A DNA stretch of 64,000 bases, taken from assembly GCF_024227435.1 (NCBI RefSeq), contig NZ_CP100445.1, positions 3,035,369-3,099,368 on the forward strand. The letters run 5' to 3'. Shown here in pieces: positions 1-64,000 of the stretch. The notes beneath the pieces are model-generated. The model searched no databases and had not been told where the DNA came from. It saw nothing but the letters and a program-made list of their open reading frames with translations. The position numbers and the translations under genes were made by a program. Every line of letters starts with the position of its first letter. Positions within the stretch are counted from its first letter, which is position 1. The DNA is from Natrinema caseinilyticum (GTDB taxonomy: Archaea; Halobacteriota; Halobacteria; Halobacteriales; Natrialbaceae).

Positions 1-184
1 TGACGTCCGCCTCAGTGACCGTCCCGACGACGTCCGTTTCGACGGTCGAGAGGTGCTGCTGGCAGTGTTTTCGAAGCTCGTGTGTCTGGACCGGTGTCTC
101 GCCCTCCCGATCGAGCGCGACGACTCCGAGCAGAACTATCGTGTCGGTTCTCGAGATTGAATCGAGCGCAGATGGTTCACTCAT
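1..184 (-). CDS. Helix-turn-helix-like protein, N-terminal part (runs off the left edge)
   Basis: An ATG at 184-182 opens a frame that stays open to base 1, giving about 61 residues beginning MSEPSALDSISRTD. The segment LLGVVALDREGETPVQTHELR has the feel of the first helices of a winged-helix domain (an 'is the next layer present' Thr-x-x-Leu pattern), as found in haloarchaeal regulators and in Orc1 C-termini, but the recognition helix lies outside the window. The composition is acidic and consistent with a real haloarchaeal protein. Function cannot be assigned from this piece. Confidence 0.6.
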   Translation of the reverse strand, partial: MSEPSALDSISRTDTIVLLGVVALDREGETPVQTHELRKHCQQHLSTVETDVVGTVTEADV

Positions 185-392
185 GTGCGACCGTTCTCTA
201 CGAACGATGGTAACCGTTTCTCCTACTTACAGTCAGTTAAACCGATGGTTTTGTCCTCGACGCGGCGGAAAACACGTCGAATTTGGTGTCAGAACTGTCT
301 CCCGATTCGGTGTCCGAGATGCCACGCGATACCCGTGCGGTCTCGACCGCCCGCCCTCCGCTCGACCAGATCCGGTGTCGCAAGTCGCTCGA
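185..392. other. Intergenic region, 208 bp
   Basis: Lies between the 5' end of the left-edge gene and the 3' end of the PspA-like gene. It should carry the promoter of the left-edge gene. No protein-coding stretch of haloarchaeal composition is visible. Confidence 0.4.
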
Positions 393-1229
393 TCAGGTGT
401 TTTCCTCGTCCTGAAGTTCCGCGAGTTCGGCCTCGACGTCTTCCTGATCGCCGGACTCGAGGTCGGCAAGTTCCGTTTCGTCGACGTCGGCCCCGGACTC
501 GACGTCTGATTCGGGTTCCGGTTCGGATTCTCCCTCCCCCATCTCGGACTTGAGGGTCTCGAGTTCGGCTTCGACGCCGCTGTCGGTGGCGAGTTCCTCG
601 AGTTCGCGGTCGATGTTGTCCTTGTCGGACATGACGTCCTCGAACGCGCCCGATTCGTGGAGTTCGTCGAGCGCGGCCGCGCGGGCTTCCATATCCTCCG
701 TCTGCTCTTCGGCGCGTTCGATGGCGCGGCCGACGTCCTCGAACTCTTCGCCCGTGGCCGTCATCGCTTCCGAAACCGTGGAACTGGCCTCGGCGGCCTC
801 GTAGCGCGCCTTCATCGTCTCCTTCTTGGTCCGGAACTCTTCGATTCGGGTCTGGAGTTCGTTTTTCTGTTCGATCAGACTGTCCTGTTGGTTCTGCAGG
901 TCCGAAATCTGGCGCTCCAGATCGTCGATCTGGTTCATCTTCGTTTTCTTCTTTTCGAGGGCGCGTCGCGCCAGGTCCTCTCGGTCTTGCTGAACCGCCG
1001 TCCGCGCCTGATCGTTGTGCTTCTCGACGTTCTCCTCGAGTCGGCGTTTCTGCATTTCGAGGCGCTTTTTCTGCGTCGTCAGATCGGCGATGCCGCGTTT
1101 GACCTGCTGGAGTTGGTCCCGCATCTGCTCGTAGGAGTAGTCCAGCGTTTCGGTCGGATCCTCGGCCCGGTTGAGCACCGAGTTGATCTTCGACCGGATG
1201 ACGTAGGAAGTCCGAGAGAGGATGCCCAT
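393..1229 (-). CDS. PspA/IM30 (Vipp1) family coiled-coil protein
   Basis: 278 residues, almost entirely predicted coiled coil (about residues 25-215) after a short N-terminal helix (MGILSRTSYVIRSKINSVLN), which is the hallmark of PspA/IM30/Vipp1 proteins. Family members polymerise on the cytoplasmic face of the membrane and protect it under stress. The last 60 residues are a low-complexity acidic tail, longer than in bacterial PspA. The frame continues far upstream, but the start at 1229 is chosen because the protein family begins MGxLSR and because a TATA-like box (GTTTTTAAG on the minus strand, about 1252-1260) sits 27 bases upstream, matching leaderless transcription. Confidence 0.88.
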   Translation of the reverse strand: MGILSRTSYVIRSKINSVLNRAEDPTETLDYSYEQMRDQLQQVKRGIADLTTQKKRLEMQKRRLEENVEKHNDQARTAVQQDREDLARRALEKKKTKMNQIDDLERQISDLQNQQDSLIEQKNELQTRIEEFRTKKETMKARYEAAEASSTVSEAMTATGEEFEDVGRAIERAEEQTEDMEARAAALDELHESGAFEDVMSDKDNIDRELEELATDSGVEAELETLKSEMGEGESEPEPESDVESGADVDETELADLESGDQEDVEAELAELQDEENT

Positions 1230-1343
1230 ACTCGCAACGTATGGTTCTCCGGCCTTAAAAACATCACTTCGGTAACAGTCGGTCTCCTGTTGAGTCGTCC
1301 GTCGCTCGTCGATTTGATTAGCCAGCAGTGTGTGAGACCACCC

Positions 1344-1979
1344 ATGACCGACGTTGTTCTTCCCGGCGCCCGCGACGTCCGCGGGACGCTCGAGCGGCCG
1401 GACGGTCCGGCGAATGCGATCGTCGCCGCGTGCCCGCCTCATCCCCGACACGGCGGGTCGCGCAGCGATCCGCGACTCGTCGCGGTGGCCGATGCCCTGT
1501 GTGATGCCGGAATCGCGTGCGTGCGCTTCGATTACGGGCCCTGGGACGACGGATACGGTGAACGGGAGGACGTTCGAAACGCCGTTCGATGGGCGAGCGA
1601 CTGGGAAGACGAGGATCGGGCATCCGACGGTCGGCTCCCCGTCGGCGTCTTCGGCTACAGTTTCGGTGCAACGCAGGCGCTGCTCGCGTCCGCCGTCGTC
1701 GATCCCGAACCCGCCGCCGTCGCCGCTCTCGCTCCGACGGCCCGCCTCGACGACGATCTCGACGCGCTCGAGGCGCTGTCGGCGATCGAAGGCCCCGTTT
1801 GCGTCCTGTACGGGGAGCGCGATACGACCGTCGACTGGGAACCGATCGTCGAGCGCGCCCGGGACCGCGGCGACGAGGTCACGGCGCTCTCGGGCGATCA
1901 CTTCTTCCTCGGGAACCGCGACGAAATCGCGAGTACTGTGGGGGCGTTTTTCGAGCGAACGTTACTCGGGCGGGCGTAA
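1344..1979 (+). CDS. Alpha/beta hydrolase (dienelactone-hydrolase-like)
   Basis: 211 residues. An alpha/beta hydrolase fold is visible: HPRHGGS loop near residue 33 (oxyanion region), nucleophile elbow GYSFGA around residue 102 (G-x-S-x-G), an acid candidate in the YGERDTTVD strand near residue 165, and a catalytic His in SGDHFF near 190. The order and spacing fit small cytoplasmic esterases and dienelactone-hydrolase-like enzymes. Transcribed divergently from the PspA-like gene. Substrate unknown. Confidence 0.85.
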   Translation: MTDVVLPGARDVRGTLERPDGPANAIVAACPPHPRHGGSRSDPRLVAVADALCDAGIACVRFDYGPWDDGYGEREDVRNAVRWASDWEDEDRASDGRLPVGVFGYSFGATQALLASAVVDPEPAAVAALAPTARLDDDLDALEALSAIEGPVCVLYGERDTTVDWEPIVERARDRGDEVTALSGDHFFLGNRDEIASTVGAFFERTLLGRA

Positions 1980-2028
1980 CGATGGCCGGATCGGGGGTGC
2001 TCACGACTCCGGGCGCCGGGCTCCGATT

Positions 2029-3915
2029 TCAGCCTCGGCCGTGTCTGGTCAGGCACTTCGAGAGCCCGATCAGTTCGACGGGTTCGGAGTTGTCCGGCGA
2101 GTAGACGACCATCTGTCCCTTCTCCATGTAGGGCACTTTCGACTCGAGATTGCTCGGGATGTTGACGCTCTTGATGGCGTCCTCGTCGCCGAGGTTGAGG
2201 ACGACGGTGGTGTTGATCTGCTTGAACACGGCGTCGTGGATGTCCTGCGGATCCTGGGTGATCAGGAAGAGGCCGAGGCGCTCCTTGCGGCCCTGCTTGG
2301 CGGCTTCGGTGAACTTTTTGATGACCTTCCCCGCCTGGACGGAGTCGGCGTCGGTCAGGAAGTTGTGGGCCTCGTCCATCCCGAGGACGAGCGGCGTCTC
2401 CTTGACCCGCTCGTACGTCGGGTCGTTCGAGAGTTTCTGGTCGATGACGAGCGACGACACTGCGAGCACGATCGTTTCGGTCGCACGACTGTCGTTGATG
2501 TGGTAGGTCGGGACGACGGTGAGTCCGCCGGGCCGGACGAATTCGTGGACTAACTCCGTGATCGGGCGCGCGTCCTGGTCGAAGACGTGACCGAACCCGA
2601 GGACGCGCCGTCGGACCGCGTCGAAGGTCGCCTCGTGGACGCGCCCGGACTCGTCTAACTCTTCGCGAAGCGCGGGGTCGTCGAGGAACGTCGTGAACTC
2701 CTCGTAGGTCCCCCCGTTGCCGTACTGCGTGCGGAACCGCGGCAGGAGGACGCTGACGAGCGCACCGTACTGGTTATCGTTCAGTCCGCTGCCCGCGACC
2801 AGCCACGGGTTGTCGTGGACCATCGAGAACGGGATCGTGAACTCGACTTGCTCGGCGCGGTGATGTCCCGCTGCGTACGACGCCGAACCGACCGCCGGAA
2901 CGAATGCCGTCGTATCGTCGTGTCCGCCGTAGGCGATTCCCTCGCGCTCGAGTCGCCGGGCGAACGCGTCGTCCATCTCGGGATTGTCGTCGTGCATCTG
3001 GGCGTACTCGTCTTGCGGATCGAACTGAACGACGGCCGGAGTGACCCGTCGACCGTCGTCCATCGGGTAGGTCCGATCGGCGTCTACGTACTGGCGCAGA
3101 ATGTTCTTCGCGCCGTGGGTCTTGCCCGATCCCGTCCCGCCGGCGACGAGCGTGTGCCGGAAGACCAGCGGGTCGCCCGCGTCGTAGTCGTCTTTCAGCC
3201 GGTAATCGATGGTCGGCGGCGACGCCGCGGTTCGCACCTTCTCGCCGCCGACCGAGAGGTGGCCCATGAAGACCCCGTCGTCGGGTATCTTCAGTCCGGT
3301 CTTGATCTCCTCGGTGTCGTCGGCCTGTCGGATCACCGTCTGAGGTTTCGGCACCCGATCGGTCATCCGTCGCTTGAGGTCGCCGTCTTCGTCGTAGAGG
3401 ATGGCGACCGGCTCGAGACTCGCGACGAACTTGTAATCCGTCTCGTCGATCCCGTCGGTTCGCATCGCTCGCCTCGCGTGGATTTCCGTCGCGTCGTTCG
3501 CGTGATACTGCTGGGCGTACTCCAGGCCGGTGATCCGGCAGAACAGCGTCTCGCCGGCACGATCTCGACCGGCGGCTGAACCCGACCCGTCGGGGTAGGG
3601 AGCGAGGAGGTAGCTCCCGAGGCGGATGGACGACCGGTTGCCGCGGGTTACGTAGGCTCGGAGCGTGGTCTCGTCGCCGTCTTCGGAGACGCGCAGGCCC
3701 TGAGAGACACAGATCGCGCCGATGCCGACGTCTTCGCCACGGGGTTCGACCGCCGTCGATTCGAACACGTCGGTCGTGTCGTCGGTCGTCGACGTCGCAC
3801 TCGCCGTGCCGTCGGATCCCGAAGACGTCGTCGACGAGTCGGCTCCGCCGGCCGCCGCGCCGTCTTCGGAGTCGGCGTCGGCGCTGAAATCGCCGAAGTC
3901 TCCCAGATCGGTCAT
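2029..3915 (-). CDS. HerA-type ATP-binding protein (DUF87/HAS-barrel helicase family)
   Basis: 628 residues. An acidic Ser/Thr/Asp-rich N-terminal segment (1-60) is followed by a beta-rich HAS-barrel-like region and a FtsK/HerA ATPase core: Walker A GGTGSGKT at residues 259-266, VVQFDPQDEY after it, and Walker B GMDEAHNF near 513. HerA hexamers translocate DNA and work with the NurA nuclease in end resection; a NurA gene lies 2.6 kb away at 6550-7827. The start at 3915 (MTDLGDFG) is preferred over 3936 because TTTTAT at about 3939-3945 lies 24-30 bases upstream of it. Whether it is the canonical HerA or a paralogue cannot be decided without alignment. Confidence 0.85.
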   Translation of the reverse strand: MTDLGDFGDFSADADSEDGAAAGGADSSTTSSGSDGTASATSTTDDTTDVFESTAVEPRGEDVGIGAICVSQGLRVSEDGDETTLRAYVTRGNRSSIRLGSYLLAPYPDGSGSAAGRDRAGETLFCRITGLEYAQQYHANDATEIHARRAMRTDGIDETDYKFVASLEPVAILYDEDGDLKRRMTDRVPKPQTVIRQADDTEEIKTGLKIPDDGVFMGHLSVGGEKVRTAASPPTIDYRLKDDYDAGDPLVFRHTLVAGGTGSGKTHGAKNILRQYVDADRTYPMDDGRRVTPAVVQFDPQDEYAQMHDDNPEMDDAFARRLEREGIAYGGHDDTTAFVPAVGSASYAAGHHRAEQVEFTIPFSMVHDNPWLVAGSGLNDNQYGALVSVLLPRFRTQYGNGGTYEEFTTFLDDPALREELDESGRVHEATFDAVRRRVLGFGHVFDQDARPITELVHEFVRPGGLTVVPTYHINDSRATETIVLAVSSLVIDQKLSNDPTYERVKETPLVLGMDEAHNFLTDADSVQAGKVIKKFTEAAKQGRKERLGLFLITQDPQDIHDAVFKQINTTVVLNLGDEDAIKSVNIPSNLESKVPYMEKGQMVVYSPDNSEPVELIGLSKCLTRHGRG

Positions 3916-3972
3916 ATCAACCCAATCTAGTCCCATCCATAAAACGCGTTTCCCTCCAGCTGGACGGACTGT

Positions 3973-4767
3973 TTAGGTGCGGTGATCGTATCGACCGGCC
4001 CACAGTCCGACTACCGCGAACGCGATCGCTGCGAGCGTGGAGCCGGGCGTAAAGCCAGGAATCGGCTCCTCACCGCCGTTTTCGGCCGTTTTTCCGTCTG
4101 ATTCGTTCGAGCCAGCAGCCGAATTCGACTCGGCGAGTTCAGGATCGAGAGCCAGGTCGTTGGGGTCGGCGTGGTCGAACGACTCGAGGGGCTCGTCGCC
4201 ACCGTCGACCGCGACGGTCACGGACTCGTCCTGAACGTACGGGGGGTAGTCGCCAGTGAAGTCGATGTCGCTGTGGTCGAACGAAATCGTCGTCGTCCCT
4301 GTCGGCGCGTCGGCTGCGACCCGGACGGTCAGCGTCGCGATCGTTCCGTTTCCGGTCGCCCCCCCGGCAGCCGGCACGCGGCGCTGCTCGAGAACGGCGG
4401 TTCCCTGCTCGTGGGCGACAGCCGCACCGGCGTGAATTTCGGTGTTGTTTCCTTCGAGCCACGGCCCCCGTTCGACGTCGGTAATCTCTAGATATTCGGG
4501 GTTGTACTGGGCGACCAGCGTGACGTTCGACACGCCCTCGCCGCCGTGACCACCTCGGCTCTGTAACGTGACGTCGATTTCGACCGTGTCGCCGGGCGCG
4601 ACCTCGGGTTGCGAACGGTCCGGCGACAGGATCGCGACCTGGTCGATCGCGGTGGCCGTTCCGACGATCCCTCCCACCGAGAGCGCGAGCAGAACGGTCG
4701 TTGCCGTGACGAGGATTGCGGTCCGTCTCTCGAAACGGCGGTCGCCGTCGTCACGTTCGGAACTCAT
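3973..4767 (-). CDS. Cohesin-domain surface protein with PGF-CTERM-like anchor
   Basis: 264 residues. A short charged N-terminus, a hydrophobic signal segment (about 17-40), then a cohesin-like beta domain (VEIDVTLQS..., LVAQYNPEYLEITDVERG, around residues 55-190), an acidic linker, and a C-terminal PIPGFTPGSTLAAIAF helix ending in WAGRYDHR. This PGF + transmembrane + Arg ending resembles archaeosortase (PGF-CTERM) substrates. Probably an exported, cell-surface-anchored protein; partner unknown because no dockerin is seen nearby. Start 4767 (MSSERDDG) is chosen over 4800 as it gives a normal n-region. Confidence 0.78.
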   Translation of the reverse strand: MSSERDDGDRRFERRTAILVTATTVLLALSVGGIVGTATAIDQVAILSPDRSQPEVAPGDTVEIDVTLQSRGGHGGEGVSNVTLVAQYNPEYLEITDVERGPWLEGNNTEIHAGAAVAHEQGTAVLEQRRVPAAGGATGNGTIATLTVRVAADAPTGTTTISFDHSDIDFTGDYPPYVQDESVTVAVDGGDEPLESFDHADPNDLALDPELAESNSAAGSNESDGKTAENGGEEPIPGFTPGSTLAAIAFAVVGLWAGRYDHRT

Positions 4768-4939
4768 CGCTCGGGTTGGTTTCGATAGGGGGCGGCACAC
4801 GTTTACCGGTTTTGACGCCGGCCGAGTGAGTGGTGTGCGGTGAAACGCCCGACGAGCGGCGGGGGCTGACGGCGGGGAAAAACGAGCGAACGCTCTTTCG
4901 TGTGCGTCTGCTGTAGCGACGCGTGGTCGGTCTCGGCAC

Positions 4940-5566
4940 CTACTGGATAATCGACGCGACGTGGTCGTATCGGGTTACGAGTTGGGTTTCGTGATCGTAG
5001 TTGATGACACCGACGTCCGCCATCGCGGGCAGGTGGGAGTGGTGAAGTGCGATCCTCGCACTGGTCGGATCGGCAAACTGACCGCCGTCGTGAGCGCCGA
5101 GTCGGTCCGCGAGTCGTTGGACCGAGAGCGGTCGATCGCTCGTTTCGAGCAGATAAAGCAGGTGCATTCGAACGGGGTCGACGAGGGTCTCGAGCAGCCC
5201 TTCGGCGTTCTCGCTCTCGCAGAGTTCGAGGACGGCGGAGAGATCGGCGGGGTGGACCGGCGATTCGTCGACGAGCGCGACGCCGTCGGCGCTCCAGTCG
5301 ACGATGTCGTACGCCTCGAGTCGCGGCAGATGGTTGTGAACGAGACTGGTCCGCACCTCGTGTCGTCCCTTGCCGTTCGAGGCGCCAGTCGACCGACCGA
5401 GCAACTCCGTCGTCAGTTCCGACAGCGACAGCCGAGCCGTCCGAGACCCGAGGGCCTCGAGAATACGAAGCCGTCGGGGATGACGAAGGACATCGTAACA
5501 CTCCGCTGGCACGTTTGACAACGGCTCGGGTGTGTTATCGTCGCCGAGATGAGCGTTCGAACTCAT
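4940..5566 (-). CDS. Tandem winged-helix regulator (DUF7344-like)
   Basis: 208 residues containing two copies of the same ~85-residue winged-helix unit: copy 1 around 20-105 (CYDVLRHPRRLRILEALG ... HNHLPRLEAYDIVDW) and copy 2 around 118-205 (LVDPVRMHLLYLLETSDRP ... HHSHLPAMADVGVINYD). The H-x-HLP-x-L motif and the terminal 'vi-D' strand match the haloarchaeal DUF7344 domain. Likely a DNA-binding transcription factor. It is preceded by a promoter with nested inverted repeats, suggesting autoregulation. Targets unknown. Confidence 0.8.
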   Translation of the reverse strand: MSSNAHLGDDNTPEPLSNVPAECYDVLRHPRRLRILEALGSRTARLSLSELTTELLGRSTGASNGKGRHEVRTSLVHNHLPRLEAYDIVDWSADGVALVDESPVHPADLSAVLELCESENAEGLLETLVDPVRMHLLYLLETSDRPLSVQRLADRLGAHDGGQFADPTSARIALHHSHLPAMADVGVINYDHETQLVTRYDHVASIIQ

Positions 5567-5573
5567 TACTCAA

Positions 5574-5619
5574 CCCAAATTCTGCAACGGGCATAAGCCC
5601 GTTTCCAAAACGATTTGGG
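5574..5619 (-). promoter_or_regulatory. Nested inverted repeats around the TATA box of the DUF7344-like gene
   Basis: Outer arms CCCAAAT (5574-5580) and ATTTGGG (5613-5619) enclose a perfect inner repeat ACGGGCATAAGCCCGT (5587-5602). The loop of the inner repeat contains the TATA-like box (CTTATG on the minus strand), placed about 27 bases before the start at 5566. A regulator bound here would block TBP access. The repeats are read directly; the regulatory role is inferred. Confidence 0.5.
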
Positions 5620-5633
5620 CCCCGAAGTTCGCT

Positions 5634-5647
5634 GTTACGGAAGTAAC
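5634..5647. promoter_or_regulatory. Inverted repeat GTTAC-N4-GTAAC
   Basis: GTTACGGAAGTAAC, a perfect 5-bp inverted repeat with a 4-bp spacer, lies about 40 bp upstream of the TATA box of the DUF7344-like gene and 330 bp before the DUF7113-like gene. It is a candidate operator or activator site. Confidence 0.35.
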
Positions 5648-5976
5648 AACGGCGTAACTCGCTGAAACTGCCGAATACGGCAATTGTGGGATATTTCCGA
5701 TGGAAATTCACGTGTGGCATACTCGGGACAGTCGTGTTACCTGGACTTCCGTGCGAACGTGATTCAGTCTACCTCTCAGTGGACCGACAATATACTGGCG
5801 CGAATACGTTCGCGTCCCGATCGGACGGACACGGTCAGCGCCGCCACCGACCGCTCCAACGGCGGTTCGGTCGGCGGCCGAAGACTGGGGCACTGGCCCC
5901 GCGCGCCGAGGTGCGGAGTCGCCAAATCTGGGTCGGTTCCACGGCACTTTTGCGTTCACGACCCGTAGTAGAGGGT
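5648..5976. other. Intergenic region, about 330 bp
   Basis: Divergent spacer between two transcription units. Starts AT-rich and becomes GC-rich. A TATA-like CTTTTGCG near 5945-5952 sits 27 bases upstream of the ATG at 5977. No gene recognised. Confidence 0.4.
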
Positions 5977-6324
5977 ATGCTCATGGTACGCGGTCGCGCT
6001 GGCGGAACGGAACTCACCGGGACGCTCTACGAACGGGGTGAACGAGCCCCGTCGTTCAGGGGCGCCCCGGACGAAGACGCCGCGTACGTCTGGGTCTGCG
6101 ACGAGTTCTACGAAGTCGACAGCGGCGGGACGACCCAGCTCGTCGACGGCCGCGAGGTCAACCTCGCCTTCGAGTCGCCCATGCCACGGGGGTTCGATAC
6201 CCGGGAGCAAGCACTCGACGGAGCCAGAGAACACATTCGGACGCAGTTCGCCAGGATCGGCGTCGACCCCGACGACGTGATTCTCGAGGTCGAGAAAACC
6301 GACGCTGAAGACCGTCGAGAATAG
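5977..6324 (+). CDS. DUF7113-like conserved haloarchaeal protein
   Basis: 115 residues, acidic, starting MLMVRGRAGGTELTGTLYER. It contains the conserved stretches DAAYVWVCDEFYEVDSGG and ESPMPRGFDTREQALD that mark a haloarchaea-restricted family I recall as DUF7113. No membrane segment or metal motif. The start at 5977 agrees with a leaderless TATA box 27 bases upstream. It sits between the tandem winged-helix gene and nurA; function unknown. Confidence 0.8.
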   Translation: MLMVRGRAGGTELTGTLYERGERAPSFRGAPDEDAAYVWVCDEFYEVDSGGTTQLVDGREVNLAFESPMPRGFDTREQALDGAREHIRTQFARIGVDPDDVILEVEKTDAEDRRE

Positions 6325-6549
6325 CGGTTCGAACGCGGTCGTTCTCGATCCGCGATTGCTCTCTCCCCGTGAACGTCTCCACCGACGTGAATTCGTCGAA
6401 CAGTTTTTCGAAACCGTCCACCCAGTGGACAAATCGGCAGAAAGCACCGAACCGACACCGGATCTCTCCCAAGAGATGCGTAACTTGCGGCAGCGAATTC
6501 GTGCTGTCGAGCAGAACGTTGACGCGCCGCCTCGTGCCCGAACGGCGGA

Positions 6550-7827
6550 TCAATACGGTTGTTCGTCCCAGCGGTGGTCGTCGTAGGTTCGGTCCTGTGC
6601 CGCGTCGAATCGGTCCTCGAGCGTCTCGCGGAGCGACGCTTTCTCCGGGCTCGCGATCCGGGCGAGTTCGTCCGCTTTCCCGACGATCGTCGGCGGTCCG
6701 TGTGCGACGGCAACGTCCTGTAACAGCTGCATCGTCACCCGTTCTCGTGTGTCCGGATCACGCGTGAACGCGTAGGGCGCCTCGACGCGATAGAGTAAGT
6801 CGTCGCGCGGGTCGTAGATGACGAAAAACGTCACCTCGTAGGCCGCGTGCTCGAGGCGTCGTTCGACGCCGTATGCGTCGCCGTCGCTCGACAGCGGACG
6901 GTCGACGCCGCCTCGCGAACGGAACCAGTTCGTGTACGAAAGCGTCGACGTCTCTCGCTCCCAGCGCTCGCCGTCGACGCCGTCGACGTAGTCGCCGCGC
7001 TCGAGGAGGCGGGTGAAAAGCGCCGAGTCGTCGCTCCACGGGACGCTGATATCGGCGTCCCGTTTCGACTGTAGCGTTCGTGTCAGGACCCGCGTCGTGG
7101 GGTTTTTGACGAACCCGACGAGCGGGACGTCTCGCTCGACGAAGTCCTCGACGAGTCGGACGTAGTTCTCGAGGACCGTCGTCGGTCGCGGATCGTCGAG
7201 CAGGAAATCGGCGAGGTCGGGATGCTGGTCGGCCCACCGAAGCAGGCCGCGCGGATACAGCGGTCCGTCGAGGACGAGCAGGTCCGTCACCGCCATCGCG
7301 TGGTCGCGGGCGTGGGTACTTTCGGCGAGGTACAGCGCTAGCGCGTGGACGACGCCTTCGACGAACCGCGGCAGCGGTGGTATCTTGACCGCTCGGCTCC
7401 GGCTGTATCCCTCGTCGAATTTCCCCCACGTCTCGTCGACGGTCATCGTCTCGTCGTTCGAGTGGACCGTCATGACCGTCGTTCGCGACCGGTGAAGGTC
7501 GAGGTCGCTCGGCGTCGCGCTCATCGCCGCCTGTGCGATGTCGACGACCAGCCCGTTCTTGAACGCCGTCGGATTGATCGTTCCCGCGTCGAGGCCGTGT
7601 TCGGTCGGGAACTCTCGCCGTCGCAGCGCGACCGCTTCGCGGTCGACGACCCGCCGCGCCTGCTCGTCGATCGGCTCGAGGATCGTCCGGCCATCCTGAG
7701 CGAGCGGGTCCAGAAACGACTCCCAGACGGTCTCGGCGAAGGCGCGGCGGTCGCGCTCGTCGGTCCCGTGGCCGATCCGTTTCGCGAGTCGCGCGATGCC
7801 GTCGAAGTGGACCGGATCGAGCGTCAT
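6550..7827 (-). CDS. nurA: NurA-domain nuclease
   Basis: 425 residues, starting MTLDPVHFDGIARLAKRIGHG. The NurA domain is indicated by an N-terminal acidic pocket region (LDAGTINPTAFKNGLVVDIAQAA region), the D-G-P-L-Y-P motif (VLDGPLYPRGLL, about residue 187), VGFVKNPTTRVL near 240, and the C-terminal FFVIYDP... RVEAPYAFTRDPDTRERV segment. NurA is a Mn-dependent 5'-3' exonuclease/endonuclease that pairs with HerA for break resection. The HerA-type gene lies in the same region and orientation. A longer frame to 7920 exists but the family start is at 7827. Confidence 0.85.
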   Translation of the reverse strand: MTLDPVHFDGIARLAKRIGHGTDERDRRAFAETVWESFLDPLAQDGRTILEPIDEQARRVVDREAVALRRREFPTEHGLDAGTINPTAFKNGLVVDIAQAAMSATPSDLDLHRSRTTVMTVHSNDETMTVDETWGKFDEGYSRSRAVKIPPLPRFVEGVVHALALYLAESTHARDHAMAVTDLLVLDGPLYPRGLLRWADQHPDLADFLLDDPRPTTVLENYVRLVEDFVERDVPLVGFVKNPTTRVLTRTLQSKRDADISVPWSDDSALFTRLLERGDYVDGVDGERWERETSTLSYTNWFRSRGGVDRPLSSDGDAYGVERRLEHAAYEVTFFVIYDPRDDLLYRVEAPYAFTRDPDTRERVTMQLLQDVAVAHGPPTIVGKADELARIASPEKASLRETLEDRFDAAQDRTYDDHRWDEQPY

Positions 7828-7952
7828 GCGGAATGGCTCCCGCCGGACCCGCAAAAAGCCAGTGGTCGTGCCGTCACGAGATGGGAACTCGGGGACGGGT
7901 AAATAACTATCAGAAAACATATGTGTGGGCGGACCGAGAATGAAACAACTCG

Positions 7953-8216
7953 ATGTCCGAGCGAGACCTGCGGTCCGTCGATCGCGACGAACGTGCCGTC
8001 GACTGGCGACAGAACAGTTCCGGGGTCACCATCTTCGAAGCGAGCAACCCCGATGCCTGGATTCACGTCGAATTCGAAGCGGGCGTCTCCCCCGAAAACC
8101 GCCTCTACATGGTCTGTGACGAGTGTGGCGCAGTGTTCGCCCAGCGATGTAAACCTGGAAACGGATCTCTCTGTGGCGACTGCGGCACGACCTTCGACCA
8201 CCGCCAGGAGGACTGA
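7953..8216 (+). CDS. Small zinc-ribbon protein
   Basis: 87 residues. The second half holds two Cys pairs, CDECG (about 56-60) and CGDCG (about 75-79), with an extra CKPG, forming a probable zinc ribbon; the first half is acidic with WRQNSSGVTIFEASNPDAWI. Haloarchaea have many such small zinc-binding proteins, mostly of unknown function. TAAATAAC at about 7900-7907 provides a TATA box; the transcript would have a leader of about 20 bases. Confidence 0.78.
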   Translation: MSERDLRSVDRDERAVDWRQNSSGVTIFEASNPDAWIHVEFEAGVSPENRLYMVCDECGAVFAQRCKPGNGSLCGDCGTTFDHRQED

Positions 8217-8403
8217 CGTCGCGCCGCCGCTTGCGTCCCGACCGCTTCCCTCTCCCGTCGCGTCTTCTTCAGGGCTCGCGTCCCCCGGCGAAATCGATTC
8301 ATTATTTACACTTTTCGGTGAACACCGTCGAACGGATCCGCGTACGTGAGGACGGACACCGGACAACGACAGGTAATTACGACACGCAGGTCTCCGATGC
8401 CGT

Positions 8404-9972
8404 ATGGAAGCTGCGCTGATCGTCCTCGACGGCTGGGGTCTCGGTGACGGCGGCAGGGACGCGGTTGCGGCGGCTGAGACGCCGGTCTTCGACCGACTGG
8501 CGGAATCGGGCGCGTCCGGACGACTCGAGGTCGCGGGCCGACGCGTCGGCCTCCCGGAGGGCCAGATGGGCAACAGCGAGGTCGGGCACCTCAACATCGG
8601 TGCCGGTCGGGTGGTCTATCAGGAGTACACGCGTATTTCGGACTCCATCGCGGACGGGTCGTTCCGGGAGAACGACGCGATCAACGCGGCGTTCGATCGG
8701 GCCCGCGAACACGACGGCAGGGTTCACTTCCTCGGTCTCGTCAGCGACGGCGGGGTTCACTCCGATCAGAAACACCTCCACGCGCTGATCGAGTTGGCGG
8801 CCGACCGCGACGTCGAGGCCGTCACCCACGCGATAACCGACGGCCGGGACACGTCGCCGACCGGCGGCCGCGAGTATCTGCGCACGCTCGAGGAGGTGAT
8901 CGCCGACCACGGTACCGGCGACGTGGCGACGGTGACCGGCCGGTACTACGCGATGGATCGCGACCAGAACTGGGAGCGGACGAAGCGGGCCTACGACGCC
9001 ATCGTGAACCGCGAGGCCGAGTGGACCGCCGAGTCGGCCGTCGACGCGGTCGAGGAATCCTACGACCGCGGCGAGACCGACGAGTTCGTCGAGCCGACGC
9101 TCGTGACGGGCGAGGCGCACAGCGCCTCGGAAAGCGAGCGACGACGCGGTGAGCACGGCCGGCCCGCCCTCGCGGACGGCGATTCGGTCGTCTGGTTCAA
9201 CTTCCGCTCGGACCGCGCCCGCCAGCTCACCCGGATGCTGGCCGATATCCGGCCCGAAGACTGGGCGGACGCCTTCGAAACCAGCCCGCCGAACGCCGAG
9301 GTCGTGATGATGACCCAGTACGACAAGACGTTCGACCTCCCCGTCGCATACCCGCCGAATCAGCCCGAGCAGGTGCTCGGTGAGGTGCTCGCCGACGCGA
9401 ACAAAACGCAACTCCGGATCGCCGAATCCGAAAAGTACGCCCACGTCACCTACTTCTTGAACGGTGGCCGCGAGGTCGAGTTCGACGGCGAGATCCGCGA
9501 GATCGTCGAGAGCCCCGACGTGCCGACCTACGACCAGCAACCCGTGATGAGCGCCCCCGAGGTGACCGACACCGCGATCGACGGCATCGAATCGGACGAC
9601 CCGGACGTGCTCGTCCTCAACTACGCCAATCCGGACATGGTCGGCCACACCGGCAACTACGAGGCCGCGATCGAGGCCGTCGAAGCCGTCGACGAGCAGC
9701 TGGGTCGACTCGTGGAAACGCTGGAGGCCGCCGGCGCGCACGTCCTCATCACCGCCGATCACGGCAACGCAGACGATATGGGGACCGAGGAAGACCCTCA
9801 CACGGCACACACGTACAACGAAGTTCCGCTCGTCTATCTGGCCCCGGACGGGACGGACGGCGGCAGGCGGGTCCGCGAGGGTGGCACCCTCGCCGACATC
9901 GCGCCGACGCTGCTCGAGGCGATCGGCCTCGCGCAACCGCCAGAAATGACCGGCGAAACGCTGCTCGAGTAG
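8404..9972 (+). CDS. gpmI: 2,3-bisphosphoglycerate-independent phosphoglycerate mutase
   Basis: 522 residues, usual length for GpmI. Interconverts 3- and 2-phosphoglycerate in glycolysis/gluconeogenesis, in the cytoplasm. Visible motifs: metal ligand Asp9 in VLDGWG, the phosphorylated serine Ser58 in GQMGNSEVGH, HAITDGRDTSP, RYYAMDRDQNWERT, WFNFRSDRARQL, and the second metal site in NYANPDMVGHTG and TADHGNADDM. The TATA-like TAATTACG near 8374 lies about 27 bases before the ATG, so it is probably leaderless. An orphan kinase domain follows in the same frame directly after its stop. Confidence 0.96.
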   Translation: MEAALIVLDGWGLGDGGRDAVAAAETPVFDRLAESGASGRLEVAGRRVGLPEGQMGNSEVGHLNIGAGRVVYQEYTRISDSIADGSFRENDAINAAFDRAREHDGRVHFLGLVSDGGVHSDQKHLHALIELAADRDVEAVTHAITDGRDTSPTGGREYLRTLEEVIADHGTGDVATVTGRYYAMDRDQNWERTKRAYDAIVNREAEWTAESAVDAVEESYDRGETDEFVEPTLVTGEAHSASESERRRGEHGRPALADGDSVVWFNFRSDRARQLTRMLADIRPEDWADAFETSPPNAEVVMMTQYDKTFDLPVAYPPNQPEQVLGEVLADANKTQLRIAESEKYAHVTYFLNGGREVEFDGEIREIVESPDVPTYDQQPVMSAPEVTDTAIDGIESDDPDVLVLNYANPDMVGHTGNYEAAIEAVEAVDEQLGRLVETLEAAGAHVLITADHGNADDMGTEEDPHTAHTYNEVPLVYLAPDGTDGGRRVREGGTLADIAPTLLEAIGLAQPPEMTGETLLE

Positions 9973-10035
9973 CGGCGAGTTCGGCTTCGGGATCCGCTCG
10001 AGGGGGTCCACGACGACGTCGAGGGAGTCCTCGAG

Positions 10036-10551
10036 ATGAGCGAAAAGGCCCGAGCGTTCGAACGCGCGATCGAGTCGACGGCACGGTCGCCGGACTCCTT
10101 CTCGGCCCGGGACGTGTTGACGACGATCGCGACCGATCTCGAAGCGGAAACCGGGGGGCGAGTCGACGTGTCCGTTCCCGCCGACCTTTCGATCCGCTCG
10201 AACCGTGAACTGTTCGAACTCGCGTTCGCGAACCTCATCGAGAACGGGCTCACCCACAACGACGCGGAGAACCCGTGCGTAACGGTCGATCTCGAACGCA
10301 CCACGGACGACCGGAGTGCCGTCTTCACGGTCCACGATAACGGACCTGGCATCCCCGACCACGAACTCGCCGTTCTCGAACGGGGGGAGGAAACGGCCCT
10401 CGAGCACGGAAGCGGGATCGGCCTGTGGATCGTTTCGTGGTCCGTCGCCGCGCTCGGCGGCGACCTCGAGTTCGACACGGCGGCGGGCGGCACCAGCGTT
10501 ACGGTTCGTTGCTCCGCCGTGGTCGAACCGGAGTCGCCGGCGATGGCCTGA
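10036..10551 (+). CDS. Truncated histidine kinase: HATPase domain only (probable remnant)
   Basis: 171 residues comprising only the ATP-binding half of a haloarchaeal histidine kinase: MSEKARAFERAIEST (end of the dimerisation helix in intact proteins), N-box ELAFANLIENGLTHND, G1 box VHDNGPGIP and G2 box GSGIGLWIV. Sensor domains and the phosphorylatable His are missing. The reading frame continues upstream without a stop back to the gpmI stop codon at 9970-9972 and there still reads kinase-like (RDPLEGVHDDVEGVLEM), so this looks like the 3' end of a kinase gene joined behind gpmI. It may be translated by read-through or reinitiation, or be a decaying pseudogene. Confidence 0.7.
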   Translation: MSEKARAFERAIESTARSPDSFSARDVLTTIATDLEAETGGRVDVSVPADLSIRSNRELFELAFANLIENGLTHNDAENPCVTVDLERTTDDRSAVFTVHDNGPGIPDHELAVLERGEETALEHGSGIGLWIVSWSVAALGGDLEFDTAAGGTSVTVRCSAVVEPESPAMA

Positions 10552-10562
10552 TCGGCAGCCGG

Positions 10563-12728
10563 CTAGCAGTCGTCGTCGGCACCGTTCTCTCCGTCGTTCC
10601 CTCGTCCTCGCCCGGCTTTCCGCCGTGGTCCGCGACCGTTTCCGGGATGGTCGTCGCACCGCTGCCGACCGCGGCCGCGTCCGGGAACGTCGTTTCCTGC
10701 GGGCTCGTACACGTAGAGACAGTCGTTGCTATAGGACCGACCGAACTGATCCGCGTCCTCACAGCAGAGGACGCGACCGTCGTCCATCACGTAGACGTTG
10801 TCGACGTTGATGAGCGCGTCGTCCGCGACGTCCGCCGGATCGCTCGCGTCCGGCCCCACGATAACTGGCTCGAGCGTCGAGACGTCGAAATCTCGCTCGA
10901 GTTCGGCGCGGTAGACGACGCCGCCGTCGACCCGGTCGATCTGGATGTCACCGACGCCTTCGTAGCCCTCCTCGTTGGACATGTCGTCGTTGAGTTCCGA
11001 GATGGCGAAGTAGACCGCGTCTCCCGGTCCGGCACCGTCGACGCTGTCGACGCCTTCGGCCTTGTTGAACTCGATGGATGCGCCGATCTCCGTGGCTGCC
11101 GCACGCGTCTCGAGGAACGGGATGCGACGGAGCTCCGGCGAAACGCCGTCGGGGCCCTCGTCCTCCCACTGCTCCGCCCAGCGGACGATCTCTTCGTCGC
11201 TGATGTAGTCCTGGTTCCCGTTGTCGACGACCTCCCTGTCGGCCTCCTCGAGCGCCGCTTCGAAGTCGTCCTCCCAGTCGGTCTCCGCGTGACTCTCGAG
11301 GTAGTCCTCCTGAGTGACGCCGTCGTACTCGGCGATCCACGCTTCGACCTCCCGGTTGGTCGCGTGGCCCAGTTTCAGCCACTCGATCTCGAGGTCGACG
11401 TCCGCCGGCGGAAGCTCCCGGGCGGCCTCCTCGTTGGTCACGTTCGGTGCGTAGAGGGTGCCGGCGAGATCCATGGGATCGTCGTAACAGTCGATGGCCT
11501 CGTCGGCGACGAATTTGTAGATCCCTTTGCTGTCCCCGTCGGAGCAGCCGTAGACCGTCTTCCTGTCGGACTGGATGTCCGGGGACTCCCAGGCGGCCCG
11601 TCCCATCACGTAGTACTTGACCGGCTGTGGCGGGTCGGCCGTCGGTTCGCGGAGGTCGATGTGGTAGCCGTAGCGGTACGGATTCGGATAGACGTCGGTG
11701 ATCGGTCGCGTCGTGTTGCCGTCGGATCCCTGGTCGACGGGGTCGGCACCGAGGTAGTACGCGAGGAATTCGACACCGGTCATCGCCCAGAACCCCTGGA
11801 CGCCCCAGGATTCGTCGCCGTAGTAGTCGTCGACGGCGTTCTGAATCTCCGACGGGTTCGGTCGGTTCCAGAACTCGTGGGCGCCGCGGAGTCCCTTCCC
11901 CGTTCCCGACTCCAGGACGTCGCCCACCGTTGCGGCCAGCGAGATCCGCGGGTGAGCGTAGTTCTCCTCCGAGGAGATCATCGTGTTCCACGGACTCAGA
12001 TCACCGTAACAGTTGATGCGTGTTCCCCCGAGTTCGCGCATCGGTTCCGTGTTGGCGAGGTTGATGGCGTTCTCGAGATCGGCTTCCCACTCGCCCTCGT
12101 CGGTGCGGCTGATCGGAATCCGCGAGACGTTGCCGGGGCTGTTCTCCCAGTTCGTAAAGAGGAGTCCCTCGGTTCCCGCGTCGTTCGTGGCGACGAACTG
12201 GTTACAGTCGGGGTTGTACGCCGCATCACCGTACTGCGTGCCCGCGAACTCGTCCGTCGTAATGTTCTCACTGTCGGGCGTCTGAACGACGCCGAGTTCT
12301 TCGCTCCCTCCGTTGATCTCCTCGTGTGCCTGGGCGAGGAACGTGAATTCGCCGTTCGCACCGCGGACCGTCTCCCGCTCCGCGTTGGTCTGGGGCGTCG
12401 GCAGTTCGTCGAAATCGTCGTTGCTGCCGTCGAACTCGAACTGGAAGCCGCTGAAGTATCCGATTCCCGATTCGTCGTACGGGTCGGCGTTATCGCGACT
12501 CGGATGCTGGAGACTGTACAACAGGGACCCGTCTTCGAACACGAACGGACCCGTTACCTCCGCGCCGAGTGCGGTCGATGAGAACCGCTTCAGTTCCCCT
12601 TTTACGTGCGGTGCCAGGGGTGTATCGGGGTCGTCCGGTCCGTCCCCGGCCGCTATCCCGGTTACGCTCGCGCCCAGCGCTGCAGCCACCGATGCTTCCA
12701 TCAGGTTTCGTCGATTTAACTCGACCAT
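10563..12728 (-). CDS. PhoX-family (DUF839) protein, Tat-exported
   Basis: 721 residues. N-terminus MVELNRRNLMEASVAAALGAS is a Tat signal (Arg-Arg-x-Leu) with hydrophobic core. The body matches the DUF839/PhoX beta-propeller class: LSPWNTMISSEENYAHPR, GRAAWESPDIQSDRKTVYGCSDGD, GIYKFVADEAI and FAISELNDD. PhoX proteins are Ca/Fe-dependent alkaline phosphatases, but many haloarchaeal members are uncharacterised. The last ~45 residues are a Gly/Arg-rich basic tail ending in Cys, unlike the acidic body. A CTATAG box 27 bases upstream supports the start. Confidence 0.85.
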   Translation of the reverse strand: MVELNRRNLMEASVAAALGASVTGIAAGDGPDDPDTPLAPHVKGELKRFSSTALGAEVTGPFVFEDGSLLYSLQHPSRDNADPYDESGIGYFSGFQFEFDGSNDDFDELPTPQTNAERETVRGANGEFTFLAQAHEEINGGSEELGVVQTPDSENITTDEFAGTQYGDAAYNPDCNQFVATNDAGTEGLLFTNWENSPGNVSRIPISRTDEGEWEADLENAINLANTEPMRELGGTRINCYGDLSPWNTMISSEENYAHPRISLAATVGDVLESGTGKGLRGAHEFWNRPNPSEIQNAVDDYYGDESWGVQGFWAMTGVEFLAYYLGADPVDQGSDGNTTRPITDVYPNPYRYGYHIDLREPTADPPQPVKYYVMGRAAWESPDIQSDRKTVYGCSDGDSKGIYKFVADEAIDCYDDPMDLAGTLYAPNVTNEEAARELPPADVDLEIEWLKLGHATNREVEAWIAEYDGVTQEDYLESHAETDWEDDFEAALEEADREVVDNGNQDYISDEEIVRWAEQWEDEGPDGVSPELRRIPFLETRAAATEIGASIEFNKAEGVDSVDGAGPGDAVYFAISELNDDMSNEEGYEGVGDIQIDRVDGGVVYRAELERDFDVSTLEPVIVGPDASDPADVADDALINVDNVYVMDDGRVLCCEDADQFGRSYSNDCLYVYEPAGNDVPGRGRGRQRCDDHPGNGRGPRRKAGRGRGNDGENGADDDC

Positions 12729-12949
12729 CGATTCGATACCCGCGTGTTTGACTATAGGCGGTTTATATTTGTAATATATACGTGTAATTCGCAGGTCCGG
12801 GACTACTGGATTCTATGTAGCGTTCCGTCTCGATGCCGGGCCGACTATCGACGAACGGATTTCACTGTTTCGTCGGTCCGCGAGCCGTCCCTCACCGATT
12901 CGGGTGGCCGATGGTATCACGTGAGGGGACAGCGGCTAACGATACCGTG
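12729..12949. other. Intergenic region between DUF839 gene and TnpB element
   Basis: Contains the promoter of the DUF839/PhoX-like gene (CTATAG near 12752-12757) and an AT-rich 20-bp stretch at 12761-12780 immediately upstream, unusual in this GC-rich sequence and possibly a regulatory element. No gene seen. Confidence 0.4.
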
Positions 12950-13100
12950 TAAATCGCCTCGGGGTCAAGCCCCGAGGCTTTCGCGTGGACTCCCGTTCTA
13001 TGCCTCAACAGAGGCAGGGGGCACGTACTCCCCGCTCACGTTCAGTGTCCCGCGATTCAAGCGCACATCTACGGGTGCGCCTCCATCGTCTGCGTTTTGC
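12950..13100 (-). ncRNA. Putative omega-RNA (reRNA) overlapping the tnpB 3' end
   Basis: TnpB proteins use a guide RNA made from the 3' part of their own gene and the right end. Here two stem-loops lie in the right place: TGCCTC-AACA-GAGGCA at 13001-13016 inside the last codons and the 8-bp-arm hairpin at 12957-12977 just beyond the stop. Both are read directly; the RNA itself, its 5' end and the guide segment are inferred from the family. Confidence 0.45.
12957..12977. repeat. Right-end hairpin of the TnpB element
   Basis: Perfect inverted repeat with arms CCTCGGGG and CCCCGAGG around loop TCAAG (plus strand). Located 20 bp past the tnpB stop codon, as expected for the subterminal hairpin of an IS605-type right end and for the 3' scaffold stem of an omega-RNA. 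Confidence 0.75.
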
Positions 13101-14215
13101 CGACGACGGAGATACTGCAAACCGATGTTCTTGGAAGCGTTGTAGTCCGCGTGGTTCTCGTACCCACACTGCTGACACTCAAACGACTCCCCGTCACGGT
13201 TATCGTCATGGGTAAATCCACACGTCGAACACCGCTTCGACGTGTTGCGCGGTTCAACCTGTACGGCCTCGATACCCTCTGCTTCGGCCTTGTATTCGAC
13301 GTACTCGTAGAGGCGTCGGAACGCCCACACATGTTGCCACGTCGCTTCGGGAAGGTTCTCACGGATATACGTCAAGTCCTCGAACACGATATGCGAGCAA
13401 TCGTTCTCGACGGCTTCCTCGATAAGTTCGTTCGCCACCGTGTGGAGGTGTATCTCGAAGCGTCCGTACTCTTTCTGCCCAACTGATTCGATGTTCTCGT
13501 GGGCGTGGCGAGAGCCACACTGCTGAAGCGACCCACGACGTTTCTCGTACTCTCGACGCCAATGGTTGAACTCGTCTGCCGACCAGAATCGCCCCGTCGA
13601 AGCGACGGCGAGGTTGTTCACGCCCAAATCCACACCAAGGACTGTTCTGTGCTTGGACTCGGATTCGGGCGATTCCTCGTCTGCTTCGACTTTCCGCATC
13701 GAGGCGTGGAGATACCAGTCACCGTCGCGGTACTGCAAGTGTGCCATCCGAAACTCGAAGTCCTCGTCGGAGACGTACTTGGTCGGTGGCGTCTCCGAGT
13801 CGTCGGGGAGGATGTAGTCGCACTCGACGCGCCCGTCTACGGTGGACAGTGATACGTGGTCGCGGTGGAACGTCGCACTCCGCTTGTCGTACACCGCGCT
13901 GTCGGCAGAAAAGTGCGGTTGCGACGTGTTCTCCCCACGTTCGAGACGCGAGACTCCGCTTTTGACGGCTTCGACCGCCCTGCGAATCCCTTTTTGGACA
14001 AGATTTGCAGTCAGGTCGGTTTCGTCGCGGAGTCGGTCGTAGAGGGCGCGTTCGGCTTTGGCTTTCGAGGTGACGTGGTAGCCGTCGTCGCCGTGCCAGC
14101 ACCACTCGCTCGCGGTGTTGGCGCAGTGTTTGAACTGCTCGACCGTCTCTCGGAGGAGCGGGTCGGCTCCGTCGGGAGTGTCGAGTTTAATGACGGCGGT
14201 GCGACGGTATTCCAC
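12998..14215 (-). CDS. tnpB: RNA-guided endonuclease TnpB (IS1341-type)
   Basis: 405 residues, intact. The three RuvC catalytic acids are all present: Asp196 in GVDLGVNNLA, Glu279 in IVFEDLTY, Asp357 in ENHADYNASKN. A zinc ribbon is formed by Cys329, Cys332, Cys347 and Cys350. The N-terminal region (EYRRTAVIKLD ... WCWHGDDGYHVTS) is the OTC/WED-type RNA-binding part. TnpB is guided by an RNA from the element's own end to cut DNA and favour element retention. No tnpA is linked. GC and codon use are like the host, indicating long residence in haloarchaea. Confidence 0.93.
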   Translation of the reverse strand: MEYRRTAVIKLDTPDGADPLLRETVEQFKHCANTASEWCWHGDDGYHVTSKAKAERALYDRLRDETDLTANLVQKGIRRAVEAVKSGVSRLERGENTSQPHFSADSAVYDKRSATFHRDHVSLSTVDGRVECDYILPDDSETPPTKYVSDEDFEFRMAHLQYRDGDWYLHASMRKVEADEESPESESKHRTVLGVDLGVNNLAVASTGRFWSADEFNHWRREYEKRRGSLQQCGSRHAHENIESVGQKEYGRFEIHLHTVANELIEEAVENDCSHIVFEDLTYIRENLPEATWQHVWAFRRLYEYVEYKAEAEGIEAVQVEPRNTSKRCSTCGFTHDDNRDGESFECQQCGYENHADYNASKNIGLQYLRRRQNADDGGAPVDVRLNRGTLNVSGEYVPPASVEA

Positions 14216-14307
14216 TGTGTTTTCACATATACCGTCGGTGTTACTTATACATTTGGGAGTCGGCCCGCCATCGTAGCGTGGTTTGTGTCATCGGTTGTCG
14301 GCTTCCT

Positions 14308-14328
14308 CCCCGACCTCAAGGGTCGGGG
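14308..14328. repeat. Upstream hairpin of the TnpB element
   Basis: Perfect inverted repeat: arms CCCCGACC and GGTCGGGG around the loop TCAAG (plus strand), same size and loop as the hairpin at 12957-12977 but with different stems. It lies 93 bp upstream of the tnpB start. It is either the left-end subterminal hairpin or a solo right end of a related element. Confidence 0.6.
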
Positions 14329-14387
14329 CATCCGCCTCGTACCGCCTGTGAACCCCGCCAGCGCGACGACCGCGACGACCGGAACCG

Positions 14388-14546
14388 CTACAACACGACG
14401 GCCGTGACCACCGTGAAGAAAACGAGCAGTCCACCGCCGGTGATGGTGGCCGTAATCGCCAGCGAGAGCAGTATCCGACTCACAGTCGGGAGCGTCTCGG
14501 CCGTGGATTCGACCGCGTTCCCGGGGCCCTGTAGTTTCCGTTCCAT
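14388..14546 (-). CDS. Small single-pass membrane protein
   Basis: 52 residues, MERKLQGPGNAVESTAETLP then a continuous hydrophobic helix (about 22-52) running to the C-terminus. Short but plausible: the codons are haloarchaeal in style and the composition is that of a membrane peptide. It resembles small transmembrane proteins scattered through haloarchaeal genomes; function unknown. Confidence 0.6.
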   Translation of the reverse strand: MERKLQGPGNAVESTAETLPTVSRILLSLAITATITGGGLLVFFTVVTAVVL

Positions 14547-14716
14547 AGTATCGAGGCCCACGGACTGACCCTTGAAAGTCAGTCAGACGCTCGAAAGACA
14601 CCGACGCGGTGCTCGCGGCTCGAGGCCCCGCGATCGAAACGCGCGACGTGTGAGCCCCGCGAGAGAGCGGCGCCCGCTATCCGGCGTTCCAGCCCTCCAA
14701 TACGGTCTCCGCCCGC

Positions 14717-15151
14717 TCACTCGAGTGACTTTCGCATCTCGACGTGAGGGATGTCAGCTTCCACGAACTCCTCGCCGCATCGTTCGTAGTCGAGTTCGCG
14801 GTAGAATTCCGCGACCCGCGTCTGCGAGTGCAACACCACCGTCTCGAACCCCATCGCGTCGGCCCGCCGCTCGAGCGCGGCCATCAGGGCGCGGCCGACG
14901 CCCATCTCGCGTCGCGACTCGCGGACCGCGACGCGTTCGATCTTGCCGACGCCGTCCTCGTACTCGCGGAGCCGTGCAGCACCGATCGGCCCGTCGTCGT
15001 ACGCGACGACGTGGACGGCCGTCTCGTCGTGCTCGTCGTACTCCAGTTCCTCGTCGACGCCCTGTTCGTCGACGAATACCTCGTGACGGACCGCGAAGGC
15101 AGCCTCGCGGTCCCGTTCGGACTCGGCAACGCGAACCTCGAAATCGTCCAT
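14717..15151 (-). CDS. GNAT-family N-acetyltransferase
   Basis: 144 residues. GNAT motifs in order: AFAVRHEVFVDEQGV (motif C/D entry), AARLREYEDGVGKIERVAV (beta4), the acetyl-CoA pyrophosphate loop RREMGVGRALM (Q/R-x-x-G-x-G/A, about residue 88-98), and VVLHSQTRVAEFYRELDY. Similar in length and layout to ElaA-like/YjcF-like acetyltransferases. Acceptor unknown. Confidence 0.9.
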   Translation of the reverse strand: MDDFEVRVAESERDREAAFAVRHEVFVDEQGVDEELEYDEHDETAVHVVAYDDGPIGAARLREYEDGVGKIERVAVRESRREMGVGRALMAALERRADAMGFETVVLHSQTRVAEFYRELDYERCGEEFVEADIPHVEMRKSLE

Positions 15152-15184
15152 CGGCGATGCGTACGCACGCCGGGGGTGAGAGCG

Positions 15185-16327
15185 TTACCCTTCGGAGAGG
15201 TCGACCCGCTGCCGGTCGTATTCCGTGTCGCCTCGCTCGAGACGCGTCGTCACGACGATATCGGCGCGGTCCGTTTCGATCGCGTCTCGTCGCAACGTGA
15301 AGGCGGCAGTGACGGGTTCGACGGGGTCGATCCAGTCGATGGTGCGCTCGAGTTCGTCGTTCTCGGGCCCGCGGAGATCCACCACCGTCTTTCCGGTGAC
15401 GTCGCCGTCGTTTCCGACGACGGCGGTGACGTCGATCTCGTTCGGTCGAGACGTGTCGGTTTCGACGCCTCGAATCGACGGAACTGGACCGGTTTCGACG
15501 CCGATCGACGTCGAATCGACAGTGGTCCCCAGAAACGTGGCAATTCGAACCTGGAACTGGCCGCGGTAGAGCGACCCGCGGGGCTGGGCGATTCTGATTT
15601 TCGTCCAGTCGCGTTCGACCGCTGCATCGGCCGGCCGTTCCCTCGCGATCGTTCCGTCGGGTGCGACGACGGCGATGTGGTGGGCGCTCGAGTCGGTATC
15701 GAAGAATACCCCAAGCGACGCCTCCGAGCCGCTGTAGGTGATCCGGACGTCTTCGATGGACGCCGGTGACGGGTTCGCATACCGGACGCCGGTCCCAGCA
15801 CCGATCCCGAACAGCGCCGTGGTGCCGACCGCCAGCGCCACGGTTCGTCGCTCCGGAAGGCGCGAGTGACGGCCCACCAGCGCTTCGGTCACCAGCGAGA
15901 GGCCGACCGCGAGGGCACCGGCTGCGGCGATCGCGAGCGCGTACGGGAGGAACTCGGCGAACACGAAACTGTCCACCAAACGCCCTCCGAGAGCGGCGGC
16001 CAGCAGACCGGCGGCGAACGTGAGTGGCACCGGTGCGATGATCGCTGTCCCCAGAACCGTGACACGGTCGAGGTCGAGCCCCTCGACGCACAGCCAGAAC
16101 GCGAGTCCGACACCGAGCGCCGAGAGGATGCTGTATTCCTTCGAGTTCACGTACATCCGAAGATGGGGTTCGTATCGCGCGGCGACGAGCAGCGGGACCA
16201 GAACCCCGATGGCGACCAGCACGAGGGCGGGAACGAGATCGTCACCCGGCTCCCGCCCGTCGCGCAACCTGGCTCTCGGACCACCGGTAGGTTCGGACGT
16301 GTCGACGCGGTCGGTCCCGGAACCCAT
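15185..16327 (-). CDS. Multi-pass membrane protein with extracytoplasmic beta domain, unknown
   Basis: 380 residues. About five hydrophobic helices in the first ~190 residues (LVPALVLVAIGVLVPLLVA, ILSALGVGLAFWLCV, VLGTAIIAPVPLTFAAGLLAA, ALAIAAAGALAVGLSL, VALAVGTTALFGIGAG) and then a soluble beta-rich half (IRIAQPRGSLYRGQFQVRIA). No family recognised. The start at 16327 (MGSGTDR) is chosen over 16351 because TTTATATT at about 16352-16360 is 25-33 bases upstream of it, right for a leaderless message. Confidence 0.75.
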   Translation of the reverse strand: MGSGTDRVDTSEPTGGPRARLRDGREPGDDLVPALVLVAIGVLVPLLVAARYEPHLRMYVNSKEYSILSALGVGLAFWLCVEGLDLDRVTVLGTAIIAPVPLTFAAGLLAAALGGRLVDSFVFAEFLPYALAIAAAGALAVGLSLVTEALVGRHSRLPERRTVALAVGTTALFGIGAGTGVRYANPSPASIEDVRITYSGSEASLGVFFDTDSSAHHIAVVAPDGTIARERPADAAVERDWTKIRIAQPRGSLYRGQFQVRIATFLGTTVDSTSIGVETGPVPSIRGVETDTSRPNEIDVTAVVGNDGDVTGKTVVDLRGPENDELERTIDWIDPVEPVTAAFTLRRDAIETDRADIVVTTRLERGDTEYDRQRVDLSEG

Positions 16328-16522
16328 ACTACGAGTTTTGTTCAGATTCATCAATATAAATATTATGTGGGTGCACCGACGGATAGCAGGTACCAGACGC
16401 AGTGCGTACGACTCGGAACCGGTGATAGAAAGAAAACGGGAAATCGGCGGTCGGCCGCCGACGAAACTCGGTACGAGTTTCACGGCGTTCTCGCGTCGCG
16501 CCGCGAGAGCCCGTGATACGAT

Positions 16523-17785
16523 TTACGAGAGTTTCTCGACGTTGGCGACGACTTCCTCGGCGTACTCGCTGGTTGCGAGCTTCTCCGCGTCGTCGAGCTG
16601 GCGCTCGAGGTCGTAGGTGACCTTGCCGGAGGAAATCGTTTCCTCGACGGCGTCGCGGACGAGGTCGGCGGCGTCCTGCCAGCCCAGGTACTCGAGCATC
16701 ATGCGGCCCGAGAGGATCATGGCGGTCGGGTTGACCTTGTCCTGGCCCTCGTACTTGGGTGCGGAACCGTGGACCGGTTCGGCGAGCAAGAGCCCGTCGC
16801 CGAAGTTCGAACCGGGGGCGATACCGAGGCCGCCGATCTGTGCGCCGGCGGCGTCGGACATGTAGTCCCCGTTCAGGTTCATCGTCGCGATGACGTCGTA
16901 CTGGTCGGTTCGGGTCAGCAGTTGCTGCAGCATGTTGTCGGCGATGCGGTCGTTGACGACGACCGCGTCCTCGGGCTGTTCGCCGTCGCGCTCCTCCCAG
17001 AGGGTGTCCTCGGTGATGACCTCGTCGCCGTACTCCTCTTCAGCGACCTCGTAGCCCCAGTCGCGGAACTGGCCCTCGGTGAACTTCATGATGTTCCCCT
17101 TGTGGACCAGAGTGACGGAATCTCGGTCGTGCTCGAGGGCGTAGTCGATGGCGCGGCGAACGAGACGTTTCGTCCCGAACTCCGTGATCGGCTTGATCCC
17201 GATGCCGACGGGGCCGTCGTGAATGACGCCGGACGCGCCCATGTCGTCCTCGACGAACTCCTTGACCTGCTGGACTTCGTCGGTGCCGGCTTCCCACTCG
17301 ATGCCGGCGTAGACGTCCTCCGTGTTCTCACGGAACGTGATCATGTTCATCTGCTCGGGCTCGGAAACCGGCGACGGAACGCCGTCGAGATAGTAGGTCG
17401 GGCGGACGTTCGCGTAGAGGTCGAGTTTCTTGCGCAGGGCGACGTTGAGCGACCGGAAGCCGGCTCCCACTGGCGTCGTTAGCGGACCCTTGATCGCGAC
17501 GCGGTGTTCCTTGATCGCGTCGACGGTTTCCCGCGGAAGGTTCTCGTCGTATTTCTCGCGGGCGGATTCGCCGGCGTAGACGCGCATCCAGTTGATCTCG
17601 CGGCCGGTCGCCTCCGCGGCAGCCTCGAGCACTTTCTGTGCGGCGGGGCCGACGTCGCTTCCCACACCGTCGCCGTAGATAATCGGAATAATCGGGTTGT
17701 CAGGCACCTCGAGCTCGGTCTCGGTCCCCTCTTTCAGCGTGATCTTCTCCCCCTCTTCCGGTTCCTCGATCTTGTCGTAGCTCAT
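16523..17785 (-). CDS. icd: NADP-dependent isocitrate dehydrogenase
   Basis: 420 residues, matching haloarchaeal Icd in length. Oxidative decarboxylation of isocitrate to 2-oxoglutarate in the TCA cycle, cytoplasmic. Signatures: IPIIYGDGVGSDV, substrate serine and arginines in PVGAGFRSLNVALRKKLD and the Arg of FRENTEDVYAGIEW, the metal/cofactor segment GDYMSDAAGAQIGGLG with its conserved Asp, and the cofactor loop PVHGSAPKYEGQDKVNPTA. The start at 17785 fits a TATA-like CTTTTACC centred 27-30 bases upstream; an upstream in-frame Met at 17827 is less likely. Confidence 0.96.
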   Translation of the reverse strand: MSYDKIEEPEEGEKITLKEGTETELEVPDNPIIPIIYGDGVGSDVGPAAQKVLEAAAEATGREINWMRVYAGESAREKYDENLPRETVDAIKEHRVAIKGPLTTPVGAGFRSLNVALRKKLDLYANVRPTYYLDGVPSPVSEPEQMNMITFRENTEDVYAGIEWEAGTDEVQQVKEFVEDDMGASGVIHDGPVGIGIKPITEFGTKRLVRRAIDYALEHDRDSVTLVHKGNIMKFTEGQFRDWGYEVAEEEYGDEVITEDTLWEERDGEQPEDAVVVNDRIADNMLQQLLTRTDQYDVIATMNLNGDYMSDAAGAQIGGLGIAPGSNFGDGLLLAEPVHGSAPKYEGQDKVNPTAMILSGRMMLEYLGWQDAADLVRDAVEETISSGKVTYDLERQLDDAEKLATSEYAEEVVANVEKLS

Positions 17786-18631
17786 CTCGTCTACACGGTT
17801 CTCCGACGGGGGTAAAAGGTCTACCATTTCCGTCTGGGCCCGGCAAAAATTGACCGTGACCCGTTCGAGCCAAACACGTTATTACCGTCGGAATCCGGTT
17901 GTTGAACGGCGACACAGCTCCGATCCGTGTCGGCAGCGATAGCGCCGCTCTCGAACGAAGCGACGAGAGCGGCGTCTAATCAGCACTTCGCAGCCGGGAG
18001 CGTGGTGTGGGCGCAGATCGCGCCCGATCTCTGACCGTGACCGTGCTCGTTACCCGGCGAAAACGTGCTCGTTGCTCGGCGAACGTGCTCGTTGCTCGGC
18101 GAAAACCGGTGACCGTTCGCGCGGCTCTCGAGCGGACGAATCGAGTGGCGAGAGGCCGCGGTGTCACCTCGGAACCGACGAATCCACCCGCCGGGAGTGC
18201 GGCTCGTGCTCGGGTCCGGAGGTGACGATCACGGCCTCGATGCCGATTACGTGCGAATCGGATCGCTGGCGTCTCTCACGCCACTCGAATCGAGACGGTC
18301 GTGCGGTATAACCCGTGGCGACCGTTTCACGGAATCGGAGGCCGTTATCCGTCGTTTCTTCCCCGAACGATCAGTTCCGGGAATTGTCCGCTCGGATTCG
18401 GCTGAGTATCAGCGTGGACTCCGTACCGGACGGTACAGGCGGTGGTGTGGTGACGCGGTACGAACGACGGTGAAGGTGAATCGAGTGCGGAGTGCATCGC
18501 GGACGCGGCGCGCTCACATTCCGTGATGTGTCACCGTCGAAACCACAGGCGATCGCCGCCGCTCGAGTGGCACCTACCGACGACGGACGAGAGGCGGAAC
18601 CTCTTTTTGTCGATCGGTCGAACCCCGGTGC
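17786..18631. other. Intergenic region of about 850 bp without a recognised gene
   Basis: Open frames here encode Arg/Ser-rich, non-acidic products and match nothing. Contains the icd promoter, a three-copy tandem repeat (18042-18102), and a TATA-like CTTTTTG near 18603 for map. Confidence 0.5.
18042..18102. repeat. Three tandem copies of a ~20-bp unit
   Basis: CGTGCTCGTTGCTCGGCGA occurs exactly at 18064-18082 and 18084-18102, and with three changes at 18042-18060. Copy spacing is 20-22 bp. It lies in the icd-map spacer. Nothing indicates a function; it may be simple repeat expansion or a protein-binding array. Confidence 0.6.
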
Positions 18632-19528
18632 ATGACCGAATCCGAGGTGGACCTCGAGTCCGAGCAGTACGAGAAACACCGCGAAGCGGGAGCGATCCTC
18701 GCGCAGGTACGCGATGAAACCGCAGAACGCGTCGAGGTCGGCGCAAGCCACCTCGAGGTCGCCGAGTGGGCCGAAGACCGGATCCGCGAACTCGGTGGCA
18801 AACCCGCGTTTCCCGTCAATATCTCCGTCGACGAGGAGGCAGCTCACGCGACGCCGTCGATCGACGACGAGACCACCTTCGGCGAAGAGATGATCAACCT
18901 CGATATCGGTGTCCACGTCGACGGCTGGCTGGCAGACACCGCGATCACCGTCGACCTCTCCGGCAATCCGGAACTCGCCGAGGCGTCCGAACAGGCGCTC
19001 GAGGCGGCCCTCGAAGTGGTCGAACCGGGCGTCGACACGGGGGATATCGGCGCAGAGATCGAAGACGTCATCGACGGGTACGGCTACAATCCCGTCGTCA
19101 ACCTGACCGGCCACGGACTGGGGCACTGGGAGCAACACACCAGTCCGAACATCCCCAATCGCGACGTCTCACAGGGGGCGACACTCGAGGTCGGCGACGT
19201 CGTCGCGATCGAGCCGTTCGCGACCGACGGTGGCGGAAAGGTCACGGAAGGCGCCAACGAGGAGATCTTCTCGCTCGAGCGCGAGGGGACCGTGCGCAAC
19301 AGACAGGCTCGCGACGCGTTAGAACAAATCACCGAGGAGTTTCGCACCCTGCCGTTTGCGACGCGCTGGCTCGAGACCGACCGGCCTGAAATGGCGCTAC
19401 GCAGGCTCAAACGCAACGATATCGTCCACGGGTATCCGGTCCTGAAAGAAGACGACGGCTTCCTGGTCAGCCAGAAAGAACACACGATCATCGTCACCGA
19501 AGACGGGTGTGAGGTAACGACTGCGTAG
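18632..19528 (+). CDS. map: Type II methionine aminopeptidase
   Basis: 298 residues, archaeal type II size. Removes the initiator Met from nascent proteins. The five metal ligands are recognisable: the Asp pair in INLDIGVHVDGWLADTAITVDL, His in NLTGHGLGHWEQH, Glu in AIEPFATDG and Glu in QKEHTIIVTEDG. The ~60-residue type II insertion (FSLEREGTVRNRQARDAL ... HGYPVLKEDD) is present. A TATA-like box about 27 bases upstream suggests a leaderless transcript. Confidence 0.96.
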   Translation: MTESEVDLESEQYEKHREAGAILAQVRDETAERVEVGASHLEVAEWAEDRIRELGGKPAFPVNISVDEEAAHATPSIDDETTFGEEMINLDIGVHVDGWLADTAITVDLSGNPELAEASEQALEAALEVVEPGVDTGDIGAEIEDVIDGYGYNPVVNLTGHGLGHWEQHTSPNIPNRDVSQGATLEVGDVVAIEPFATDGGGKVTEGANEEIFSLEREGTVRNRQARDALEQITEEFRTLPFATRWLETDRPEMALRRLKRNDIVHGYPVLKEDDGFLVSQKEHTIIVTEDGCEVTTA

Positions 19529-19648
19529 CCCGTTGGGAATTCGAATCGGTAATAGAGAGAGTGAGCGAGACGTGCTCGCCGATTTGAGAGGATGCGGGAG
19601 ACCAGGTTATCAGTGCGATTCGTCGCTCGTTCGGTCGTCGCCAGCCGA

Positions 19649-19849
19649 TCAGGCGTTGTTCATCCGCTGGCTCGTGCGGTTCCCACACCGCTGGCACTCG
19701 GCCACGCGGTAGGGTTCACGGGAGAACTGTGCGTTCTCCTTCTTCAGACTCTCCGCCCGTATCTGGACCGAGACTTCGTGGAGGGTTTCCAGGTCGCATT
19801 CCGTGCAGTGTTCGGTCATCCCGCTGAATGAGTTGTCGGTCGTTGCCAT
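19649..19849 (-). CDS. Small zinc-ribbon protein (DUF7835-like)
   Basis: 66 residues with two Cys pairs, CTECD near residue 14 and CQRCG near residue 53, and a middle segment SREPYRVAECQRCG that I recall from the haloarchaeal DUF7835 family. The start at 19849 (MATTDNSF) is favoured because a TTTAAG box lies about 30 bases upstream; an upstream ATG at 19867 follows a GAGGAG stretch and remains possible. Probably zinc-binding; role unknown. Confidence 0.75.
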   Translation of the reverse strand: MATTDNSFSGMTEHCTECDLETLHEVSVQIRAESLKKENAQFSREPYRVAECQRCGNRTSQRMNNA

Positions 19850-19867
19850 TAACATATTACTTGCCAT

Positions 19868-20104
19868 AGACTCCTCTTAAACCCATGCTTCGTTTTGAGA
19901 ACTGAGTAGTGAAACTCACAACCGAGAATTATACTGCTATTAAAATCGGCTGAGAGGGTTTAATACCGTTTATTTTTTGACTTACGTGCAGTGGTTCCGA
20001 AATGTCCGGCTCTCGCAGAAATTTTTTCAAGGGCCGCTTGTCGCCGCCCTCGCTGGAAACGGACGGAGTAAAACGCTTTAGGAAAACCTCGAGTGATAGC
20101 GAGT
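19868..20104. other. Divergent promoter region
   Basis: Short AT-rich spacer between the zinc-ribbon gene and the HIT gene. CTTTAGG near 20077-20084 serves as TATA box for the HIT gene. No gene seen. Confidence 0.4.
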
Positions 20105-20644
20105 ATGGAACAGGTCTTCGCACCGTGGCGGATGGAGTGGATCGAGCGCGACGAGAAAAACCCGACCGTCGACGAATGCGTCTTCTGTGAACTCCCCGAG
20201 CAGGAACGCGACCGGGAAAACCGCATCGTTGCACGTAACGAAAACGCGTTCGTCATGCTGAACAACTACCCGTACAACCCGGGTCACGCGATGGTTATTC
20301 CCCACACCCATACCGGCGAGTACGCCGCGCTTGAAGACGACGTGCTCCTCGACCACGCCCGCTTGAAACAACGGACGTTCGACGCGATCGAAGAAGCGCT
20401 CGAGCCCGACGGGTTCAACGCCGGCTTGAACCTCGGTGACGGGGCCGGCGGCTCGATCGACGATCACCTGCACACTCACGTCGTCCCGCGCTGGCAGGGC
20501 GACACCAACTTCATGCCCGTCATCAGCGACACGACGGTGATCGTCGAGGCGCTCGAGGAGACCTACGACCACCTTCGCGAGTCCTTCGGCGCTCAAGACG
20601 GGGCAACCGTACCCGACGAGTGCCGTGCCGTCACGTTCGAGTGA
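20105..20644 (+). CDS. HIT-family hydrolase (histidine-triad nucleotide-binding protein)
   Basis: 179 residues. The histidine triad H-x-H-x-H is seen in DDHLHTHVVPRW near residue 120-130, with the N-terminal CVFCELPE Cys pair (possible zinc site) and NNYPYNPGHAMVIP. Length and architecture match Fhit/APA2-like nucleotide hydrolases acting on dinucleoside polyphosphates or AMP conjugates. The start at 20105 lies about 25 bases after the TATA-like CTTTAGG. Confidence 0.92.
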   Translation: MEQVFAPWRMEWIERDEKNPTVDECVFCELPEQERDRENRIVARNENAFVMLNNYPYNPGHAMVIPHTHTGEYAALEDDVLLDHARLKQRTFDAIEEALEPDGFNAGLNLGDGAGGSIDDHLHTHVVPRWQGDTNFMPVISDTTVIVEALEETYDHLRESFGAQDGATVPDECRAVTFE

Positions 20645-20840
20645 CGGATCGGTGATCGACGCCGATCGTCGATCAGCGCTCGCGGTCGCGCGCACGTAGA
20701 CGTCGCGTGTACTCGCGTTCCGACGCGACCGCGTCGTCCCCGCCGTTCGGGGCGGGGCGTTCCCCTCGCACTTCCGTAATCAGCAAACTGGGCCAGGCAA
20801 CCGGACACTTTTGTTATCCGTTGTCGTGCGTGTTTGTAGC

Positions 20841-21254
20841 ATGGATTACGAAGTGGTCCACACCGAGGACGTACCGATCACCGACCTCTCCGACGACGAT
20901 GAGATCCCGCCGGATCTACGCATTCGGGCGCTCGACGAGGTCTTCGATACCGACTCGCTCAACATCAAGCTCTGGTACTTCGAACCGGGAGAAGAGATCG
21001 GGTATCACGCGCACAGCGAGCAAGAGGAACTGTTCTACGTTCTGGAGGGACAGTTCTCGCTGAAACTCGGCCGTTCGGGCGAGGAGGAGTACGTCGACGC
21101 CGGCCCGGGGACGTTCTGGATCGCGAAACCCGAGATCGGTCACGGTCACCGAAACGTCGGCGACGAGGAGGGAGTGATTCTGGCGCTCGGTGCACCGGCG
21201 GTCGAAGACCCCGGCCTCGATCCGCACCGCCTGGACGACGACGAAGACGAATAG
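20841..21254 (+). CDS. Cupin-domain protein
   Basis: 137 residues, a single cupin barrel. Metal ligand motif 1, YHAHSEQEELFYVLEG, gives His-x-His and Glu; motif 2 includes PEIGHGHRNVGDEE. An acidic tail ends in Asp/Glu repeats. Such small cupins bind a metal and are sometimes sugar isomerases or dioxygenases; the substrate cannot be told from sequence. Confidence 0.9.
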   Translation: MDYEVVHTEDVPITDLSDDDEIPPDLRIRALDEVFDTDSLNIKLWYFEPGEEIGYHAHSEQEELFYVLEGQFSLKLGRSGEEEYVDAGPGTFWIAKPEIGHGHRNVGDEEGVILALGAPAVEDPGLDPHRLDDDEDE

Positions 21255-21276
21255 CGGCTGACCTCCCGAAGCGGCG

Positions 21277-21513
21277 TCAGGCGTACGTCGCCTCGAGGTA
21301 ATCGAGGATGCGTTTTGACTCCGCCATCGTCACGCCGTATCCGTCGTCGACGACGACGGGCACCTGTCGCTGGCCCGAAACGCGTTTGACCTCGTTGCGC
21401 TTCGAGTGAAGCCCCTCGACCCAGATGCTCTCGTAGTCGACGTCGAGTTCCTCGAGGCGGTCGACGACGTGTTCACAGAACGGGCATCCTTCCAACCGAT
21501 AGAGCGTGACCAT
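21277..21513 (-). CDS. Glutaredoxin-like protein
   Basis: 78 residues with thioredoxin fold: active site CPFC near residues 10-13 (YRLEGCPFCEHV), cis-Pro in RQVPVVVDDG, and the ending SKRILDYLEATYA. Glutaredoxin/mycoredoxin-type thiol reductase, cytoplasmic; in haloarchaea the partner thiol is likely gamma-glutamylcysteine rather than glutathione (established for the group). The start MVTLYRLEG at 21513 is preferred over 21540. Confidence 0.92.
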   Translation of the reverse strand: MVTLYRLEGCPFCEHVVDRLEELDVDYESIWVEGLHSKRNEVKRVSGQRQVPVVVDDGYGVTMAESKRILDYLEATYA

Positions 21514-21540
21514 GAACGGTCGTACGGAGCAGGACGCCAA

Positions 21541-21818
21541 AAGGATGGGTGCCGCTCGCGGGACGAAGAAACGGGACCGGGCGTGAAAGACCAGCCCGGG
21601 ACGACGATCGGTGCTCGGCTATCGGACGGCGACGAGGCGGCGATCGGGTCGAGCGAGCCTGTCGTGATCCGGAACGGAGCGCCGTCGCGGGCGTACGACG
21701 CGGTAACTCACACCCGTGGTCCATCGAATTTTCGATCGCCGTATCGTGATCGTGCGGACGCACGGCCGCTCGTCACCGCGATACCGAGTTTTTTGTAGTC
21801 GCGCGAGAGTCCTCGAAT
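21541..21818. other. Intergenic region, 278 bp
   Basis: Divergent spacer between glutaredoxin and the redoxin-like gene. A TATA-like GTTTTTTGTAG at about 21788-21798 precedes the ATG at 21819. No gene seen. Confidence 0.4.
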
Positions 21819-22298
21819 ATGCCACCGACCGCGGGCGAGACCGTTGCGGACTTCGACGCGCTTCTCTGTGACGGCGAGACGTTCCGATCGACGGCGCTCT
21901 CCGACGCGCTCGGCGCTCGAGGGGGCGTCGTCGTCTGTACCGGCTTCGCGTTCAGTGCGATCGCACAGAACTGGTGGAAACGGTTCGTTCGCGCCGGCTG
22001 GGACGAGTTCGAGGACGTTCCAGTATTCGGCGTGAGTCGCGACGGACCCTACGCGCAAAACGAGTTCCTCCGATGGCTGGATCGACCGGGCTTTCGCTTC
22101 TTCGCGGACGTAAACGGCACGGTGAGCGAGTCGCTCGACTTGCTCGCCGACCGGTCGCACATGGCCGGCGTTTCGACGCCGTGGCGGTCCGCGTTCGTCC
22201 TCGATCCCGACCGGGAGATCACGTACGCCTTCGTCGCCGACGACTGGATCTCGCCGCTTCCCCGCGAAGAGATCGAAACCGCCGTCGCGGATCTGTAG
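21819..22298 (+). CDS. Peroxiredoxin/redoxin-fold protein lacking the usual peroxidatic Cys
   Basis: 159 residues with thioredoxin-fold features of the AhpC/TSA group (GETVADFDALLCDGETFR, VPVFGVSRDGPYAQNEFLRW, FRFFADVNGTVSESLDLL, STPWRSAFVLDPDREITYAFV). Where peroxiredoxins have T/S-x-x-C, this protein reads FAFSAIAQNWW, so the peroxidatic Cys is replaced. The only Cys residues are Cys17 in the early strand and the one in VVVCTGFAF. Either a non-catalytic relative or one with moved chemistry. Confidence 0.8.
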   Translation: MPPTAGETVADFDALLCDGETFRSTALSDALGARGGVVVCTGFAFSAIAQNWWKRFVRAGWDEFEDVPVFGVSRDGPYAQNEFLRWLDRPGFRFFADVNGTVSESLDLLADRSHMAGVSTPWRSAFVLDPDREITYAFVADDWISPLPREEIETAVADL

Positions 22299-22361
22299 CG
22301 GGACCGCGACCGGAGTCGCCGTGGATCGAACGACCGGGACTCGCGGTGGAACGGCGTGCAA

Positions 22362-22727
22362 TCAGGGTTCGCAGTAGAGGGTCTCGCCGTGCTGTGTGCA
22401 CTCGATCCGAAGCGGATCGTCGTAGGTCACCGAGACGCGGTCGATCGCCTGAACGTAGTGCGCGGGCAGTCCGCCCTGGGATCGCCGATTGAGCTGCCGT
22501 ATCAGCCCGGCCTCGCGGAGGTTCGCCACTTTCCTGTAGGCTGTCGACTGCGGGAGATCGAGCGCGTCGGCAATCTCCGGAACCGTGGTCGGCTCCTCGA
22601 CGAACAGATAGACGGCCCGAGCGTCGTCGTCGTTGAGCAGGTCCATGATCGACCCGGGCACACACCCGAGTTCTCCGTCCCGTTCGGCTCGCGGACACCG
22701 GATCGGTTTCTCGACCGTGTCGCTCAT
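22362..22727 (-). CDS. Winged-helix transcriptional regulator with terminal Cys pairs
   Basis: 121 residues. ArsR/IclR-like winged helix: MDLLNDDDARAVYLFVEEP, PEIADALDLPQSTAYRKVANL (helix 2-turn-helix 3), EAGLIRQLNRRSQG wing. Two N-terminal Cys (IRCPRAERDGELGC) and two C-terminal Cys (IECTQHGETLYC) flank the domain, which could bind a metal or sense redox state. Start MSDTVEK at 22727; upstream extension is basic and unlikely. Targets unknown. Confidence 0.85.
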   Translation of the reverse strand: MSDTVEKPIRCPRAERDGELGCVPGSIMDLLNDDDARAVYLFVEEPTTVPEIADALDLPQSTAYRKVANLREAGLIRQLNRRSQGGLPAHYVQAIDRVSVTYDDPLRIECTQHGETLYCEP

Positions 22728-22895
22728 ATCGCTCGATTTCTCCCGAGCGGGCTTACGTGTCCCCCCTTTTTCCCGCAGACTGGCACTGACCGTTCCCCTC
22801 ACGTGTCTCGAGAAGACCGACGCGACGCGGCCCGGCGTCGTCGCGAACGGTACCGTCGCTGCCGTTCGACGTCTCGCGCCGGCTTCGATCCCGGC

Positions 22896-24149
22896 CTAAA
22901 CCGGCGTTCCGAACGCGTACATCGACTCGTGGGCCGTGATCTCGAGATCGACGAAATCGCCGGGTTCGATGCCGTACTCGCTCGCGTTCTGGACGATGAG
23001 TTGGCGGTAGGCCGAGTCGCGGCACTTGACGGAGTCGCCGGTGCCCGCTTCGACGACCAGCACGTCCTCGCGGCGCTCGCCGACCATGTCCGCGTAGGCG
23101 TCGGCGACGACCTCGCGTTTGAGTTCACTCATCGCCTTCGAGCGCTCTTTCTTGATCGTCCCGCCGAGGCCCTTCATGTCCGCGGCATCGGTTTCCGGCC
23201 GCTTGGAAAAGCGAGTGACGTTGATCTTCTCGGGACGCGTCTCCCGGAGCAGCGCCAACGACTGCTCGTGGTCGCGGTCGGTCTCGGTCGGGAAACCGAC
23301 GATGAAGTCCGTCGAGAGCGTCCAGTACTCGAGCGCCTCGTCGAAGGTCTCGACCACCTCGAGATACTCCGCGACCTGATGTTGCCGGCGCATATCGCCG
23401 AGGACGTCGTCAGATCCGGACTGAACGGGTGCGTGCAGGAAGTCGTAGAGTTCGTCGTTCGCCGCGAAGACCTCGGCGAGTTCGTCACGGATGCCGTGGA
23501 CGCCTTTCGGGTTCGCCATCCCCACTCGCACCCGGAACTCGCCGTCGATCGCACAGATGCGCTCGAGCAGCCGGTGCAGTTTGCGTTCGCCGTCGTCCCA
23601 GCCGTAGACGCCGGTGTCCTGCCCGGTGATGCGAATCTCCTTCGCGCCGGCGTGGATCAGCGCGCGGGCCTTCGCGACGTTTTCCTCGATCGGCGGGGAA
23701 TCGATCTTCCCGGTCGCGTGCTTGGTGATGCAGTACGAGCAGTCGGACATGCACCCTCGGGCGATCGGAAGGATGCCGACGACGCCGTCGAGGATGGGTT
23801 CGGCGTCGGGCGTCGTCGTCGGACACTCGCCGTTGGTGACCGCCTCGGGCACCTCGTCCCAGTGGAGGACCTGCCCGTCGACGCCGGCTCGAGCGAACGC
23901 CTCGCCCTGGGCCAGCGCCATACAGCCCGTGATGAAGAGGTCGGCCGTTTCGTCGGCCAGTTCCTCGGCCCGCCGGAGCATGTTTCGCTCGGTTTTCTCG
24001 ACGACGGTACAGGTGTTGAGAATCGCCACGTCCGCCTCGTCGACGCCGTCGACCCGGTAGTGGCCCGCATCGCGGAGCCGCCGCTCTATCTCGCGACTCT
24101 CCCCGCGGTTCGACGTACAGCCGTACGTCTCGATGTGATACCGGGCCAT
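22896..24149 (-). CDS. MiaB-like tRNA methylthiotransferase (archaeal MtaB/CDKAL1 type)
   Basis: 417 residues. N-terminal UPF0004 domain with three cluster cysteines (ETYGCTSNRG, ILNTCTVVE, ITGCMALAQ), then the radical-SAM motif CMSDCSYC (C-x3-C-x2-C) near residue 135, and a C-terminal TRAM domain (VEAGTGDSVKCRDSAYRQLIVQ). The family adds a methylthio group to t6A37 of tRNAs (ms2t6A), an Fe-S enzyme using SAM. In an archaeon the CDKAL1-like subgroup is expected. Start at 24149, MARYHIETYGC. Confidence 0.94.
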   Translation of the reverse strand: MARYHIETYGCTSNRGESREIERRLRDAGHYRVDGVDEADVAILNTCTVVEKTERNMLRRAEELADETADLFITGCMALAQGEAFARAGVDGQVLHWDEVPEAVTNGECPTTTPDAEPILDGVVGILPIARGCMSDCSYCITKHATGKIDSPPIEENVAKARALIHAGAKEIRITGQDTGVYGWDDGERKLHRLLERICAIDGEFRVRVGMANPKGVHGIRDELAEVFAANDELYDFLHAPVQSGSDDVLGDMRRQHQVAEYLEVVETFDEALEYWTLSTDFIVGFPTETDRDHEQSLALLRETRPEKINVTRFSKRPETDAADMKGLGGTIKKERSKAMSELKREVVADAYADMVGERREDVLVVEAGTGDSVKCRDSAYRQLIVQNASEYGIEPGDFVDLEITAHESMYAFGTPV

Positions 24150-24259
24150 TCGCTTGGAACTCACTCGGGTCTCGCGAATCAAAAGCACGACGGATCGCGG
24201 CCGCGTTCGACGACCGGTCAGGTGCGTCGCTCGCGCTCCCTCGAGTTTCGACCGGCGAA

Positions 24260-24595
24260 TCAGTCGTCAGACCGTACAGAGACGTCGTCGGACGCCGAGC
24301 GGCTTCGGAAGACCAGGTAGAGAACTAGCACGGCGATCAGGAAGTCGAAGCCGTGTTCGACCAGGTGGTGGACCGTCATCGGGACGAGGCCGAGGACGGT
24401 TCCGAGTCCGGTGAGCGACCGAACGACGAGAAGGCCGAGCACGACTGCGATCAGGCAATACCGGATCGTCCGCCGCCGGGCGTACGCGGTGAGGCCAACG
24501 GCGAACAGGGCCGTGGTGCCGAGTACCGCGAGGGCGATCACCGCGATGAGGACGGGAGCGAGCTGTGGGTCGAGCCAGTCGCCGGCGACCGACAT
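24260..24595 (-). CDS. Three-helix membrane protein (DUF7471-like)
   Basis: 111 residues with three hydrophobic helices (APVLIAVIALAVLGTTALFA; IRYCLIAVVLGLLVVRSLTG; HGFDFLIAVLVLYLVFRS). The pattern, including TVHHLVEH before the last helix, resembles a haloarchaeal family I recall as DUF7471, often beside regulators. An alternative ATG lies 12 bases upstream at 24607. Function unknown. Confidence 0.78.
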   Translation of the reverse strand: MSVAGDWLDPQLAPVLIAVIALAVLGTTALFAVGLTAYARRRTIRYCLIAVVLGLLVVRSLTGLGTVLGLVPMTVHHLVEHGFDFLIAVLVLYLVFRSRSASDDVSVRSDD

Positions 24596-24781
24596 TCCAA
24601 TCACCATGCGATCGATACCGCTATTCGGGCCGACACGCACCTATTCCCTTCGGTGTTTCCCGCGTTCCTGGAGCGCCGCTGTCGGTCGGTTCCCCAGTCA
24701 CCGGGCGACTCCGCTCTCGAGAGCGACTCACGGAGAGCGGTGGCGATATCCGACCCGGTACCGCCCTCGCGGGGACGCGCC

Positions 24782-24967
24782 TCAGCCGCCCGAGCACTCC
24801 TTGAGCAGGTGTTCGCGGTGAATCGCTACCGGCACGCACTCCCCGCAGAGATCGCACTCGAGTCGTCTCTCGTCCGTGTCGTCGTGCGTCTCGCCGGATT
24901 CGTCGTGCGTCTCGCCGGACTCGTCGCGCTTCTCGTCGGCCTCGTCGGTCACGACGTACGCTGTCAT
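24782..24967 (-). CDS. Small acidic protein with a C2HC-like zinc motif
   Basis: 61 residues. The first half is acidic with two tandem copies of DESGETH; the second half reads CDLCGECVPVAIHREHLLKEC, with C-x2-C-x2-C, two His and a final Cys, a compact zinc-finger-like pattern. Short, so confidence is limited, but its composition is haloarchaeal. Start 24967 (MTAYVV) preferred; an upstream ATG gives seven more residues. Confidence 0.6.
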   Translation of the reverse strand: MTAYVVTDEADEKRDESGETHDESGETHDDTDERRLECDLCGECVPVAIHREHLLKECSGG

Positions 24968-25124
24968 CGCGAGCACGATAACCGCCACGTTTCGACCGGG
25001 ACCGGAGCGTCGGCGTGGATCGAATTATCGCTCGAGACCGGCCAGCAATACCGTTCGTCCCGTTTTTGGACCAGTCCGGTACCGGGACGCACTGTCAAAT
25101 CGTATAGTTGTTTTATATCCGTAC

Positions 25125-25138
25125 ACGACGTACGTCGT
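25125..25138. promoter_or_regulatory. 14-bp perfect palindrome between TATA box and start
   Basis: ACGACGTACGTCGT is perfectly self-complementary. It lies just after the TATA-like TTTTATAT at 25111-25118 and before the ATG at 25152, covering the likely transcription start. This position suits a repressor operator for the DUF308/HdeD-like gene. Role inferred. Confidence 0.5.
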
Positions 25139-25151
25139 ATCGGTGAATCCA

Positions 25152-25751
25152 ATGAGTAGAATCACAGCAAGCATGGGGTCCGTCGGGAACTACTCCCTCG
25201 AGAGCGAATGGCGGCCCCTCGCTCTTTCGGGAGCGGTTATCGGTCTCATCGGGATCCTCGCGATGGCTTTCCCCCTCGTGACGGGACTGTCCGTATCGCT
25301 CGCGATCGGCGCGTTGCTCGTCGTCGGCGGAATCGTCCACGGCGTTCACGCGTTCACCGTTCGCGGCTGGCGCGGATCGGCCTGGCAAGCGTCCCTCGCG
25401 ATCGTCTCGGTCGTCGCCGGCCTCGCCGTTCTCGCGGCGCCCACCGTGGCGCTTCTCACCCTGACGCTGGCGCTCGTGGCTTACTTCGCCGTCGACGGCG
25501 TGGCAGAACTGGCGACCGCAGTGCGGATGGAGAGTTCGTCGGGACGTGCGGTGGTCGCTTTCAGCGGCCTCATCTCGTTCGTCCTCGCCGGCCTCCTCTG
25601 GGTCGGCTTCCCGGCCACCGCCGCCTGGGCGGTCGGCCTGCTCGTGGGCATCAACCTCCTCGTGATCGGCCTCGCGATGGTCACGGTCGCCGTCACCAGC
25701 CGATCCGGCGACGCGACGGCCCCGCCAGCGACCGAACCTCGCAGCGCCTAG
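25152..25751 (+). CDS. HdeD/DUF308-family membrane protein
   Basis: 199 residues with six hydrophobic helices arranged as three hairpins (LALSGAVIGLIGILAMAFPLV; LSVSLAIGALLVVGGIVHG; ASLAIVSVVAGLAVLAA; LLTLTLALVAYFAVDGVAEL; AVVAFSGLISFVLAGLLWVG; AAWAVGLLVGINLLVIGLAMV). The repeated 'G-x-x-hP' and 'hG-x-x-E/H-G' spacing is that of DUF308/HdeD proteins, linked in bacteria to acid stress. Its role in haloarchaea is unknown. The start is followed by a second Met at codon 8. Confidence 0.88.
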   Translation: MSRITASMGSVGNYSLESEWRPLALSGAVIGLIGILAMAFPLVTGLSVSLAIGALLVVGGIVHGVHAFTVRGWRGSAWQASLAIVSVVAGLAVLAAPTVALLTLTLALVAYFAVDGVAELATAVRMESSSGRAVVAFSGLISFVLAGLLWVGFPATAAWAVGLLVGINLLVIGLAMVTVAVTSRSGDATAPPATEPRSA

Positions 25752-25914
25752 TCCTCTTTTGGTGTCCGCCGGAACGCGGTCCGCCCTCGAGCGGCCGGGC
25801 TGAACGGCGGGAGACGGTCTCGACGGTGACGGACCGACCGACGAGACGCGGATTCGACGGTGCCGAGAAGCGCAGACCGAGCGGTTATTCACCGTCTTCT
25901 CCCAAACGGCCGGT
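25752..25914. other. Short intergenic region
   Basis: No gene; GGTTATTCACC at about 25882-25892 may be the TATA region of the next gene, about 25-30 bases before its GTG start. Confidence 0.35.
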
Positions 25915-26934
25915 GTGAACCTCTCGATCGTCGATCTCGCGCCGGTTCCGGACGGTGGGACAGCGACTGAGGCGTACGAAAATACGGTCGAACTGGCCCG
26001 AACGGCCGAGAAACTCGGATACTCGCGGTTCTGGGTGGCCGAGCACCACGGGATGGCAGATTCGATCGCGAGTACGACCCCGGAAACCCTGATCGCGTAT
26101 CTCGCGGCCGAAACGGACGACATCCGGCTCGGTTCCGGGACGGTCCTGCTCAACCACTACCAGCCGTTCAAGGTGGCGGAGACGTTCGCCGGCCTCGACG
26201 CGCTGGCACCGGGTCGCGTCGACCTCGGGCTCGGTCGGGCGACCGGAATTCCGGCGGCGGATCGCGCCCTGGGAACCAGACGACGAAAAGAGAACCCCGA
26301 CGAAGACCACGCCGAGAAGATCGACGCGACGGTCACCCACCTCTCCGACGGGTTTCCGGACGGCCACCCGTACGCCGAGTTACAACTACCGCGCTCCGCC
26401 GACGACGTCCCCGAGGTGTGGGTCCTCGGCTCGAGCCCCTCGAGCGCCGAAATCGCCGGTTCGCTCGGGCTCCGGTACTGTTTTGCCGGGTTCATCCGGC
26501 CGAATCTCGCCGAACGCGCGTTCGAAACGTACCGGGATGCCTTCGACCCCTCGTCGGTCGGCGCGGGGCCGGACGAGCCCGAGGGAATGCTCGCCACGAA
26601 CGTCGCCTGCGCCGAGACCGACGGCGACGCTGCGCGACTTCGGGCGACCGCGGAAGCGACCTACGAGCGGCTGCGACGCGGCGACGTCGGCCGACCCTCG
26701 ACCGTCGAGGACGCGATCGACGAACTCGGCGGCGTCCCGGAGCCGACGCCGAATCCGCTTCCGGACGGCGACTGGCCGCGCTCGATTTCGGGGAGTCCCG
26801 AAACGGTCGCGGACCTGCTCGAGCAGTTGACAGATCGTGTCGGCGTCGACGACGTGATCGTCCAGAATATCATCGCCGACCACGACGACGTGCTTCGGTC
26901 TCACGAGCTCATCGCCGACGGGTTCGGCCGCTGA
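25915..26934 (+). CDS. LLM-class flavin-dependent oxidoreductase
   Basis: 339 residues, luciferase-like monooxygenase group: N-terminal NLSIVDLAPVPDGGTATEAY, FWVAEHHGM (conserved His-His), IRLGSGTVLLNHYQP, RVDLGLGRATG, and VWVLGSSPSSAEIAG. This matches the bacterial-luciferase-like YhbW/group 1 family using FMN or F420. Starts with GTG; no better ATG is near. Substrate unknown. Confidence 0.92.
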   Translation: MNLSIVDLAPVPDGGTATEAYENTVELARTAEKLGYSRFWVAEHHGMADSIASTTPETLIAYLAAETDDIRLGSGTVLLNHYQPFKVAETFAGLDALAPGRVDLGLGRATGIPAADRALGTRRRKENPDEDHAEKIDATVTHLSDGFPDGHPYAELQLPRSADDVPEVWVLGSSPSSAEIAGSLGLRYCFAGFIRPNLAERAFETYRDAFDPSSVGAGPDEPEGMLATNVACAETDGDAARLRATAEATYERLRRGDVGRPSTVEDAIDELGGVPEPTPNPLPDGDWPRSISGSPETVADLLEQLTDRVGVDDVIVQNIIADHDDVLRSHELIADGFGR

Positions 26935-26985
26935 ACCGGTTCGTGGTCCGCGTTCTGCGTTCCGTATTCCGAAAATCCGATCCGA

Positions 26986-28680
26986 CTACTGCTCCCCCAG
27001 CACCGAATCGAAGAACTTCCGCTCGGCCGTCCGGAGGTGCTGGTTGAACGTCGCCGGCGCGATGCCGAGTCGGTCGGCGATTTCCTCGCCCGTACTCCCG
27101 CGGGGCCAGTCGAAGTACCCTGCGAAGTAGGCCGTCTCGAGGGCAGCTCGCTGCTTATCGGTCAGTTCTTCCTCGAGAACGGACGGCGAGCCGGAGTCGC
27201 CGCGCTCGCGCCGTTCGGTCGTGCGCTGGGCGAGGTAGGTGACGTCGTCGCGTCTCGCCTTGATCAACTCGATCATCCGGCGGGTGTCCCGACCGCGCGG
27301 GAGTTCGACGACGAATCGGAACTCGCCGTCGTCGATCCTCGCCGACGCGACGTGGCCGCCGTGGGTGGCGATCGTCTCGAACAGCGAGACGGCCGCGGGT
27401 GCCACGAGTTCGAATTCGAAGTCGTCGCGTCGCGTCGCGAGGAATCGGACGTCGTCGAGGCCGTCGGTCCGCTCGACGACCTCGCGAAACGCGTCCTGTG
27501 AGACGCCGCGTGCCGATCCGTAGGCCAGCAGCGTCTCGTCGCCGCCGACCAGTTGCTCGAATTCGATCGTACACGACTCTGCCGCCGAGAGGTCGACCAG
27601 CGGTTCCGCCATGGCATCGACGCGAAACTCGAGTTCGATGACGGCGTCGCTGACCAGGGCGTCCTTGCGTTCGATCGCCGTGATCGCGTGGGCGATGACG
27701 TCGCCGATGCGGGCGAGAACGCCGGTTTCCGGCCCTGCGAACGCCCGCGGCGAGGACGAGTACACGCCCAACACGCCGTAGACGAGGTCTTCGTGGATGA
27801 TCGGAACCGCAGCCGACGACTGATAGTCGCGGGCGCGCGCCGCCTCCCGCCACGGCTCGAATTCGGGAGCGGTTTCGACGTCGTTCAGGACCTGGACCTG
27901 GCCGGTCCGGATCGCCGTTCCGGCCGGTCCCCGACCGCTGTCGTCGTTCTCGTCGACGGTGATCTCGATTTCGTCGAGGTACCCCTCCTCGACGCCAGCC
28001 GCCGCCTTCGGAACGACGCTGTCGCTCCCCGGATTGACCCCGCCGATCCAGGCGAATCGGTAGGCGTCGGATTCGGCGAGCCGATCGCAGACCCGCTGTT
28101 CGAGTTCCGCCCGCGTTTCGGTCGTGATCACCGCGTGCGTGATGTCGTGGCCGATCCGGTTGAGTCGATTGAGCGCCTCGAGTTGCTCGCGCTGCTGGCG
28201 GCGCTCGCGCTGCTGGGTGGCGCGTTCGATGGCGTGGTGGATCGTCCGTACCAGCAGTTCGCTCGTCACCTCGTCTTTGACGAGGAAGTCCTGGGCACCG
28301 CGCTGGAGCGCTTTGACGCCGACTTGCTGATCACGGACGCCGGTCAGGACCACGATGGGCGTCTCCGCCGTTTCCGCGTCGACCCTCTCGAGCGTTTTGA
28401 GCCCCTCACTGTCGGGGAGGTTCAGATCGAGGAGGACGATGTCGACCGGCTCGGATTCGGCCGCCGCGAGCCCGTCCTCGAGGCGGTTCTCCCGAAATAT
28501 TGCCGGCGGCTGGCTAACGTCTTCTGCGGGCTGGACCCGCTGGACGAGTTCCTCTGTATCCCGAAGCATCTCCTGGATCAACCGAGCGTCGCCGGGATTG
28601 TCTTCGATCAGGAGGATCCGAAGCGCGTCGACCGACGTCGCGTCCTCTTCGCCGGTCGGTTGCGTGTCGGTCTCGCTCAC
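26986..28680 (-). CDS. Response regulator: REC-GAF-bacterio-opsin-activator-HTH_10
   Basis: 564 residues. Domains in order: REC (about 20-155) with acidic pocket LLIEDNPGD, phospho-acceptor Asp in VLLDLNLPDS, Thr in VVLTGVRD and Lys in FLVKDE; a coiled linker; GAF (about 180-330, RVCDRLAESDAYRFAWIGG ... VLGVYSSSPRAF); bacterio-opsin activator region (about 335-490); HTH_10 (about 500-560, LTDKQRAALETAYFAGYFDWPR ... GIAPATFNQHLRTAE). A transcriptional output protein of a phosphorelay. Its start overlaps the end of the preceding REC gene (ATGA), implying translational coupling. Confidence 0.93.
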   Translation of the reverse strand: MSETDTQPTGEEDATSVDALRILLIEDNPGDARLIQEMLRDTEELVQRVQPAEDVSQPPAIFRENRLEDGLAAAESEPVDIVLLDLNLPDSEGLKTLERVDAETAETPIVVLTGVRDQQVGVKALQRGAQDFLVKDEVTSELLVRTIHHAIERATQQRERRQQREQLEALNRLNRIGHDITHAVITTETRAELEQRVCDRLAESDAYRFAWIGGVNPGSDSVVPKAAAGVEEGYLDEIEITVDENDDSGRGPAGTAIRTGQVQVLNDVETAPEFEPWREAARARDYQSSAAVPIIHEDLVYGVLGVYSSSPRAFAGPETGVLARIGDVIAHAITAIERKDALVSDAVIELEFRVDAMAEPLVDLSAAESCTIEFEQLVGGDETLLAYGSARGVSQDAFREVVERTDGLDDVRFLATRRDDFEFELVAPAAVSLFETIATHGGHVASARIDDGEFRFVVELPRGRDTRRMIELIKARRDDVTYLAQRTTERRERGDSGSPSVLEEELTDKQRAALETAYFAGYFDWPRGSTGEEIADRLGIAPATFNQHLRTAERKFFDSVLGEQ

Positions 28681-29141
28681 GAATTATCGACCTCCGGCGG
28701 GAGCCGAACGACCGAAAACCAGAACTTCTCGAAGGCGCGTACGGTCTCGATGAACTCGTCTGGATCGACCGGCTTCGTGAGGTAGGCGTTGGCGTGGAGT
28801 TCGTAGGACTTGACGACGTCTTCTTCCGCCCGCGAACTCGTCAGGATGATCACGGGGATCGGTCGAAGCGACGGGTCGTCTTTGAGTTCCTCGAGGACGT
28901 CTTCGCCGTCCTTGCCCGGGAGGTTGAGATCCAACAGGATGAGGTCCGGGTGCGGCGCGTCGCGGTAGTCGTTGCGCCCGGAGAGAAAGTCGAGCGCCTC
29001 GGCACCGTTGGAAACGACGTGCAGATCATTTTCGATACGGCCCTGTTTGAACGCCTCCTTCGTCAGGCGGACGTCGCCGGGGTTGTCCTCGACTAACAGG
29101 ATCTGTGCCGGCTCGGGCCGAAAGGGTCCCGTGTCAGTCAT
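28677..29141 (-). CDS. Single-domain response regulator (Rcp1/CheY-like)
   Basis: 154 residues with one receiver domain: ILLVEDNPGDVRLTKEAF, phospho-acceptor Asp in LILLDLNLPGKDGEDVL, Thr/Ser in VIILTSSRAEED, Lys in AYLTKPVDPDEFI, and a C-terminal helix FEKFWFSVVRLP. This is the Rcp1 type common in haloarchaea, acting as a phosphate relay to or from hybrid kinases. Overlaps the downstream REC-GAF-HTH gene by 4 bases. No full histidine kinase lies beside it. Confidence 0.93.
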   Translation of the reverse strand: MTDTGPFRPEPAQILLVEDNPGDVRLTKEAFKQGRIENDLHVVSNGAEALDFLSGRNDYRDAPHPDLILLDLNLPGKDGEDVLEELKDDPSLRPIPVIILTSSRAEEDVVKSYELHANAYLTKPVDPDEFIETVRAFEKFWFSVVRLPPEVDNS

Positions 29142-29523
29142 CGGTCGTCGAGTCCCCGTCTCGGTCGGTCCGGTCTCGAGACGTCGATTCCGGTGGTTCG
29201 GGGTCGGCGCCGTGACAGTGGAATCGATCGAACGCGCTGGAGACTCGACCCGAACGGTTCGGAGGCGGCGCCCCGCGAGAGCGCGCCGGCGTCGGCCTCC
29301 GCGATCCCCGCTTCGCGGTCGGACGGCTCGAGCATCCGTCGGTCGAATGCCGCGGTGGCCGTCCGACGTCGGCCGGGAGAGCGGAGCGGCCCTGACAAAT
29401 CCGAGGGTGTCATCGTTCGGTTCAAACGGCCGCGAGCCGTGTAAACCTGGCGCCGATCTTCGATCGAAGCTGACCGTTCGTTCGGCGTGATACTCGCAGT
29501 TGCGAGACGATCGGTCCCGCCCC
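29142..29523. other. Intergenic region, about 380 bp, no gene recognised
   Basis: Upstream of the response-regulator pair and downstream of polB2. The frames present give Arg/Pro/Ser-rich products without family features. I looked here for the missing kinase N-box or G-box motifs and did not find them. Confidence 0.45.
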
Positions 29524-31767
29524 TCAGTCGGTGAACGTCGACAGTCGGACCGTCCGGCCGTCGCGCAACGAACGCTGGATTCGGGAGCGGTCCCAGCCGA
29601 GCGGCGAAACGACGCTCTCGCATGCCCGCACGAGCAGCGTCGCGTAGTAGTCGGCGTCGTATGCGCGAGGCTCCTCGAGCGCGAGCCGGACGCGCTCGGG
29701 GCCGCGGGCGTCGTCGTCGCGGACGACGTACTCGACCGATTGGCCGGGATGGCGATCGATTCCCCGGCGCTCGTACCGCCGGAGCGCCGCGACGGTGTGG
29801 GTCCGCTGGCTGTAGTCGGCGAGGCGCCGCGAGACGCGTTTCGTAACCGTGAGGTCGGCGGGATCGACGTCGCCGGCCCGAAGCTCGCGCAGCCGTCGGC
29901 CGAGGACATCACAGACTGCCTCGGGATCGCGCTCGCGGTCGAGCGCCTCGACGAACGCGCGCTGGCTGTCCGCCACGAACGACGGCGTACTCCGCTGGCG
30001 AACCTCGATCCCCCGGAACTTGTACTCGCCGCCCGTGCGCTTGCCGAAATACCTGGTGAGCGCACCCGCAGACGCGCCCCCGCCGGCACGACCGCCGCCG
30101 GAACCGCGGTGTCCACTCCGGTCAGCGCGTCCGCCGGAACCGCCGCGGTCGACCGAACCGCCGCTCCCGATCGAGTCGCGCAACGGGACGAAACACACCC
30201 ACTCGTAGCTGCCGTCGTGCTCGAGCGGAATCCCCACGGTCGCGGAGATGTCGGCGGTCACGGCCGCGAGCGGTTCCGGCTCGTCGACTCGCGGCGTCAC
30301 CCAGAGGCTGTCGACGATGCCGTGGACGATCCGCCAGCCCGCCTCCTCGAGGCGCCGTTTGGCCGCCAGGGCTATCTCCCGGGCGTACGCGTTGATCGCC
30401 TCGTGGCACTCGATTCGACCGAACTTGGCGTTTCGGTACCCCTGATAGCCGAAACAGGAGACGAGGACCCACTTGATCGCGCCCGATTCGGCGCGAAGTC
30501 GGGCGGCCTCGTCGTCGGGCGGATCGTCGTCGAGTCGTCGCTTGATCGCGGCCCGATCCGTGATCAGCGACTCGAGGACCGCGGGGAGAAAGCCGTCGTC
30601 CTCGCAGATCTCGTAGCCGAGGTCGGGAACGGGAGTCGTTCCGGTGTGATCGATATCGCCGACGTCGCAGTCGCACCCGACCGTCTCCGGACTGACGTTG
30701 TGCTCGCAGATGATCCGCGGATACAGCGAGGCGAAGTCGATCTCGTGGACGTCCTCGTGGAAACCGACCTCGGGCGAGAAGGTGAACCCGCCGCGGTCGG
30801 CCGCGTGGAGCGTCTCGACGTCGGTGAACCGCTCCGGTTCCCACTTGTTCCACGGGGCGAGGACCGCCCGCCGCCGACGGGCGAGCCGGATCTGTCTCGA
30901 GGTCAACAGCGTACCGATGCTCCCCCAGGCGGCTTCCTGCAGCGGCCGGCCCGTTCGCTCGACCATGTAGCGAATCCCCGCCAGTCCCGACTGGTGCCAG
31001 AGGAAGCTGTTCGAGGTGTCGATAATCGCCCGACCCGGGACGCGGTATCGCGCGGGCGAGTGGCCCACCTGCCCGTAGCTCGCGTACGTGTTCTCGCTCG
31101 CCAGTTTCGTCAGCCCCGGCCGGCGGCCGAGGTGGAACTCGAGGCCGAGCGCCTCGGCCCGGCGCTCGAGTTCCGGCACCAGTTCGGCGTGGCTCACCAC
31201 GAGGACGTCCGGATCCCGCCGCTCGAGGCGGCGCCGAAGCGTCCGGAGGACGTGCGGTTCGTCACCCCCGACGGGCTCGCCGTCGAGTTCCAACACCGAG
31301 ACGTCGCCGTCGGCCAGCGCGGCCTCGTCGAGTGCGAGCCGGAGCTGTCGCAGATCGCGGGTCGGCGTCGGATCGCGGTCCCGATCGAGGCAGTATCGAA
31401 ACCCCGGCGCGAGGTCCACGTCGAACAGCCGGAACGTACCGGGAGCGTGCGCGTCGCGCTCGTGGACGCCCCGAATCTCACGAGCCAGCGTCCGGATCTC
31501 GTCGACGCGCTCGAGATCGGCCCGCAGGACGCGGCTTCGCTCGCCCGCGTGAGCCTCGTGGAGACTCGTCGCCCACCGCTCGGTTCGGGCCGCGGCGACC
31601 TTCGGATCGGCCTCGAGTCGCTCCCGGAGGCCGGCGAGTGCACCGTCGGGGCCGGCGACGAACAGCGACGGCGCGTAGTCCGCGACGGCCGTCGGCTCGG
31701 CTCCCTCCTCGGTCAGGGTCCACTCCCGTACGGTTCCGTCCTCGAACTCGAACGTGTAGGGGCTCAT
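29524..31767 (-). CDS. polB2: Family B DNA polymerase, PolB2 type
   Basis: 747 residues. Polymerase motif A EIDFASLYPRII (about 340-350) keeps the catalytic Asp; motif B region IKWVLVSCFGYQGYRNAKF (about 430-448); motif C reads HGIVDSLWV (about 480) where replicative enzymes have YGDTDS, so the second Asp is kept and the first is lost. The N-terminal exonuclease motifs are degenerate (VLELDGEP; SHAELVPELERR). A Gly/Ser/Arg-rich insertion sits at about 530-572. PolB2 enzymes are accessory and their activity is debated. Coupled by ATGA overlap to the next upstream gene; start 31767. Confidence 0.9.
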   Translation of the reverse strand: MSPYTFEFEDGTVREWTLTEEGAEPTAVADYAPSLFVAGPDGALAGLRERLEADPKVAAARTERWATSLHEAHAGERSRVLRADLERVDEIRTLAREIRGVHERDAHAPGTFRLFDVDLAPGFRYCLDRDRDPTPTRDLRQLRLALDEAALADGDVSVLELDGEPVGGDEPHVLRTLRRRLERRDPDVLVVSHAELVPELERRAEALGLEFHLGRRPGLTKLASENTYASYGQVGHSPARYRVPGRAIIDTSNSFLWHQSGLAGIRYMVERTGRPLQEAAWGSIGTLLTSRQIRLARRRRAVLAPWNKWEPERFTDVETLHAADRGGFTFSPEVGFHEDVHEIDFASLYPRIICEHNVSPETVGCDCDVGDIDHTGTTPVPDLGYEICEDDGFLPAVLESLITDRAAIKRRLDDDPPDDEAARLRAESGAIKWVLVSCFGYQGYRNAKFGRIECHEAINAYAREIALAAKRRLEEAGWRIVHGIVDSLWVTPRVDEPEPLAAVTADISATVGIPLEHDGSYEWVCFVPLRDSIGSGGSVDRGGSGGRADRSGHRGSGGGRAGGGASAGALTRYFGKRTGGEYKFRGIEVRQRSTPSFVADSQRAFVEALDRERDPEAVCDVLGRRLRELRAGDVDPADLTVTKRVSRRLADYSQRTHTVAALRRYERRGIDRHPGQSVEYVVRDDDARGPERVRLALEEPRAYDADYYATLLVRACESVVSPLGWDRSRIQRSLRDGRTVRLSTFTD

Positions 31768-32099
31768 TCGGTGCCGTCCCCGGGGGACCCGTCCGTCCCG
31801 CCAGCGGGCTCGTCTCCACCCTCGGTGGAGTCGATGCAGCCACTGCCTCCCTCGAGCGCAGCGAGTTCGGCGCGGAGCCGACGCAGTTCGACCTCGTGGG
31901 CGAGCAACAGCGACAACACGAGCGCCCGCTCGGGCCGCGGCGGGTTCGCGTACCCCGCCGCGTCGGCGAACTCTCGGGCCCGGTCGAACAGCCGGTCGAA
32001 ATCGTCCTGGTACTCCCGGCGCAGCGCCCGGCGCATCGGCTCCCACTCCGACTCGAGGCGCCGGAGGGCGTCGCGGTACGTCGGGTTCGTTCGGCCCAT
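31764..32099 (-). CDS. Small helical protein of the polB2 operon
   Basis: 111 residues: MGRTNPTYRDALRRLESEW, then a long charged helix region (about 8-85, RRALRREYQDDFDRLFDR, LSLLLAHEVELRRLRAELA) and a disordered Gly/Asp tail. Its last codon overlaps the polB2 start (ATGA) and its start overlaps the stop of the RecA-like gene (TGATG), so the three genes are translationally coupled. Haloarchaeal homologues beside polB2 are expected (a DUF8156-like family, from memory). Function unknown, likely a partner of PolB2. Confidence 0.82.
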   Translation of the reverse strand: MGRTNPTYRDALRRLESEWEPMRRALRREYQDDFDRLFDRAREFADAAGYANPPRPERALVLSLLLAHEVELRRLRAELAALEGGSGCIDSTEGGDEPAGGTDGSPGDGTE

Positions 32100-32800
32100 C
32101 AGCCGCTCACCTCGAGCAGCCCCCGATCGTGGGCGTCGACGACGGAATCGACCGCGTCGACGGCGCCGCAGATGTCGACCCAGTACGGGATCGTCGTCTG
32201 CCACACGGTTCCGTGCCAGTAGCCCGCCGTCGGGCCCGTCGACGCCGCGTCGTCGCCCGCAGCCTCGAGTCGGAGCCCCTCGCGCGTGCGGGTGCAATCG
32301 ATCGTCGTATCGGCGGCGTCGGCGAGCGCGCCGGACGCGGCGTCGTCGCGATCGCTCCCGGCCCGTGCACCGCCGTCGGCGCTCGAGAGCACCACCGGAC
32401 AGTCGAGTATCCGGCCCAGTTCGGACAGGATCTCGAGGCTCGCGGACAGCAGATCCGCGCGCTCCCACGCCGCGAGGTCGTCGTCACGGTAGAGGCTGGC
32501 GACGTTCGGCGCGACGAGAACCGACGTGGTCGGCCCGGCCCGTCGGGCGACCGCTCGGACCAGCGAGTGGTGTTGATAGGCCGTAAACGCCCGCGCAACG
32601 CGCAGGCCCTCGAGGACGCGCGGGCTCGAGGCGCAGTCGTACAGGGCGTGGGTCGAAGCCGCGTTCCGCGCGTCGATCCAGTAGGCCGCTCCGCCATCGC
32701 AGTCGGCGAGCCGATCACAGACCAGCCGGCGGACGATCCCCGACCGCGGCGACGGGACGTTCAGCAGTGTCACTCCGGGCTCGAGTTCGAGTCGGTGCAT
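32099..32800 (-). CDS. RecA/RadA-like fold protein with degenerate nucleotide site (polB2 operon)
   Basis: 233 residues. The strand/helix order resembles a RecA core: LEPGVTLLNVPSPRSG in the place of Walker A (no GKT/S), YWIDARNAAS, TSVLVAPNVASLYRDDDL in the place of Walker B without the Asp, and ILDCPVVLSSADG. So it appears to be an inactivated RecA paralogue. First gene of the operon with the small helical protein and polB2. TTATGC at about 32823-32829 gives a leaderless start at 32800. By analogy to bacterial ImuA it may recruit the polymerase; this is inference. Confidence 0.72.
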   Translation of the reverse strand: MHRLELEPGVTLLNVPSPRSGIVRRLVCDRLADCDGGAAYWIDARNAASTHALYDCASSPRVLEGLRVARAFTAYQHHSLVRAVARRAGPTTSVLVAPNVASLYRDDDLAAWERADLLSASLEILSELGRILDCPVVLSSADGGARAGSDRDDAASGALADAADTTIDCTRTREGLRLEAAGDDAASTGPTAGYWHGTVWQTTIPYWVDICGAVDAVDSVVDAHDRGLLEVSG

Positions 32801-32840
32801 ACGTGATGGCTAACGCGAACGCGCATAAGCGGCGGAACCC

Positions 32841-32861
32841 GGTTTCCGATACTTCCGAAAC
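32841..32861 (-). promoter_or_regulatory. Upstream element of the polB2 operon, shared with the orc promoter
   Basis: A GGTTTCCGATAC ... TTCCGAAAC element, itself a rough inverted repeat, begins 11 bp beyond the TATA box (32823-32829). The core TTTCCGATAC (32843-32852) recurs at 34128-34137, and the promoter-proximal end reads TCGGAAACCGG here and TCGGAACCGG at the other site. A related GTTTCCGAAAC repeat is at 32925-32935. Confidence 0.5.
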
Positions 32862-33019
32862 TCGGTTAATCGCCCGATTCTGCGGTCGAAGTGCTTCTCG
32901 TGGCCGATTTCGATTACCGATTCCGTTTCCGAAACGCGCGGCGATCGAGGCCGTCTAGACGGGCTGTGATCGGTGACCTGCGACTGGCGAACGGCGACCA
33001 GTGACCACGACCGACCGAA

Positions 33020-34075
33020 TCACCGACGTCCGCCCGTTCCATCGGCGTCGGTGTCGCCACCGTCCTCGTCGTCCTCGTCGACGAGACGGTACGTCCGCCC
33101 GCGGCGCTCGCCGACGGCCTCGATCAGGTCGTAGTGGACCATCTTCGTCAGGTAATTTCGCAGCGTCCTGTTCGTTTTCGGCTCCTCAACCCGCCGCTCG
33201 TACACCTCGTAGAGGTCTCCCGGTTCGATCTCGCCCGCCTCCGCGATCACGTCGTACAGCACCCGCTGGTGTTCGATCAGTCCTTCGACGGTCTTCCGGC
33301 GGATCGCCGTTCGAGCGTCCGGGATCGCCGCCTCGAGCGTCCCGGCGGTGATCGATCCCAGCCCCTGGCGCTCCGCGCGGTGGGCGGCCGACCGGAGGAT
33401 GCCGATACCGACGCGAGCGTCGCCCGACGCCGCGTCGGCGATCGTTCGCAGCTGTGCGTCGGTCACGACGTCCGGCTCGAGGGCTTTTTCGGCCCGTTTC
33501 GCGAGGATCGCCGCGAGTTCGTCGGTGCCGTAGCGGTCGAACCGAACGCGCGTTCCGGCGTGGAACCGCGAGCGCACGCGATCGTCGAAGCTCGCGAACA
33601 GTTCTTCCTCGCGATTGGCGATCAACACGGGCGAAACGTGGGGCAAGCGGTGGAGGTCGTACAGCGCACTCGTCTCCTCCAGCTGGTCGACCTCGTCCAG
33701 AATAACGACGATCGACCCATCGTCCGCTCGGGAGAGCCGATCGAACAGTTCGTCTTTCGGCGTGGATCGGTGGACGTCGACCGCGCGGTCGACCGACTCG
33801 AGGAGGCTGTACAGCACCCGAAAGCGCGTGTACTCCTGCCAGCAGTTGACGTACGCGACCCGCACCGTCGGCTCCTGTTCGCGCAACTGCGCGAGCGTGT
33901 AGCGAGCGATACAGGTCTTGCCGACGCCCGTCGGCCCGAACAGGAAAGCGGGGTCCGGCCGCCCGTCGTACAACAGCGGCTCGAGGGCTTCAGAGAGGAG
34001 GTTCACCTCGTCGTGGCGGTGGACCACCTCGCTCGGCACGAAATCCTCGCGCAGGACGCGACCGTCGACGATCAC
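33020..34075 (-). CDS. Orc1/Cdc6-family AAA+ protein
   Basis: 351 residues. AAA+ features: Walker A GPTGVGKTCIARY (about 47-59), Walker B VVILDEVDQL (about 120-130), sensor 1 VLIANREEE, sensor 2 region SGDARVGIGILRSAA, and a C-terminal winged helix (LIEHQRVLYDVIAEAG ... RTLRNYLTKMVHYDLIEAVG). Haloarchaea carry many Orc paralogues; those not beside origin repeats may act as regulators. GTG start at 34075 with a TTTAAG box 29 bases upstream. Ends in a disordered Asp/Gly tail. Confidence 0.9.
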   Translation of the reverse strand: MIVDGRVLREDFVPSEVVHRHDEVNLLSEALEPLLYDGRPDPAFLFGPTGVGKTCIARYTLAQLREQEPTVRVAYVNCWQEYTRFRVLYSLLESVDRAVDVHRSTPKDELFDRLSRADDGSIVVILDEVDQLEETSALYDLHRLPHVSPVLIANREEELFASFDDRVRSRFHAGTRVRFDRYGTDELAAILAKRAEKALEPDVVTDAQLRTIADAASGDARVGIGILRSAAHRAERQGLGSITAGTLEAAIPDARTAIRRKTVEGLIEHQRVLYDVIAEAGEIEPGDLYEVYERRVEEPKTNRTLRNYLTKMVHYDLIEAVGERRGRTYRLVDEDDEDGGDTDADGTGGRR

Positions 34076-34118
34076 ACCGGACCGGTTCGGTCTCGAGGGT
34101 CTTAAACGACGCCGGGCC

Positions 34119-34142
34119 GGTTCCGAATTTCCGATACCGAAC
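34119..34142 (-). promoter_or_regulatory. Upstream element of the orc gene, shared with the polB2 operon
   Basis: Contains GGTTCCGAA and TTTCCGATACCGAAC, beginning 11 bp beyond the TATA box (34101-34107), the same distance as the related element in the polB2 operon promoter. Confidence 0.5.
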
Positions 34143-35850
34143 GCGGAGACGGTGTCGCGGTTGGGGAGCGTTCACGTCGCGGCACCCATCGGCGGAGACG
34201 GACGCGGCGACGCCACGTGCGCTCGGCGAACGGAGGGTGTCCAAATCGACGAATGCCGGTGTCCGCCCGCGGTGACGACCCGGAACTGAACGGCTGAGTC
34301 AGGGTCGGGCGCGTCCACGTCGCAAAACCGAATCCGTGCCGGACCGATCGCTGCCCGAGCCACGGGCCGCGTGGGGTATCGAACCCGCCCGATCGACGCG
34401 CGCCTCGGAAACGGTGGGGTGACGCAGCGGGCTAAAGCCGAACCTGGGTCAGCGAACGCCAGATCCACACCCGCCGGGCGCGGATTCGATATACCATCAT
34501 ACACTTTATGGGCGCTGGTTCGGGGATCGCGTTTTATATCGGGACGGTGCACTCGGACCGGCGAGACGGTCTCGAGGATGCAGCGATCGAGTACCCGTCG
34601 AGTTCGTGTGCGGAATCGACGGGTGCTGACCAGTCGGGCGCGTGCGCTGGAATCGACGCTGTTCATCCTCCGCTGCCCACTCCCGAACTCCCCGGCCGAG
34701 CCTGTATCGGCACCTGACGGGGGTGTCGGCGCACTCGCGACCGGGGCGAGCGAGTCCGTCGATACCACGAGTTCCACACCCAGGACAGATCGGTGGAGAT
34801 CGCCATCGTCGATACATCCACGACACATGGTAACGAGCCACAGTCGCCGAGTGGACGAGACGGAGCACGCACGCGAGAGGCTCCGCTCGAGACGAAACCG
34901 GAGAGGCAGTCGAACCGACGGAAGCGGCGGTCGGACCGCGAGCGATTCGATGGGACCACGGTCGAGAATCGCATCCAGTTCACGGGAGACGACGAACGCG
35001 ACGGCCCGAAAGCCGTGACTCGAGCGTAGTGGCCACGCGAACGGGGTTGGAGCCGACGTCGAGTCGCCCGGTTCGGGGACGGTTTCGAACGACGGTGGGA
35101 CCGACGAGGGAAATGGCCGATCGATCCCCGGCGCGAACGTGTCGATAACGCGCTCACACCAGGGGTTCGCGGCCCCGAAACGGGACGGTACGACTGCAAC
35201 TCAGTCTCTCGTTGTCGACTGCTGGCCGATGGACGACCCGATCGAACACGACTCGGAGACTCACCGGATCGGAGACGGCAAGCGACGGGCGGCGCCGTTC
35301 GGGACTCGCCGATCGAGGCGACTCCGCTCGAGACCCCGACGTGCATTCTGTTCCCGACAGACCAGTTTCGGTCCGCCGGAAACGATCAGGGTGGTCGGCT
35401 CGGAAAACACGGTCACTCTCGGTCGCGACCGCCGAACAGCTGCTCTCCGGTCCCTTCGCCGGGCCCACTCGAACGATCCCGGTTCGGTCCGAACGGCCGC
35501 GAAATGACGACTGCAGTCGCGACACGCTGATCACCGCGTCGAGCGCCTGGAACTGACGAAAGCGGGCACCGTCTGCCGGCCAGCCATCGAGAATAAATCA
35601 AACACCGCTATATCAAATCCGGTGGTTCGCCGCTGGCCGCCCCGACCGACGGCGCTTCTCGTCGGACAGTTCTTCGACTCGCCGAGCGAAATCGGACGAC
35701 AGCGACTCGAGGCACTCGAGTCGCGCGGGGCCGACAGCCGATACGTCACGAGAGGTGTGACATCCAACAGTTCCGGTCATCCCGGTTTTCTGTGAGTGAC
35801 GACAACACATCAATCAGATATAAGTTTATGATCGTCGGTGGCACAGTCCG
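34143..35850. other. About 1.7 kb without a supportable gene
   Basis: All frames over 60 codons here encode Arg/Ser/Thr-rich, non-acidic products with no motif; none has a convincing promoter/start pair. Local AT-rich spots occur near 34495-34545 and 35587-35620. It follows the orc gene, so origin repeats were sought, but no repeated origin-recognition-box-like sequence was seen by eye. It may be decayed genes or structural/regulatory DNA. Confidence 0.5.
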
Positions 35851-35855
35851 ATGGT

Positions 35856-36011
35856 ATGGGGCCGGTGAGAAGCAGTATCGGCGGCGGCGTGGCTGCCACG
35901 GTCGTCCTCACGGTGGTGTTACTCGGGGTGGACGTCGTGCTTCGCGGTTCCAACCTCGTCGTATTCGTTACGTTCACGAATTTCTGTTCGATCGGCGGAC
36001 CGCCGTACTGA
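35856..36011 (+). CDS. Small hydrophobic peptide
   Basis: 51 residues, MGPVRSSIGGGV then a hydrophobic helix VAATVVLTVVLLGVDVVL and NLVVFVTFTNFCSIGGPPY. The ATATAAGTTTA box at about 35817-35827 lies in the right place for transcription a few bases upstream of the ATG. Followed after 15 bp by a membrane-protein gene, so the two are likely one operon. Family unknown. Confidence 0.62.
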   Translation: MGPVRSSIGGGVAATVVLTVVLLGVDVVLRGSNLVVFVTFTNFCSIGGPPY

Positions 36012-36026
36012 GAGGGCGGGAGTCCG

Positions 36027-36338
36027 ATGGCAGCGGCGCTGCGGTTCGTCACGTACGGCGGTCTCTTCGCCCTCGCGTGGCCGCTTCTCTTCGGTGGATT
36101 CACCTGGGCGGTTCCCGGCGACTCGGGTGCCGCTCACGGGGCAGTCTTCGGCGTCGTCCTGTGGACCGGATACGTCGTCGTGCCCATCGGAAGCGAAGGC
36201 GCCGGACGAACGGTCGCCGAAACCCTTTCGCTATCGGTCATCACGCTGGCCGCGTATCTCGTCTACAGGCTGGTTCTGGGCGTCGTGTACGACTATCTCG
36301 CGGCTCACAGGACCGTTTTCGGCGCGGGAACCGCGTGA
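36027..36338 (+). CDS. Membrane protein, unknown
   Basis: 103 residues with three hydrophobic segments (VTYGGLFALAWPLLFGGFTWA; GAVFGVVLWTGYVVVPIGS; TLSLSVITLAAYLVYRLVLGVVY). Probably cotranscribed with the 51-residue peptide just upstream. No family recognised. Confidence 0.72.
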   Translation: MAAALRFVTYGGLFALAWPLLFGGFTWAVPGDSGAAHGAVFGVVLWTGYVVVPIGSEGAGRTVAETLSLSVITLAAYLVYRLVLGVVYDYLAAHRTVFGAGTA

Positions 36339-36454
36339 AACGATCGCGGAGCGAGAGCGGGGCGTGAGTTCGATCGACGACGCGGGACCCATCGATCGTC
36401 GGCCGCCGTCCGATGGGAGCCATTTTCTTGAGAGACGACCGCGTATCGGGACGC

Positions 36455-36841
36455 ATGGAGGAGATCACACTCGGCGTTCCGAAACCGATCCTCGAGCGAC
36501 TGCCCGCGGACGACGAAAGCGCCGCGGCGGACATGCAGGAAGCGGTCGCGGGATGGGAAAGACGACTCAACCGAATGCTAGAGGAGGCCGACGACGAGCG
36601 GGAGGCCGTCGGTCGACTCCTCGACGCGATCGATCGCTTCGAGGAGCGATACGAGACCTACGACGAACTGGTCCCCGAACTACGGGCCTGGGGACAGTCT
36701 CCGATTTACGCGATCGCGTGGCGGACGCTGTACGCGGACGTGATCGCCCAACTCCACGAGCACGAGGACCTCGGCGATCGACTCGATCGCGAACGAAACG
36801 CGCGGTTGGTAGAAGACGGGATCCGATTGCGCGACCTGTGA
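36455..36841 (+). CDS. Conserved-looking acidic helical protein, unknown
   Basis: 128 residues, MEEITLGVPKPILERLPADD followed by long helices rich in Glu and Arg (WERRLNRMLEEADDEREAVG, LLDAIDRFEERYETYDELV) and YAIAWRTLYADVIAQLHEHE. Cytoplasmic, probably coiled coil. A TTTTCTTG stretch 27 bases upstream can serve as TATA box for a leaderless transcript. Function unknown. Confidence 0.78.
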   Translation: MEEITLGVPKPILERLPADDESAAADMQEAVAGWERRLNRMLEEADDEREAVGRLLDAIDRFEERYETYDELVPELRAWGQSPIYAIAWRTLYADVIAQLHEHEDLGDRLDRERNARLVEDGIRLRDL

Positions 36842-36886
36842 CGACCGGCGAAGATCGGTCTTCACCGACGTTTATACCACCTGTGA

Positions 36887-36906
36887 AATACGTTCACAAA
36901 CGTATT
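36887..36906. promoter_or_regulatory. 20-bp perfect inverted repeat downstream of a TATA box
   Basis: AATACGTTCACAAACGTATT: 8-bp arms around a 4-bp spacer. A TTTATACC box lies just upstream at about 36871-36878, so the repeat would cover the transcription start, a repressor-like position. Confidence 0.5.
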
Positions 36907-36918
36907 CGAGACACTCAA

Positions 36919-36987
36919 ATGGCCGATTCCGTGGTTCTCGAGACCCACTCAGGACCAAATGTCATATTTGGAGAAATAACGAATTAG
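36919..36987 (+). CDS. Possible 22-residue micro-ORF
   Basis: ATG to TAG frame encoding 22 residues starting MADSVVLETH and ending GEITN. It follows the TATA box and the inverted repeat, and contains a second inverted repeat (36955-36971). It could be a leader peptide, a real small protein, or chance. The next gene starts 24 bp downstream with GTG. Confidence 0.25.
   Translation: MADSVVLETHSGPNVIFGEITN
36955..36971. promoter_or_regulatory. Inverted repeat CCAAAT-N5-ATTTGG
   Basis: CCAAATGTCATATTTGG, perfect 6-bp arms with a 5-bp spacer, about 40 bp before the GTG at 37012. Arms of the same sequence occur at 47807-47837 and, with an extra C/G pair, at 5574-5619. Confidence 0.4.
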
Positions 36988-37011
36988 TAGTCTCACTCGA
37001 GACCTCTACCC

Positions 37012-37494
37012 GTGGCGACTACCGACAGAATCACTGCGGACGGGGCCGACGCGATCGACCTGACGACGCGCGTTCGGCGACGAGTGCTTCCCGCGCTCCA
37101 TCGAATCAAGGAACCGCTCGGTGGGTACGCGGTCTGCAGACAGCACCCGGACGAGTACGTCGGCACCGTCAAGCGCGATCTCGAGGCAGCCCGATCGACG
37201 CTCGAGGGGCTGTCCTTCGAGCCGGAACCGATCGCCTCCCTGAAGGTCCACGACGACGGCAGGCTCTCGGCCGGAAGCTGGGCTCGACGCGAGTCGTCGA
37301 TGGCGAAGTGGCAACTGCACGTCGCGCTGTTTCGGACCGGCGGGGGAGCCGTCGAAGTGTTCGCCCACCGCGAGTACTCGTGGCTTCGCCATCCGTACAA
37401 ACACTACACGCGCGAGGGCTGGGACGTCCACAGCGGCGTCGAACGAATGCGGTCGCTGCTGTCGGACCACGAAATCCCGTTCTGGATCGAATAG
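37012..37494 (+). CDS. Conserved-looking protein, unknown
   Basis: 160 residues, GTG start (MATTDRITADGADA). Contains LHRIKEPLGGYAVCRQHPDEYVG, SLKVHDDGRLSAGSWARR, KWQLHVALFRTGGGAVEVFAH and HYTREGWDVHSGVERMRSLL. The pattern is a compact alpha/beta soluble protein; the stretch WQLHVALF...EVFAHREYSW suggests a beta-sheet ligand domain. No family recognised. Preceded by two inverted repeats and a TATA box. Confidence 0.75.
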   Translation: MATTDRITADGADAIDLTTRVRRRVLPALHRIKEPLGGYAVCRQHPDEYVGTVKRDLEAARSTLEGLSFEPEPIASLKVHDDGRLSAGSWARRESSMAKWQLHVALFRTGGGAVEVFAHREYSWLRHPYKHYTREGWDVHSGVERMRSLLSDHEIPFWIE

Positions 37495-37584
37495 CGGCTC
37501 CGAACGGAGCGCGGTCCCCCGACTCGAGAATCCGCCGTCCGATTCAGTCCAAGCGTTCAAATTCTCGGCCTCGCTAGGAGTCGT

Positions 37585-37935
37585 ATGGAGTTCGCTGTGT
37601 CCCGCGACGGGACGACGCTCGTTACGCTTCACGGAGGATCCGACACGACCGCCTGCGACGACGCGACGACGGAACTCGCAGGCTCATTCGAGCGGCTCGC
37701 GGCCGATGGGACGATCACCGACTGGGACGTTTCCGGCGCGGAGGTCTACGAACATCCGACCGCACCGTTCGACCCGTACACGATCACGGTCGCGTTCTCG
37801 GTGACGGTCACGGTCGAGGCCGTCGACGCGGACGAGGCGGCGGAACGCGGTGCGCGCAGTATCGACGACGCGCTCGAGCGAGCCGATATCGACGCCATTT
37901 CGTTTACCTCACCGCCAGCGGCCTCGGCGGCCTGA
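37585..37935 (+). CDS. Small alpha/beta protein, unknown
   Basis: 116 residues, MEFAVSRDGTTLVTLHGGSD, with alternating strands and helices (PYTITVAFSVTVTVEAVDAD, AAERGARSIDDALERAD), acidic. Soluble, no membrane segment. Not recognised. Lies alone between the GTG-start gene and the SAMP gene. Confidence 0.7.
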   Translation: MEFAVSRDGTTLVTLHGGSDTTACDDATTELAGSFERLAADGTITDWDVSGAEVYEHPTAPFDPYTITVAFSVTVTVEAVDADEAAERGARSIDDALERADIDAISFTSPPAASAA

Positions 37936-38110
37936 ACGCGGGTGGCGGGCGTCCGTAGCCGTTCGGGGGAGAGCGACGAGTCGCCGGAGTACCCCCCGGG
38001 ACGATCCGCACCGAAAAGACGGATCGATCGGGGGCCCCGATCCCGCCGTTCGGGGCCATCACCCGCCAGGACGGGGAAGAGATCAAGTCGACAGCACACG
38101 TCGTTCGAGT

Positions 38111-38389
38111 ATGGAAATCGATCTCCGGTTCTTCGCCACCTTCCGAGAAGCCGTCGGGGAAAAAGAGCAACCGAGAACGGTCGCGGACGACGCCACCGTC
38201 GGCGACGTCCTCGCCGAACTCGAGGCCGAGTACGACGGCCTCGAGGGGCGATTGCTCGCGGCCGGGACGATCCGCCCGCAGCTGAGCGTCCTGAAGAACG
38301 GCCGCAACGTGGTTCACATGGCGGGCGTCGACACGACGCTCGAGGCTGGTGACGTCGTTTCGGTATTCCCGCCGGTCGCCGGGGGATAG
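38111..38389 (+). CDS. SAMP/MoaD-type ubiquitin-like protein
   Basis: 92 residues with beta-grasp fold and C-terminal Gly-Gly (FPPVAGG). MEIDLRFFATFREAVGEKEQ, VGDVLAELEAEYDGLEGRLL and LKNGRNVVHMAGVDTTLEAGDVVSV are MoaD/ThiS features. In haloarchaea such proteins both supply sulfur for molybdopterin and are conjugated to lysines (SAMPylation) after activation by UbaA. Closest by layout to SAMP1. The activating enzyme is not in this window. Confidence 0.92.
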   Translation: MEIDLRFFATFREAVGEKEQPRTVADDATVGDVLAELEAEYDGLEGRLLAAGTIRPQLSVLKNGRNVVHMAGVDTTLEAGDVVSVFPPVAGG

Positions 38390-38465
38390 CGCGAGCCGAC
38401 GCCCACGGTCGTCCGCCGAGAACGGTTCCGTATCTTTTTCAGACACTGACACGATATCAGCAGCC

Positions 38466-38675
38466 ATGCTCGATGCGGTCGTCGAACTGGTAGTCGATCT
38501 CGGGTTCAGTTGGGTCGTCGATCGCAACGAGAACCGGTCGATGGGACAGCAGATCTGTCTGTTCGTCGGCACCGTCACCGTGTTGCTCGCGATCGGCCTG
38601 GCGATCGCCGGCGATCCGCTGTCCGGCGTCGCTGCGGGACTCGTCGGCGTCGCACTGCTCGGGTACGGTGCGTGA
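38466..38675 (+). CDS. Small two-helix membrane protein
   Basis: 69 residues: an amphipathic start MLDAVVELVVDLGFSWVVDR, then two hydrophobic helices (ICLFVGTVTVLLAIGLAIAG; LSGVAAGLVGVALLGYGA). A TATA-like ATCTTTTTC lies about 27-30 bases upstream. Unknown function. Confidence 0.7.
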   Translation: MLDAVVELVVDLGFSWVVDRNENRSMGQQICLFVGTVTVLLAIGLAIAGDPLSGVAAGLVGVALLGYGA

Positions 38676-38843
38676 CCGCGCGTCGATCGTGCGTCCACGC
38701 CGATCGCGAACCTGGTCGACGCCGATCGACGTCGAGAGCGCTTCCCGTTTCGCTCCTCGACCCGGTTCCGTCGTTCGACGTCTCGTCGTCCGCCTTCGGA
38801 CCGTCGCCGGACAGTATATGCGTCCAGCCGTCGAACGATGCGT

Positions 38844-39104
38844 ATGACGACGCGTCTCGAGCGCTCCTTTCGCGGCATCTCCGAGCGACTGGCGATCCGG
38901 TATCTAACGAATTTAGGGGGGCAGCATGTCGACGACGACACCGTCGAGGGCGACGACTGGACGGCGACGCTCTCCGCAGAAACGGTCGGCATCGGACCGA
39001 CGCTTTCGCTAACCGAAGTGACGGTCGTCTTCGAGGGTGACGAAGACGTCCTCGAGCCCCTCGTCGAACGGTTCGCACAGAAGGCGATGCGCGCGGGTGG
39101 GTGA
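38844..39104 (+). CDS. Small conserved-looking protein, unknown (first of a pair)
   Basis: 86 residues starting MTTRLERSFRGISERLAI; beta-rich middle DDWTATLSAETVGIGPTLSL and VTVVFEGDEDVLEPLVERFA. The start at 38844 fits a TATATG box centred 27 bases upstream; an in-frame ATG two codons earlier (38838) is possible. Its stop abuts the next gene (TGAATG), so the pair is cotranscribed and probably coupled. Function unknown; SRPBCC-like or molybdopterin-related folds cannot be excluded. Confidence 0.72.
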   Translation: MTTRLERSFRGISERLAIRYLTNLGGQHVDDDTVEGDDWTATLSAETVGIGPTLSLTEVTVVFEGDEDVLEPLVERFAQKAMRAGG

Positions 39105-39488
39105 ATGACGGGCGACCCGATCGAGGGGCAAGTACTCCTGCTGACGGCTGCCAAGGCGAGCGTACCGGCAGCCGCGCTCCCCGATCTCGTCGAGCGCACA
39201 CAGGAGCTGCTGGGTCCCGAAATCGACCGATACCGCCGTGAGTACGAACGCCTGTGTACGGACGAAGACCGCGACCTATTTCTCGTCCCCAGGGGCCACT
39301 GGGACGAACTCGGCGAGGCGCTCGACGGGACCGACCGCGAACGGGCGGCCGTCCGGCGCGCACACGAAGAACAACTGCTCCGAATCGGCCGGCGGACGGG
39401 TCGCGAATCCGAGTTCGAAACGGCTCTCGAGGTCCGGGAACCGGTGGTCATCGGACGCGGCGGGACGGACTCCGAGTCCTGGGACTGA
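39105..39488 (+). CDS. Conserved-looking acidic protein, unknown (second of a pair)
   Basis: 127 residues, MTGDPIEGQVLLLTAAKASV, then helical (LPDLVERTQELLGPEIDRYR, YERLCTDEDRDLFLVPRGHW), ending EPVVIGRGGTDSESWD. Begins directly after the stop of the preceding gene. Soluble, cytoplasmic. No family recognised. Confidence 0.75.
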   Translation: MTGDPIEGQVLLLTAAKASVPAAALPDLVERTQELLGPEIDRYRREYERLCTDEDRDLFLVPRGHWDELGEALDGTDRERAAVRRAHEEQLLRIGRRTGRESEFETALEVREPVVIGRGGTDSESWD

Positions 39489-39602
39489 GACCGGCCGAGT
39501 CGCCGGCCACGATACAGCGGGAGTGCAGTCCGCTGACAGCACGTCTGGCGGTCGATGGCAACTATAAAGATAGTGTTTCACCATTGGCAAACTACTGAGA
39601 CG

Positions 39603-40055
39603 ATGGCCATCGATCAGGAGACCGAGATGACCGACGCGGAGATCGACGACTTTCTCAGTCGTCGCGAGACGGGGGTGCTGTCGCTCGCGCGCACGGACGA
39701 ACCCTACGCGATCCCGATCTCGTACGGGTACGACGACGACGAGCGGGAGTTCTACATGCGGCTTGTGTCGACGCCCGACAGCGAAAAGCGCCAGTTCCTC
39801 GAGTCCTCGCCGCAGGCTCGCCTCGTCGTCTACGACGAGGCGGGGTCGACTTACCGGAGCGTCATCGCGACGGGGGGACTCGAGAGCATCGAGCCGGCGG
39901 CGCTCACGCCCGGAGAAATCGCCCAGTACGGCGAGGCGAAGCGACCGCTATTCGAGATCTGGGCCAAAGGGAAGAAATCGCTGGATATCGAACTCTATCG
40001 CCTCGAGCCGACGACGCTCAACGGCCGACGGACCGACGTCGATCGGGAAGCGTAA
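39603..40055 (+). CDS. Pyridoxamine 5'-phosphate oxidase-family (FMN-binding split-barrel) protein
   Basis: 150 residues. Split-barrel signatures: DDFLSRRETGVLSLARTDEP, YAIPISYGYDDDEREFYMRL (strand pair with the flavin/heme contact), SPQARLVVYDEAGSTYRSVI, and SLDIELYRLEPTTLNGR. Matches the NimA/PPOX-like group common in haloarchaea; cofactor FMN, F420 or heme not decided. CTATAAAG at about 39562-39569 is its TATA box with a leader of about 11 bases. Confidence 0.88.
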   Translation: MAIDQETEMTDAEIDDFLSRRETGVLSLARTDEPYAIPISYGYDDDEREFYMRLVSTPDSEKRQFLESSPQARLVVYDEAGSTYRSVIATGGLESIEPAALTPGEIAQYGEAKRPLFEIWAKGKKSLDIELYRLEPTTLNGRRTDVDREA

Positions 40056-40084
40056 CCGGAGATCCGTCGAGAGCGCGAGCGAAC

Positions 40085-40237
40085 TCAATTCTCGGTCTGT
40101 TGCTCCGCCACGAAGTCGGACTGGGACACCGACGCCGTACAGACTGGACAGCCGTGTGAAAGCGTGGCTTCCCGCATCGATTCGTTGACTTCGATTTCCT
40201 GCCCGCACTCCGGGCACGTGAACTGGTATCTACTCAT
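40085..40237 (-). CDS. Small zinc-ribbon protein (DUF7560-like)
   Basis: 50 residues: MSRYQFTCPECGQEIEVNES, then SHGCPVCTASVSQSDF. Two C-x2-C knuckles (CPECG and CPVC) spaced about 20 residues apart form a zinc ribbon. This fits a haloarchaeal family I recall as DUF7560. Convergent with the PPOX-type gene, whose stop lies 30 bp away. Function unknown. Confidence 0.78.
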   Translation of the reverse strand: MSRYQFTCPECGQEIEVNESMREATLSHGCPVCTASVSQSDFVAEQQTEN

Positions 40238-40630
40238 GACGGAGCCGTGGTGTGCGTCCTCGATTGCGTACGTTGTAGCTGTGTGTCCAGTATATATATG
40301 GTTGCGGTTCGGTACCGGTCATCTGTAGGTCCCGATACGTTCTTACGGCTCGAGTCAACTCGGGCGCTCACCCGCAAAGCGGGGCGTGTCCCTCGACAGG
40401 GTGACGAGTTACAGCGCCCGAACGGAGCCCGACGAACGACGGCGGAATCCGGCCGACGACGGACGGCCTCAGGTGCGAGCAGGTACGCGCACTCTCGAGC
40501 GGCGACGGGGGCGGGGCGCCCGGTATCACCGTGGCACGTGTCGCTCGTGGCGAGTCGGAAAATCCACGTCTCACGCGGGATACAGTTAAGCGGGATGCCC
40601 GTGAACGATCACATACTGGTGAGCTGATAG
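40238..40630. other. Intergenic region, about 390 bp
   Basis: Divergent spacer. ATATATATGG near 40292-40301 is a strong AT tract, and CAGTTAAGC near 40582-40590 may be the TATA box of the next gene. No coding sequence recognised. Confidence 0.45.
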
Positions 40631-40909
40631 ATGCCCTCGACCGACGATCCCCGGCCATCGCTCCCTGAGTGGATCACCGATGCCTATACCGTTCTTTCAG
40701 ATCGGATACGAGATTCGGATCGGGGCGAGAGCGTCGACCGCGTCCCGGCGATCCGGCGCGAACACGCGGTCGACGTCCTGCGGACGACCGACGAACTGGA
40801 ACTCGACCCGGGGGACGCCGACTACGCGATCACCCGGTTGCTCGAACGGGGATACTTCTACGAGGTCGACGGTGAACTGCGGATCACCCTCCCCGCCGAG
40901 GACCCGTGA
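40631..40909 (+). CDS. Small conserved-looking haloarchaeal protein, winged-helix-like
   Basis: 92 residues: LPEWITDAYTVLSDRIRDSD, AIRREHAVDVLRTTDELELDPGDADYAITRLLERGYFYEVDGELRIT. The last part (helix, then YFYEVDGELRI strand pair) resembles a winged helix. Similar short proteins are widespread in haloarchaea, unnamed. Acidic, cytoplasmic. Confidence 0.75.
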   Translation: MPSTDDPRPSLPEWITDAYTVLSDRIRDSDRGESVDRVPAIRREHAVDVLRTTDELELDPGDADYAITRLLERGYFYEVDGELRITLPAEDP

Positions 40910-40945
40910 GCCGTCGGTCCGCCCGCCGGACTCGACGGGTCGGGG

Positions 40946-41605
40946 CTACTCGCGGTCGAGAATCGTGCCCAGCAGTTTCGACTGGGCTGCTGCGAGATGT
41001 TCGGTCAACGTCGTACTGGTGATGCCGAGTTCGTCGGCGACCTCGCCCGCGTTGGCTCGCTTCGGGTGTTCGAAATACCCCATTCGGTGGGCGGTCTCGA
41101 GGACTTCGGTCTGACGGGCGGTCAGCGTGCTTCGGTCGACGAAGACGAGATTCCGTTCGTCGTGATCCTGCTGGGACCGAAGCAGTCGCCGGACGTCGAG
41201 GTTCGCGTAGCGGTCGCGCAGTTCGCCGATGACCGCCTGTAGCCGGTGCATGTCCGGCGCGTGAAAGGTCAGGTACAGCGCCGTGTCCTGCGTGCGGATA
41301 TCGACGACGGGACAGTCGAACTTCTCGACGGACTCGCAGGGGCAGCCACCCCCGAGTTCGCGCTGGAAGCGATAGACCGAACTCGAGCCGTACGAAAAGA
41401 TCGGCGACAGGTCGGCGTCGACGTCGAACTCGTCGGGATACTGGTCGGCCTCGAGTATGAACTCCACGGTCACGCGCTCTGTCGCGGACGGATTGGTGCT
41501 CTTCGAGACGGAGTGAATCCGGCCGCTCGTCTCGGCCGACGCCTGTGCGACGACGCAGTCGGACAGGTCGTCGATTTTCACCTCCGCGCGGATCCCCATT
41601 CCCAT
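40946..41605 (-). CDS. Bacterio-opsin-activator/HTH_10 transcriptional regulator
   Basis: 219 residues. An N-terminal sensor-like beta domain (about 1-150) with SVYRFQRELGGGCPCESVEKF, and a C-terminal HTH_10 (about 155-215): LTARQTEVLETAHRMGYFEHP ... ELGITSTTLTEHLAAAQSK. CPC plus a further Cys (KFDCPVVD) in the sensor part could bind metal, as in DmsR-like members. GTTTAGG at about 41624-41632 gives a leaderless start at 41605 (or 41599). Likely a one-component regulator; signal unknown. Confidence 0.88.
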   Translation of the reverse strand: MGMGIRAEVKIDDLSDCVVAQASAETSGRIHSVSKSTNPSATERVTVEFILEADQYPDEFDVDADLSPIFSYGSSSVYRFQRELGGGCPCESVEKFDCPVVDIRTQDTALYLTFHAPDMHRLQAVIGELRDRYANLDVRRLLRSQQDHDERNLVFVDRSTLTARQTEVLETAHRMGYFEHPKRANAGEVADELGITSTTLTEHLAAAQSKLLGTILDRE

Positions 41606-41847
41606 TATCAATCGATGGTGAGTCCACCCTCCTAAACCCTGCGTCCGCGTTCGAACGGTCGACAGATCACGTGCGTCGGAATCGCCATAGAACGGGGATC
41701 GCAAACCGGGGGGACTCGCTAGCCGGCCCGCACCGAACGCACGCGAGACCGGTCGATCCGGGGGATCCGGTCGGCCCGTTATAAAGTACCCTGTATTTAT
41801 TGGGACTCAATTGGAGGGTGCCTGGTCGGTAGTGGAAGCTGTAACAG

Positions 41848-42243
41848 ATGTCCAGGATGTATCCCGACGCACGAGACGGCTCCGCACGAGGATGGCGCGC
41901 CATCGATCCGGTCGACCCGCAGGCGGTACTCGCCGCGCTGGACGACGACGCGTGCCGGTCTATCCTCGAGGCGACGAGCGAGGAGTCGTTGACGGCGACG
42001 GAGCTCTCAGAGCGGTGTGAGATCCCGATGTCGACGGCCTACCGAAAGGTCGAGATGCTGACCGAGGCCGATCTGGTCACGGAGCAGGTTCGGATCAACA
42101 CCTCCGGCAAGCACGCGACCGAGTATCGCAAGAACTTCGACGACGTTCTCGTCTCTGTCGCCGACGGGGAGATCGAAATCGAAATGACGAAGCCGGACGC
42201 CGAGCCCGGTTCGGCATCGACGCCCGCCATCGCGGGCGATTGA
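41848..42243 (+). CDS. Winged-helix regulator (ArsR-like)
   Basis: 131 residues: AVLAALDDDACRSILEATSEE, SLTATELSERCEIPMSTAYRKVEMLTEADLV (helix-turn-helix), TSGKHATEYRKNFDDVLVS wing, then an acidic strand VADGEIEIEMTKPD. This is the haloarchaeal ArsR-like family often next to small membrane or HTH_10 genes. TTATAAAG near 41780-41787 and TATTTATTGG near 41793-41802 are TATA candidates. Confidence 0.88.
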   Translation: MSRMYPDARDGSARGWRAIDPVDPQAVLAALDDDACRSILEATSEESLTATELSERCEIPMSTAYRKVEMLTEADLVTEQVRINTSGKHATEYRKNFDDVLVSVADGEIEIEMTKPDAEPGSASTPAIAGD

Positions 42244-42386
42244 ATCGAGTTGCACCGCCGGCATCCGCGACGCCGTCGAACCGCTCGGGTTCGTGCGACG
42301 GGTTCGTCTCGAGTCAGTTTCCGCGCTCCGGCCGCGTTTCGCTCGTCATGCCTCGTTTTACGTGGCCCGTTCGAATCGCAGTACGA

Positions 42387-44144
42387 CTACCGCGTCCGAT
42401 ACTGCTCGGTCACGTCCGTAAGCGAGACCTCGCCCTCCGGAACGCGATACGCGGCCACGACAGAACGCTCGGCATCCGGACTGTTCGTCGTTTTGTCGAC
42501 AGCGTAGCCGACGTACGTACACGCGTCGTCGGTGAATTCGACCACCGAATACCCCCAGTGATGGCTGTCGAAGAACTCGATGTGCGGATTCATCGCCGGT
42601 ACCAGCCACGACAGCAGCGGCTCGGTGAGCGTCCGCCGCCAGCCGCGAGTCAGATGCAAGGCCTCCGCGACGTTGAGCGAGGTGACGGCGGGCGTCATGA
42701 ACTCGACGCCGATTCGCTCGCCCTGTGCGACGCCCTCGCCGCCCGTGACTCGCCCGGGGTACGACGACTGCGAATACGCGGCGATATAACAGTGCATGTC
42801 ACCGGTCAGTGTCACGAAGTTGTCGACGGCCGCCTCCGCGATCGCCTCGGTGATTTGCATTCGCTCTCTCGTATAGCCGTCCCACCCGCCCTGGACGGGA
42901 TACAGCGAGAGCGGTCCGGAACCGATGCGAAGCGGGACGGTCAGGACCTCGTCGGCCCACACCGTCCACGTCCGTTCCGACCCGGTGATCGTGTCGACGA
43001 GCCACTCGCGCTGGTCTTCGCCGAGCATCGTCCGTCCGGGCGGTTCGCGGTGGGGACCGACGTTGTCGGGCGTCGAGATCGCTTCCCGAGGCGGGTCGCG
43101 GAAGAGACGTTCGTCGGTCATCACGAGCGTCACGAGGTCCCCGAACTCGAGGTCGCGCCAGAGACGGAACCGGTCCTGGAGGTTGTCACCGCCCGGATCG
43201 TAGTGGACGCGAGCGGGCATGTACTCCCACCACGCGTGCATCGCGTCGGCGATGAGGTCCGTCATGAACGCGGAGTCGTCCCCCCGCGGGTGGTCGCCCG
43301 CGGGCGCATCCGTCCGTCTGTCCCAGTACAGATCGTTGACCATCTCGTGATCGTCCCACCCGACGATCAGCGTGTGTGCTTCCAACGCCTCCTGGAGGAA
43401 TCGATCGCTTCGATACGTCCGATACAGGTACCGGTAGTCCGCGAGGCCCCACACGCGACCGTTTCCGCTGGGCAAGGCCTTCTCGCGCCCGGGGTAGTCG
43501 TACGACCCGAGGCCCTTGAAGTCGCCGTCGTCGGACTCGTAGATGAAGTCGCCGACGTGGACGAGGAAATCGACGTCCTCGTCGGCGACGTAGTGGTACG
43601 CGGGGTAATACCCGTTGAGAAAGTTCTGACAGGCGAGGACCGCGAACCGGACGCGCTCGAGCGACGCGTCGGGCGCGGGAAGCGTCCGGCACCGTCCGAC
43701 CCGCGAGGCCGTGTCGCGGTAGTAGAACCGATAGTGGTATTCGCGGTCCGAGTCGAGGTGGCCGTCGAGGTCGACTTTCACGGTGTAGTCGTGTGCTCGG
43801 ATCTGCTCGGCATCGGTGACCACGCCCTCGTAGACGACGTCGTCGAGGTCGGGATCGCGGGCCACTCGCACGGCCAGTCGCTCGTCCGGGTCGAAGACGG
43901 CGGGCGACAGTCGCGTCCAGAGGATGACGCCGGTCGGGGTCGGCCCGCCGCTGGCGACCGACTGGGGAAACACCGCGTCCGGATCCGCGTCCGGGTCGTA
44001 CTCGAACCGGCCGGTGTCCGCGTCGGGATCGAAATCGGCCGCGACGGCGAGGTCGTGCGAGTCCAGTTCGGACAGGAGTTCGGCGTGATCGTTGGCGCCG
44101 CGTCCCGGCTCGTCGCGCCCGTCCAGATCGATGTCGTCCGCCAT
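42387..44144 (-). CDS. PhoD-like alkaline phosphatase
   Basis: 585 residues. PhoD signatures: SVASGGPTPTGVILWTRLSP (N-terminal domain), FAVLACQNFLNGYYPAYHYVADEDVDFLVHVGDFIYE (metal-binding Cys and Asp), HTLIVGWDDHEMVNDLYW (Asp/Asn/His), LTGDMHCYIAAY. The family hydrolyses phosphomono/diesters using Fe and Ca. Unlike secreted PhoD, no Tat or Sec signal is seen at the N-terminus (MADDIDLDGRDEPG), so it may be cytoplasmic or the start may be misplaced downstream of a lost signal. Confidence 0.9.
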   Translation of the reverse strand: MADDIDLDGRDEPGRGANDHAELLSELDSHDLAVAADFDPDADTGRFEYDPDADPDAVFPQSVASGGPTPTGVILWTRLSPAVFDPDERLAVRVARDPDLDDVVYEGVVTDAEQIRAHDYTVKVDLDGHLDSDREYHYRFYYRDTASRVGRCRTLPAPDASLERVRFAVLACQNFLNGYYPAYHYVADEDVDFLVHVGDFIYESDDGDFKGLGSYDYPGREKALPSGNGRVWGLADYRYLYRTYRSDRFLQEALEAHTLIVGWDDHEMVNDLYWDRRTDAPAGDHPRGDDSAFMTDLIADAMHAWWEYMPARVHYDPGGDNLQDRFRLWRDLEFGDLVTLVMTDERLFRDPPREAISTPDNVGPHREPPGRTMLGEDQREWLVDTITGSERTWTVWADEVLTVPLRIGSGPLSLYPVQGGWDGYTRERMQITEAIAEAAVDNFVTLTGDMHCYIAAYSQSSYPGRVTGGEGVAQGERIGVEFMTPAVTSLNVAEALHLTRGWRRTLTEPLLSWLVPAMNPHIEFFDSHHWGYSVVEFTDDACTYVGYAVDKTTNSPDAERSVVAAYRVPEGEVSLTDVTEQYRTR

Positions 44145-44209
44145 ACACCACCAGTTGGAAAACGCGGGGTTGTAGCTCTATGGGTACGGGACACGGGGGA
44201 ACGACCCGC

Positions 44210-44767
44210 TCATCGATCCGCCGGCTCGCGGGCCGGCGGCCCGCCGTCGCGGCGCGATTCGAGAAACGCGTCTTCGTCGTCGGAGAGGTCGCGCTCGCGG
44301 AATTCGTCGAGACCCGCCTGGTAGCGGTCGCGCTCGTCCCGGGCTTGCCGGTCCGCGTCCGTCGTCGCCGCGGGATACTCGAGGACGAGTTCGGCGATGC
44401 CGGTCGTGTCACCGGTGTAGGCGAAGCCGGTCCGGTAGAGCGCCTCGTAGGCGTAGGGGTTGTTGACCGCGATCCGAAGCCGGTCGTAGCCGCGCTCGAT
44501 GGCCCGGTCGCGGACCCGCCGGAGGAGCGCGGGACCGATCCCCTCGCCGCGGCGGTCGCGGGCGACGGTCACGTAGCGCACCCACAGCGTCTCGTCGTCG
44601 GTGCGGTCCGGACTGAATGCGACCGCCGCGACGATCGTTCCGTCGTCGGCTCGAGCCACCGCCTTGCCCGTGTTCGTCATGACGAACTTCCCGGCGTAGC
44701 TGAACCGCTCGTGGTCGAGTCTGAGCCTCGGTCCGTCGGGCGGCCAGCCGAGCAGTTCGTACTCCAC
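44210..44767 (-). CDS. GNAT-family N-acetyltransferase
   Basis: 185 residues, GTG start (VEYELLGWPPDGP). GNAT core: GTIVAAVAFSPDRTD, LWVRYVTVARDRRGEGIGPALL (acetyl-CoA loop R-R-x-E-G-I-G), RLRIAVNNPYAYEALYRTGFAYTG. A charged C-terminal extension of ~45 residues follows. Convergent toward the PhoD-like gene only in orientation; acceptor unknown. Confidence 0.88.
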   Translation of the reverse strand: MEYELLGWPPDGPRLRLDHERFSYAGKFVMTNTGKAVARADDGTIVAAVAFSPDRTDDETLWVRYVTVARDRRGEGIGPALLRRVRDRAIERGYDRLRIAVNNPYAYEALYRTGFAYTGDTTGIAELVLEYPAATTDADRQARDERDRYQAGLDEFRERDLSDDEDAFLESRRDGGPPAREPADR

Positions 44768-44887
44768 GGGATCGCTTGGCGGCCGATCCACAACAATGTG
44801 CGGTATTCGGACGAGTCGTCCGGCGTGAGACTGCCGAACGGCTACCTGACGAACACTTTTGGACGCGTTCGTCGTACCGTCGCACCG

Positions 44888-45445
44888 ATGGAGGGGGAAT
44901 CCAACACAGCGGCCGCATTCGGGCTGAGCGACAGCGCCGGACGGATCGTCGGCGGTGCGCTCGGCGGTGCGCTCGGCGCGATCGCATTCGGGGTCGTCAT
45001 GGTGCTGTTCGAGCCCGGCGTCGTCTCGTCCGCGATTCCCGCGATCTACGGCCTCCAGCCCGTCGATCCCCTCGGCTGGTCGATCCACATCGCCCACGGA
45101 ATCGTCCTCGGTGTCATCTTCGGCCTGATCGTCACCCGAGACCCGATCCTCGGCGTGCTTCGGACCGACGTCGAAACGGACGTCGTCTCCCGAACGGGCA
45201 TCATCGTGCGGACGATCGCCGCGGGATTCGTCTTCGGCCTGACGGTCTGGGCGATCCTCCCGCTGCTCGTCCTCCCCGTCTGGGTGGACGCGGTCAGCAC
45301 CGGCGGCGGCGAGACGTTTCCGGCGACCGCCGCGACGAGCCTCTTCGGCCACCTCCTGTACGGCACCATCCTCGGCATCGTCTTCGCCGCGACGGTCGAC
45401 CTCCGTGCCTATACGAGCAGGAGGCCGCTTTCGGAGGACCAGTGA
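44888..45445 (+). CDS. Four-helix membrane protein, unknown
   Basis: 185 residues. Glycine-rich hydrophobic helices: RIVGGALGGALGAIAFGVVM, WSIHIAHGIVLGVIFGLIV, TIAAGFVFGLTVWAILPLLV and SLFGHLLYGTILGIVFAATV. The paired His-bearing helices (HIAHG, FGHLLYG) and GALGG recall haloarchaeal proteins annotated as histidine-kinase-like membrane domains, but no kinase part exists. Function unknown. Upstream of, and in line with, the ABC exporter genes (108 bp gap). Confidence 0.82.
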   Translation: MEGESNTAAAFGLSDSAGRIVGGALGGALGAIAFGVVMVLFEPGVVSSAIPAIYGLQPVDPLGWSIHIAHGIVLGVIFGLIVTRDPILGVLRTDVETDVVSRTGIIVRTIAAGFVFGLTVWAILPLLVLPVWVDAVSTGGGETFPATAATSLFGHLLYGTILGIVFAATVDLRAYTSRRPLSEDQ

Positions 45446-45512
45446 CCGAGCGACTCGCGAATCGTCGAGGACCGAGACGCCGGGTCGAACGACCGCTGGA
45501 ACCGACGAGCGT

Positions 45513-45530
45513 TTACCGACCGACCGGTAA
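45513..45530. promoter_or_regulatory. Inverted repeat at the ABC-exporter promoter
   Basis: TTACCGACCGACCGGTAA: 6-bp arms TTACCG/CGGTAA with a 6-bp spacer. It begins 41 bp before the ATG at 45554 and overlaps the GTTTACC TATA-like box. The ACCGACCGGT core is like TetR-family operators of exporters. No TetR gene is adjacent. Confidence 0.45.
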
Positions 45531-45553
45531 GTCAGGTACCACGGCGACCCTCC

Positions 45554-46741
45554 ATGGATGCAATACAGGTCGATGGCGTCACGAAGGAGTTCGACGGCGT
45601 CACCGCGGTCGACGACCTCACGTTCGCGGTCGAGCGCGGTGAATTGTTCGGCCTGCTCGGCCCGAACGGGGCGGGCAAGTCCACGCTGATCAACATGCTC
45701 GTGACGCTTTTGCCGCCGAGTTCGGGCACTGCGACCGTCAACGGCTACGATATCCGATCCGAAACGGGGGCGGTTCGGTCGAGTCTCGGCATCGTCTTTC
45801 AGGAACCCGCACTCGACGAGGAACTCACGGGCGCGGAGAACCTGGCGTTTCACTCGCGGCTGTACGGACAAGACCCGGCCGAACGGGCCCGTCGAATCGA
45901 CGAGGTGCTCGAGCTCGTCGGCCTCGACGCCGAGCGCGACGACCCCGTCCGCACCTACTCCGGCGGGATGAAGCGCCGCCTCGAGATCGGCCGCGGCTTG
46001 CTTCACGAACCGGCGGTCCTCTTCCTCGACGAACCGACCGTCGGACTGGACGCGCGCACCCGACGGGACACCTGGGAGTACATCGAGCGATTGAACGACG
46101 ACGCGGGCGTCTCGATCGTGTTGACGACCCACTACATCGAAGAAGCCGACCACCTCTGTGACCGCGTGGCGATCATCGACGACGGCGATATCGTCGCGAT
46201 CGATACCCCCGCGGCGCTCAAAGGTTCGCTCGGCGGCGACGTCGTCGCACTCGAGTTCGCGGACGACGGCCCGCCCGTCGGACTGCTCGAGCGGTTCGAA
46301 GCCCAGCCCTGGTGTCGCGAGTCCGTCGTCGTCGACGGCGGCGTTCACGTCACCGTCGACGACGGCGAGGCGCGGATCGCCGACCTCGTCAGACTCGCCG
46401 ACGAAACGGGCGGTCGGATCTCGTCCGTGGACCGCCGGGAGCCGACCCTCGAGAACGCGTTCCTCGACCTGACCGACCGCTCGAACGGGAGCGACGAACG
46501 CGACGCGGCGACGCTCGGCGGCGACAGCGGCGCCGGGAGAACGGCGGAATCCGGCGAGCGAGACCCGGAAACGGACTCCGATACGGACTCGAGGGTAAGC
46601 TCGGACTCCGATGGAGACACGAGGGTAGGCTCGGACTCCGATACAGACTCGAGGGCGGGCTCCGACTCGAATTCGAGGGCGAGTTCCGACGCGGGAACGG
46701 ACGGCCGCTCGAGTTCGATCTCCACGGAGGACCGATCGTGA
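45554..46741 (+). CDS. ABC transporter ATP-binding protein (DrrA/daunorubicin-resistance type)
   Basis: 395 residues. ABC ATPase domain with Walker A GPNGAGKST (about 36-44), Q-loop VFQEPALDEELTG, signature YSGGMKRRLEIGRG (about 135-148), Walker B VLFLDEPTVGLD (about 155-166) and the H-loop LTTHY. A C-terminal DrrA-type domain follows (VALEFADDGPPVGLLERFEA ... LENAFLDLT). The last ~75 residues are a low-complexity Ser/Asp tail produced by a 30-bp tandem repeat, unusual for the family. Overlaps the permease gene by 4 bases (GTGA). Confidence 0.93.
   Translation: MDAIQVDGVTKEFDGVTAVDDLTFAVERGELFGLLGPNGAGKSTLINMLVTLLPPSSGTATVNGYDIRSETGAVRSSLGIVFQEPALDEELTGAENLAFHSRLYGQDPAERARRIDEVLELVGLDAERDDPVRTYSGGMKRRLEIGRGLLHEPAVLFLDEPTVGLDARTRRDTWEYIERLNDDAGVSIVLTTHYIEEADHLCDRVAIIDDGDIVAIDTPAALKGSLGGDVVALEFADDGPPVGLLERFEAQPWCRESVVVDGGVHVTVDDGEARIADLVRLADETGGRISSVDRREPTLENAFLDLTDRSNGSDERDAATLGGDSGAGRTAESGERDPETDSDTDSRVSSDSDGDTRVGSDSDTDSRAGSDSNSRASSDAGTDGRSSSISTEDRS
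46571..46684 (+). repeat. 30-bp tandem repeat inside the ABC ATPase gene
   Basis: Units at 46571-46600, 46601-46630, 46631-46660 and a partial fourth to 46684, with consensus TCGGACTCCGATACAGACTC followed by GAGGGTAGGC. The unit is 30 bp, in phase, encoding about ten residues of the type S-D-S-D-T-D-S-R-V-G. The repeat array makes the disordered C-terminal tail of the protein. Confidence 0.75.
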
Positions 46742-47508
46742 TCCCCGTCGACGGCCGGGCGATCTACGGGCTCTGGCTCCGCGACACGAAACGGTTTCTG
46801 CGAACGCCGTCGCGGATCGTCGGCTCGCTGGCGACCCCGCTGCTGTTTCTCGTCTTCATGGGCGTCGGCTTTCAGGGGGCGGCGATTCCGGGACTTCCCG
46901 AGGACGTCGACTACCTCCAGTACCTCGTGCCCGGCATCGTCGGCTTTACCATGCTGTTCGGTGCCTCCTTCGCCGGCCTCTCGATCCTCGCCGATCAGGA
47001 CGTCGGCTTCCTGAAGGAAATCCTCGTCGCACCCGTCAGCCGCACGTCGATCGTCCTCGGCCGGATCGCCGGCGGGTCGACCACGGCGCTCGTCCAGGCG
47101 CTGCTCATCCTCGGACTCTCGGTTCCGCTCGGATTCGAGCCCGCGAGTTACCTCTCGATGCCTCTCGCGCTCGTCTTCCTCGTCCTCCTCGCGGTCACCT
47201 TCGTCGGCTTCGGCATCGCGCTCGCCTCCCAGTTCAGCGACAGCGAAGGGTTCGGCCTGATCGTTCAGTTCGTCATCTTCCCGCTTTTCTTCCTCTCCGG
47301 CGCGCTGTACCCGCTCGAGGGACTGCCCGGGTCGATCCGGTACGCGGCGTACGCGAACCCGTTGACCTACGGCGTCGACGGCCTGCGGGCCGTCCTGGTC
47401 GGTACGTCGTCGTTCCCCGTTCTCGTCGACTTCGGCGCACTCCTCGTCTCCTCGGCCGCGATGGTCGCGATCGGCGCATTCCTGTTCGAACGCGTCGAGG
47501 CGGTCTGA
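46738..47508 (+). CDS. ABC-2 type transporter permease (DrrB-like)
   Basis: 256 residues, GTG start overlapping the ATPase stop (GTGA). Six hydrophobic segments of the ABC-2 fold: IVGSLATPLLFLVFMGVG, YLVPGIVGFTMLFGASFAGLS, TTALVQALLILGLSV, LALVFLVLLAVTFVGFGIAL, GLIVQFVIFPLFFLSGALYPL (the LSGALYPLEGLP signature), VDFGALLVSSAAMVAIGAF. Forms an exporter with the upstream ATPase for lipids, drugs or polysaccharides; substrate not known. Confidence 0.93.
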   Translation: MIPVDGRAIYGLWLRDTKRFLRTPSRIVGSLATPLLFLVFMGVGFQGAAIPGLPEDVDYLQYLVPGIVGFTMLFGASFAGLSILADQDVGFLKEILVAPVSRTSIVLGRIAGGSTTALVQALLILGLSVPLGFEPASYLSMPLALVFLVLLAVTFVGFGIALASQFSDSEGFGLIVQFVIFPLFFLSGALYPLEGLPGSIRYAAYANPLTYGVDGLRAVLVGTSSFPVLVDFGALLVSSAAMVAIGAFLFERVEAV

Positions 47509-47806
47509 GACGGGGATTCGGACCGGTCGGATCGACGAGCGCCGAAGAGCAGCCGTTCGAGAAACGACCGGCGGGCCGACGGGACGTTCGTCGAGAGGCG
47601 TCGTCGTCACCGAACCGAGGACAGCGACGGTCCCACGCTGCACGGGCGGCGTCACCGACTACCGCCACACGGGACCGGGAGACCGCCCGTTGGATACGAG
47701 CCTCGTCGCTCCGCGGGAGAATCCGAAAACTGTCATAGACAAGGATATGACATCGATATTATTTCAGCCCGATAGTGCGAACCTTACTCGGCCAAACACC
47801 CCGATT
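47509..47806. other. Intergenic region, about 300 bp
   Basis: After the permease stop, GC-rich DNA gives way at about 47720 to AT-rich promoter DNA of the Tat/PQQ gene pair. No gene recognised; open frames are not haloarchaeal in composition. Confidence 0.45.
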
Positions 47807-47837
47807 CCAAATGACATTATCAAAATATGTAATTTGG
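47807..47837 (+). promoter_or_regulatory. 11-bp-arm inverted repeat overlapping the promoter of the Tat/PQQ pair
   Basis: Left arm CCAAATGACAT (47807-47817) and right arm ATGTAATTTGG (47827-47837) match at 10 of 11 positions around a 9-bp AT-rich spacer. The AAATATGTAAT region inside is the best TATA candidate, so a bound protein would control initiation. A GGGAGGG ribosome binding site follows at 47864-47870, 7 bases before the ATG. Confidence 0.55.
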
Positions 47838-47877
47838 ATAGCATTATGGCGGCCGGTGTGCTAGGGAGGGCTAGATC

Positions 47878-48813
47878 ATGTCATATGGTCACAACCAACG
47901 TGCCGTAGCACGCGAGGACAGACGAGAGTTCCTCAAAGTGCTCGGCGTTACCGGAACCGCGGCGGCGGGCGGGGCGACGCTGTCGGAGGTTCGCGACGGG
48001 ATGACTGCGGGGACGGCCGAGAAACTCGCACCGATCGGGGAAGCGATCGAAGCCGACCTGACGGGATCGCTCGACGCGGGGTTGCTCGCTACCCACGGAG
48101 CGGCGGTCGCCGATGCGGTGAGTAGCCTTCCGGAGACTATCGAATACGGATTACCGCGGGCGGAGCCCCGGACCGAATTCGCATCGATAGCGGAGGCGGG
48201 ATGGCCGATCTACGATCATCTCGACGAAGCCGGGTTCTTCGAGAGTACGACCGACCATCTCCCGCGGTTCTCACCCGAGTCCCTCGAGACCGCAGTCGCG
48301 ACGTTCGTCGAATCGGAACAGTCCGTCGATCCACTCACAGCTCTCGGGTTCGACTCGGGGAAAGGAGTCTCGCTGCTCGCAACGGTCATCGCGAACGCCG
48401 AGGAGTTGAGCACACACCACTGGGTCGCAACGGACGAAATTCCGCGCGAGCGGATCGAATTCGGTGACGCGATCCCGCCGATGACGATGGGCGCCGCCGG
48501 CGGGGTCCTCCTCTGGCTCGACGACCTCGACGGGCACCTGTGGCGGCAGGCGAACCTCCTGACCGAGGAAATCCACGCGAACGCGGTCTGGCACGGTCAG
48601 TCGATGGGCGCCGGCTTCTTCCTGATGGCCGAGGGCGCGAAGGCGATCGCCACCGAAGACGCGAGTCTCTCGGACGGCGAACTCGGCGGACTTCTGTCGA
48701 CCGGGTTCGCCGTTCAGGCCATCGCACAGGGGCTGTTGCCCCAGGACGTCTACTGGGTCACGGACGAAATGCGCGGAGAGACCGCAGTCGATCTCGAGAC
48801 AATCACGGAGTGA
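47878..48813 (+). CDS. Tat-signal protein of unknown family, paired with the PQQ-type dehydrogenase
   Basis: 311 residues. N-terminus has a twin-arginine motif AREDRREFLKVLGVTGTAAAGG (R-R-x-F-L-K then a weakly hydrophobic stretch), typical of Tat export. The rest is soluble and helical (ADLTGSLDAGLLATHGAAVADAVSSLPET; DLDGHLWRQANLLTEEIHAN; GAGFFLMAEGAKAIATEDASL). No cofactor motif recognised. Has a Shine-Dalgarno site, unlike most genes here. Its stop is 5 bp before the dehydrogenase start. It could be a co-exported subunit that carries the signal for both. Confidence 0.8.
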   Translation: MSYGHNQRAVAREDRREFLKVLGVTGTAAAGGATLSEVRDGMTAGTAEKLAPIGEAIEADLTGSLDAGLLATHGAAVADAVSSLPETIEYGLPRAEPRTEFASIAEAGWPIYDHLDEAGFFESTTDHLPRFSPESLETAVATFVESEQSVDPLTALGFDSGKGVSLLATVIANAEELSTHHWVATDEIPRERIEFGDAIPPMTMGAAGGVLLWLDDLDGHLWRQANLLTEEIHANAVWHGQSMGAGFFLMAEGAKAIATEDASLSDGELGGLLSTGFAVQAIAQGLLPQDVYWVTDEMRGETAVDLETITE

Positions 48814-48818
48814 TTCCG

Positions 48819-50567
48819 ATGAGACGAAATCCCGAACACACGAACGTGATCGAACCGGAAGAGCGACTCAGCCACCTCGATGCGGGCCCCATCCCGAACC
48901 AGAATCGGGTCCGACAGAACGCCGAGGTCCCGGGGTCGGACGTGAGCGACGAACTCCTTCGCGAAGACGGACAGCGGGCCGATTCGTGGCTCCACTACAA
49001 CAAGGGAGCCGAACAGATCGGGTCGTCTCCCGCAAACCGGATCACACCGGAGACTATCGAAGACCTGACTCTCGAATACACGGTCGACACGGTGAACGGA
49101 CTGGGCGACTGCGTCGCCGAAGGTCAGGAGGCCAATCCCACGATCGTTCCCGGGGATCCGCCGGTCATATACCTCTCTCAGGGGAAGATGCACGTCAACG
49201 CGCTGAACGCGCGAACGGGAGAGGGGTACTGGAAGTTCGAATACGGAATCGAGGAGATAGACGCGTCCGGAGTGAGAAATCGCGGCGTCGCCGTCTGGAA
49301 GGATACGGCCTACGTCGCGTTCCCCGACGAGACGGCCGTTCCCCCGCGCCTCGTAGCGATCGACAGGTACACGGGAGAACAACGGTGGGAAGTGAACCTG
49401 ATGACCGAGGAGCAACGGGAGTTCGACGCGCCCCTCGCCGACAGACTGTTCATCACGCAGGAGCCGATGGTCTACGACGGGACGGTGTTCATCGGCCAGT
49501 CGTCGGACAAGGCGGCCTGGACGTACCTCCTCGCGTTCGACGCCGAAACGGGCGAACAGCGCTGGAAGTGGCAGGTCGGAAAGCCCGACGAGTGGGTCGG
49601 TGAGACCTGGCAGTTCTCCAGCGGGGCGGCGTGGATGACGCCGACGGTCGACCCCACGAGCGGGACGGTGTTCTTCTCGACCACGAATCCGGACCCCATG
49701 CTGAACGGCGTCGTCCGACCCGGACCGAACAAGCATACGCAGTCGATCGTGGCCCTCGACGCCGAGACCGGCGAGCGCAAGTGGTCCCACCAGATGCTCG
49801 CCCACGAACTCTGGGACTACGACGCCTCGAATTCGCCCTTCGTCTTCGACATGGAAGTCGACGGCGAGGAGCGTCGCGTCGTCGCCCAGGCCGGCAAAGT
49901 CGGCTGGTTGTACGTCTTCGACGCCGAGAACGGACGACTGCTCGAGCGGTCCGCGGCCTTCACTCGACAGGATCACTGGGGCGAGGGCTTCCTGAACTTC
50001 CCGCCGGCCGGCGAGGACAACCAAAAGGAGATGTGGCCCAGCTTCAACGGTGCCCACGAGTGGCTCCCGGAATCGTACAGCCCGCAGACCGGGCTGTACT
50101 ACACCGGTTCCAACGACAACGTCATGACCGTGGCGTACGATTCGGAGTGGGAGTACGACTCGAGCAAGAACTACGCCGACAGCTTCGCTATCGGCGGCTA
50201 CATCGGCTATCCGGACACCGCCGACGTCGAAAGCCGAGTCGCCGCCATCGATCCCGCGACCGGCGACATCGAGTGGACCCACACACTCGAAGACGTCCCG
50301 ACGGACTCCCCGGCGGGCCATCCGTTCACGGGTGGGACGACCGCGACGGCGGGCGGCGTCGTCTTCCACGGATCGTCGGGCGGTCATCTGGTCGCCCTCG
50401 ACGCGACGACCGGCGACCGACTCTGGAGAGCGGATACCGGCGGTCGGATCGCCGCCCAGCCGGTCGTCTGGGACGATCCCGAGGCGGGCACGCAGTACGT
50501 GGCCGTCACATCGAACAGCGAACAACTCCACGTGTACGGTCTCGAGGCCGAACCGGGGGACGAATAG
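48819..50567 (+). CDS. PQQ-dependent (quinoprotein) alcohol/glucose-type dehydrogenase
   Basis: 582 residues, an eight-bladed beta-propeller with repeated W-motif docking segments of the type LDAETGERKWSHQ, FDAETGEQRWKWQ, IDPATGDIEWTH and LDATTGDRLWRAD. Segments WAWTYLLAFD-like blades and NWGSSP-type entries (LHYNKGAEQIGSSPANRIT) agree with quinoprotein alcohol dehydrogenases. No signal peptide or heme c site is visible (MRRNPEHTNVIEPEERLS). Probably works outside the membrane if exported with its Tat-bearing neighbour. Electron acceptor unknown. Confidence 0.9.
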   Translation: MRRNPEHTNVIEPEERLSHLDAGPIPNQNRVRQNAEVPGSDVSDELLREDGQRADSWLHYNKGAEQIGSSPANRITPETIEDLTLEYTVDTVNGLGDCVAEGQEANPTIVPGDPPVIYLSQGKMHVNALNARTGEGYWKFEYGIEEIDASGVRNRGVAVWKDTAYVAFPDETAVPPRLVAIDRYTGEQRWEVNLMTEEQREFDAPLADRLFITQEPMVYDGTVFIGQSSDKAAWTYLLAFDAETGEQRWKWQVGKPDEWVGETWQFSSGAAWMTPTVDPTSGTVFFSTTNPDPMLNGVVRPGPNKHTQSIVALDAETGERKWSHQMLAHELWDYDASNSPFVFDMEVDGEERRVVAQAGKVGWLYVFDAENGRLLERSAAFTRQDHWGEGFLNFPPAGEDNQKEMWPSFNGAHEWLPESYSPQTGLYYTGSNDNVMTVAYDSEWEYDSSKNYADSFAIGGYIGYPDTADVESRVAAIDPATGDIEWTHTLEDVPTDSPAGHPFTGGTTATAGGVVFHGSSGGHLVALDATTGDRLWRADTGGRIAAQPVVWDDPEAGTQYVAVTSNSEQLHVYGLEAEPGDE

Positions 50568-51026
50568 CGCGGGACGCCACGCGGTCGCGCCCGTGGGTGG
50601 CAACGCCGGATTGACGCATCGGATATCTCGTGACGCACGCGGCAACCGGCGTCAGCGGCGCCGACAGCGACGGCGCATCCGTCGCGGTCGATTCGACGGA
50701 CCCGGCGGCTCTCGTCCGGACGGAACGGGCGTGGCTCGAGCGGAACGCGGACCGAATATCGGACCGCGCGGTGGAAACCGGACGTCGTGGTCGGTCGTTC
50801 CGCCGTCTTCGATGCGGACGACGCCCACCCGATACGCCGGCGGCGAACGCGGCGAATCGATCGGGAGCAGTAATTTCGGTGCGTCCACGGCAGTGCTCTC
50901 GAGACGCGAGCGATTCCGTGGCAGTTATTGCTGCAATCCGCGGTCGCGCGGGTAAAACGGCCAATAATACGCACCAGCCCACCGTTTTAGCCCGGTTAGT
51001 CCGTAGGAACGGATGTGAGCCACCCA
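50568..51026. other. Intergenic region, about 460 bp, no gene recognised
   Basis: An open frame from GTG at 50630 contains one helix-like acidic stretch but soon turns Arg-rich, so it may be a decayed gene. CGTTTTAGCC near 50985-50994 is the TATA candidate for the next small gene. Confidence 0.45.
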
Positions 51027-51227
51027 ATGTCACGACAACGCTCCCGCGAGCCGTTCAACAGCTCCCTGTTCGCGACCGGCGTTGCGATGGTCCTCGCGAG
51101 CCTCATCGCGGCCGTCTGGCTGTTCAGACTCGGCGATATCGTCTCGGCGCTGGGACTCGGATTGCTCGTCGCTGCCGGGCTGTTACTGGCCGGAATCGGG
51201 CTGTCGCCCGAGGCGACGGCCCACTGA
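51027..51227 (+). CDS. Small two-helix membrane protein
   Basis: 66 residues: MSRQRSREPFNSSLFATGVAM leading into two hydrophobic helices (LFATGVAMVLASLIAAVWLF; IVSALGLGLLVAAGLLLAGIG). TATA-like TTTTAG about 35 bases upstream. A GTG at 51015 would add four residues. Unknown function. Confidence 0.72.
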   Translation: MSRQRSREPFNSSLFATGVAMVLASLIAAVWLFRLGDIVSALGLGLLVAAGLLLAGIGLSPEATAH

Positions 51228-51426
51228 TCGTCGCGTTCGGACCCGTCGGATTCGGTTCCCGTCCCGTGCGAAACAGACGATTCGCTCCGCCGACCGACGG
51301 TCAGCGACCGCTCGAGCGCGCGGTGTCCGACTCGTCGTCGACGGCGACGGCCGTTCTGGTGCGATCGACGCGTGAATCGGGGGATCCGGTACGAGTCGCG
51401 CCGGTACCCTCGACGGGGAAACGTGG

Positions 51427-51582
51427 ATGCTCGCGTTGTCACTCGGTGCCAGTACGGTTCTCGTCGGCGTCGGCCTGGTGCAGCTGTCGATCACCGGCGA
51501 CCGCGGATCGGTTCTGCGAACCCTCGGTATCGGTCTGTTTCTGGTCCTGTTCACCGTCGGATACTATCGCACGTGGCGGTAG
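51427..51582 (+). CDS. Small two-helix membrane protein
   Basis: 51 residues: hydrophobic helix LALSLGASTVLVGVGLVQLS, short loop ITGDRGSVLRT, second helix LGIGLFLVLFTVGYY, basic end RTWR. It lies 200 bp after another small membrane protein and converges on cydB. No family recognised. Confidence 0.62.
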   Translation: MLALSLGASTVLVGVGLVQLSITGDRGSVLRTLGIGLFLVLFTVGYYRTWR

Positions 51583-51597
51583 ACGGAGACGGCGGGC

Positions 51598-52614
51598 CTA
51601 CGCGTACGACGATTCGTCGTCGACGGGGCCGCTGAAGGCGGCATAGAGCACGACGAAGTACGACGCGACCAGCGGCAACAGGACGGCTGCGCCGATGGTC
51701 GTGAGGTTCAACGGCACCGTCGACACGATCGCGTCCGCGATCGAGAGGTCCGTCGCCGGATCGACCAGCGGGAACAGCAGCGTCGCGACGAGCGCGACGA
51801 GCCCGTAGACCTGCCCCGCGACGGCCGCGAAGGCCAGGTAGGTGCGACCGGCCCGGCCGGCGACGATGTGGACGGCGGCCAGCAACACCGTCAGCCCGAG
51901 CAGGCCGAGCGTCGGCGCCGAGCGGAGCGCGACGTGGGGTGCCGATCGACTCCCGACGACCAGCGCGGTGACCGCCAACGGGAGGTAGGCGACCTGCGCG
52001 AGGTGGCCGATCGGCCGCGTCTCGAGGCGGACGTCGCCCCGCGTTTTCACCCCGAGGTAGGCCGCGCCGTCGACGATCGTGAGCGCGACGACGGCCAGTC
52101 CGACCAGCAGGCTCGCGAGCGAGGCCACGCCCGTAACGCCGAACAGCCAGTTGCCGACGAAGACGCCGAGGAAGAACGGCGACGCGACGCTTCCGACGAC
52201 GAAGGCGCGTCCCCACCAGCGGTGCCACGCCTCGTCGTGGCGCTGTTCGTACAGTTCCGGGGCGAGACCGCGGACGATGAGCGCGCCCAGGATGGCGAAC
52301 ATGAGCAGGTAGTGGCGACTGAACAGCGTCGCGTACGCCGACGGAAAGACGGCGAACAACATGCCGCCGAAGACGACGAGCCAGACTTCGTTGCCGTCCC
52401 AGAAGGGGCCGATCGCGGCCAGCAGCTGCTCGCGCTCGGCCTCGGACGACCGCGTGGCAAACAGCGCGCCCACGCCGAAGTCGAACCCGTCGAGAAACAG
52501 GAACGTCCCGAAGACGGCGAACACCAGCCCGAACCAGAGCTCCGCGAGCGGCAGGCCGAACAGCGGCCCGTCGGCGAGCGAAAGCGGCAGCGTCGCGAGA
52601 AGTGGGTCAATCAT
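51598..52614 (-). CDS. cydB: Cytochrome bd quinol oxidase subunit II
   Basis: 338 residues, nine-helix CydB/AppB family: LAELWFGLVFAVFGTFLFLDGFDFGVGAL, FWDGNEVWLVVFGGMLFAVFPSAYA, GRAFVVGSVASPFFLGVFVGN, LPLVDPATDLSIADA and the final helix with FVVLYAAFSG. Together with CydA forms the bd-type terminal oxidase, which reduces oxygen with quinol electrons without pumping protons. Its start overlaps the cydA end by 8 bases, so the two are coupled. Confidence 0.95.
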   Translation of the reverse strand: MIDPLLATLPLSLADGPLFGLPLAELWFGLVFAVFGTFLFLDGFDFGVGALFATRSSEAEREQLLAAIGPFWDGNEVWLVVFGGMLFAVFPSAYATLFSRHYLLMFAILGALIVRGLAPELYEQRHDEAWHRWWGRAFVVGSVASPFFLGVFVGNWLFGVTGVASLASLLVGLAVVALTIVDGAAYLGVKTRGDVRLETRPIGHLAQVAYLPLAVTALVVGSRSAPHVALRSAPTLGLLGLTVLLAAVHIVAGRAGRTYLAFAAVAGQVYGLVALVATLLFPLVDPATDLSIADAIVSTVPLNLTTIGAAVLLPLVASYFVVLYAAFSGPVDDESSYA

Positions 52615-54007
52615 CGCTCGGGACGACCTCCTCGGGGACGGTCGTCTCGCGCTTCGACGCGGGTGGCCGGGTCGGCGCCTCCTCGCGAATGAGCCGGACG
52701 ACGACGTACCAGTAGAGAACGAGCAACGCCGCGTACACCCCGACGAAGCCGATCAACGTGGCGAGGGCGTGCGTCCCGCTCAGCGACGACGAGACGCCCG
52801 CGTGCGTTTTCATCACGTCCTGGATGACCCACGGCTGACGGCCCACCTCGGTGACGATCCAGCCCAGTTCGACCGTGAAGATACCAAGTACCGACGATCC
52901 GGCGAACGCCTTCGCCAGCAGGTCGTCTTCGAACAGGTCACCCTGGAGCCACCGGTAGCCGCCCCAGAACGCCAGCACGATAAACCACGTCCCGAGCCCG
53001 ACCATCGCCCGGAAGGCCCAGAAGACGATGGCGACTGGCGGCTGCTCGCTGTCGATGTCGTTCAACCCGGTGATCGTCGCCCCGGGATCGCTGCCGCTTG
53101 CGAGCAGTGACGCGACGAACGGGAGTTCGACGACGAACAGGTCGTCGGCGTGGGGATCGGTGATATCGTCCAGACTCGTCGGAACTGCGAGCAGCTTCAG
53201 CCCGACCGCGGAGTCGGTCTCGTACTGTGCTTCCATGGCGGCGAACTTCTGTGGTTGCGTCTCCGCGACGTGTCGGCCGTAGGCGTCGCCGTGGATCGCC
53301 TGAAACGGGGCGGTGACGAGCAGGGCCGCGAGGCCGATTTTCATCGTCGTGCGCCAGAACTCGGTGTCGCGGTTCGTCCAGACGAAGTAGGCGGCGACGC
53401 CGGTTAGAAACAGTGCGACCGACAGGACCGCCGCGTTCTGCATGTGGACGAACATCCACGGGAAACGCGGGTTGGCGTAGGCTGCGATCGGGTCCACGAG
53501 CGTGACGATCGGGTGGCCGTTTTTCGTCGCCATCTCGTAGCCGCGGGGCGTCTGCATCCAGGAGTTCGCGACCAGGATCCAGACGGCCGACAGCCAGGTC
53601 CCGAGTCCGACGAGTACGCTCGAGAGCATGTAGAGGCGGTCGCTTACCCGGTCGCGTCCGAAGACGAAGATGCCGAGGAACGTCGCCTCGAGCATAAACG
53701 CCATCATGCCCTCGAGCGCGAGCGGGCCGCCGAAGAGTTCGCCGGCGGTCGTCGAAAACGCCGCGAAGTTCGTCCCGAACCCGAACTCGAGGACGATCCC
53801 CGTCACGGTGCCGACGACGAACGAGATGGCGAAAATCTTCGTCCAGAAGGTTCGGAGCTGTTCGTATACCTGTTCGTCCGTCCGTATCTCCTTCCACGTG
53901 AAGTAGACGAGAAAGGGCGCGAGCCCCATACTCATGACTGGGAAGATGATGTGGACTATCGTCGTCACCGCAAACTGAAGTCTGCTGGCGATGACTGGAT
54001 CGATCAT
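52607..54007 (-). CDS. cydA: Cytochrome bd quinol oxidase subunit I
   Basis: 466 residues. CydA features: heme b595 ligand His in TTIVHIIFPVMSMG (His18-19), GTVTGIVLEFGFGTNF, helix with heme b558 His in WMFVHMQNAA, Met ligand region LGTWFIVLAFWGG, and EVGRQPWVIQDVMKT (the GRQPW signature, quinol side). The Q-loop is short, as in the short-Q-loop subfamily. bd oxidases resist sulfide and nitric oxide (established in bacteria), fitting the neighbouring sulfide-oxidation genes. Transcribed from a promoter just right of 54007. Confidence 0.95.
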   Translation of the reverse strand: MIDPVIASRLQFAVTTIVHIIFPVMSMGLAPFLVYFTWKEIRTDEQVYEQLRTFWTKIFAISFVVGTVTGIVLEFGFGTNFAAFSTTAGELFGGPLALEGMMAFMLEATFLGIFVFGRDRVSDRLYMLSSVLVGLGTWLSAVWILVANSWMQTPRGYEMATKNGHPIVTLVDPIAAYANPRFPWMFVHMQNAAVLSVALFLTGVAAYFVWTNRDTEFWRTTMKIGLAALLVTAPFQAIHGDAYGRHVAETQPQKFAAMEAQYETDSAVGLKLLAVPTSLDDITDPHADDLFVVELPFVASLLASGSDPGATITGLNDIDSEQPPVAIVFWAFRAMVGLGTWFIVLAFWGGYRWLQGDLFEDDLLAKAFAGSSVLGIFTVELGWIVTEVGRQPWVIQDVMKTHAGVSSSLSGTHALATLIGFVGVYAALLVLYWYVVVRLIREEAPTRPPASKRETTVPEEVVPSDD

Positions 54008-54114
54008 AGTACGATTGGATGATGTCGGGTTCGGTGGCGGTCACCCGGCAGGGAGTGCCGCCGGTGGTGTGCCGGTCAGTGAAGCGGTGTGTCGGTCAGT
54101 GGGAGTGCAGTCCG

Positions 54115-54810
54115 TTACCGATCGCGGGTGACGAACCACCAGTCGTAGTAGTTCAGTTCGTCGTCGTCGACGGCAGCGGCTTTGCGAGCCGCGGCGTCCG
54201 CTTCGGTTCCCGGTGGCGACAGGAGAACGCGGTCGCCGAACACGTCGTTGTTCGGCCAGTCAGCGGGGGCGGCGACGCCGTCGGCATCGCTCTTCTGAAG
54301 CGCGCGAATCGAACGGAGAATTTCGTCGATGTTCCGGCCGATCTCCATGGGGTAGGTCAGGCGCAACCGGACCGTCCCCTCGGGATCGATGACGAAGACG
54401 GTGCGGACGGTCGCCGTCCCCGCGCCGGGGTGGAGCATGCCGAGTCGCTGGGCGACCGCCCCCTGGTCGTCGGCGACGATGGGGAACTGAATGTCGACGT
54501 CCAAGTTCTCCTCGATCCAGTCGGTCCACGTGATGTGAGAGTGGACGCGGTCGACCGACAGGCCGAGCAGTTCGGCGTTCAGCGCTTCGAATTCCTCGCG
54601 GCGCTGCTCGAAGGCGACGAACTCCGAGGTACAGACGGGCGTAAAGTCACCGGGGTGACTGAACAGGACGAGCCACTCACCTTCGTACTCGTCGGGAAGG
54701 GAGCGCTCGCCCATACTCGTCTCGACCGTCAGGTCGGGGAACGTATCGCCGATGCCGGGCGCGTCGGTCGGTGGCTCCTCCGTTGAAGCGGGTGCTTTCG
54801 TCATCTCCAT
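54115..54810 (-). CDS. Peroxiredoxin (1-Cys/Prx6 type)
   Basis: 231 residues. Peroxidatic Cys in SHPGDFTPVCTSEFVAFEQR, catalytic Arg in RTVFVIDPEGTVRLRLTYP, and a C-terminal Prx6 domain (WPNNDVFGDRVLLSPPGTEA). Reduces peroxides, probably alkyl or persulfide-derived hydroperoxides. The start at 54810 is about 26 bases downstream of the TATA-like TTTAATGG on the minus strand. Lies between the cyd genes and DUF1641 in the same direction. Confidence 0.93.
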   Translation of the reverse strand: MEMTKAPASTEEPPTDAPGIGDTFPDLTVETSMGERSLPDEYEGEWLVLFSHPGDFTPVCTSEFVAFEQRREEFEALNAELLGLSVDRVHSHITWTDWIEENLDVDIQFPIVADDQGAVAQRLGMLHPGAGTATVRTVFVIDPEGTVRLRLTYPMEIGRNIDEILRSIRALQKSDADGVAAPADWPNNDVFGDRVLLSPPGTEADAAARKAAAVDDDELNYYDWWFVTRDR

Positions 54811-55035
54811 TTTCTCCTTGGGATCGGCACCATTAAAGTCAATTTCTACCAACTATATTTTCTCTTTCGAGAAATCCGCTACCGGTTGCGGACGATATTT
54901 TCCGGTAGTCCGGTCGGGACGGCGCACCGACGGTGCTGAATCGGTGCGACGTCCGTCCGTCTCGCGAAAATGAGGGTCGTGGTCACGACAGTCGTGCGAC
55001 CGACCCGCGCGACCGTTTCAGTGGGACGGGAGACG

Positions 55036-55881
55036 CTATCGGTCTCGGCGATCCGACTCCTCGAGCGAGGCGCTCCCGAGTGCGCGCGCCGCCGCGAGGA
55101 GGCGACCGAGCGCGCGCCGGACGTCGGCGTCGAACAGCGCCGTGACGAGCCCGACGGGCCCGACCGGCTCGGGATCCTGCGTGAAGCCGTCGATCGTGGC
55201 GTCGACGGCGTTGGTAAACGTCGGATCGCCCACGGTCTCGACGAGCGCGACCATGTTGCCCGCGTTCCGTCCGAGTTCGTACATGTCGACGTCGGCGTCG
55301 TCGTGGGCGTCCGCGAACCCTGCCGCGGCCATCCGGAGCTCCCGGATGACGTTCCGGTTGTCCCGGGCGACGTCCCGCAGTTCCGGAGTCAGGTCCATCG
55401 CCAGATCGTAGGTCGCATCGAGCAAGTCGAGCAACTCCGCGAGCGTGTCGACGTTGTCGCCTAGCTTCTCGACGAGCACGAGCGTTTCCTCGCGTTCGAC
55501 GGCGAGTCGAATGCGCTCGATGACCTCGCGGTTCTCGCGAATCGCCACGCGCAGTTCCGGGACGAGATCGTCCGAGAGGTCCTTCGAGGCCGCCAGGATG
55601 TCCAGCAGTTCGACGAGCGTGTCCGATTCCTCGCCGACTTTCTGGAGGAGTATCAGCGTCTCCTCGCGTTCGAAGGCCATGCGAAGCTCGCGGATGGGCT
55701 CGCGGTTCTCGCGGACGGTCTCACGGAGTTCCGGAGTCAGATCCGCGGCGAGTTCCTCCGTGACCGTGAGGAGCCGGAGCAGTTCCGCCAGTTCCGCTTC
55801 GTTTTCCTCTATCGCGCGTGCCAGTTCGGTCTCGTCGGTGATCGAGCCGTCGGCGTCTACGGTTCGTTCGTTGCTGGCCAT
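55036..55881 (-). CDS. DUF1641 protein with internal repeats
   Basis: 281 residues. Three near-repeats of about 45 residues: LTPELRETVRENREPIRELRMAFEREETLILLQKVGEESDTLVELLD, LVPELRVAIRENREVIERIR ... VEKLGDNVDTLAELLD, and LTPELRDVARDNRNVIRELR. This is the DUF1641 repeat; the C-terminus ends in PVGLVTALFDADVRRALG. DUF1641 proteins are often encoded with SQR-type flavoproteins, as here, where the gene starts 2 bp after the flavoprotein stop. Likely a membrane-side partner or scaffold. Confidence 0.9.
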   Translation of the reverse strand: MASNERTVDADGSITDETELARAIEENEAELAELLRLLTVTEELAADLTPELRETVRENREPIRELRMAFEREETLILLQKVGEESDTLVELLDILAASKDLSDDLVPELRVAIRENREVIERIRLAVEREETLVLVEKLGDNVDTLAELLDLLDATYDLAMDLTPELRDVARDNRNVIRELRMAAAGFADAHDDADVDMYELGRNAGNMVALVETVGDPTFTNAVDATIDGFTQDPEPVGPVGLVTALFDADVRRALGRLLAAARALGSASLEESDRRDR

Positions 55882-55883
55882 CG

Positions 55884-57068
55884 TTATGGGAGTGGGTCGT
55901 AACCGCGCAGCCAGGAATCCCAGTAGAAACTGGGCAGGATGTTGATGTCCATGATCCAGTTCAATCGACTCTCGACGGGGGCGGAGATGCTCTCCTCGTA
56001 GTCGAACTCGGCGACCATGGCCTTGCCCTTCTTCGTCAGCAGCGGACAGGCAGCGTAGCCCTTGTATTTCGCAGTCTGGCGTCGGCCCTCCATGTGGGCG
56101 GTGAGGTTGTCGAGGACGACGTGGGCCTGCTTGCGCGCCGCCGCGGCCGTCTTGGCGTTGGGCGTGTTACAGCCGTCGCCGAGCGCGAAGACGTCCTCGT
56201 ACTCGGTGTGCTGGAGGGTGTGTTCGTCGACAGTGACGTACTTGCCGCCGTGCTCTTCGTCGCCCTCGGTCAGCGGCGAGTTGTCGGTGAGCGCCGGCTG
56301 CCCGTACTGCGGGGGCACGGGAGCGTAGAGGTCGTACTCCTGACTGTCTCCCTCCTCGGAGTGGATGACCTGCTGTTCGTGGTCGATCTCGTCGACCGTG
56401 AAGTTCAGGTTGGCTTCGATGTCACGGTCGGCCCAGATCTCCTCGAGTTTCTCGCGGTAGGGTGAGACGCCGAAGACCGCGTCGCCCCCCTTGGTCATGA
56501 CGACGTCGACGTCGTCGCGGATACCCTGTCGCCGGAAGTAGTCCTCCGCGAGCATTGTCATCTTCAGCGGTGCTCCCCCGCACTTGATCGACGTGTCGGG
56601 GACCGAGACGACGAAGGTACCGCCGTCGAAGTCTTCGAGCGCGTCCCGCAGCCCCATCGCGGCGTCGAAGTCATAGAAGGGGTAGACCGAGTCGGTCTCC
56701 TCCCAGCCCTCGAGCATGCCGGGCGTCGCCTCGGGTGCGAGCCGGTGGCCCAACGCGACGACGAGATAGTCGTACGATAGCTCACCGTCGGCGAGTTCGA
56801 CGGTCTTCGCATCGGGATCGACACCGGTTACCGCCGACTGCACGAATTCGATGCCATCCCGGAGCAGCCCGCGGATATCCCGAAACTGATCCTCGGGCTC
56901 CATGTATCCGAACGGCAGCAGGTAGAACGAGGGCTGATACGCGTGTTCTGTACTCTTGTCCACGATGCTGATCTCCGCGTCGGATCGGTCCAATCGCCGG
57001 CGGAGCATGTTGGCGGTCATCGTGCCGCCGACGCCAGCACCAAGCACGACTATATGGTCCATAGTCAT
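55884..57068 (-). CDS. Sulfide:quinone oxidoreductase-like FAD flavoprotein
   Basis: 394 residues, NAD(P)/FAD-dependent disulfide-reductase fold: dinucleotide motif VVLGAGVGGTMTANML (7-22), YDYLVVALGHRL, and FAD motif EDVFALGDGCN (about 291-301). Three Cys in positions used by SQR: Cys163 (SIKCGGAP), Cys300 (DGCN) and Cys341 (AACPLLT). SQR oxidises sulfide to polysulfide/persulfide and passes electrons to quinone at the membrane; a C-terminal amphipathic segment is present. Followed immediately by DUF1641. A FCSD-type role cannot be excluded. Confidence 0.9.
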   Translation of the reverse strand: MTMDHIVVLGAGVGGTMTANMLRRRLDRSDAEISIVDKSTEHAYQPSFYLLPFGYMEPEDQFRDIRGLLRDGIEFVQSAVTGVDPDAKTVELADGELSYDYLVVALGHRLAPEATPGMLEGWEETDSVYPFYDFDAAMGLRDALEDFDGGTFVVSVPDTSIKCGGAPLKMTMLAEDYFRRQGIRDDVDVVMTKGGDAVFGVSPYREKLEEIWADRDIEANLNFTVDEIDHEQQVIHSEEGDSQEYDLYAPVPPQYGQPALTDNSPLTEGDEEHGGKYVTVDEHTLQHTEYEDVFALGDGCNTPNAKTAAAARKQAHVVLDNLTAHMEGRRQTAKYKGYAACPLLTKKGKAMVAEFDYEESISAPVESRLNWIMDINILPSFYWDSWLRGYDPLP

Positions 57069-57540
57069 CTAGGCTTGGGAGCGAGGCTATCTGAAAGCAG
57101 AGGTAGCCGAAATAATGGTGCCAAGTTCGTCGCGACACTGGTAGTTACAGAAAAAATTGCTGGAAGGTGACCAGTCGTGCCCGGACCGCGGGGCCCCAGC
57201 CACGGAGACACCCCGTTTCCGCACGCATTCCCTCGTCGTGTGACACTCGAGTGAGAACCCGTGATTATTGCGCTGTTTCGTCGCCCCTGTCGACGTCGTC
57301 TCACGACGAGGCACCGAAAACCGACTGGAGCGCCGGTAACACGCCCACAGACGAGCCGAGCGCGACGAAGGGGCCGGGACCGAACAGCGTGAGTGCCACC
57401 GATCCGAGTCCGGTCGTCCCCCGAGGACTGCCGGATGTGGTCGTGGTCCCCGGATACAATTCTCTACCGGAACGCCGATTCGACTCGGCACGCGGAGCGA
57501 ATCGCGGGGTCCGGCCGACGGCCGTCCGGTAGGGTCGGTC
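57069..57540. other. Intergenic region, about 470 bp, with one unassigned hydrophobic frame
   Basis: Between the SQR-like gene and the rhodanese fusion. TTATTTCGG (minus strand, about 57108-57117) may be the SQR promoter. The minus-strand frame 57459-57301 encodes a hydrophobic peptide ending VLPALQSVFGASS but has only a TTG as start, so it is not called as a gene. Confidence 0.4.
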
Positions 57541-58629
57541 TCACTGGTCGGACGAGTCGCAGGTCTCGATCGGAACGTCGACGAGGTTACCCCACTCGGT
57601 CCAGGAGCCGTCGTAGTTCGCGACGTTCGGATAGCCGAGCAACTCCGAGAGCGCAAACCAGACCAGTGCGGATCGCTCGCCGACGTTACAGTAGACGAGG
57701 ATATCGTCGTCTTCGGTGATCCCGACGTCGGCGAACGGCCGCTCTACGGCCTGTCGGTGTTCGAATCGGCCGCACTCGCGAACGACGCTGTCCCACTCGA
57801 TGTTGACGGTCCGAGGAATGTGGCCGCTCGCACGGGCGTTCGCGTCGGCCTCGCCACAGTACTCCTCGGGCGACCGCACGTCGATGATGGAGACGTCCTC
57901 CGAGAGCGCGCTCTGAACGTCCTGACGGTACGCACGGATGTGGTCGTTCGGCGGTTGCGTCTCGTACTCGACGGGAGTGACGGCCGGGGTCGACTCCGAC
58001 GTCGGGTAGTGATTCTCGGTCCAGTAGTACTTCCCTCCGTTGAGCAATCGGACGTCCCGGTGGCGATAGTACTTCAGCGTCCAGTAGACGAACGCCGCGA
58101 ACTCGTTGTAGCCGTCGCTGTAGAGGACGACCGTGCTATCGGGCGTGATCCCGCGCTCGCCCAGGATCTTCTCGAGTCGGTCGGCGCCGGGAATCGTCCG
58201 CGTGCCGGCATCGAAGAAATCGGCCCGCGGGTCGAGTTCGACGGCCCCGGGGATGTGACCCTCGTCGTACTCGGCCGAGACTTCGACCAGCCGGAGATCG
58301 GGATCGTCCGCTTCGAACGTTTCCAGCCGTTTTTGCGCGCTGTCCGGCTTGACGAGGACCTGCTCCGGATAGCCGGTCCGGTCGTCTCCGATCGATCGGT
58401 GACTGATACTGTAACAGGTCTGTCGCCCGTCGTGGAGCGCCGGTGCGGACTCGATCAGCTGATTGTCCTCGAGTTGCGTGAGCCCGTATCGCGCCGTGCG
58501 CGGAGAGAGAAGCGTCTCTTCCGTGATCTGCTTGAGCGTCATCGATCCCTCCCGTGACAGTGTCTTGTAAACGAACTTCGAACTCGGTGGGAGATCCATC
58601 AGCGCCTCCTCGATGGCTGAGGTTTGCAT
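57541..58629 (-). CDS. Winged-helix protein fused to two rhodanese domains
   Basis: 362 residues. N-terminal winged helix (about 8-80): LPPSSKFVYKTLSREGSMTLKQI ... TARYGLTQLEDNQLI. Rhodanese 1 (about 88-210) has Ser171 where the active-site Cys belongs (LYSDGYNEFA), so it is inactive; rhodanese 2 (about 225-355) has Cys314 in LVYCNVGERSAL. The tandem part resembles thiosulfate/3-mercaptopyruvate sulfurtransferases. The fusion suggests a one-component regulator that senses persulfide on Cys314, or a DNA-tethered sulfurtransferase. Divergent from the MBL gene; regulation of it is a reasonable guess. Confidence 0.88.
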   Translation of the reverse strand: MQTSAIEEALMDLPPSSKFVYKTLSREGSMTLKQITEETLLSPRTARYGLTQLEDNQLIESAPALHDGRQTCYSISHRSIGDDRTGYPEQVLVKPDSAQKRLETFEADDPDLRLVEVSAEYDEGHIPGAVELDPRADFFDAGTRTIPGADRLEKILGERGITPDSTVVLYSDGYNEFAAFVYWTLKYYRHRDVRLLNGGKYYWTENHYPTSESTPAVTPVEYETQPPNDHIRAYRQDVQSALSEDVSIIDVRSPEEYCGEADANARASGHIPRTVNIEWDSVVRECGRFEHRQAVERPFADVGITEDDDILVYCNVGERSALVWFALSELLGYPNVANYDGSWTEWGNLVDVPIETCDSSDQ

Positions 58630-58735
58630 TGTCCCTGCAATACCAGTAGTGGCTTTCGGGTAAAGACGCTATTGGTATGTTCGTCTCTCGTGTCACCTTT
58701 CGGCTCGGTCGTGCGCCGTGACCGCCGACCCCCAG

Positions 58736-58745
58736 GCAACGTTGC
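58736..58745. promoter_or_regulatory. 10-bp palindrome in the divergent rhodanese/MBL promoter region
   Basis: GCAACGTTGC is perfectly palindromic and lies about 107 bp from the rhodanese-fusion start and 112 bp from the MBL start, so almost midway. A candidate operator for the fused winged-helix protein. Confidence 0.4.
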
Positions 58746-58856
58746 AGCAATTATGTCGGATACTGTCGCTCGTTTCTCCACCGCGTCGAGATTTGCGGGT
58801 AATTATTCTCCCCGCTCGAACCGTTTTACATGGTCTCTTCGTACTATACGGTGACG

Positions 58857-60032
58857 ATGGTCGAAACAATCACCGCTGAAGCACTCCGAGACATGATCGA
58901 CGCCGACGAGGAGTTCGTCCTCTTCGATACCAGATCCCCAGACAGTTTCGAGGACTGGCATATCGCCGGCGCCAGAAATGTAGAGTATTCCGGCGACAAC
59001 GACGAACTCGTCGGCGAGTTCGACGGCGACGACCTCGACGCGGACGACACCGTCGTCACCATCTGTGCGACGGGCGCCTCCGCGAGCAGTTTCGCCGCGT
59101 ACCTCGAGGAGAACGGGTACGTCGACGAGGTCAAGACCGTCGAGGATGGCATGGAGGCCTGGAGCATGGTCTACGACGTCGTGCCGATCGCCACGGAAAC
59201 CGACGATCTCGTCGTCGTGCAACTCCAGCGCCGGTCGAAGGGCTGTCTCGGTTATCTGGTCGGTTCGAAGCGTGCCGGCGAAGCGGCCCTCGTAGACGTC
59301 ACCCGCGCCACCGACGTGTTCCTCGAGGCCGCGCGCGAACGTGGGCTGAAGGTGACACGCGTACTCGACACCCACATCCACGCCGACCACATCTCGCGGG
59401 GCCGACAGCTCGCCGACAGACTCGGCGTGCCCTACCACCTCGGTGCCCCCGCCGAGTCGCGGGACCCGCAGTTCGAGTTCGACCCCATCGAGCCGAACGG
59501 CACGGTCGAACTCGGCGACGTCGAGATCAAGGCTGTCCACACGCCCGGCCACACCACGGGGATGACCTCCTATCTCGTCGACAACGAGGCGCTGCTCACC
59601 GGTGACACGCTGTTCGTCGAATCCATCGGCCGGACCGAACTCCAGTTCGCGGACAAAGACGCTCGCGACGGCGCTCGCGTCCAGTACGAGACGCTCCACA
59701 GGGCCATCATGACCGAGCCAAACGACGTGAAGATCCTCCCGGGACACTTCTCGGTCACCGACGACGGCGAGTACATCGACGTGACGCCGGGGCAGCCGAT
59801 GTTTTCGACCGTCGGCTACCTCTGGGAGAACAACGAGATCCTCCGCATGGCGGAAGACGACTTCGTCGAGCACATGTTCGAGAACCTGCCGTCGAAGCCG
59901 CCGAACTACGAGCAGGTCATCGCGACCAACGCCGGCGAGTACGAACCCGCAGACGAGGACGAAGAGACCGAACTCGAACTCGGGCCGAACCGCTGTGCCG
60001 CCACGTCGGATAGTGCCGTCGCCGACGACTAA
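58857..60032 (+). CDS. Rhodanese-metallo-beta-lactamase protein (persulfide-dioxygenase-like)
   Basis: 391 residues. N-terminal rhodanese (about 1-108) with Cys70 in VVTICATGASASS, then an MBL hydrolase domain (about 120-385) starting QLQRRSKGCLGYLVGS: THIHADH (172-178, metal site 1), VHTPGHTTG (228-233), LTGDTLFVESIGR (about 247-259) and ILPGHF. This is the ETHE1/glyoxalase II-like layout of persulfide dioxygenases, here with the rhodanese at the N-terminus. Converts glutathione-type persulfide to sulfite, in haloarchaea with another thiol. TTTTACA 27 bases upstream; start 58857 preferred over 58830. Confidence 0.93.
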   Translation: MVETITAEALRDMIDADEEFVLFDTRSPDSFEDWHIAGARNVEYSGDNDELVGEFDGDDLDADDTVVTICATGASASSFAAYLEENGYVDEVKTVEDGMEAWSMVYDVVPIATETDDLVVVQLQRRSKGCLGYLVGSKRAGEAALVDVTRATDVFLEAARERGLKVTRVLDTHIHADHISRGRQLADRLGVPYHLGAPAESRDPQFEFDPIEPNGTVELGDVEIKAVHTPGHTTGMTSYLVDNEALLTGDTLFVESIGRTELQFADKDARDGARVQYETLHRAIMTEPNDVKILPGHFSVTDDGEYIDVTPGQPMFSTVGYLWENNEILRMAEDDFVEHMFENLPSKPPNYEQVIATNAGEYEPADEDEETELELGPNRCAATSDSAVADD

Positions 60033-60055
60033 CACCACGCTCGCCTTTCTCCATC

Positions 60056-60205
60056 ATGTTCGCAATCGATTCCCTCTCCGGAAGCGCACGAGCCGTTGCA
60101 CTCGTCGGTGCCGTCTTGCTCGAGGCGATCGTCCTCTACGTCGGGTACGGCGGACTCGAGCAAGCCGTCGGTGAGCGCATCGTGGACCTGTTACGGGGCG
60201 AGTAG
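60056..60205 (+). CDS. DUF7512-like small membrane peptide
   Basis: 49 residues: MFAIDSLSGSARAVALVGAV, hydrophobic helix VALVGAVLLEAIVLYVGYGG, then LEQAVGERIVDLLRG. I recall this as a haloarchaeal DUF7512 peptide, commonly next to sulfur-related genes, as here (24 bp after the MBL gene). It may be a small subunit or regulator of an export or oxidation complex. Too short for earlier ORF cut-offs, but clean. Confidence 0.8.
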   Translation: MFAIDSLSGSARAVALVGAVLLEAIVLYVGYGGLEQAVGERIVDLLRGE

Positions 60206-60481
60206 CGACGGACCCGTGCGGGGTGCGGGTGCGCCTCATCGGGGTCGTCATCGAAGTCGGCCCGGTCGTCGGGTCGTTCACCGGGGTCGATCCGGTCACC
60301 GGGACCCGGCCTCGCGTTCGTCTTCGGAACCGCCGTGGTCGCGAGGCTCACACACCGCGACCGCGGGCAGGCCGACTCCAAACCTCGTCGCCGAAACCGA
60401 CGTCGCGGTCGCCGTCGGCACCACGCTGGGCCTCCGCGCCGCCGCCGTCGCCGTCCGCGAACTCGCGACTGGCCGACTGCC
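60206..60481 (+). other. Possible decayed membrane-protein gene
   Basis: After the DUF7512-like gene, hydrophobic or protein-like fragments appear in three different plus-strand frames: IGVVIEVGPVVGSF, GLAFVFGTAVVARLTH, and VAVAVGTTLGLRAAAVAVRELATG. Together they look like a helix-rich gene broken by frameshifts. Given the context, a lost sulfite exporter would make sense, but this is a guess. No intact gene. Confidence 0.25.
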
Positions 60482-61048
60482 TCAGACCGGACACCGTTCG
60501 CGCAGCAGTTCGACGGTACGGGTGATACGGGCCGACGCTGACCGAAGGCACCGCCGTCCCGCCTGTGCACGCTTCGCGAGTGCGAACCGGACCGCGTCGT
60601 ACGTGTTGCCAAGCAGGTTCCCGAAGTAGATCGCACGGATAAACGCGAGAATATCCGCGGCCGTGTCCCGGCCATACTCGTCTCGCAACGCTGCCAGCGC
60701 ATCCGGACCCGGGTTCTCGTCCGTTTCCGCGTACCGCTGGGCGAACTGCAACGCGGGCAACTCGCCGTCGTCGACGGCCGACCCGACGTCGTTCTCGAGG
60801 ATCTGCGCGATCGTCTCCCGATCCACGCCGGTCTCGCGTGCGAGGTCGGTGTGGTATCGAGTGCAGTACTGACACTCGTTGACCGCCGTGACCGCGAGCA
60901 TGATCTTCTCCGCGAACTGCTCACTGACCCTGTCGGCGCGCTTGGCACGGACGAGGCGCGGCATATTATGTCCGAATCGAGCAATACCGTTCGGCAGCGA
61001 TCGGATCGTGAACGTTTTCTTCCGAAACTCGTCAGCGGGGCCACTCAT
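60482..61048 (-). CDS. Carboxymuconolactone decarboxylase / AhpD-like protein
   Basis: 188 residues. AhpD-type core with catalytic pair CQYC in LAVTAVNECQYCTRYHTDLARE (C-x2-C-x3-H), followed by helices typical of the CMD fold. Probably a thiol peroxidase-linked oxidoreductase. The start at 61048 (MSGPADEF) is chosen over a TTG at 61057. The final ~25 residues are unusually Arg-rich (ARITRTVELLRERC), possibly a frame-shifted end. Lies beside the sulfur island and could deal with its oxidative by-products. Confidence 0.88.
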   Translation of the reverse strand: MSGPADEFRKKTFTIRSLPNGIARFGHNMPRLVRAKRADRVSEQFAEKIMLAVTAVNECQYCTRYHTDLARETGVDRETIAQILENDVGSAVDDGELPALQFAQRYAETDENPGPDALAALRDEYGRDTAADILAFIRAIYFGNLLGNTYDAVRFALAKRAQAGRRCLRSASARITRTVELLRERCPV

Positions 61049-61332
61049 CTCGAGCAATGTTTTGGCGGCCCTGTGAAGTCGATTTCGATCGCCCGGTGCG
61101 GTCGTGTTCCTCCTAACTGGCTGAAAACCGATATTTTTCGGAGGTCAGATAATTGTTTAGTATCCCCAATGACGACCAGCGGTAAGCGACCGGCCCGGAC
61201 GCGTCTCTCGCACGGTCGGACGACGGCGGTCGCTCTCGACGAGTGTGCGGAGCGGGACCCGAACCCGACTACGGGGCGGTCGTCCGAACGACGCGAGAAC
61301 GCTGCGACTCGCGTGCTTCGAATTTCGCTTCC
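61049..61332. other. Intergenic region, about 280 bp
   Basis: Contains an AT-rich promoter-like stretch (GATATTTTTCGG near 61128-61139; AATTGTTTAG near 61151-61160). A frame from 61169 encodes an Arg-rich product that runs into the att-like repeat and is probably not a gene, or is one truncated by the repeat. Confidence 0.35.
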
Positions 61333-61404
61333 GATTGCCGCTGCTCGCGGTGATGCTCGCCGCAGAAATGCGCGGACCGGGATTTGAACCCGGGCCACGA
61401 GCTT
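61333..61404 (-). repeat. att-like repeat A: duplicated 3' half of tRNA-Gly plus flank
   Basis: 72 bp matching 63099-63170 at 70 of 72 positions. It contains the T-arm, acceptor 3' strand and anticodon-stem 3' part of tRNA-Gly, plus 36 bp of downstream flank. It lacks the 5' half, so it cannot make a tRNA. Such truncated copies are the usual footprint left at one end of elements that integrate in tRNA 3' ends. Confidence 0.85.
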
Positions 61405-61490
61405 CGGGGCGTACACCGATACTACGTACCATCCGGTCGCCCGCTGTTTTCAGTCGGCCACGATCTCTCACCGCGACAGGGGAGGTTTCG

Positions 61491-61664
61491 GTGCTCGATC
61501 CGAACGATCACCCGGACGCGGAGGCAGCGTACGTAATCACCGATCCCGATTTTCCGACCGACGACGAACTCGAGGACAGAACTCCCGATGAGGGTCGTGA
61601 GCGATTGCTGCGGTTCATCGGGCGAGGCGCATGGACCATCACCGGGAGATCGACGAGGCGGTAG
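61491..61664 (+). CDS. Small acidic ORF within the att-flanked segment
   Basis: 57 residues, GTG start preceded at 5 bases by a strong GGAGG. Sequence begins VLDPNDHPDAEAAYVITDPD and continues acidic (FPTDDELEDRTPDEGRERLL) before a basic end. Composition of the first 45 residues is clearly haloarchaeal. The end (TITGRSTRR) may be frame-shifted. No family recognised. Confidence 0.5.
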   Translation: MLDPNDHPDAEAAYVITDPDFPTDDELEDRTPDEGRERLLRFIGRGAWTITGRSTRR

Positions 61665-61674
61665 CCGACGAATC

Positions 61675-62181
61675 TCAAACGTCCGTATTCGGATCGTACC
61701 GAGCCCGGACGATCCTCGGAAGTCGCGTTCGCGTCACTTCCCACAAGAGTCCGACGGGAGCGTCCTCCAGAAAGTCGACGCCCTGGTAGTGGTAGTCGCT
61801 CTCCGGCGAGGCTCGCTGCTGAAAGTGGTCGAACGGGATGTCCGACTCCGCCGGATGCGGTTGTCGGTGCCAGCCGCAATCGTAGCCCGACGACTCGAGG
61901 TAGTGGAATTTGAACTGGTCGTCGATCCCGACCGGGTGCGTCCACCAGTTGATCTCGAGCCTGGCTTCGTCTGCGTCGACGAGTCCATCGACCAGGATCT
62001 GCGTATCGAAGTGAGCAACGAGTTTCCGGTCTCTCTGGTCGCGCGTCGGTCTGACGACGACCGTCTCAGTCGCGGGATGGTGGTTGAGATTGATCCGTAA
62101 CTGCTCGAAGATCCGACCCCGCCGTCCGGATACACCGATCGGGTCAGATCCGCCATCTGCCAGCAAATCGCCGAGAGACAT
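61675..62181 (-). CDS. Unknown protein paired with a winged-helix regulator (toxin-like module?)
   Basis: 168 residues, alpha/beta, with HFDTQILVDGLVDADEARLEINWW, IDDQFKFHYLESSGYDCGWHRQPHP, and VGLLWEVTRTRLPRIVRARY. The GYDCGWHRQPHP stretch (Cys, Trp, two His) looks like a functional site. Its ATG abuts the stop of the regulator gene (no gap), so it is translationally coupled to it. Regulator-plus-small-partner pairs of this kind recur in haloarchaeal genomes and resemble toxin-antitoxin layouts; this is inference, no toxin motif was identified. Confidence 0.8.
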   Translation of the reverse strand: MSLGDLLADGGSDPIGVSGRRGRIFEQLRINLNHHPATETVVVRPTRDQRDRKLVAHFDTQILVDGLVDADEARLEINWWTHPVGIDDQFKFHYLESSGYDCGWHRQPHPAESDIPFDHFQQRASPESDYHYQGVDFLEDAPVGLLWEVTRTRLPRIVRARYDPNTDV

Positions 62182-62760
62182 CTATACAGCCGAATCTACC
62201 GACGGTCGGTAGTGGTCGCTGAATTTCTCGTATCGCTCGAGCGCTTCCTCCGCTATCGAGACCATGTGCGAGTGCGAGTCCCACTCGGAGGCCTTTTTGA
62301 AGTATTCCCGCGCCTCCCTCGAGGAGGTGTCGTCGGCCGTCGCGAGTTTCCGCAGTTCATCCGCGCTCTCGACACCGTACGTTTCCCCGAGTTCCTCGAT
62401 GTCCTCCTTTGCAGTGACCGTCATCGTCTCGATTTCGCTGCGAGTGTGTTCCTCGATCAGCTGTGACACTTCTTTGAACCGCTGATACGCGGCATCGGGA
62501 TAGTACGTCTTCGCACCTCGCTGTTCGACTGCACTCAGGATATGCAGATCGACCAATCGCTCGAGGTGACTCCGTGCCGTCGTCGGTGATACCGCCGCTC
62601 GCTCCGCGATCCAGTCCGCCGTCCGCGGTTGCTCGGTCGTCAACGCGACCGAAATCACGCGGTCGACTCCCGGCATCTCGTCCGTCCATTCGTCGGTCCG
62701 TTCCGCCTCGTCCACGATTTCGATCGCTTCGGGTGGTGCCAGAGAGTCGTCGTCAGCCAT
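62182..62760 (-). CDS. Winged-helix regulator with coiled C-terminus (DUF7342-like)
   Basis: 192 residues. Winged helix at about 30-95 (DRVISVALTTEQPRTADWIAERAAVSPTTARSHLERLVDLHIL ... KTYYPDAAYQRF), followed by long acidic helices (QLIEEHTRSEIETMTVTAKEDIEELG, SREAREYFKKASEWDSHSHM). This matches haloarchaeal regulators I recall as DUF7342. The start at 62760 fits a TTATTG box 29 bases upstream, with a palindrome just beyond it. First gene of a two-gene unit; probably autoregulated, possibly an antitoxin. Confidence 0.85.
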   Translation of the reverse strand: MADDDSLAPPEAIEIVDEAERTDEWTDEMPGVDRVISVALTTEQPRTADWIAERAAVSPTTARSHLERLVDLHILSAVEQRGAKTYYPDAAYQRFKEVSQLIEEHTRSEIETMTVTAKEDIEELGETYGVESADELRKLATADDTSSREAREYFKKASEWDSHSHMVSIAEEALERYEKFSDHYRPSVDSAV

Positions 62761-62794
62761 ATCTCGATCATTTGGCCTCGAGAACAATAACCTT

Positions 62795-62804
62795 GTGTGC
62801 ACAC
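62795..62804 (-). promoter_or_regulatory. Palindrome upstream of the DUF7342-like regulator
   Basis: GTGTGCACAC, perfect 10-bp palindrome, adjoining the TATA box (GGTTATTG, minus strand, about 62786-62793). The position suits autorepression by the encoded regulator. Confidence 0.5.
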
Positions 62805-63011
62805 CAATTATACAATCTCCATCTGGAGTTTTTGACTGTCAATCGGTCGCGGGTACCGAGTCCGCCAACCCCGCCTATCTGAACGTGAGAAAACACGGAA
62901 GCCGCGAGCTACACCCCGTCCAGGTTCGCGCGAGCCCGGCTCGTGAATGGCTAGCTCACTGCACCGAGCCAGTCGTCACTCAAACCGGCGGTAACCATGC
63001 GGAAAACGGCG

Positions 63012-63034
63012 ATGCGCGGACCGGGATTTGAACC
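63012..63034 (-). repeat. att-like repeat B: partial third copy
   Basis: 23 bp identical to 63134-63156, covering the acceptor 3' strand and T-arm of tRNA-Gly only. It breaks off after GATTTGAACC. Suggests a second, smaller integration or an earlier rearranged att site. Confidence 0.7.
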
Positions 63035-63098
63035 ACCTGAAGACGGTCGCGTTCGCTTCGCTCACGCGCTGCGACTCCCGTCGTTCAATCCCTCGTGC

Positions 63099-63170
63099 GA
63101 TTGCTGCTGCTCGCGGTGATGCTCGCCGCAGAAATGCGCGGACCGGGATTTGAACCCGGGCCATGAGCTT
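63099..63170 (-). repeat. att-like repeat C: at the intact tRNA-Gly
   Basis: The 72-bp copy that includes the 3' half of the functional tRNA-Gly (63135-63205) and its 36-bp downstream flank. Identical to copy A at 70 of 72 positions. Repeats A and C lie 1,766 bp apart in direct orientation. Confidence 0.85.
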
Positions 63171-63205
63171 GGAAGGCTCAGGTCCTACCACTAGACCATC
63201 CGCGC
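63135..63205 (-). tRNA. tRNA-Gly (anticodon TCC)
   Basis: 71 nt cloverleaf: acceptor stem GCGCGGA/TCCGCGC, D-arm GTCTAGTGGTAGGAC, anticodon stem TGAGC/GCTCA with loop CTTCCAA giving anticodon TCC, T-arm GGGTTCAAATCC. CCA is not encoded. Reads GGA glycine codons. Intact; its 3' half is copied at 61333-61404 and 63012-63034. Confidence 0.95.
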
Positions 63206-63299
63206 GCACTCTCGGATTTTCGTTCCACGTTTAAGGCGCTTCCGTTTCGCGCCGCCCGCCTGCGGTCCCTGCTGGCGATTGGCGCACTCGAGCGCGAAG

Positions 63300-64000
63300 T
63301 CAGTCAGACCCGGGGCCCCGCGCCCCCGCCACCGTCGCGTAACAGTTCCCGCTCGAGAGTTCCCACTCGCGGAGTTCGAGGGCGCTGTCCGCGAGGTCGG
63401 CTTCGAACTCGTCGGGGGCGTAGATGTGGTAGAATCGGTCGACCGGCTCGCCGCCGGGGAGAGTCCACTCGACGGTCGTATCGAAGCCCTCGGTCTCGTC
63501 GAACCGGTCGTGGGCGGTCGACCACGCGCTGACCAGCGCGCGGCCCTCGGGAGACAGAACCCGCGCGAGTTCGTCCAGACTGTCCCGGCGGGCCCGGCGG
63601 GTCGGCAGGTGGTGCAGCGTGGCGACGTAGACCGCGAGATCGACCGCATCGGTCGCGAGCGGGAGCGCCGCCGCATCGGCCTGCACCAGTTCGACGTCGA
63701 ACCCGCGCTCCGTCGCCCGGGTTCGACCCGTCTCGAGCAACCCGCGGCTGACGTCCAGGCCGACCACGGACTCGAGGTGCGGGGCCAGCAGTTCGGCGTG
63801 GCGACAGTTGCCACAGCCGAGGTCGAGGCCGACGCCGTCGGCCGTGGCGGTTTCGAGGTCTCCCGCGTGGGTCTCCACGAAGGACTCGACCTCGGACCAG
63901 GCGTACTCTCGCGTGGACGCGAAGTGGGTCGCGATCCGGTCGTAGGTGTCGCGGATCTCGGCGCGGTCGGCGTACTCGTCCGCTCGGCTCGAGTCTCTAT
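63300..64000 (-). CDS. Class I SAM-dependent methyltransferase (N-terminus off the right edge)
   Basis: At least 233 residues; the frame is open to the window edge and still reads protein-like there (YADRAEIRDTYDRIATHF), so the start lies outside. SAM motif I GVGLDLGCGNCRHAELLA, motif II VVGLDVSRGLLE, VQADAAALPLATDAVDLAVYVATLHHLP, and motif IV LSPEGRALVSAW. Looks like the Trm9/ABH8-like group of tRNA wobble-uridine methyltransferases or a generic small-molecule methylase. An internal GTG at 63878 is not the true start. Confidence 0.88.
   Translation of the reverse strand, partial: RDSSRADEYADRAEIRDTYDRIATHFASTREYAWSEVESFVETHAGDLETATADGVGLDLGCGNCRHAELLAPHLESVVGLDVSRGLLETGRTRATERGFDVELVQADAAALPLATDAVDLAVYVATLHHLPTRRARRDSLDELARVLSPEGRALVSAWSTAHDRFDETEGFDTTVEWTLPGGEPVDRFYHIYAPDEFEADLADSALELREWELSSGNCYATVAGARGPGSD

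Follow-up and report, generated by a model that had tools for sequence, protein, structure and literature searches.

A PolB2 mutasome cluster in Natrinema caseinilyticum and an apparently new promoter element shared with an adjacent Orc1/Cdc6 paralogue gene

Described PolB2 mutasomes and the layout of the locus

The archaeal family B polymerase PolB2 has been described together with arCOG07300 and an inactivated RadA, an arORC2 gene being frequent in the vicinity (Makarova, 2014; PMC4104785). More recently, the heteropentameric PolB2-iRadA-PPB2(3) assembly was modelled as a mutasome, with Pol V as its published structural parallel (Timinskas, 2025; PMC11791011). Damage-inducible expression of PolB2 and PolB2-dependent mutagenesis are known for Sulfolobales only (PMC7390963), and Dpo2, the PolB2 of S. 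islandicus, is needed there for damage-induced mutagenesis (PMC7390963, as cited in PMC11791011). Sulfolobus Orc1-2 is a damage-response regulator, whose DDRE element, ANTTTC, is found in its own promoter and in those of its targets (PMC9738581). Regulators of this type are marked by AAA+ Walker motifs and by loss of the four initiator arginines. In Halobacterium, the UV-B motif TTTCACTTTCA of radA1, top6B, vng17 and vng280 was published in 2008 without a regulator (PMC2556686).

The window analysed here is a stretch of 64,000 nucleotides from Natrinema caseinilyticum, and all positions refer to it. It contains four genes, all on the minus strand, encoding PolB2, a small helical protein (PPB2), a degenerate RecA-like protein (iRadA) and an Orc1/Cdc6 paralogue. 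The features are as follows.

29524..31767, minus strand: PolB2, family B DNA polymerase, 747 aa (PF00136, NF004418 and motifs)
30072..30174, minus strand: low-complexity Gly/Ser/Arg insert within PolB2, about residues 532-566 (from the sequence; the match of relatives breaks here)
31764..32099, minus strand: PPB2 (arCOG07300-like), 111 aa (MGRT arm with Arg3 and Arg9; three predicted helices)
32099..32800, minus strand: iRadA, 233 aa, RadA/Rad51 fold (profile, predicted fold and motif inspection)
32824..32829, minus strand: TATA-like box CTTATG of the iRadA-PPB2-PolB2 operon, 24 nt before the ATG (from the sequence; same position in relatives)
32844..32858, minus strand: tandem element TCGGAAGTATCGGAA in the operon promoter (promoter comparison)
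33020..34075, minus strand: Orc1/Cdc6 paralogue, 351 aa, AAA+ (TIGR02928, Walker motifs, conserved GTG start)
34101..34106, minus strand: TATA-like box TTTAAG of the orc gene (from the sequence; same position in relatives)
34121..34134, minus strand: tandem element TCGGAAATTCGGAA in the orc promoter (promoter comparison)

The stop/start overlaps between the three genes, described in an earlier note on this DNA, are found at the iRadA-PPB2-PolB2 junctions, which read TGATG (1-base overlap) and then ATGA (4-base overlap). The same note placed the Orc gene just upstream in the same direction, which is correct (219 bp from iRadA), and started it at 34142, which is not, the conserved GTG lying at 34075, 67 bp less. 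Because the three-gene operon has its own promoter within the 219-bp gap, orc is a same-direction neighbour rather than the first gene of the operon.

The three genes, their order and the Orc neighbour are those of the published PolB2 mutasome (PMC11791011, PMC4104785). Further shared characters are the MGRT arm, the D(K/R) loop, the missing first Asp of DxD and the degenerate RadA ATPase sites. Judged by its sequences, the cluster is a member of the PolB2 mutasome family, an assignment that is supported but not new; the gene order and motif signatures thus agree with the archaeal mutasome proposed in the earlier note, which had already been published (PMC4104785, PMC11791011). A clamp motif occurs in a fraction of the published members. 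Motif inspection of iRadA and PolB2 found no canonical PCNA motif. A weak clamp-motif-like tail (LS[ATSG][FYW]; RLSTF-like) is present in 37/60 PolB2 sequences.

Conservation and protein components of the cluster

Within the family, 59/59 relatives (Natrialbaceae PolB2 loci) have iRadA, PPB2 and PolB2 in this order and on the same strand, as do 19/20 loci from other families. The cluster is thus not a product of chance, and lack of a conserved order, which would have told against the original proposal, is excluded. Departures among the 59 loci consist of two with 1.2-1.3 kb between iRadA and PPB2, one truncated iRadA and one truncated PPB2. PolB2 itself is patchy, roughly one in three genomes of the family having supplied the close relatives; a PolB2 tally of 121/125 includes weak cross-matches to other family B polymerases. 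In 34 of 39 close relatives the operon is preceded by an Orc gene of the same orientation, while the remaining five genomes encode it elsewhere, and an Orc of the window's lineage is also present where no such PolB2 was found.

The assignment of the polymerase to family B is confirmed by DNA_pol_B (PF00136, 8e-24) and by the family model NF004418 (1.4e-255). Motif A reads DFASLYP and motif C reads IVD, with the first Asp of DxD replaced, as in 60/60 PolB2 sequences; GIVDS is constant in these bar one I/L change. An ADRGG loop precedes the palm (HAADRGGF), and its DR, present in 60/60 sequences, corresponds to the D(K/R) loop of the mutasome. The Gly/Ser/Arg insert varies in length between relatives, and many of their matches break at residues 530-567. 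The loss of the first Asp, together with the long-standing description of the family as inactivated (PMC4104785), would suit a catalytically dead PolB2 in a complex with a structural or regulatory role at forks. However, the motif A Asp and the second motif C Asp are retained in 60/60 sequences, and S. islandicus Dpo2 is active as an extender polymerase although it, too, is without the first Asp (PMC8764526, PMC11791011); we therefore give a dead polymerase very little credence. A degenerate exonuclease had been offered as support for the mutasome. Members of the mutasome family have an exonuclease domain that lacks an active site. The degeneracy fits, in that a sequence search of PolB2 matches no Pfam exonuclease family, but is no proof alone.

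The proposed inactivated RecA fold is well founded. By itself, iRadA gives a sub-threshold Pfam match to Rad51 (E = 0.24), but a profile built from 49 iRadA sequences matches P. furiosus RadA at 8e-12. Its AlphaFold2 model (pLDDT 84) matches RAD51/RadA/DMC1 chains in Foldseek at 4e-10, and the predicted fold aligns with RAD51 at Z 19.7 across 197 residues. The RecA-like identity is thus weak from the single sequence and secure for the family. Walker A was found in none of the 49 sequences, the Walker B Asp is replaced (LVAPN) and the N-terminal domain of RadA is missing. PPB2 is predicted to form three helices, as expected of the small helical protein first noticed. It begins with MGRTNPTYR, in which M1, G2, R3, T4 and R9 do not vary across 43 sequences. 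Neither Pfam nor family-model searches gave a match above cut-off for PPB2, and its predicted structure had no significant fold match in the PDB; the published resemblance to sigma-factor domains was not reproduced.

The parallel drawn earlier with bacterial ImuA-ImuB-DnaE2 stands as a loose analogy only. Like that system and Pol V, the cluster would unite a RecA-superfamily subunit and an error-prone polymerase in one damage-linked set. The polymerase is, however, of family B and not of family C or Y, and the small subunit is PPB2, not ImuB or UmuD. An ImuB-like small protein was considered and rejected, as PPB2 has no Pfam match above cut-off and is not a Y-family polymerase.

The Orc paralogue and the TCGGAA tandem element

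The Orc sequence contains Walker A (GPTGVGKT) and Walker B (ILDEVD) and matches TIGR02928 (4.8e-58) and the Cdc6 lid and AAA domains of Pfam. It is the weakest match and the most divergent of six full-length Orcs in the genome, and its lineage is separate in the tree from the haloarchaeal initiator-type Orcs. Family models nevertheless annotate it as an Orc1/Cdc6 initiator, and in two complete relatives (L040, L142) the chromosome record begins at orc, as might be seen if the Orc marked a replication origin to which the mutasome were merely linked. Against this stand the divergence of the protein, its place outside the initiator-type lineage and the search for origin-recognition-box repeats or an inverted-repeat array beside the Orc, which found none, although diverged boxes are possible. 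An origin at the Orc was rejected on the last of these grounds, and the origin-linked reading is highly improbable.

In the window, a TCGGAA-N(1-3)-TCGGAA tandem lies upstream of both iRadA and orc, 14 nt before the TATA box; in relatives it is mostly 57-63 nt ahead of the start codon. Exact tandems occur in the window at just these two promoters (expected 0.13; none of 100 shuffles had two). The whole 4.77-Mb genome holds eight, and a third tandem among them lies before the decayed remains of an iRadA gene, after which comes a fragment of an Orc (C1:1353059). Within the main clade, the exact tandem is present in 26/40 iRadA promoters and 27/33 Orc promoters, and none was found elsewhere on either strand in 1.15 Mb of the same loci. 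This same-locus background and the shuffles replaced a reversed-pattern control for the genome scan, which was dropped for being too permissive, since Ser-Glu could plausibly be encoded as TCG GAA.

Where the element has drifted, the change is often seen in both promoters. TCTGGAC tandems are found in both promoters of G189 (L310), drifted elements in both promoters of G001 (TCGGCA) and G190 (TTCTGGCA; L307), and TATCGGAAATCACCCGGT is common to both in G301 (L236). The best 18-mer identity between the regions upstream of orc and iRadA is 14.1 within genomes vs 13.1 between them (permutation p = 5e-5, n = 23), an effect that is carried by about eight loci and to which shared descent may contribute. 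Since the elements are shared and co-vary, one factor probably reads both promoters. The Orc is the leading candidate, being the sole DNA-binding protein of the cluster, and the promoter evidence suggests the role of regulator for this protein, which the earlier note listed without a role. The papers on the PolB2 mutasome (PMC11791011, PMC4104785) describe no promoter element common to orc. A literature search, with most subscription papers outside its reach, found nothing joining the TCGGAA element or the Orc to haloarchaeal PolB2 regulation. The Orc-linked cis-element therefore appears to be a new part of the system, at least in the searchable literature.

When relaxed to two mismatches, the element occurs at 35 places in the genome. 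A large regulon was rejected on inspection of the three best sites beyond orc, iRadA and the iRadA remnant, two of which are apparently coding (L192, L193), the third (L191) having no TATA box at the right distance. The regulon predicted from the genome sequence is tiny.

The locus could also be a known PolB2 mutasome in which an unrelated transcription factor reads TCGGAA and regulates orc as well, with the Orc acting otherwise, for example in fork restart or alternative initiation together with the mutasome (PMC4104785). The direct binder of the element is a candidate only, and the operon of other families has a different motif without this Orc, which implies another regulator there. An unrelated factor is less easily reconciled with the covariation of the two promoters, with the lack of any other DNA-binding protein in the cluster, with an Orc of the window's lineage in every checked close-relative genome that has a TCGGAA-type mutasome, or with the precedent of Sulfolobus Orc1-2 (PMC9738581). 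On balance, we regard this explanation as unlikely.

Regulation of the mutasome within and outside the family

Regulation by the Orc is the preferred reading. It is probable that the Orc, rather than initiating replication, regulates a translesion mutasome inducible by damage and works much as Sulfolobus Orc1-2 does. Control by the Orc is supported by the element, which is in both promoters, co-varies and is absent elsewhere in the 1.15 Mb; by its retention before orc in genomes that keep the Orc without this PolB2 (L154-L159); by the presence of an Orc elsewhere in close relatives that lack an adjacent one; by the separation of the lineage from initiator-type Orcs; and by the UV-B motif of radA1 (PMC2556686) in the mutasome promoters of other families. 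Several points weigh against the model: in the families with TTTCACTTTCA the mutasome does without a neighbouring Orc, and some genomes there are without this lineage; some Orcs of the window's lineage have no element in their own promoter (L054, L055, L276, L279, L282 and L283); and another factor could read the element.

As in Sulfolobus, the promoters of an Orc/Cdc6 paralogue gene and of the polB2 operon both contain a putative site for that paralogue. The sites differ, however, ANTTTC there as opposed to the TCGGAA tandem here, and the window's Orc is divergent from the Sulfolobus proteins, a relation best taken as similar working rather than membership.

The sequences establish which genes are present, their order, motifs and folds, and the specificity of the shared, co-varying elements; we infer complex formation, error-prone synthesis, binding by the Orc, activation rather than repression, and a damage signal. 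DNA damage would change the state of the Orc on the tandem TCGGAA sites, the protein (AAA+ with a winged helix) binding them at its own gene and at the mutasome operon and controlling both. Archaeal activators commonly bind upstream of the TATA box, and from such a position the Orc would raise the transcription of both its own gene and the operon. In the complex, iRadA would bind PolB2 as a RadA-like subunit with a dead ATPase, while the MGRT arm of PPB2 would extend towards the PolB2 active site. The PolB2-iRadA-PPB2 complex would then continue synthesis from primer ends that are mismatched or face a lesion, with no proofreading and at the cost of mutations. For the haloarchaeal damage response, the locus thereby offers a candidate regulator, the mutasome as its concrete target and a candidate site that co-varies at the level of single bases. 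With these, damage-induced mutagenesis under Orc control can be put to a direct test in a halophile.

Outside the family, 12 of 20 mutasome promoters from other Halobacteriales families have TTTCACTTTCA in the same place, either in full, closely varied or as one half. Like the tandem of the window's mutasome, the Halobacterium UV-B motif is a direct repeat that lies shortly before the TATA box, but its sequence is unlike TCGGAA. A GGAA-type Orc lies upstream at none of the 12 TTTCACTTTCA-type loci vs 34/39 close relatives (Fisher p = 4e-8, uncorrected for relatedness), and in six of those genomes no Orc exceeds 43% identity to that of the window. This contrast between families indicates that the mutasome carries a damage-type motif elsewhere and an Orc-linked element in the window's family. 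For three more distant Orcs (L225/L252, L231, L299), the promoter of the Orc gene itself has a TTTCACTTTCA-type motif; the two of these placed in the tree belong to a separate lineage.

ACTTTCACTTTC can also be read as a tandem of the Sulfolobus Orc1-2 element ANTTTC, at mutasomes only in the other families; the likeness may be homology or coincidence. A more tentative proposal, which we hold to be possible although rather doubtful, is a haloarchaeal SOS-like circuit. Through tandem GGAA sites, an Orc lineage without initiator function would regulate its own gene and turn on the PolB2 mutasome, while in other haloarchaeal families this operon would be linked to ACTTTCACTTTC, the UV motif of radA1 and a tandem of ANTTTC. 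If true, damage-induced mutagenesis under Orc control would extend across distantly related archaeal phyla, and the haloarchaeal UV response would gain its missing regulator. The radA gene of the window's genome retains CACTTTCACTTCCACTC, one change from the UV-B motif.

Tandem elements ahead of other genes

The TCGGAA-N(1-3)-TCGGAA tandem element of the iRadA and orc promoters is also found, in one genus of the family, upstream of other genes, whose start codons lie approximately 52-60 nt 3' of it. This arrangement hints at a wider regulon in this genus. The genes behind it, by stretch compared, are:

L139, L148: DUF5817 gene
L141, L145: HNH_repeat endonuclease-like gene
L169: RNase_H_2 gene
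L140, L146, L149: small proteins, unknown

In the genome of N. caseinilyticum itself, TTTCACTTTCAC occurs at L269 (contig position C1:1214433), 5' of a small reading frame beginning MPLIVEAGDE, which is a possible member of a radA1-type UV regulon.

Further copies and plasmid-borne mutasomes

The same genome contains a second, decayed copy at C1:1353059 (L164:721-2129), in which a remnant of iRadA precedes a fragment of Orc; both the TCGGAA tandem and the TATA box ahead of the iRadA fragment are intact. Another genome, G190, carries two mutasomes (L230 and L307). The first has half a TTTCAC-type motif and no Orc in its vicinity, and the second has a GGAA-type element, with a matching element at the adjoining Orc. 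The mutasomes carried on plasmid pHS2 of Halobacterium salinarum and on plasmid pNG600 of Haloarcula marismortui have SRAP (SOS response-associated peptidase) genes in their vicinity:

L172:1008-1697: SRAP gene
L173:199-888: SRAP gene

Sequence features of PolB2

The C-terminus of PolB2, VRLSTF (window 29524-29560), recurs among relatives, with LS[ATSG][FYW] at this position in 37 of 60 sequences; this tail may be a degenerate PCNA-binding motif. PolB2 also contains an internal low-complexity insert of Gly, Ser and Arg (window 30072-30174), the site of which is a break point in the matches of many relatives.
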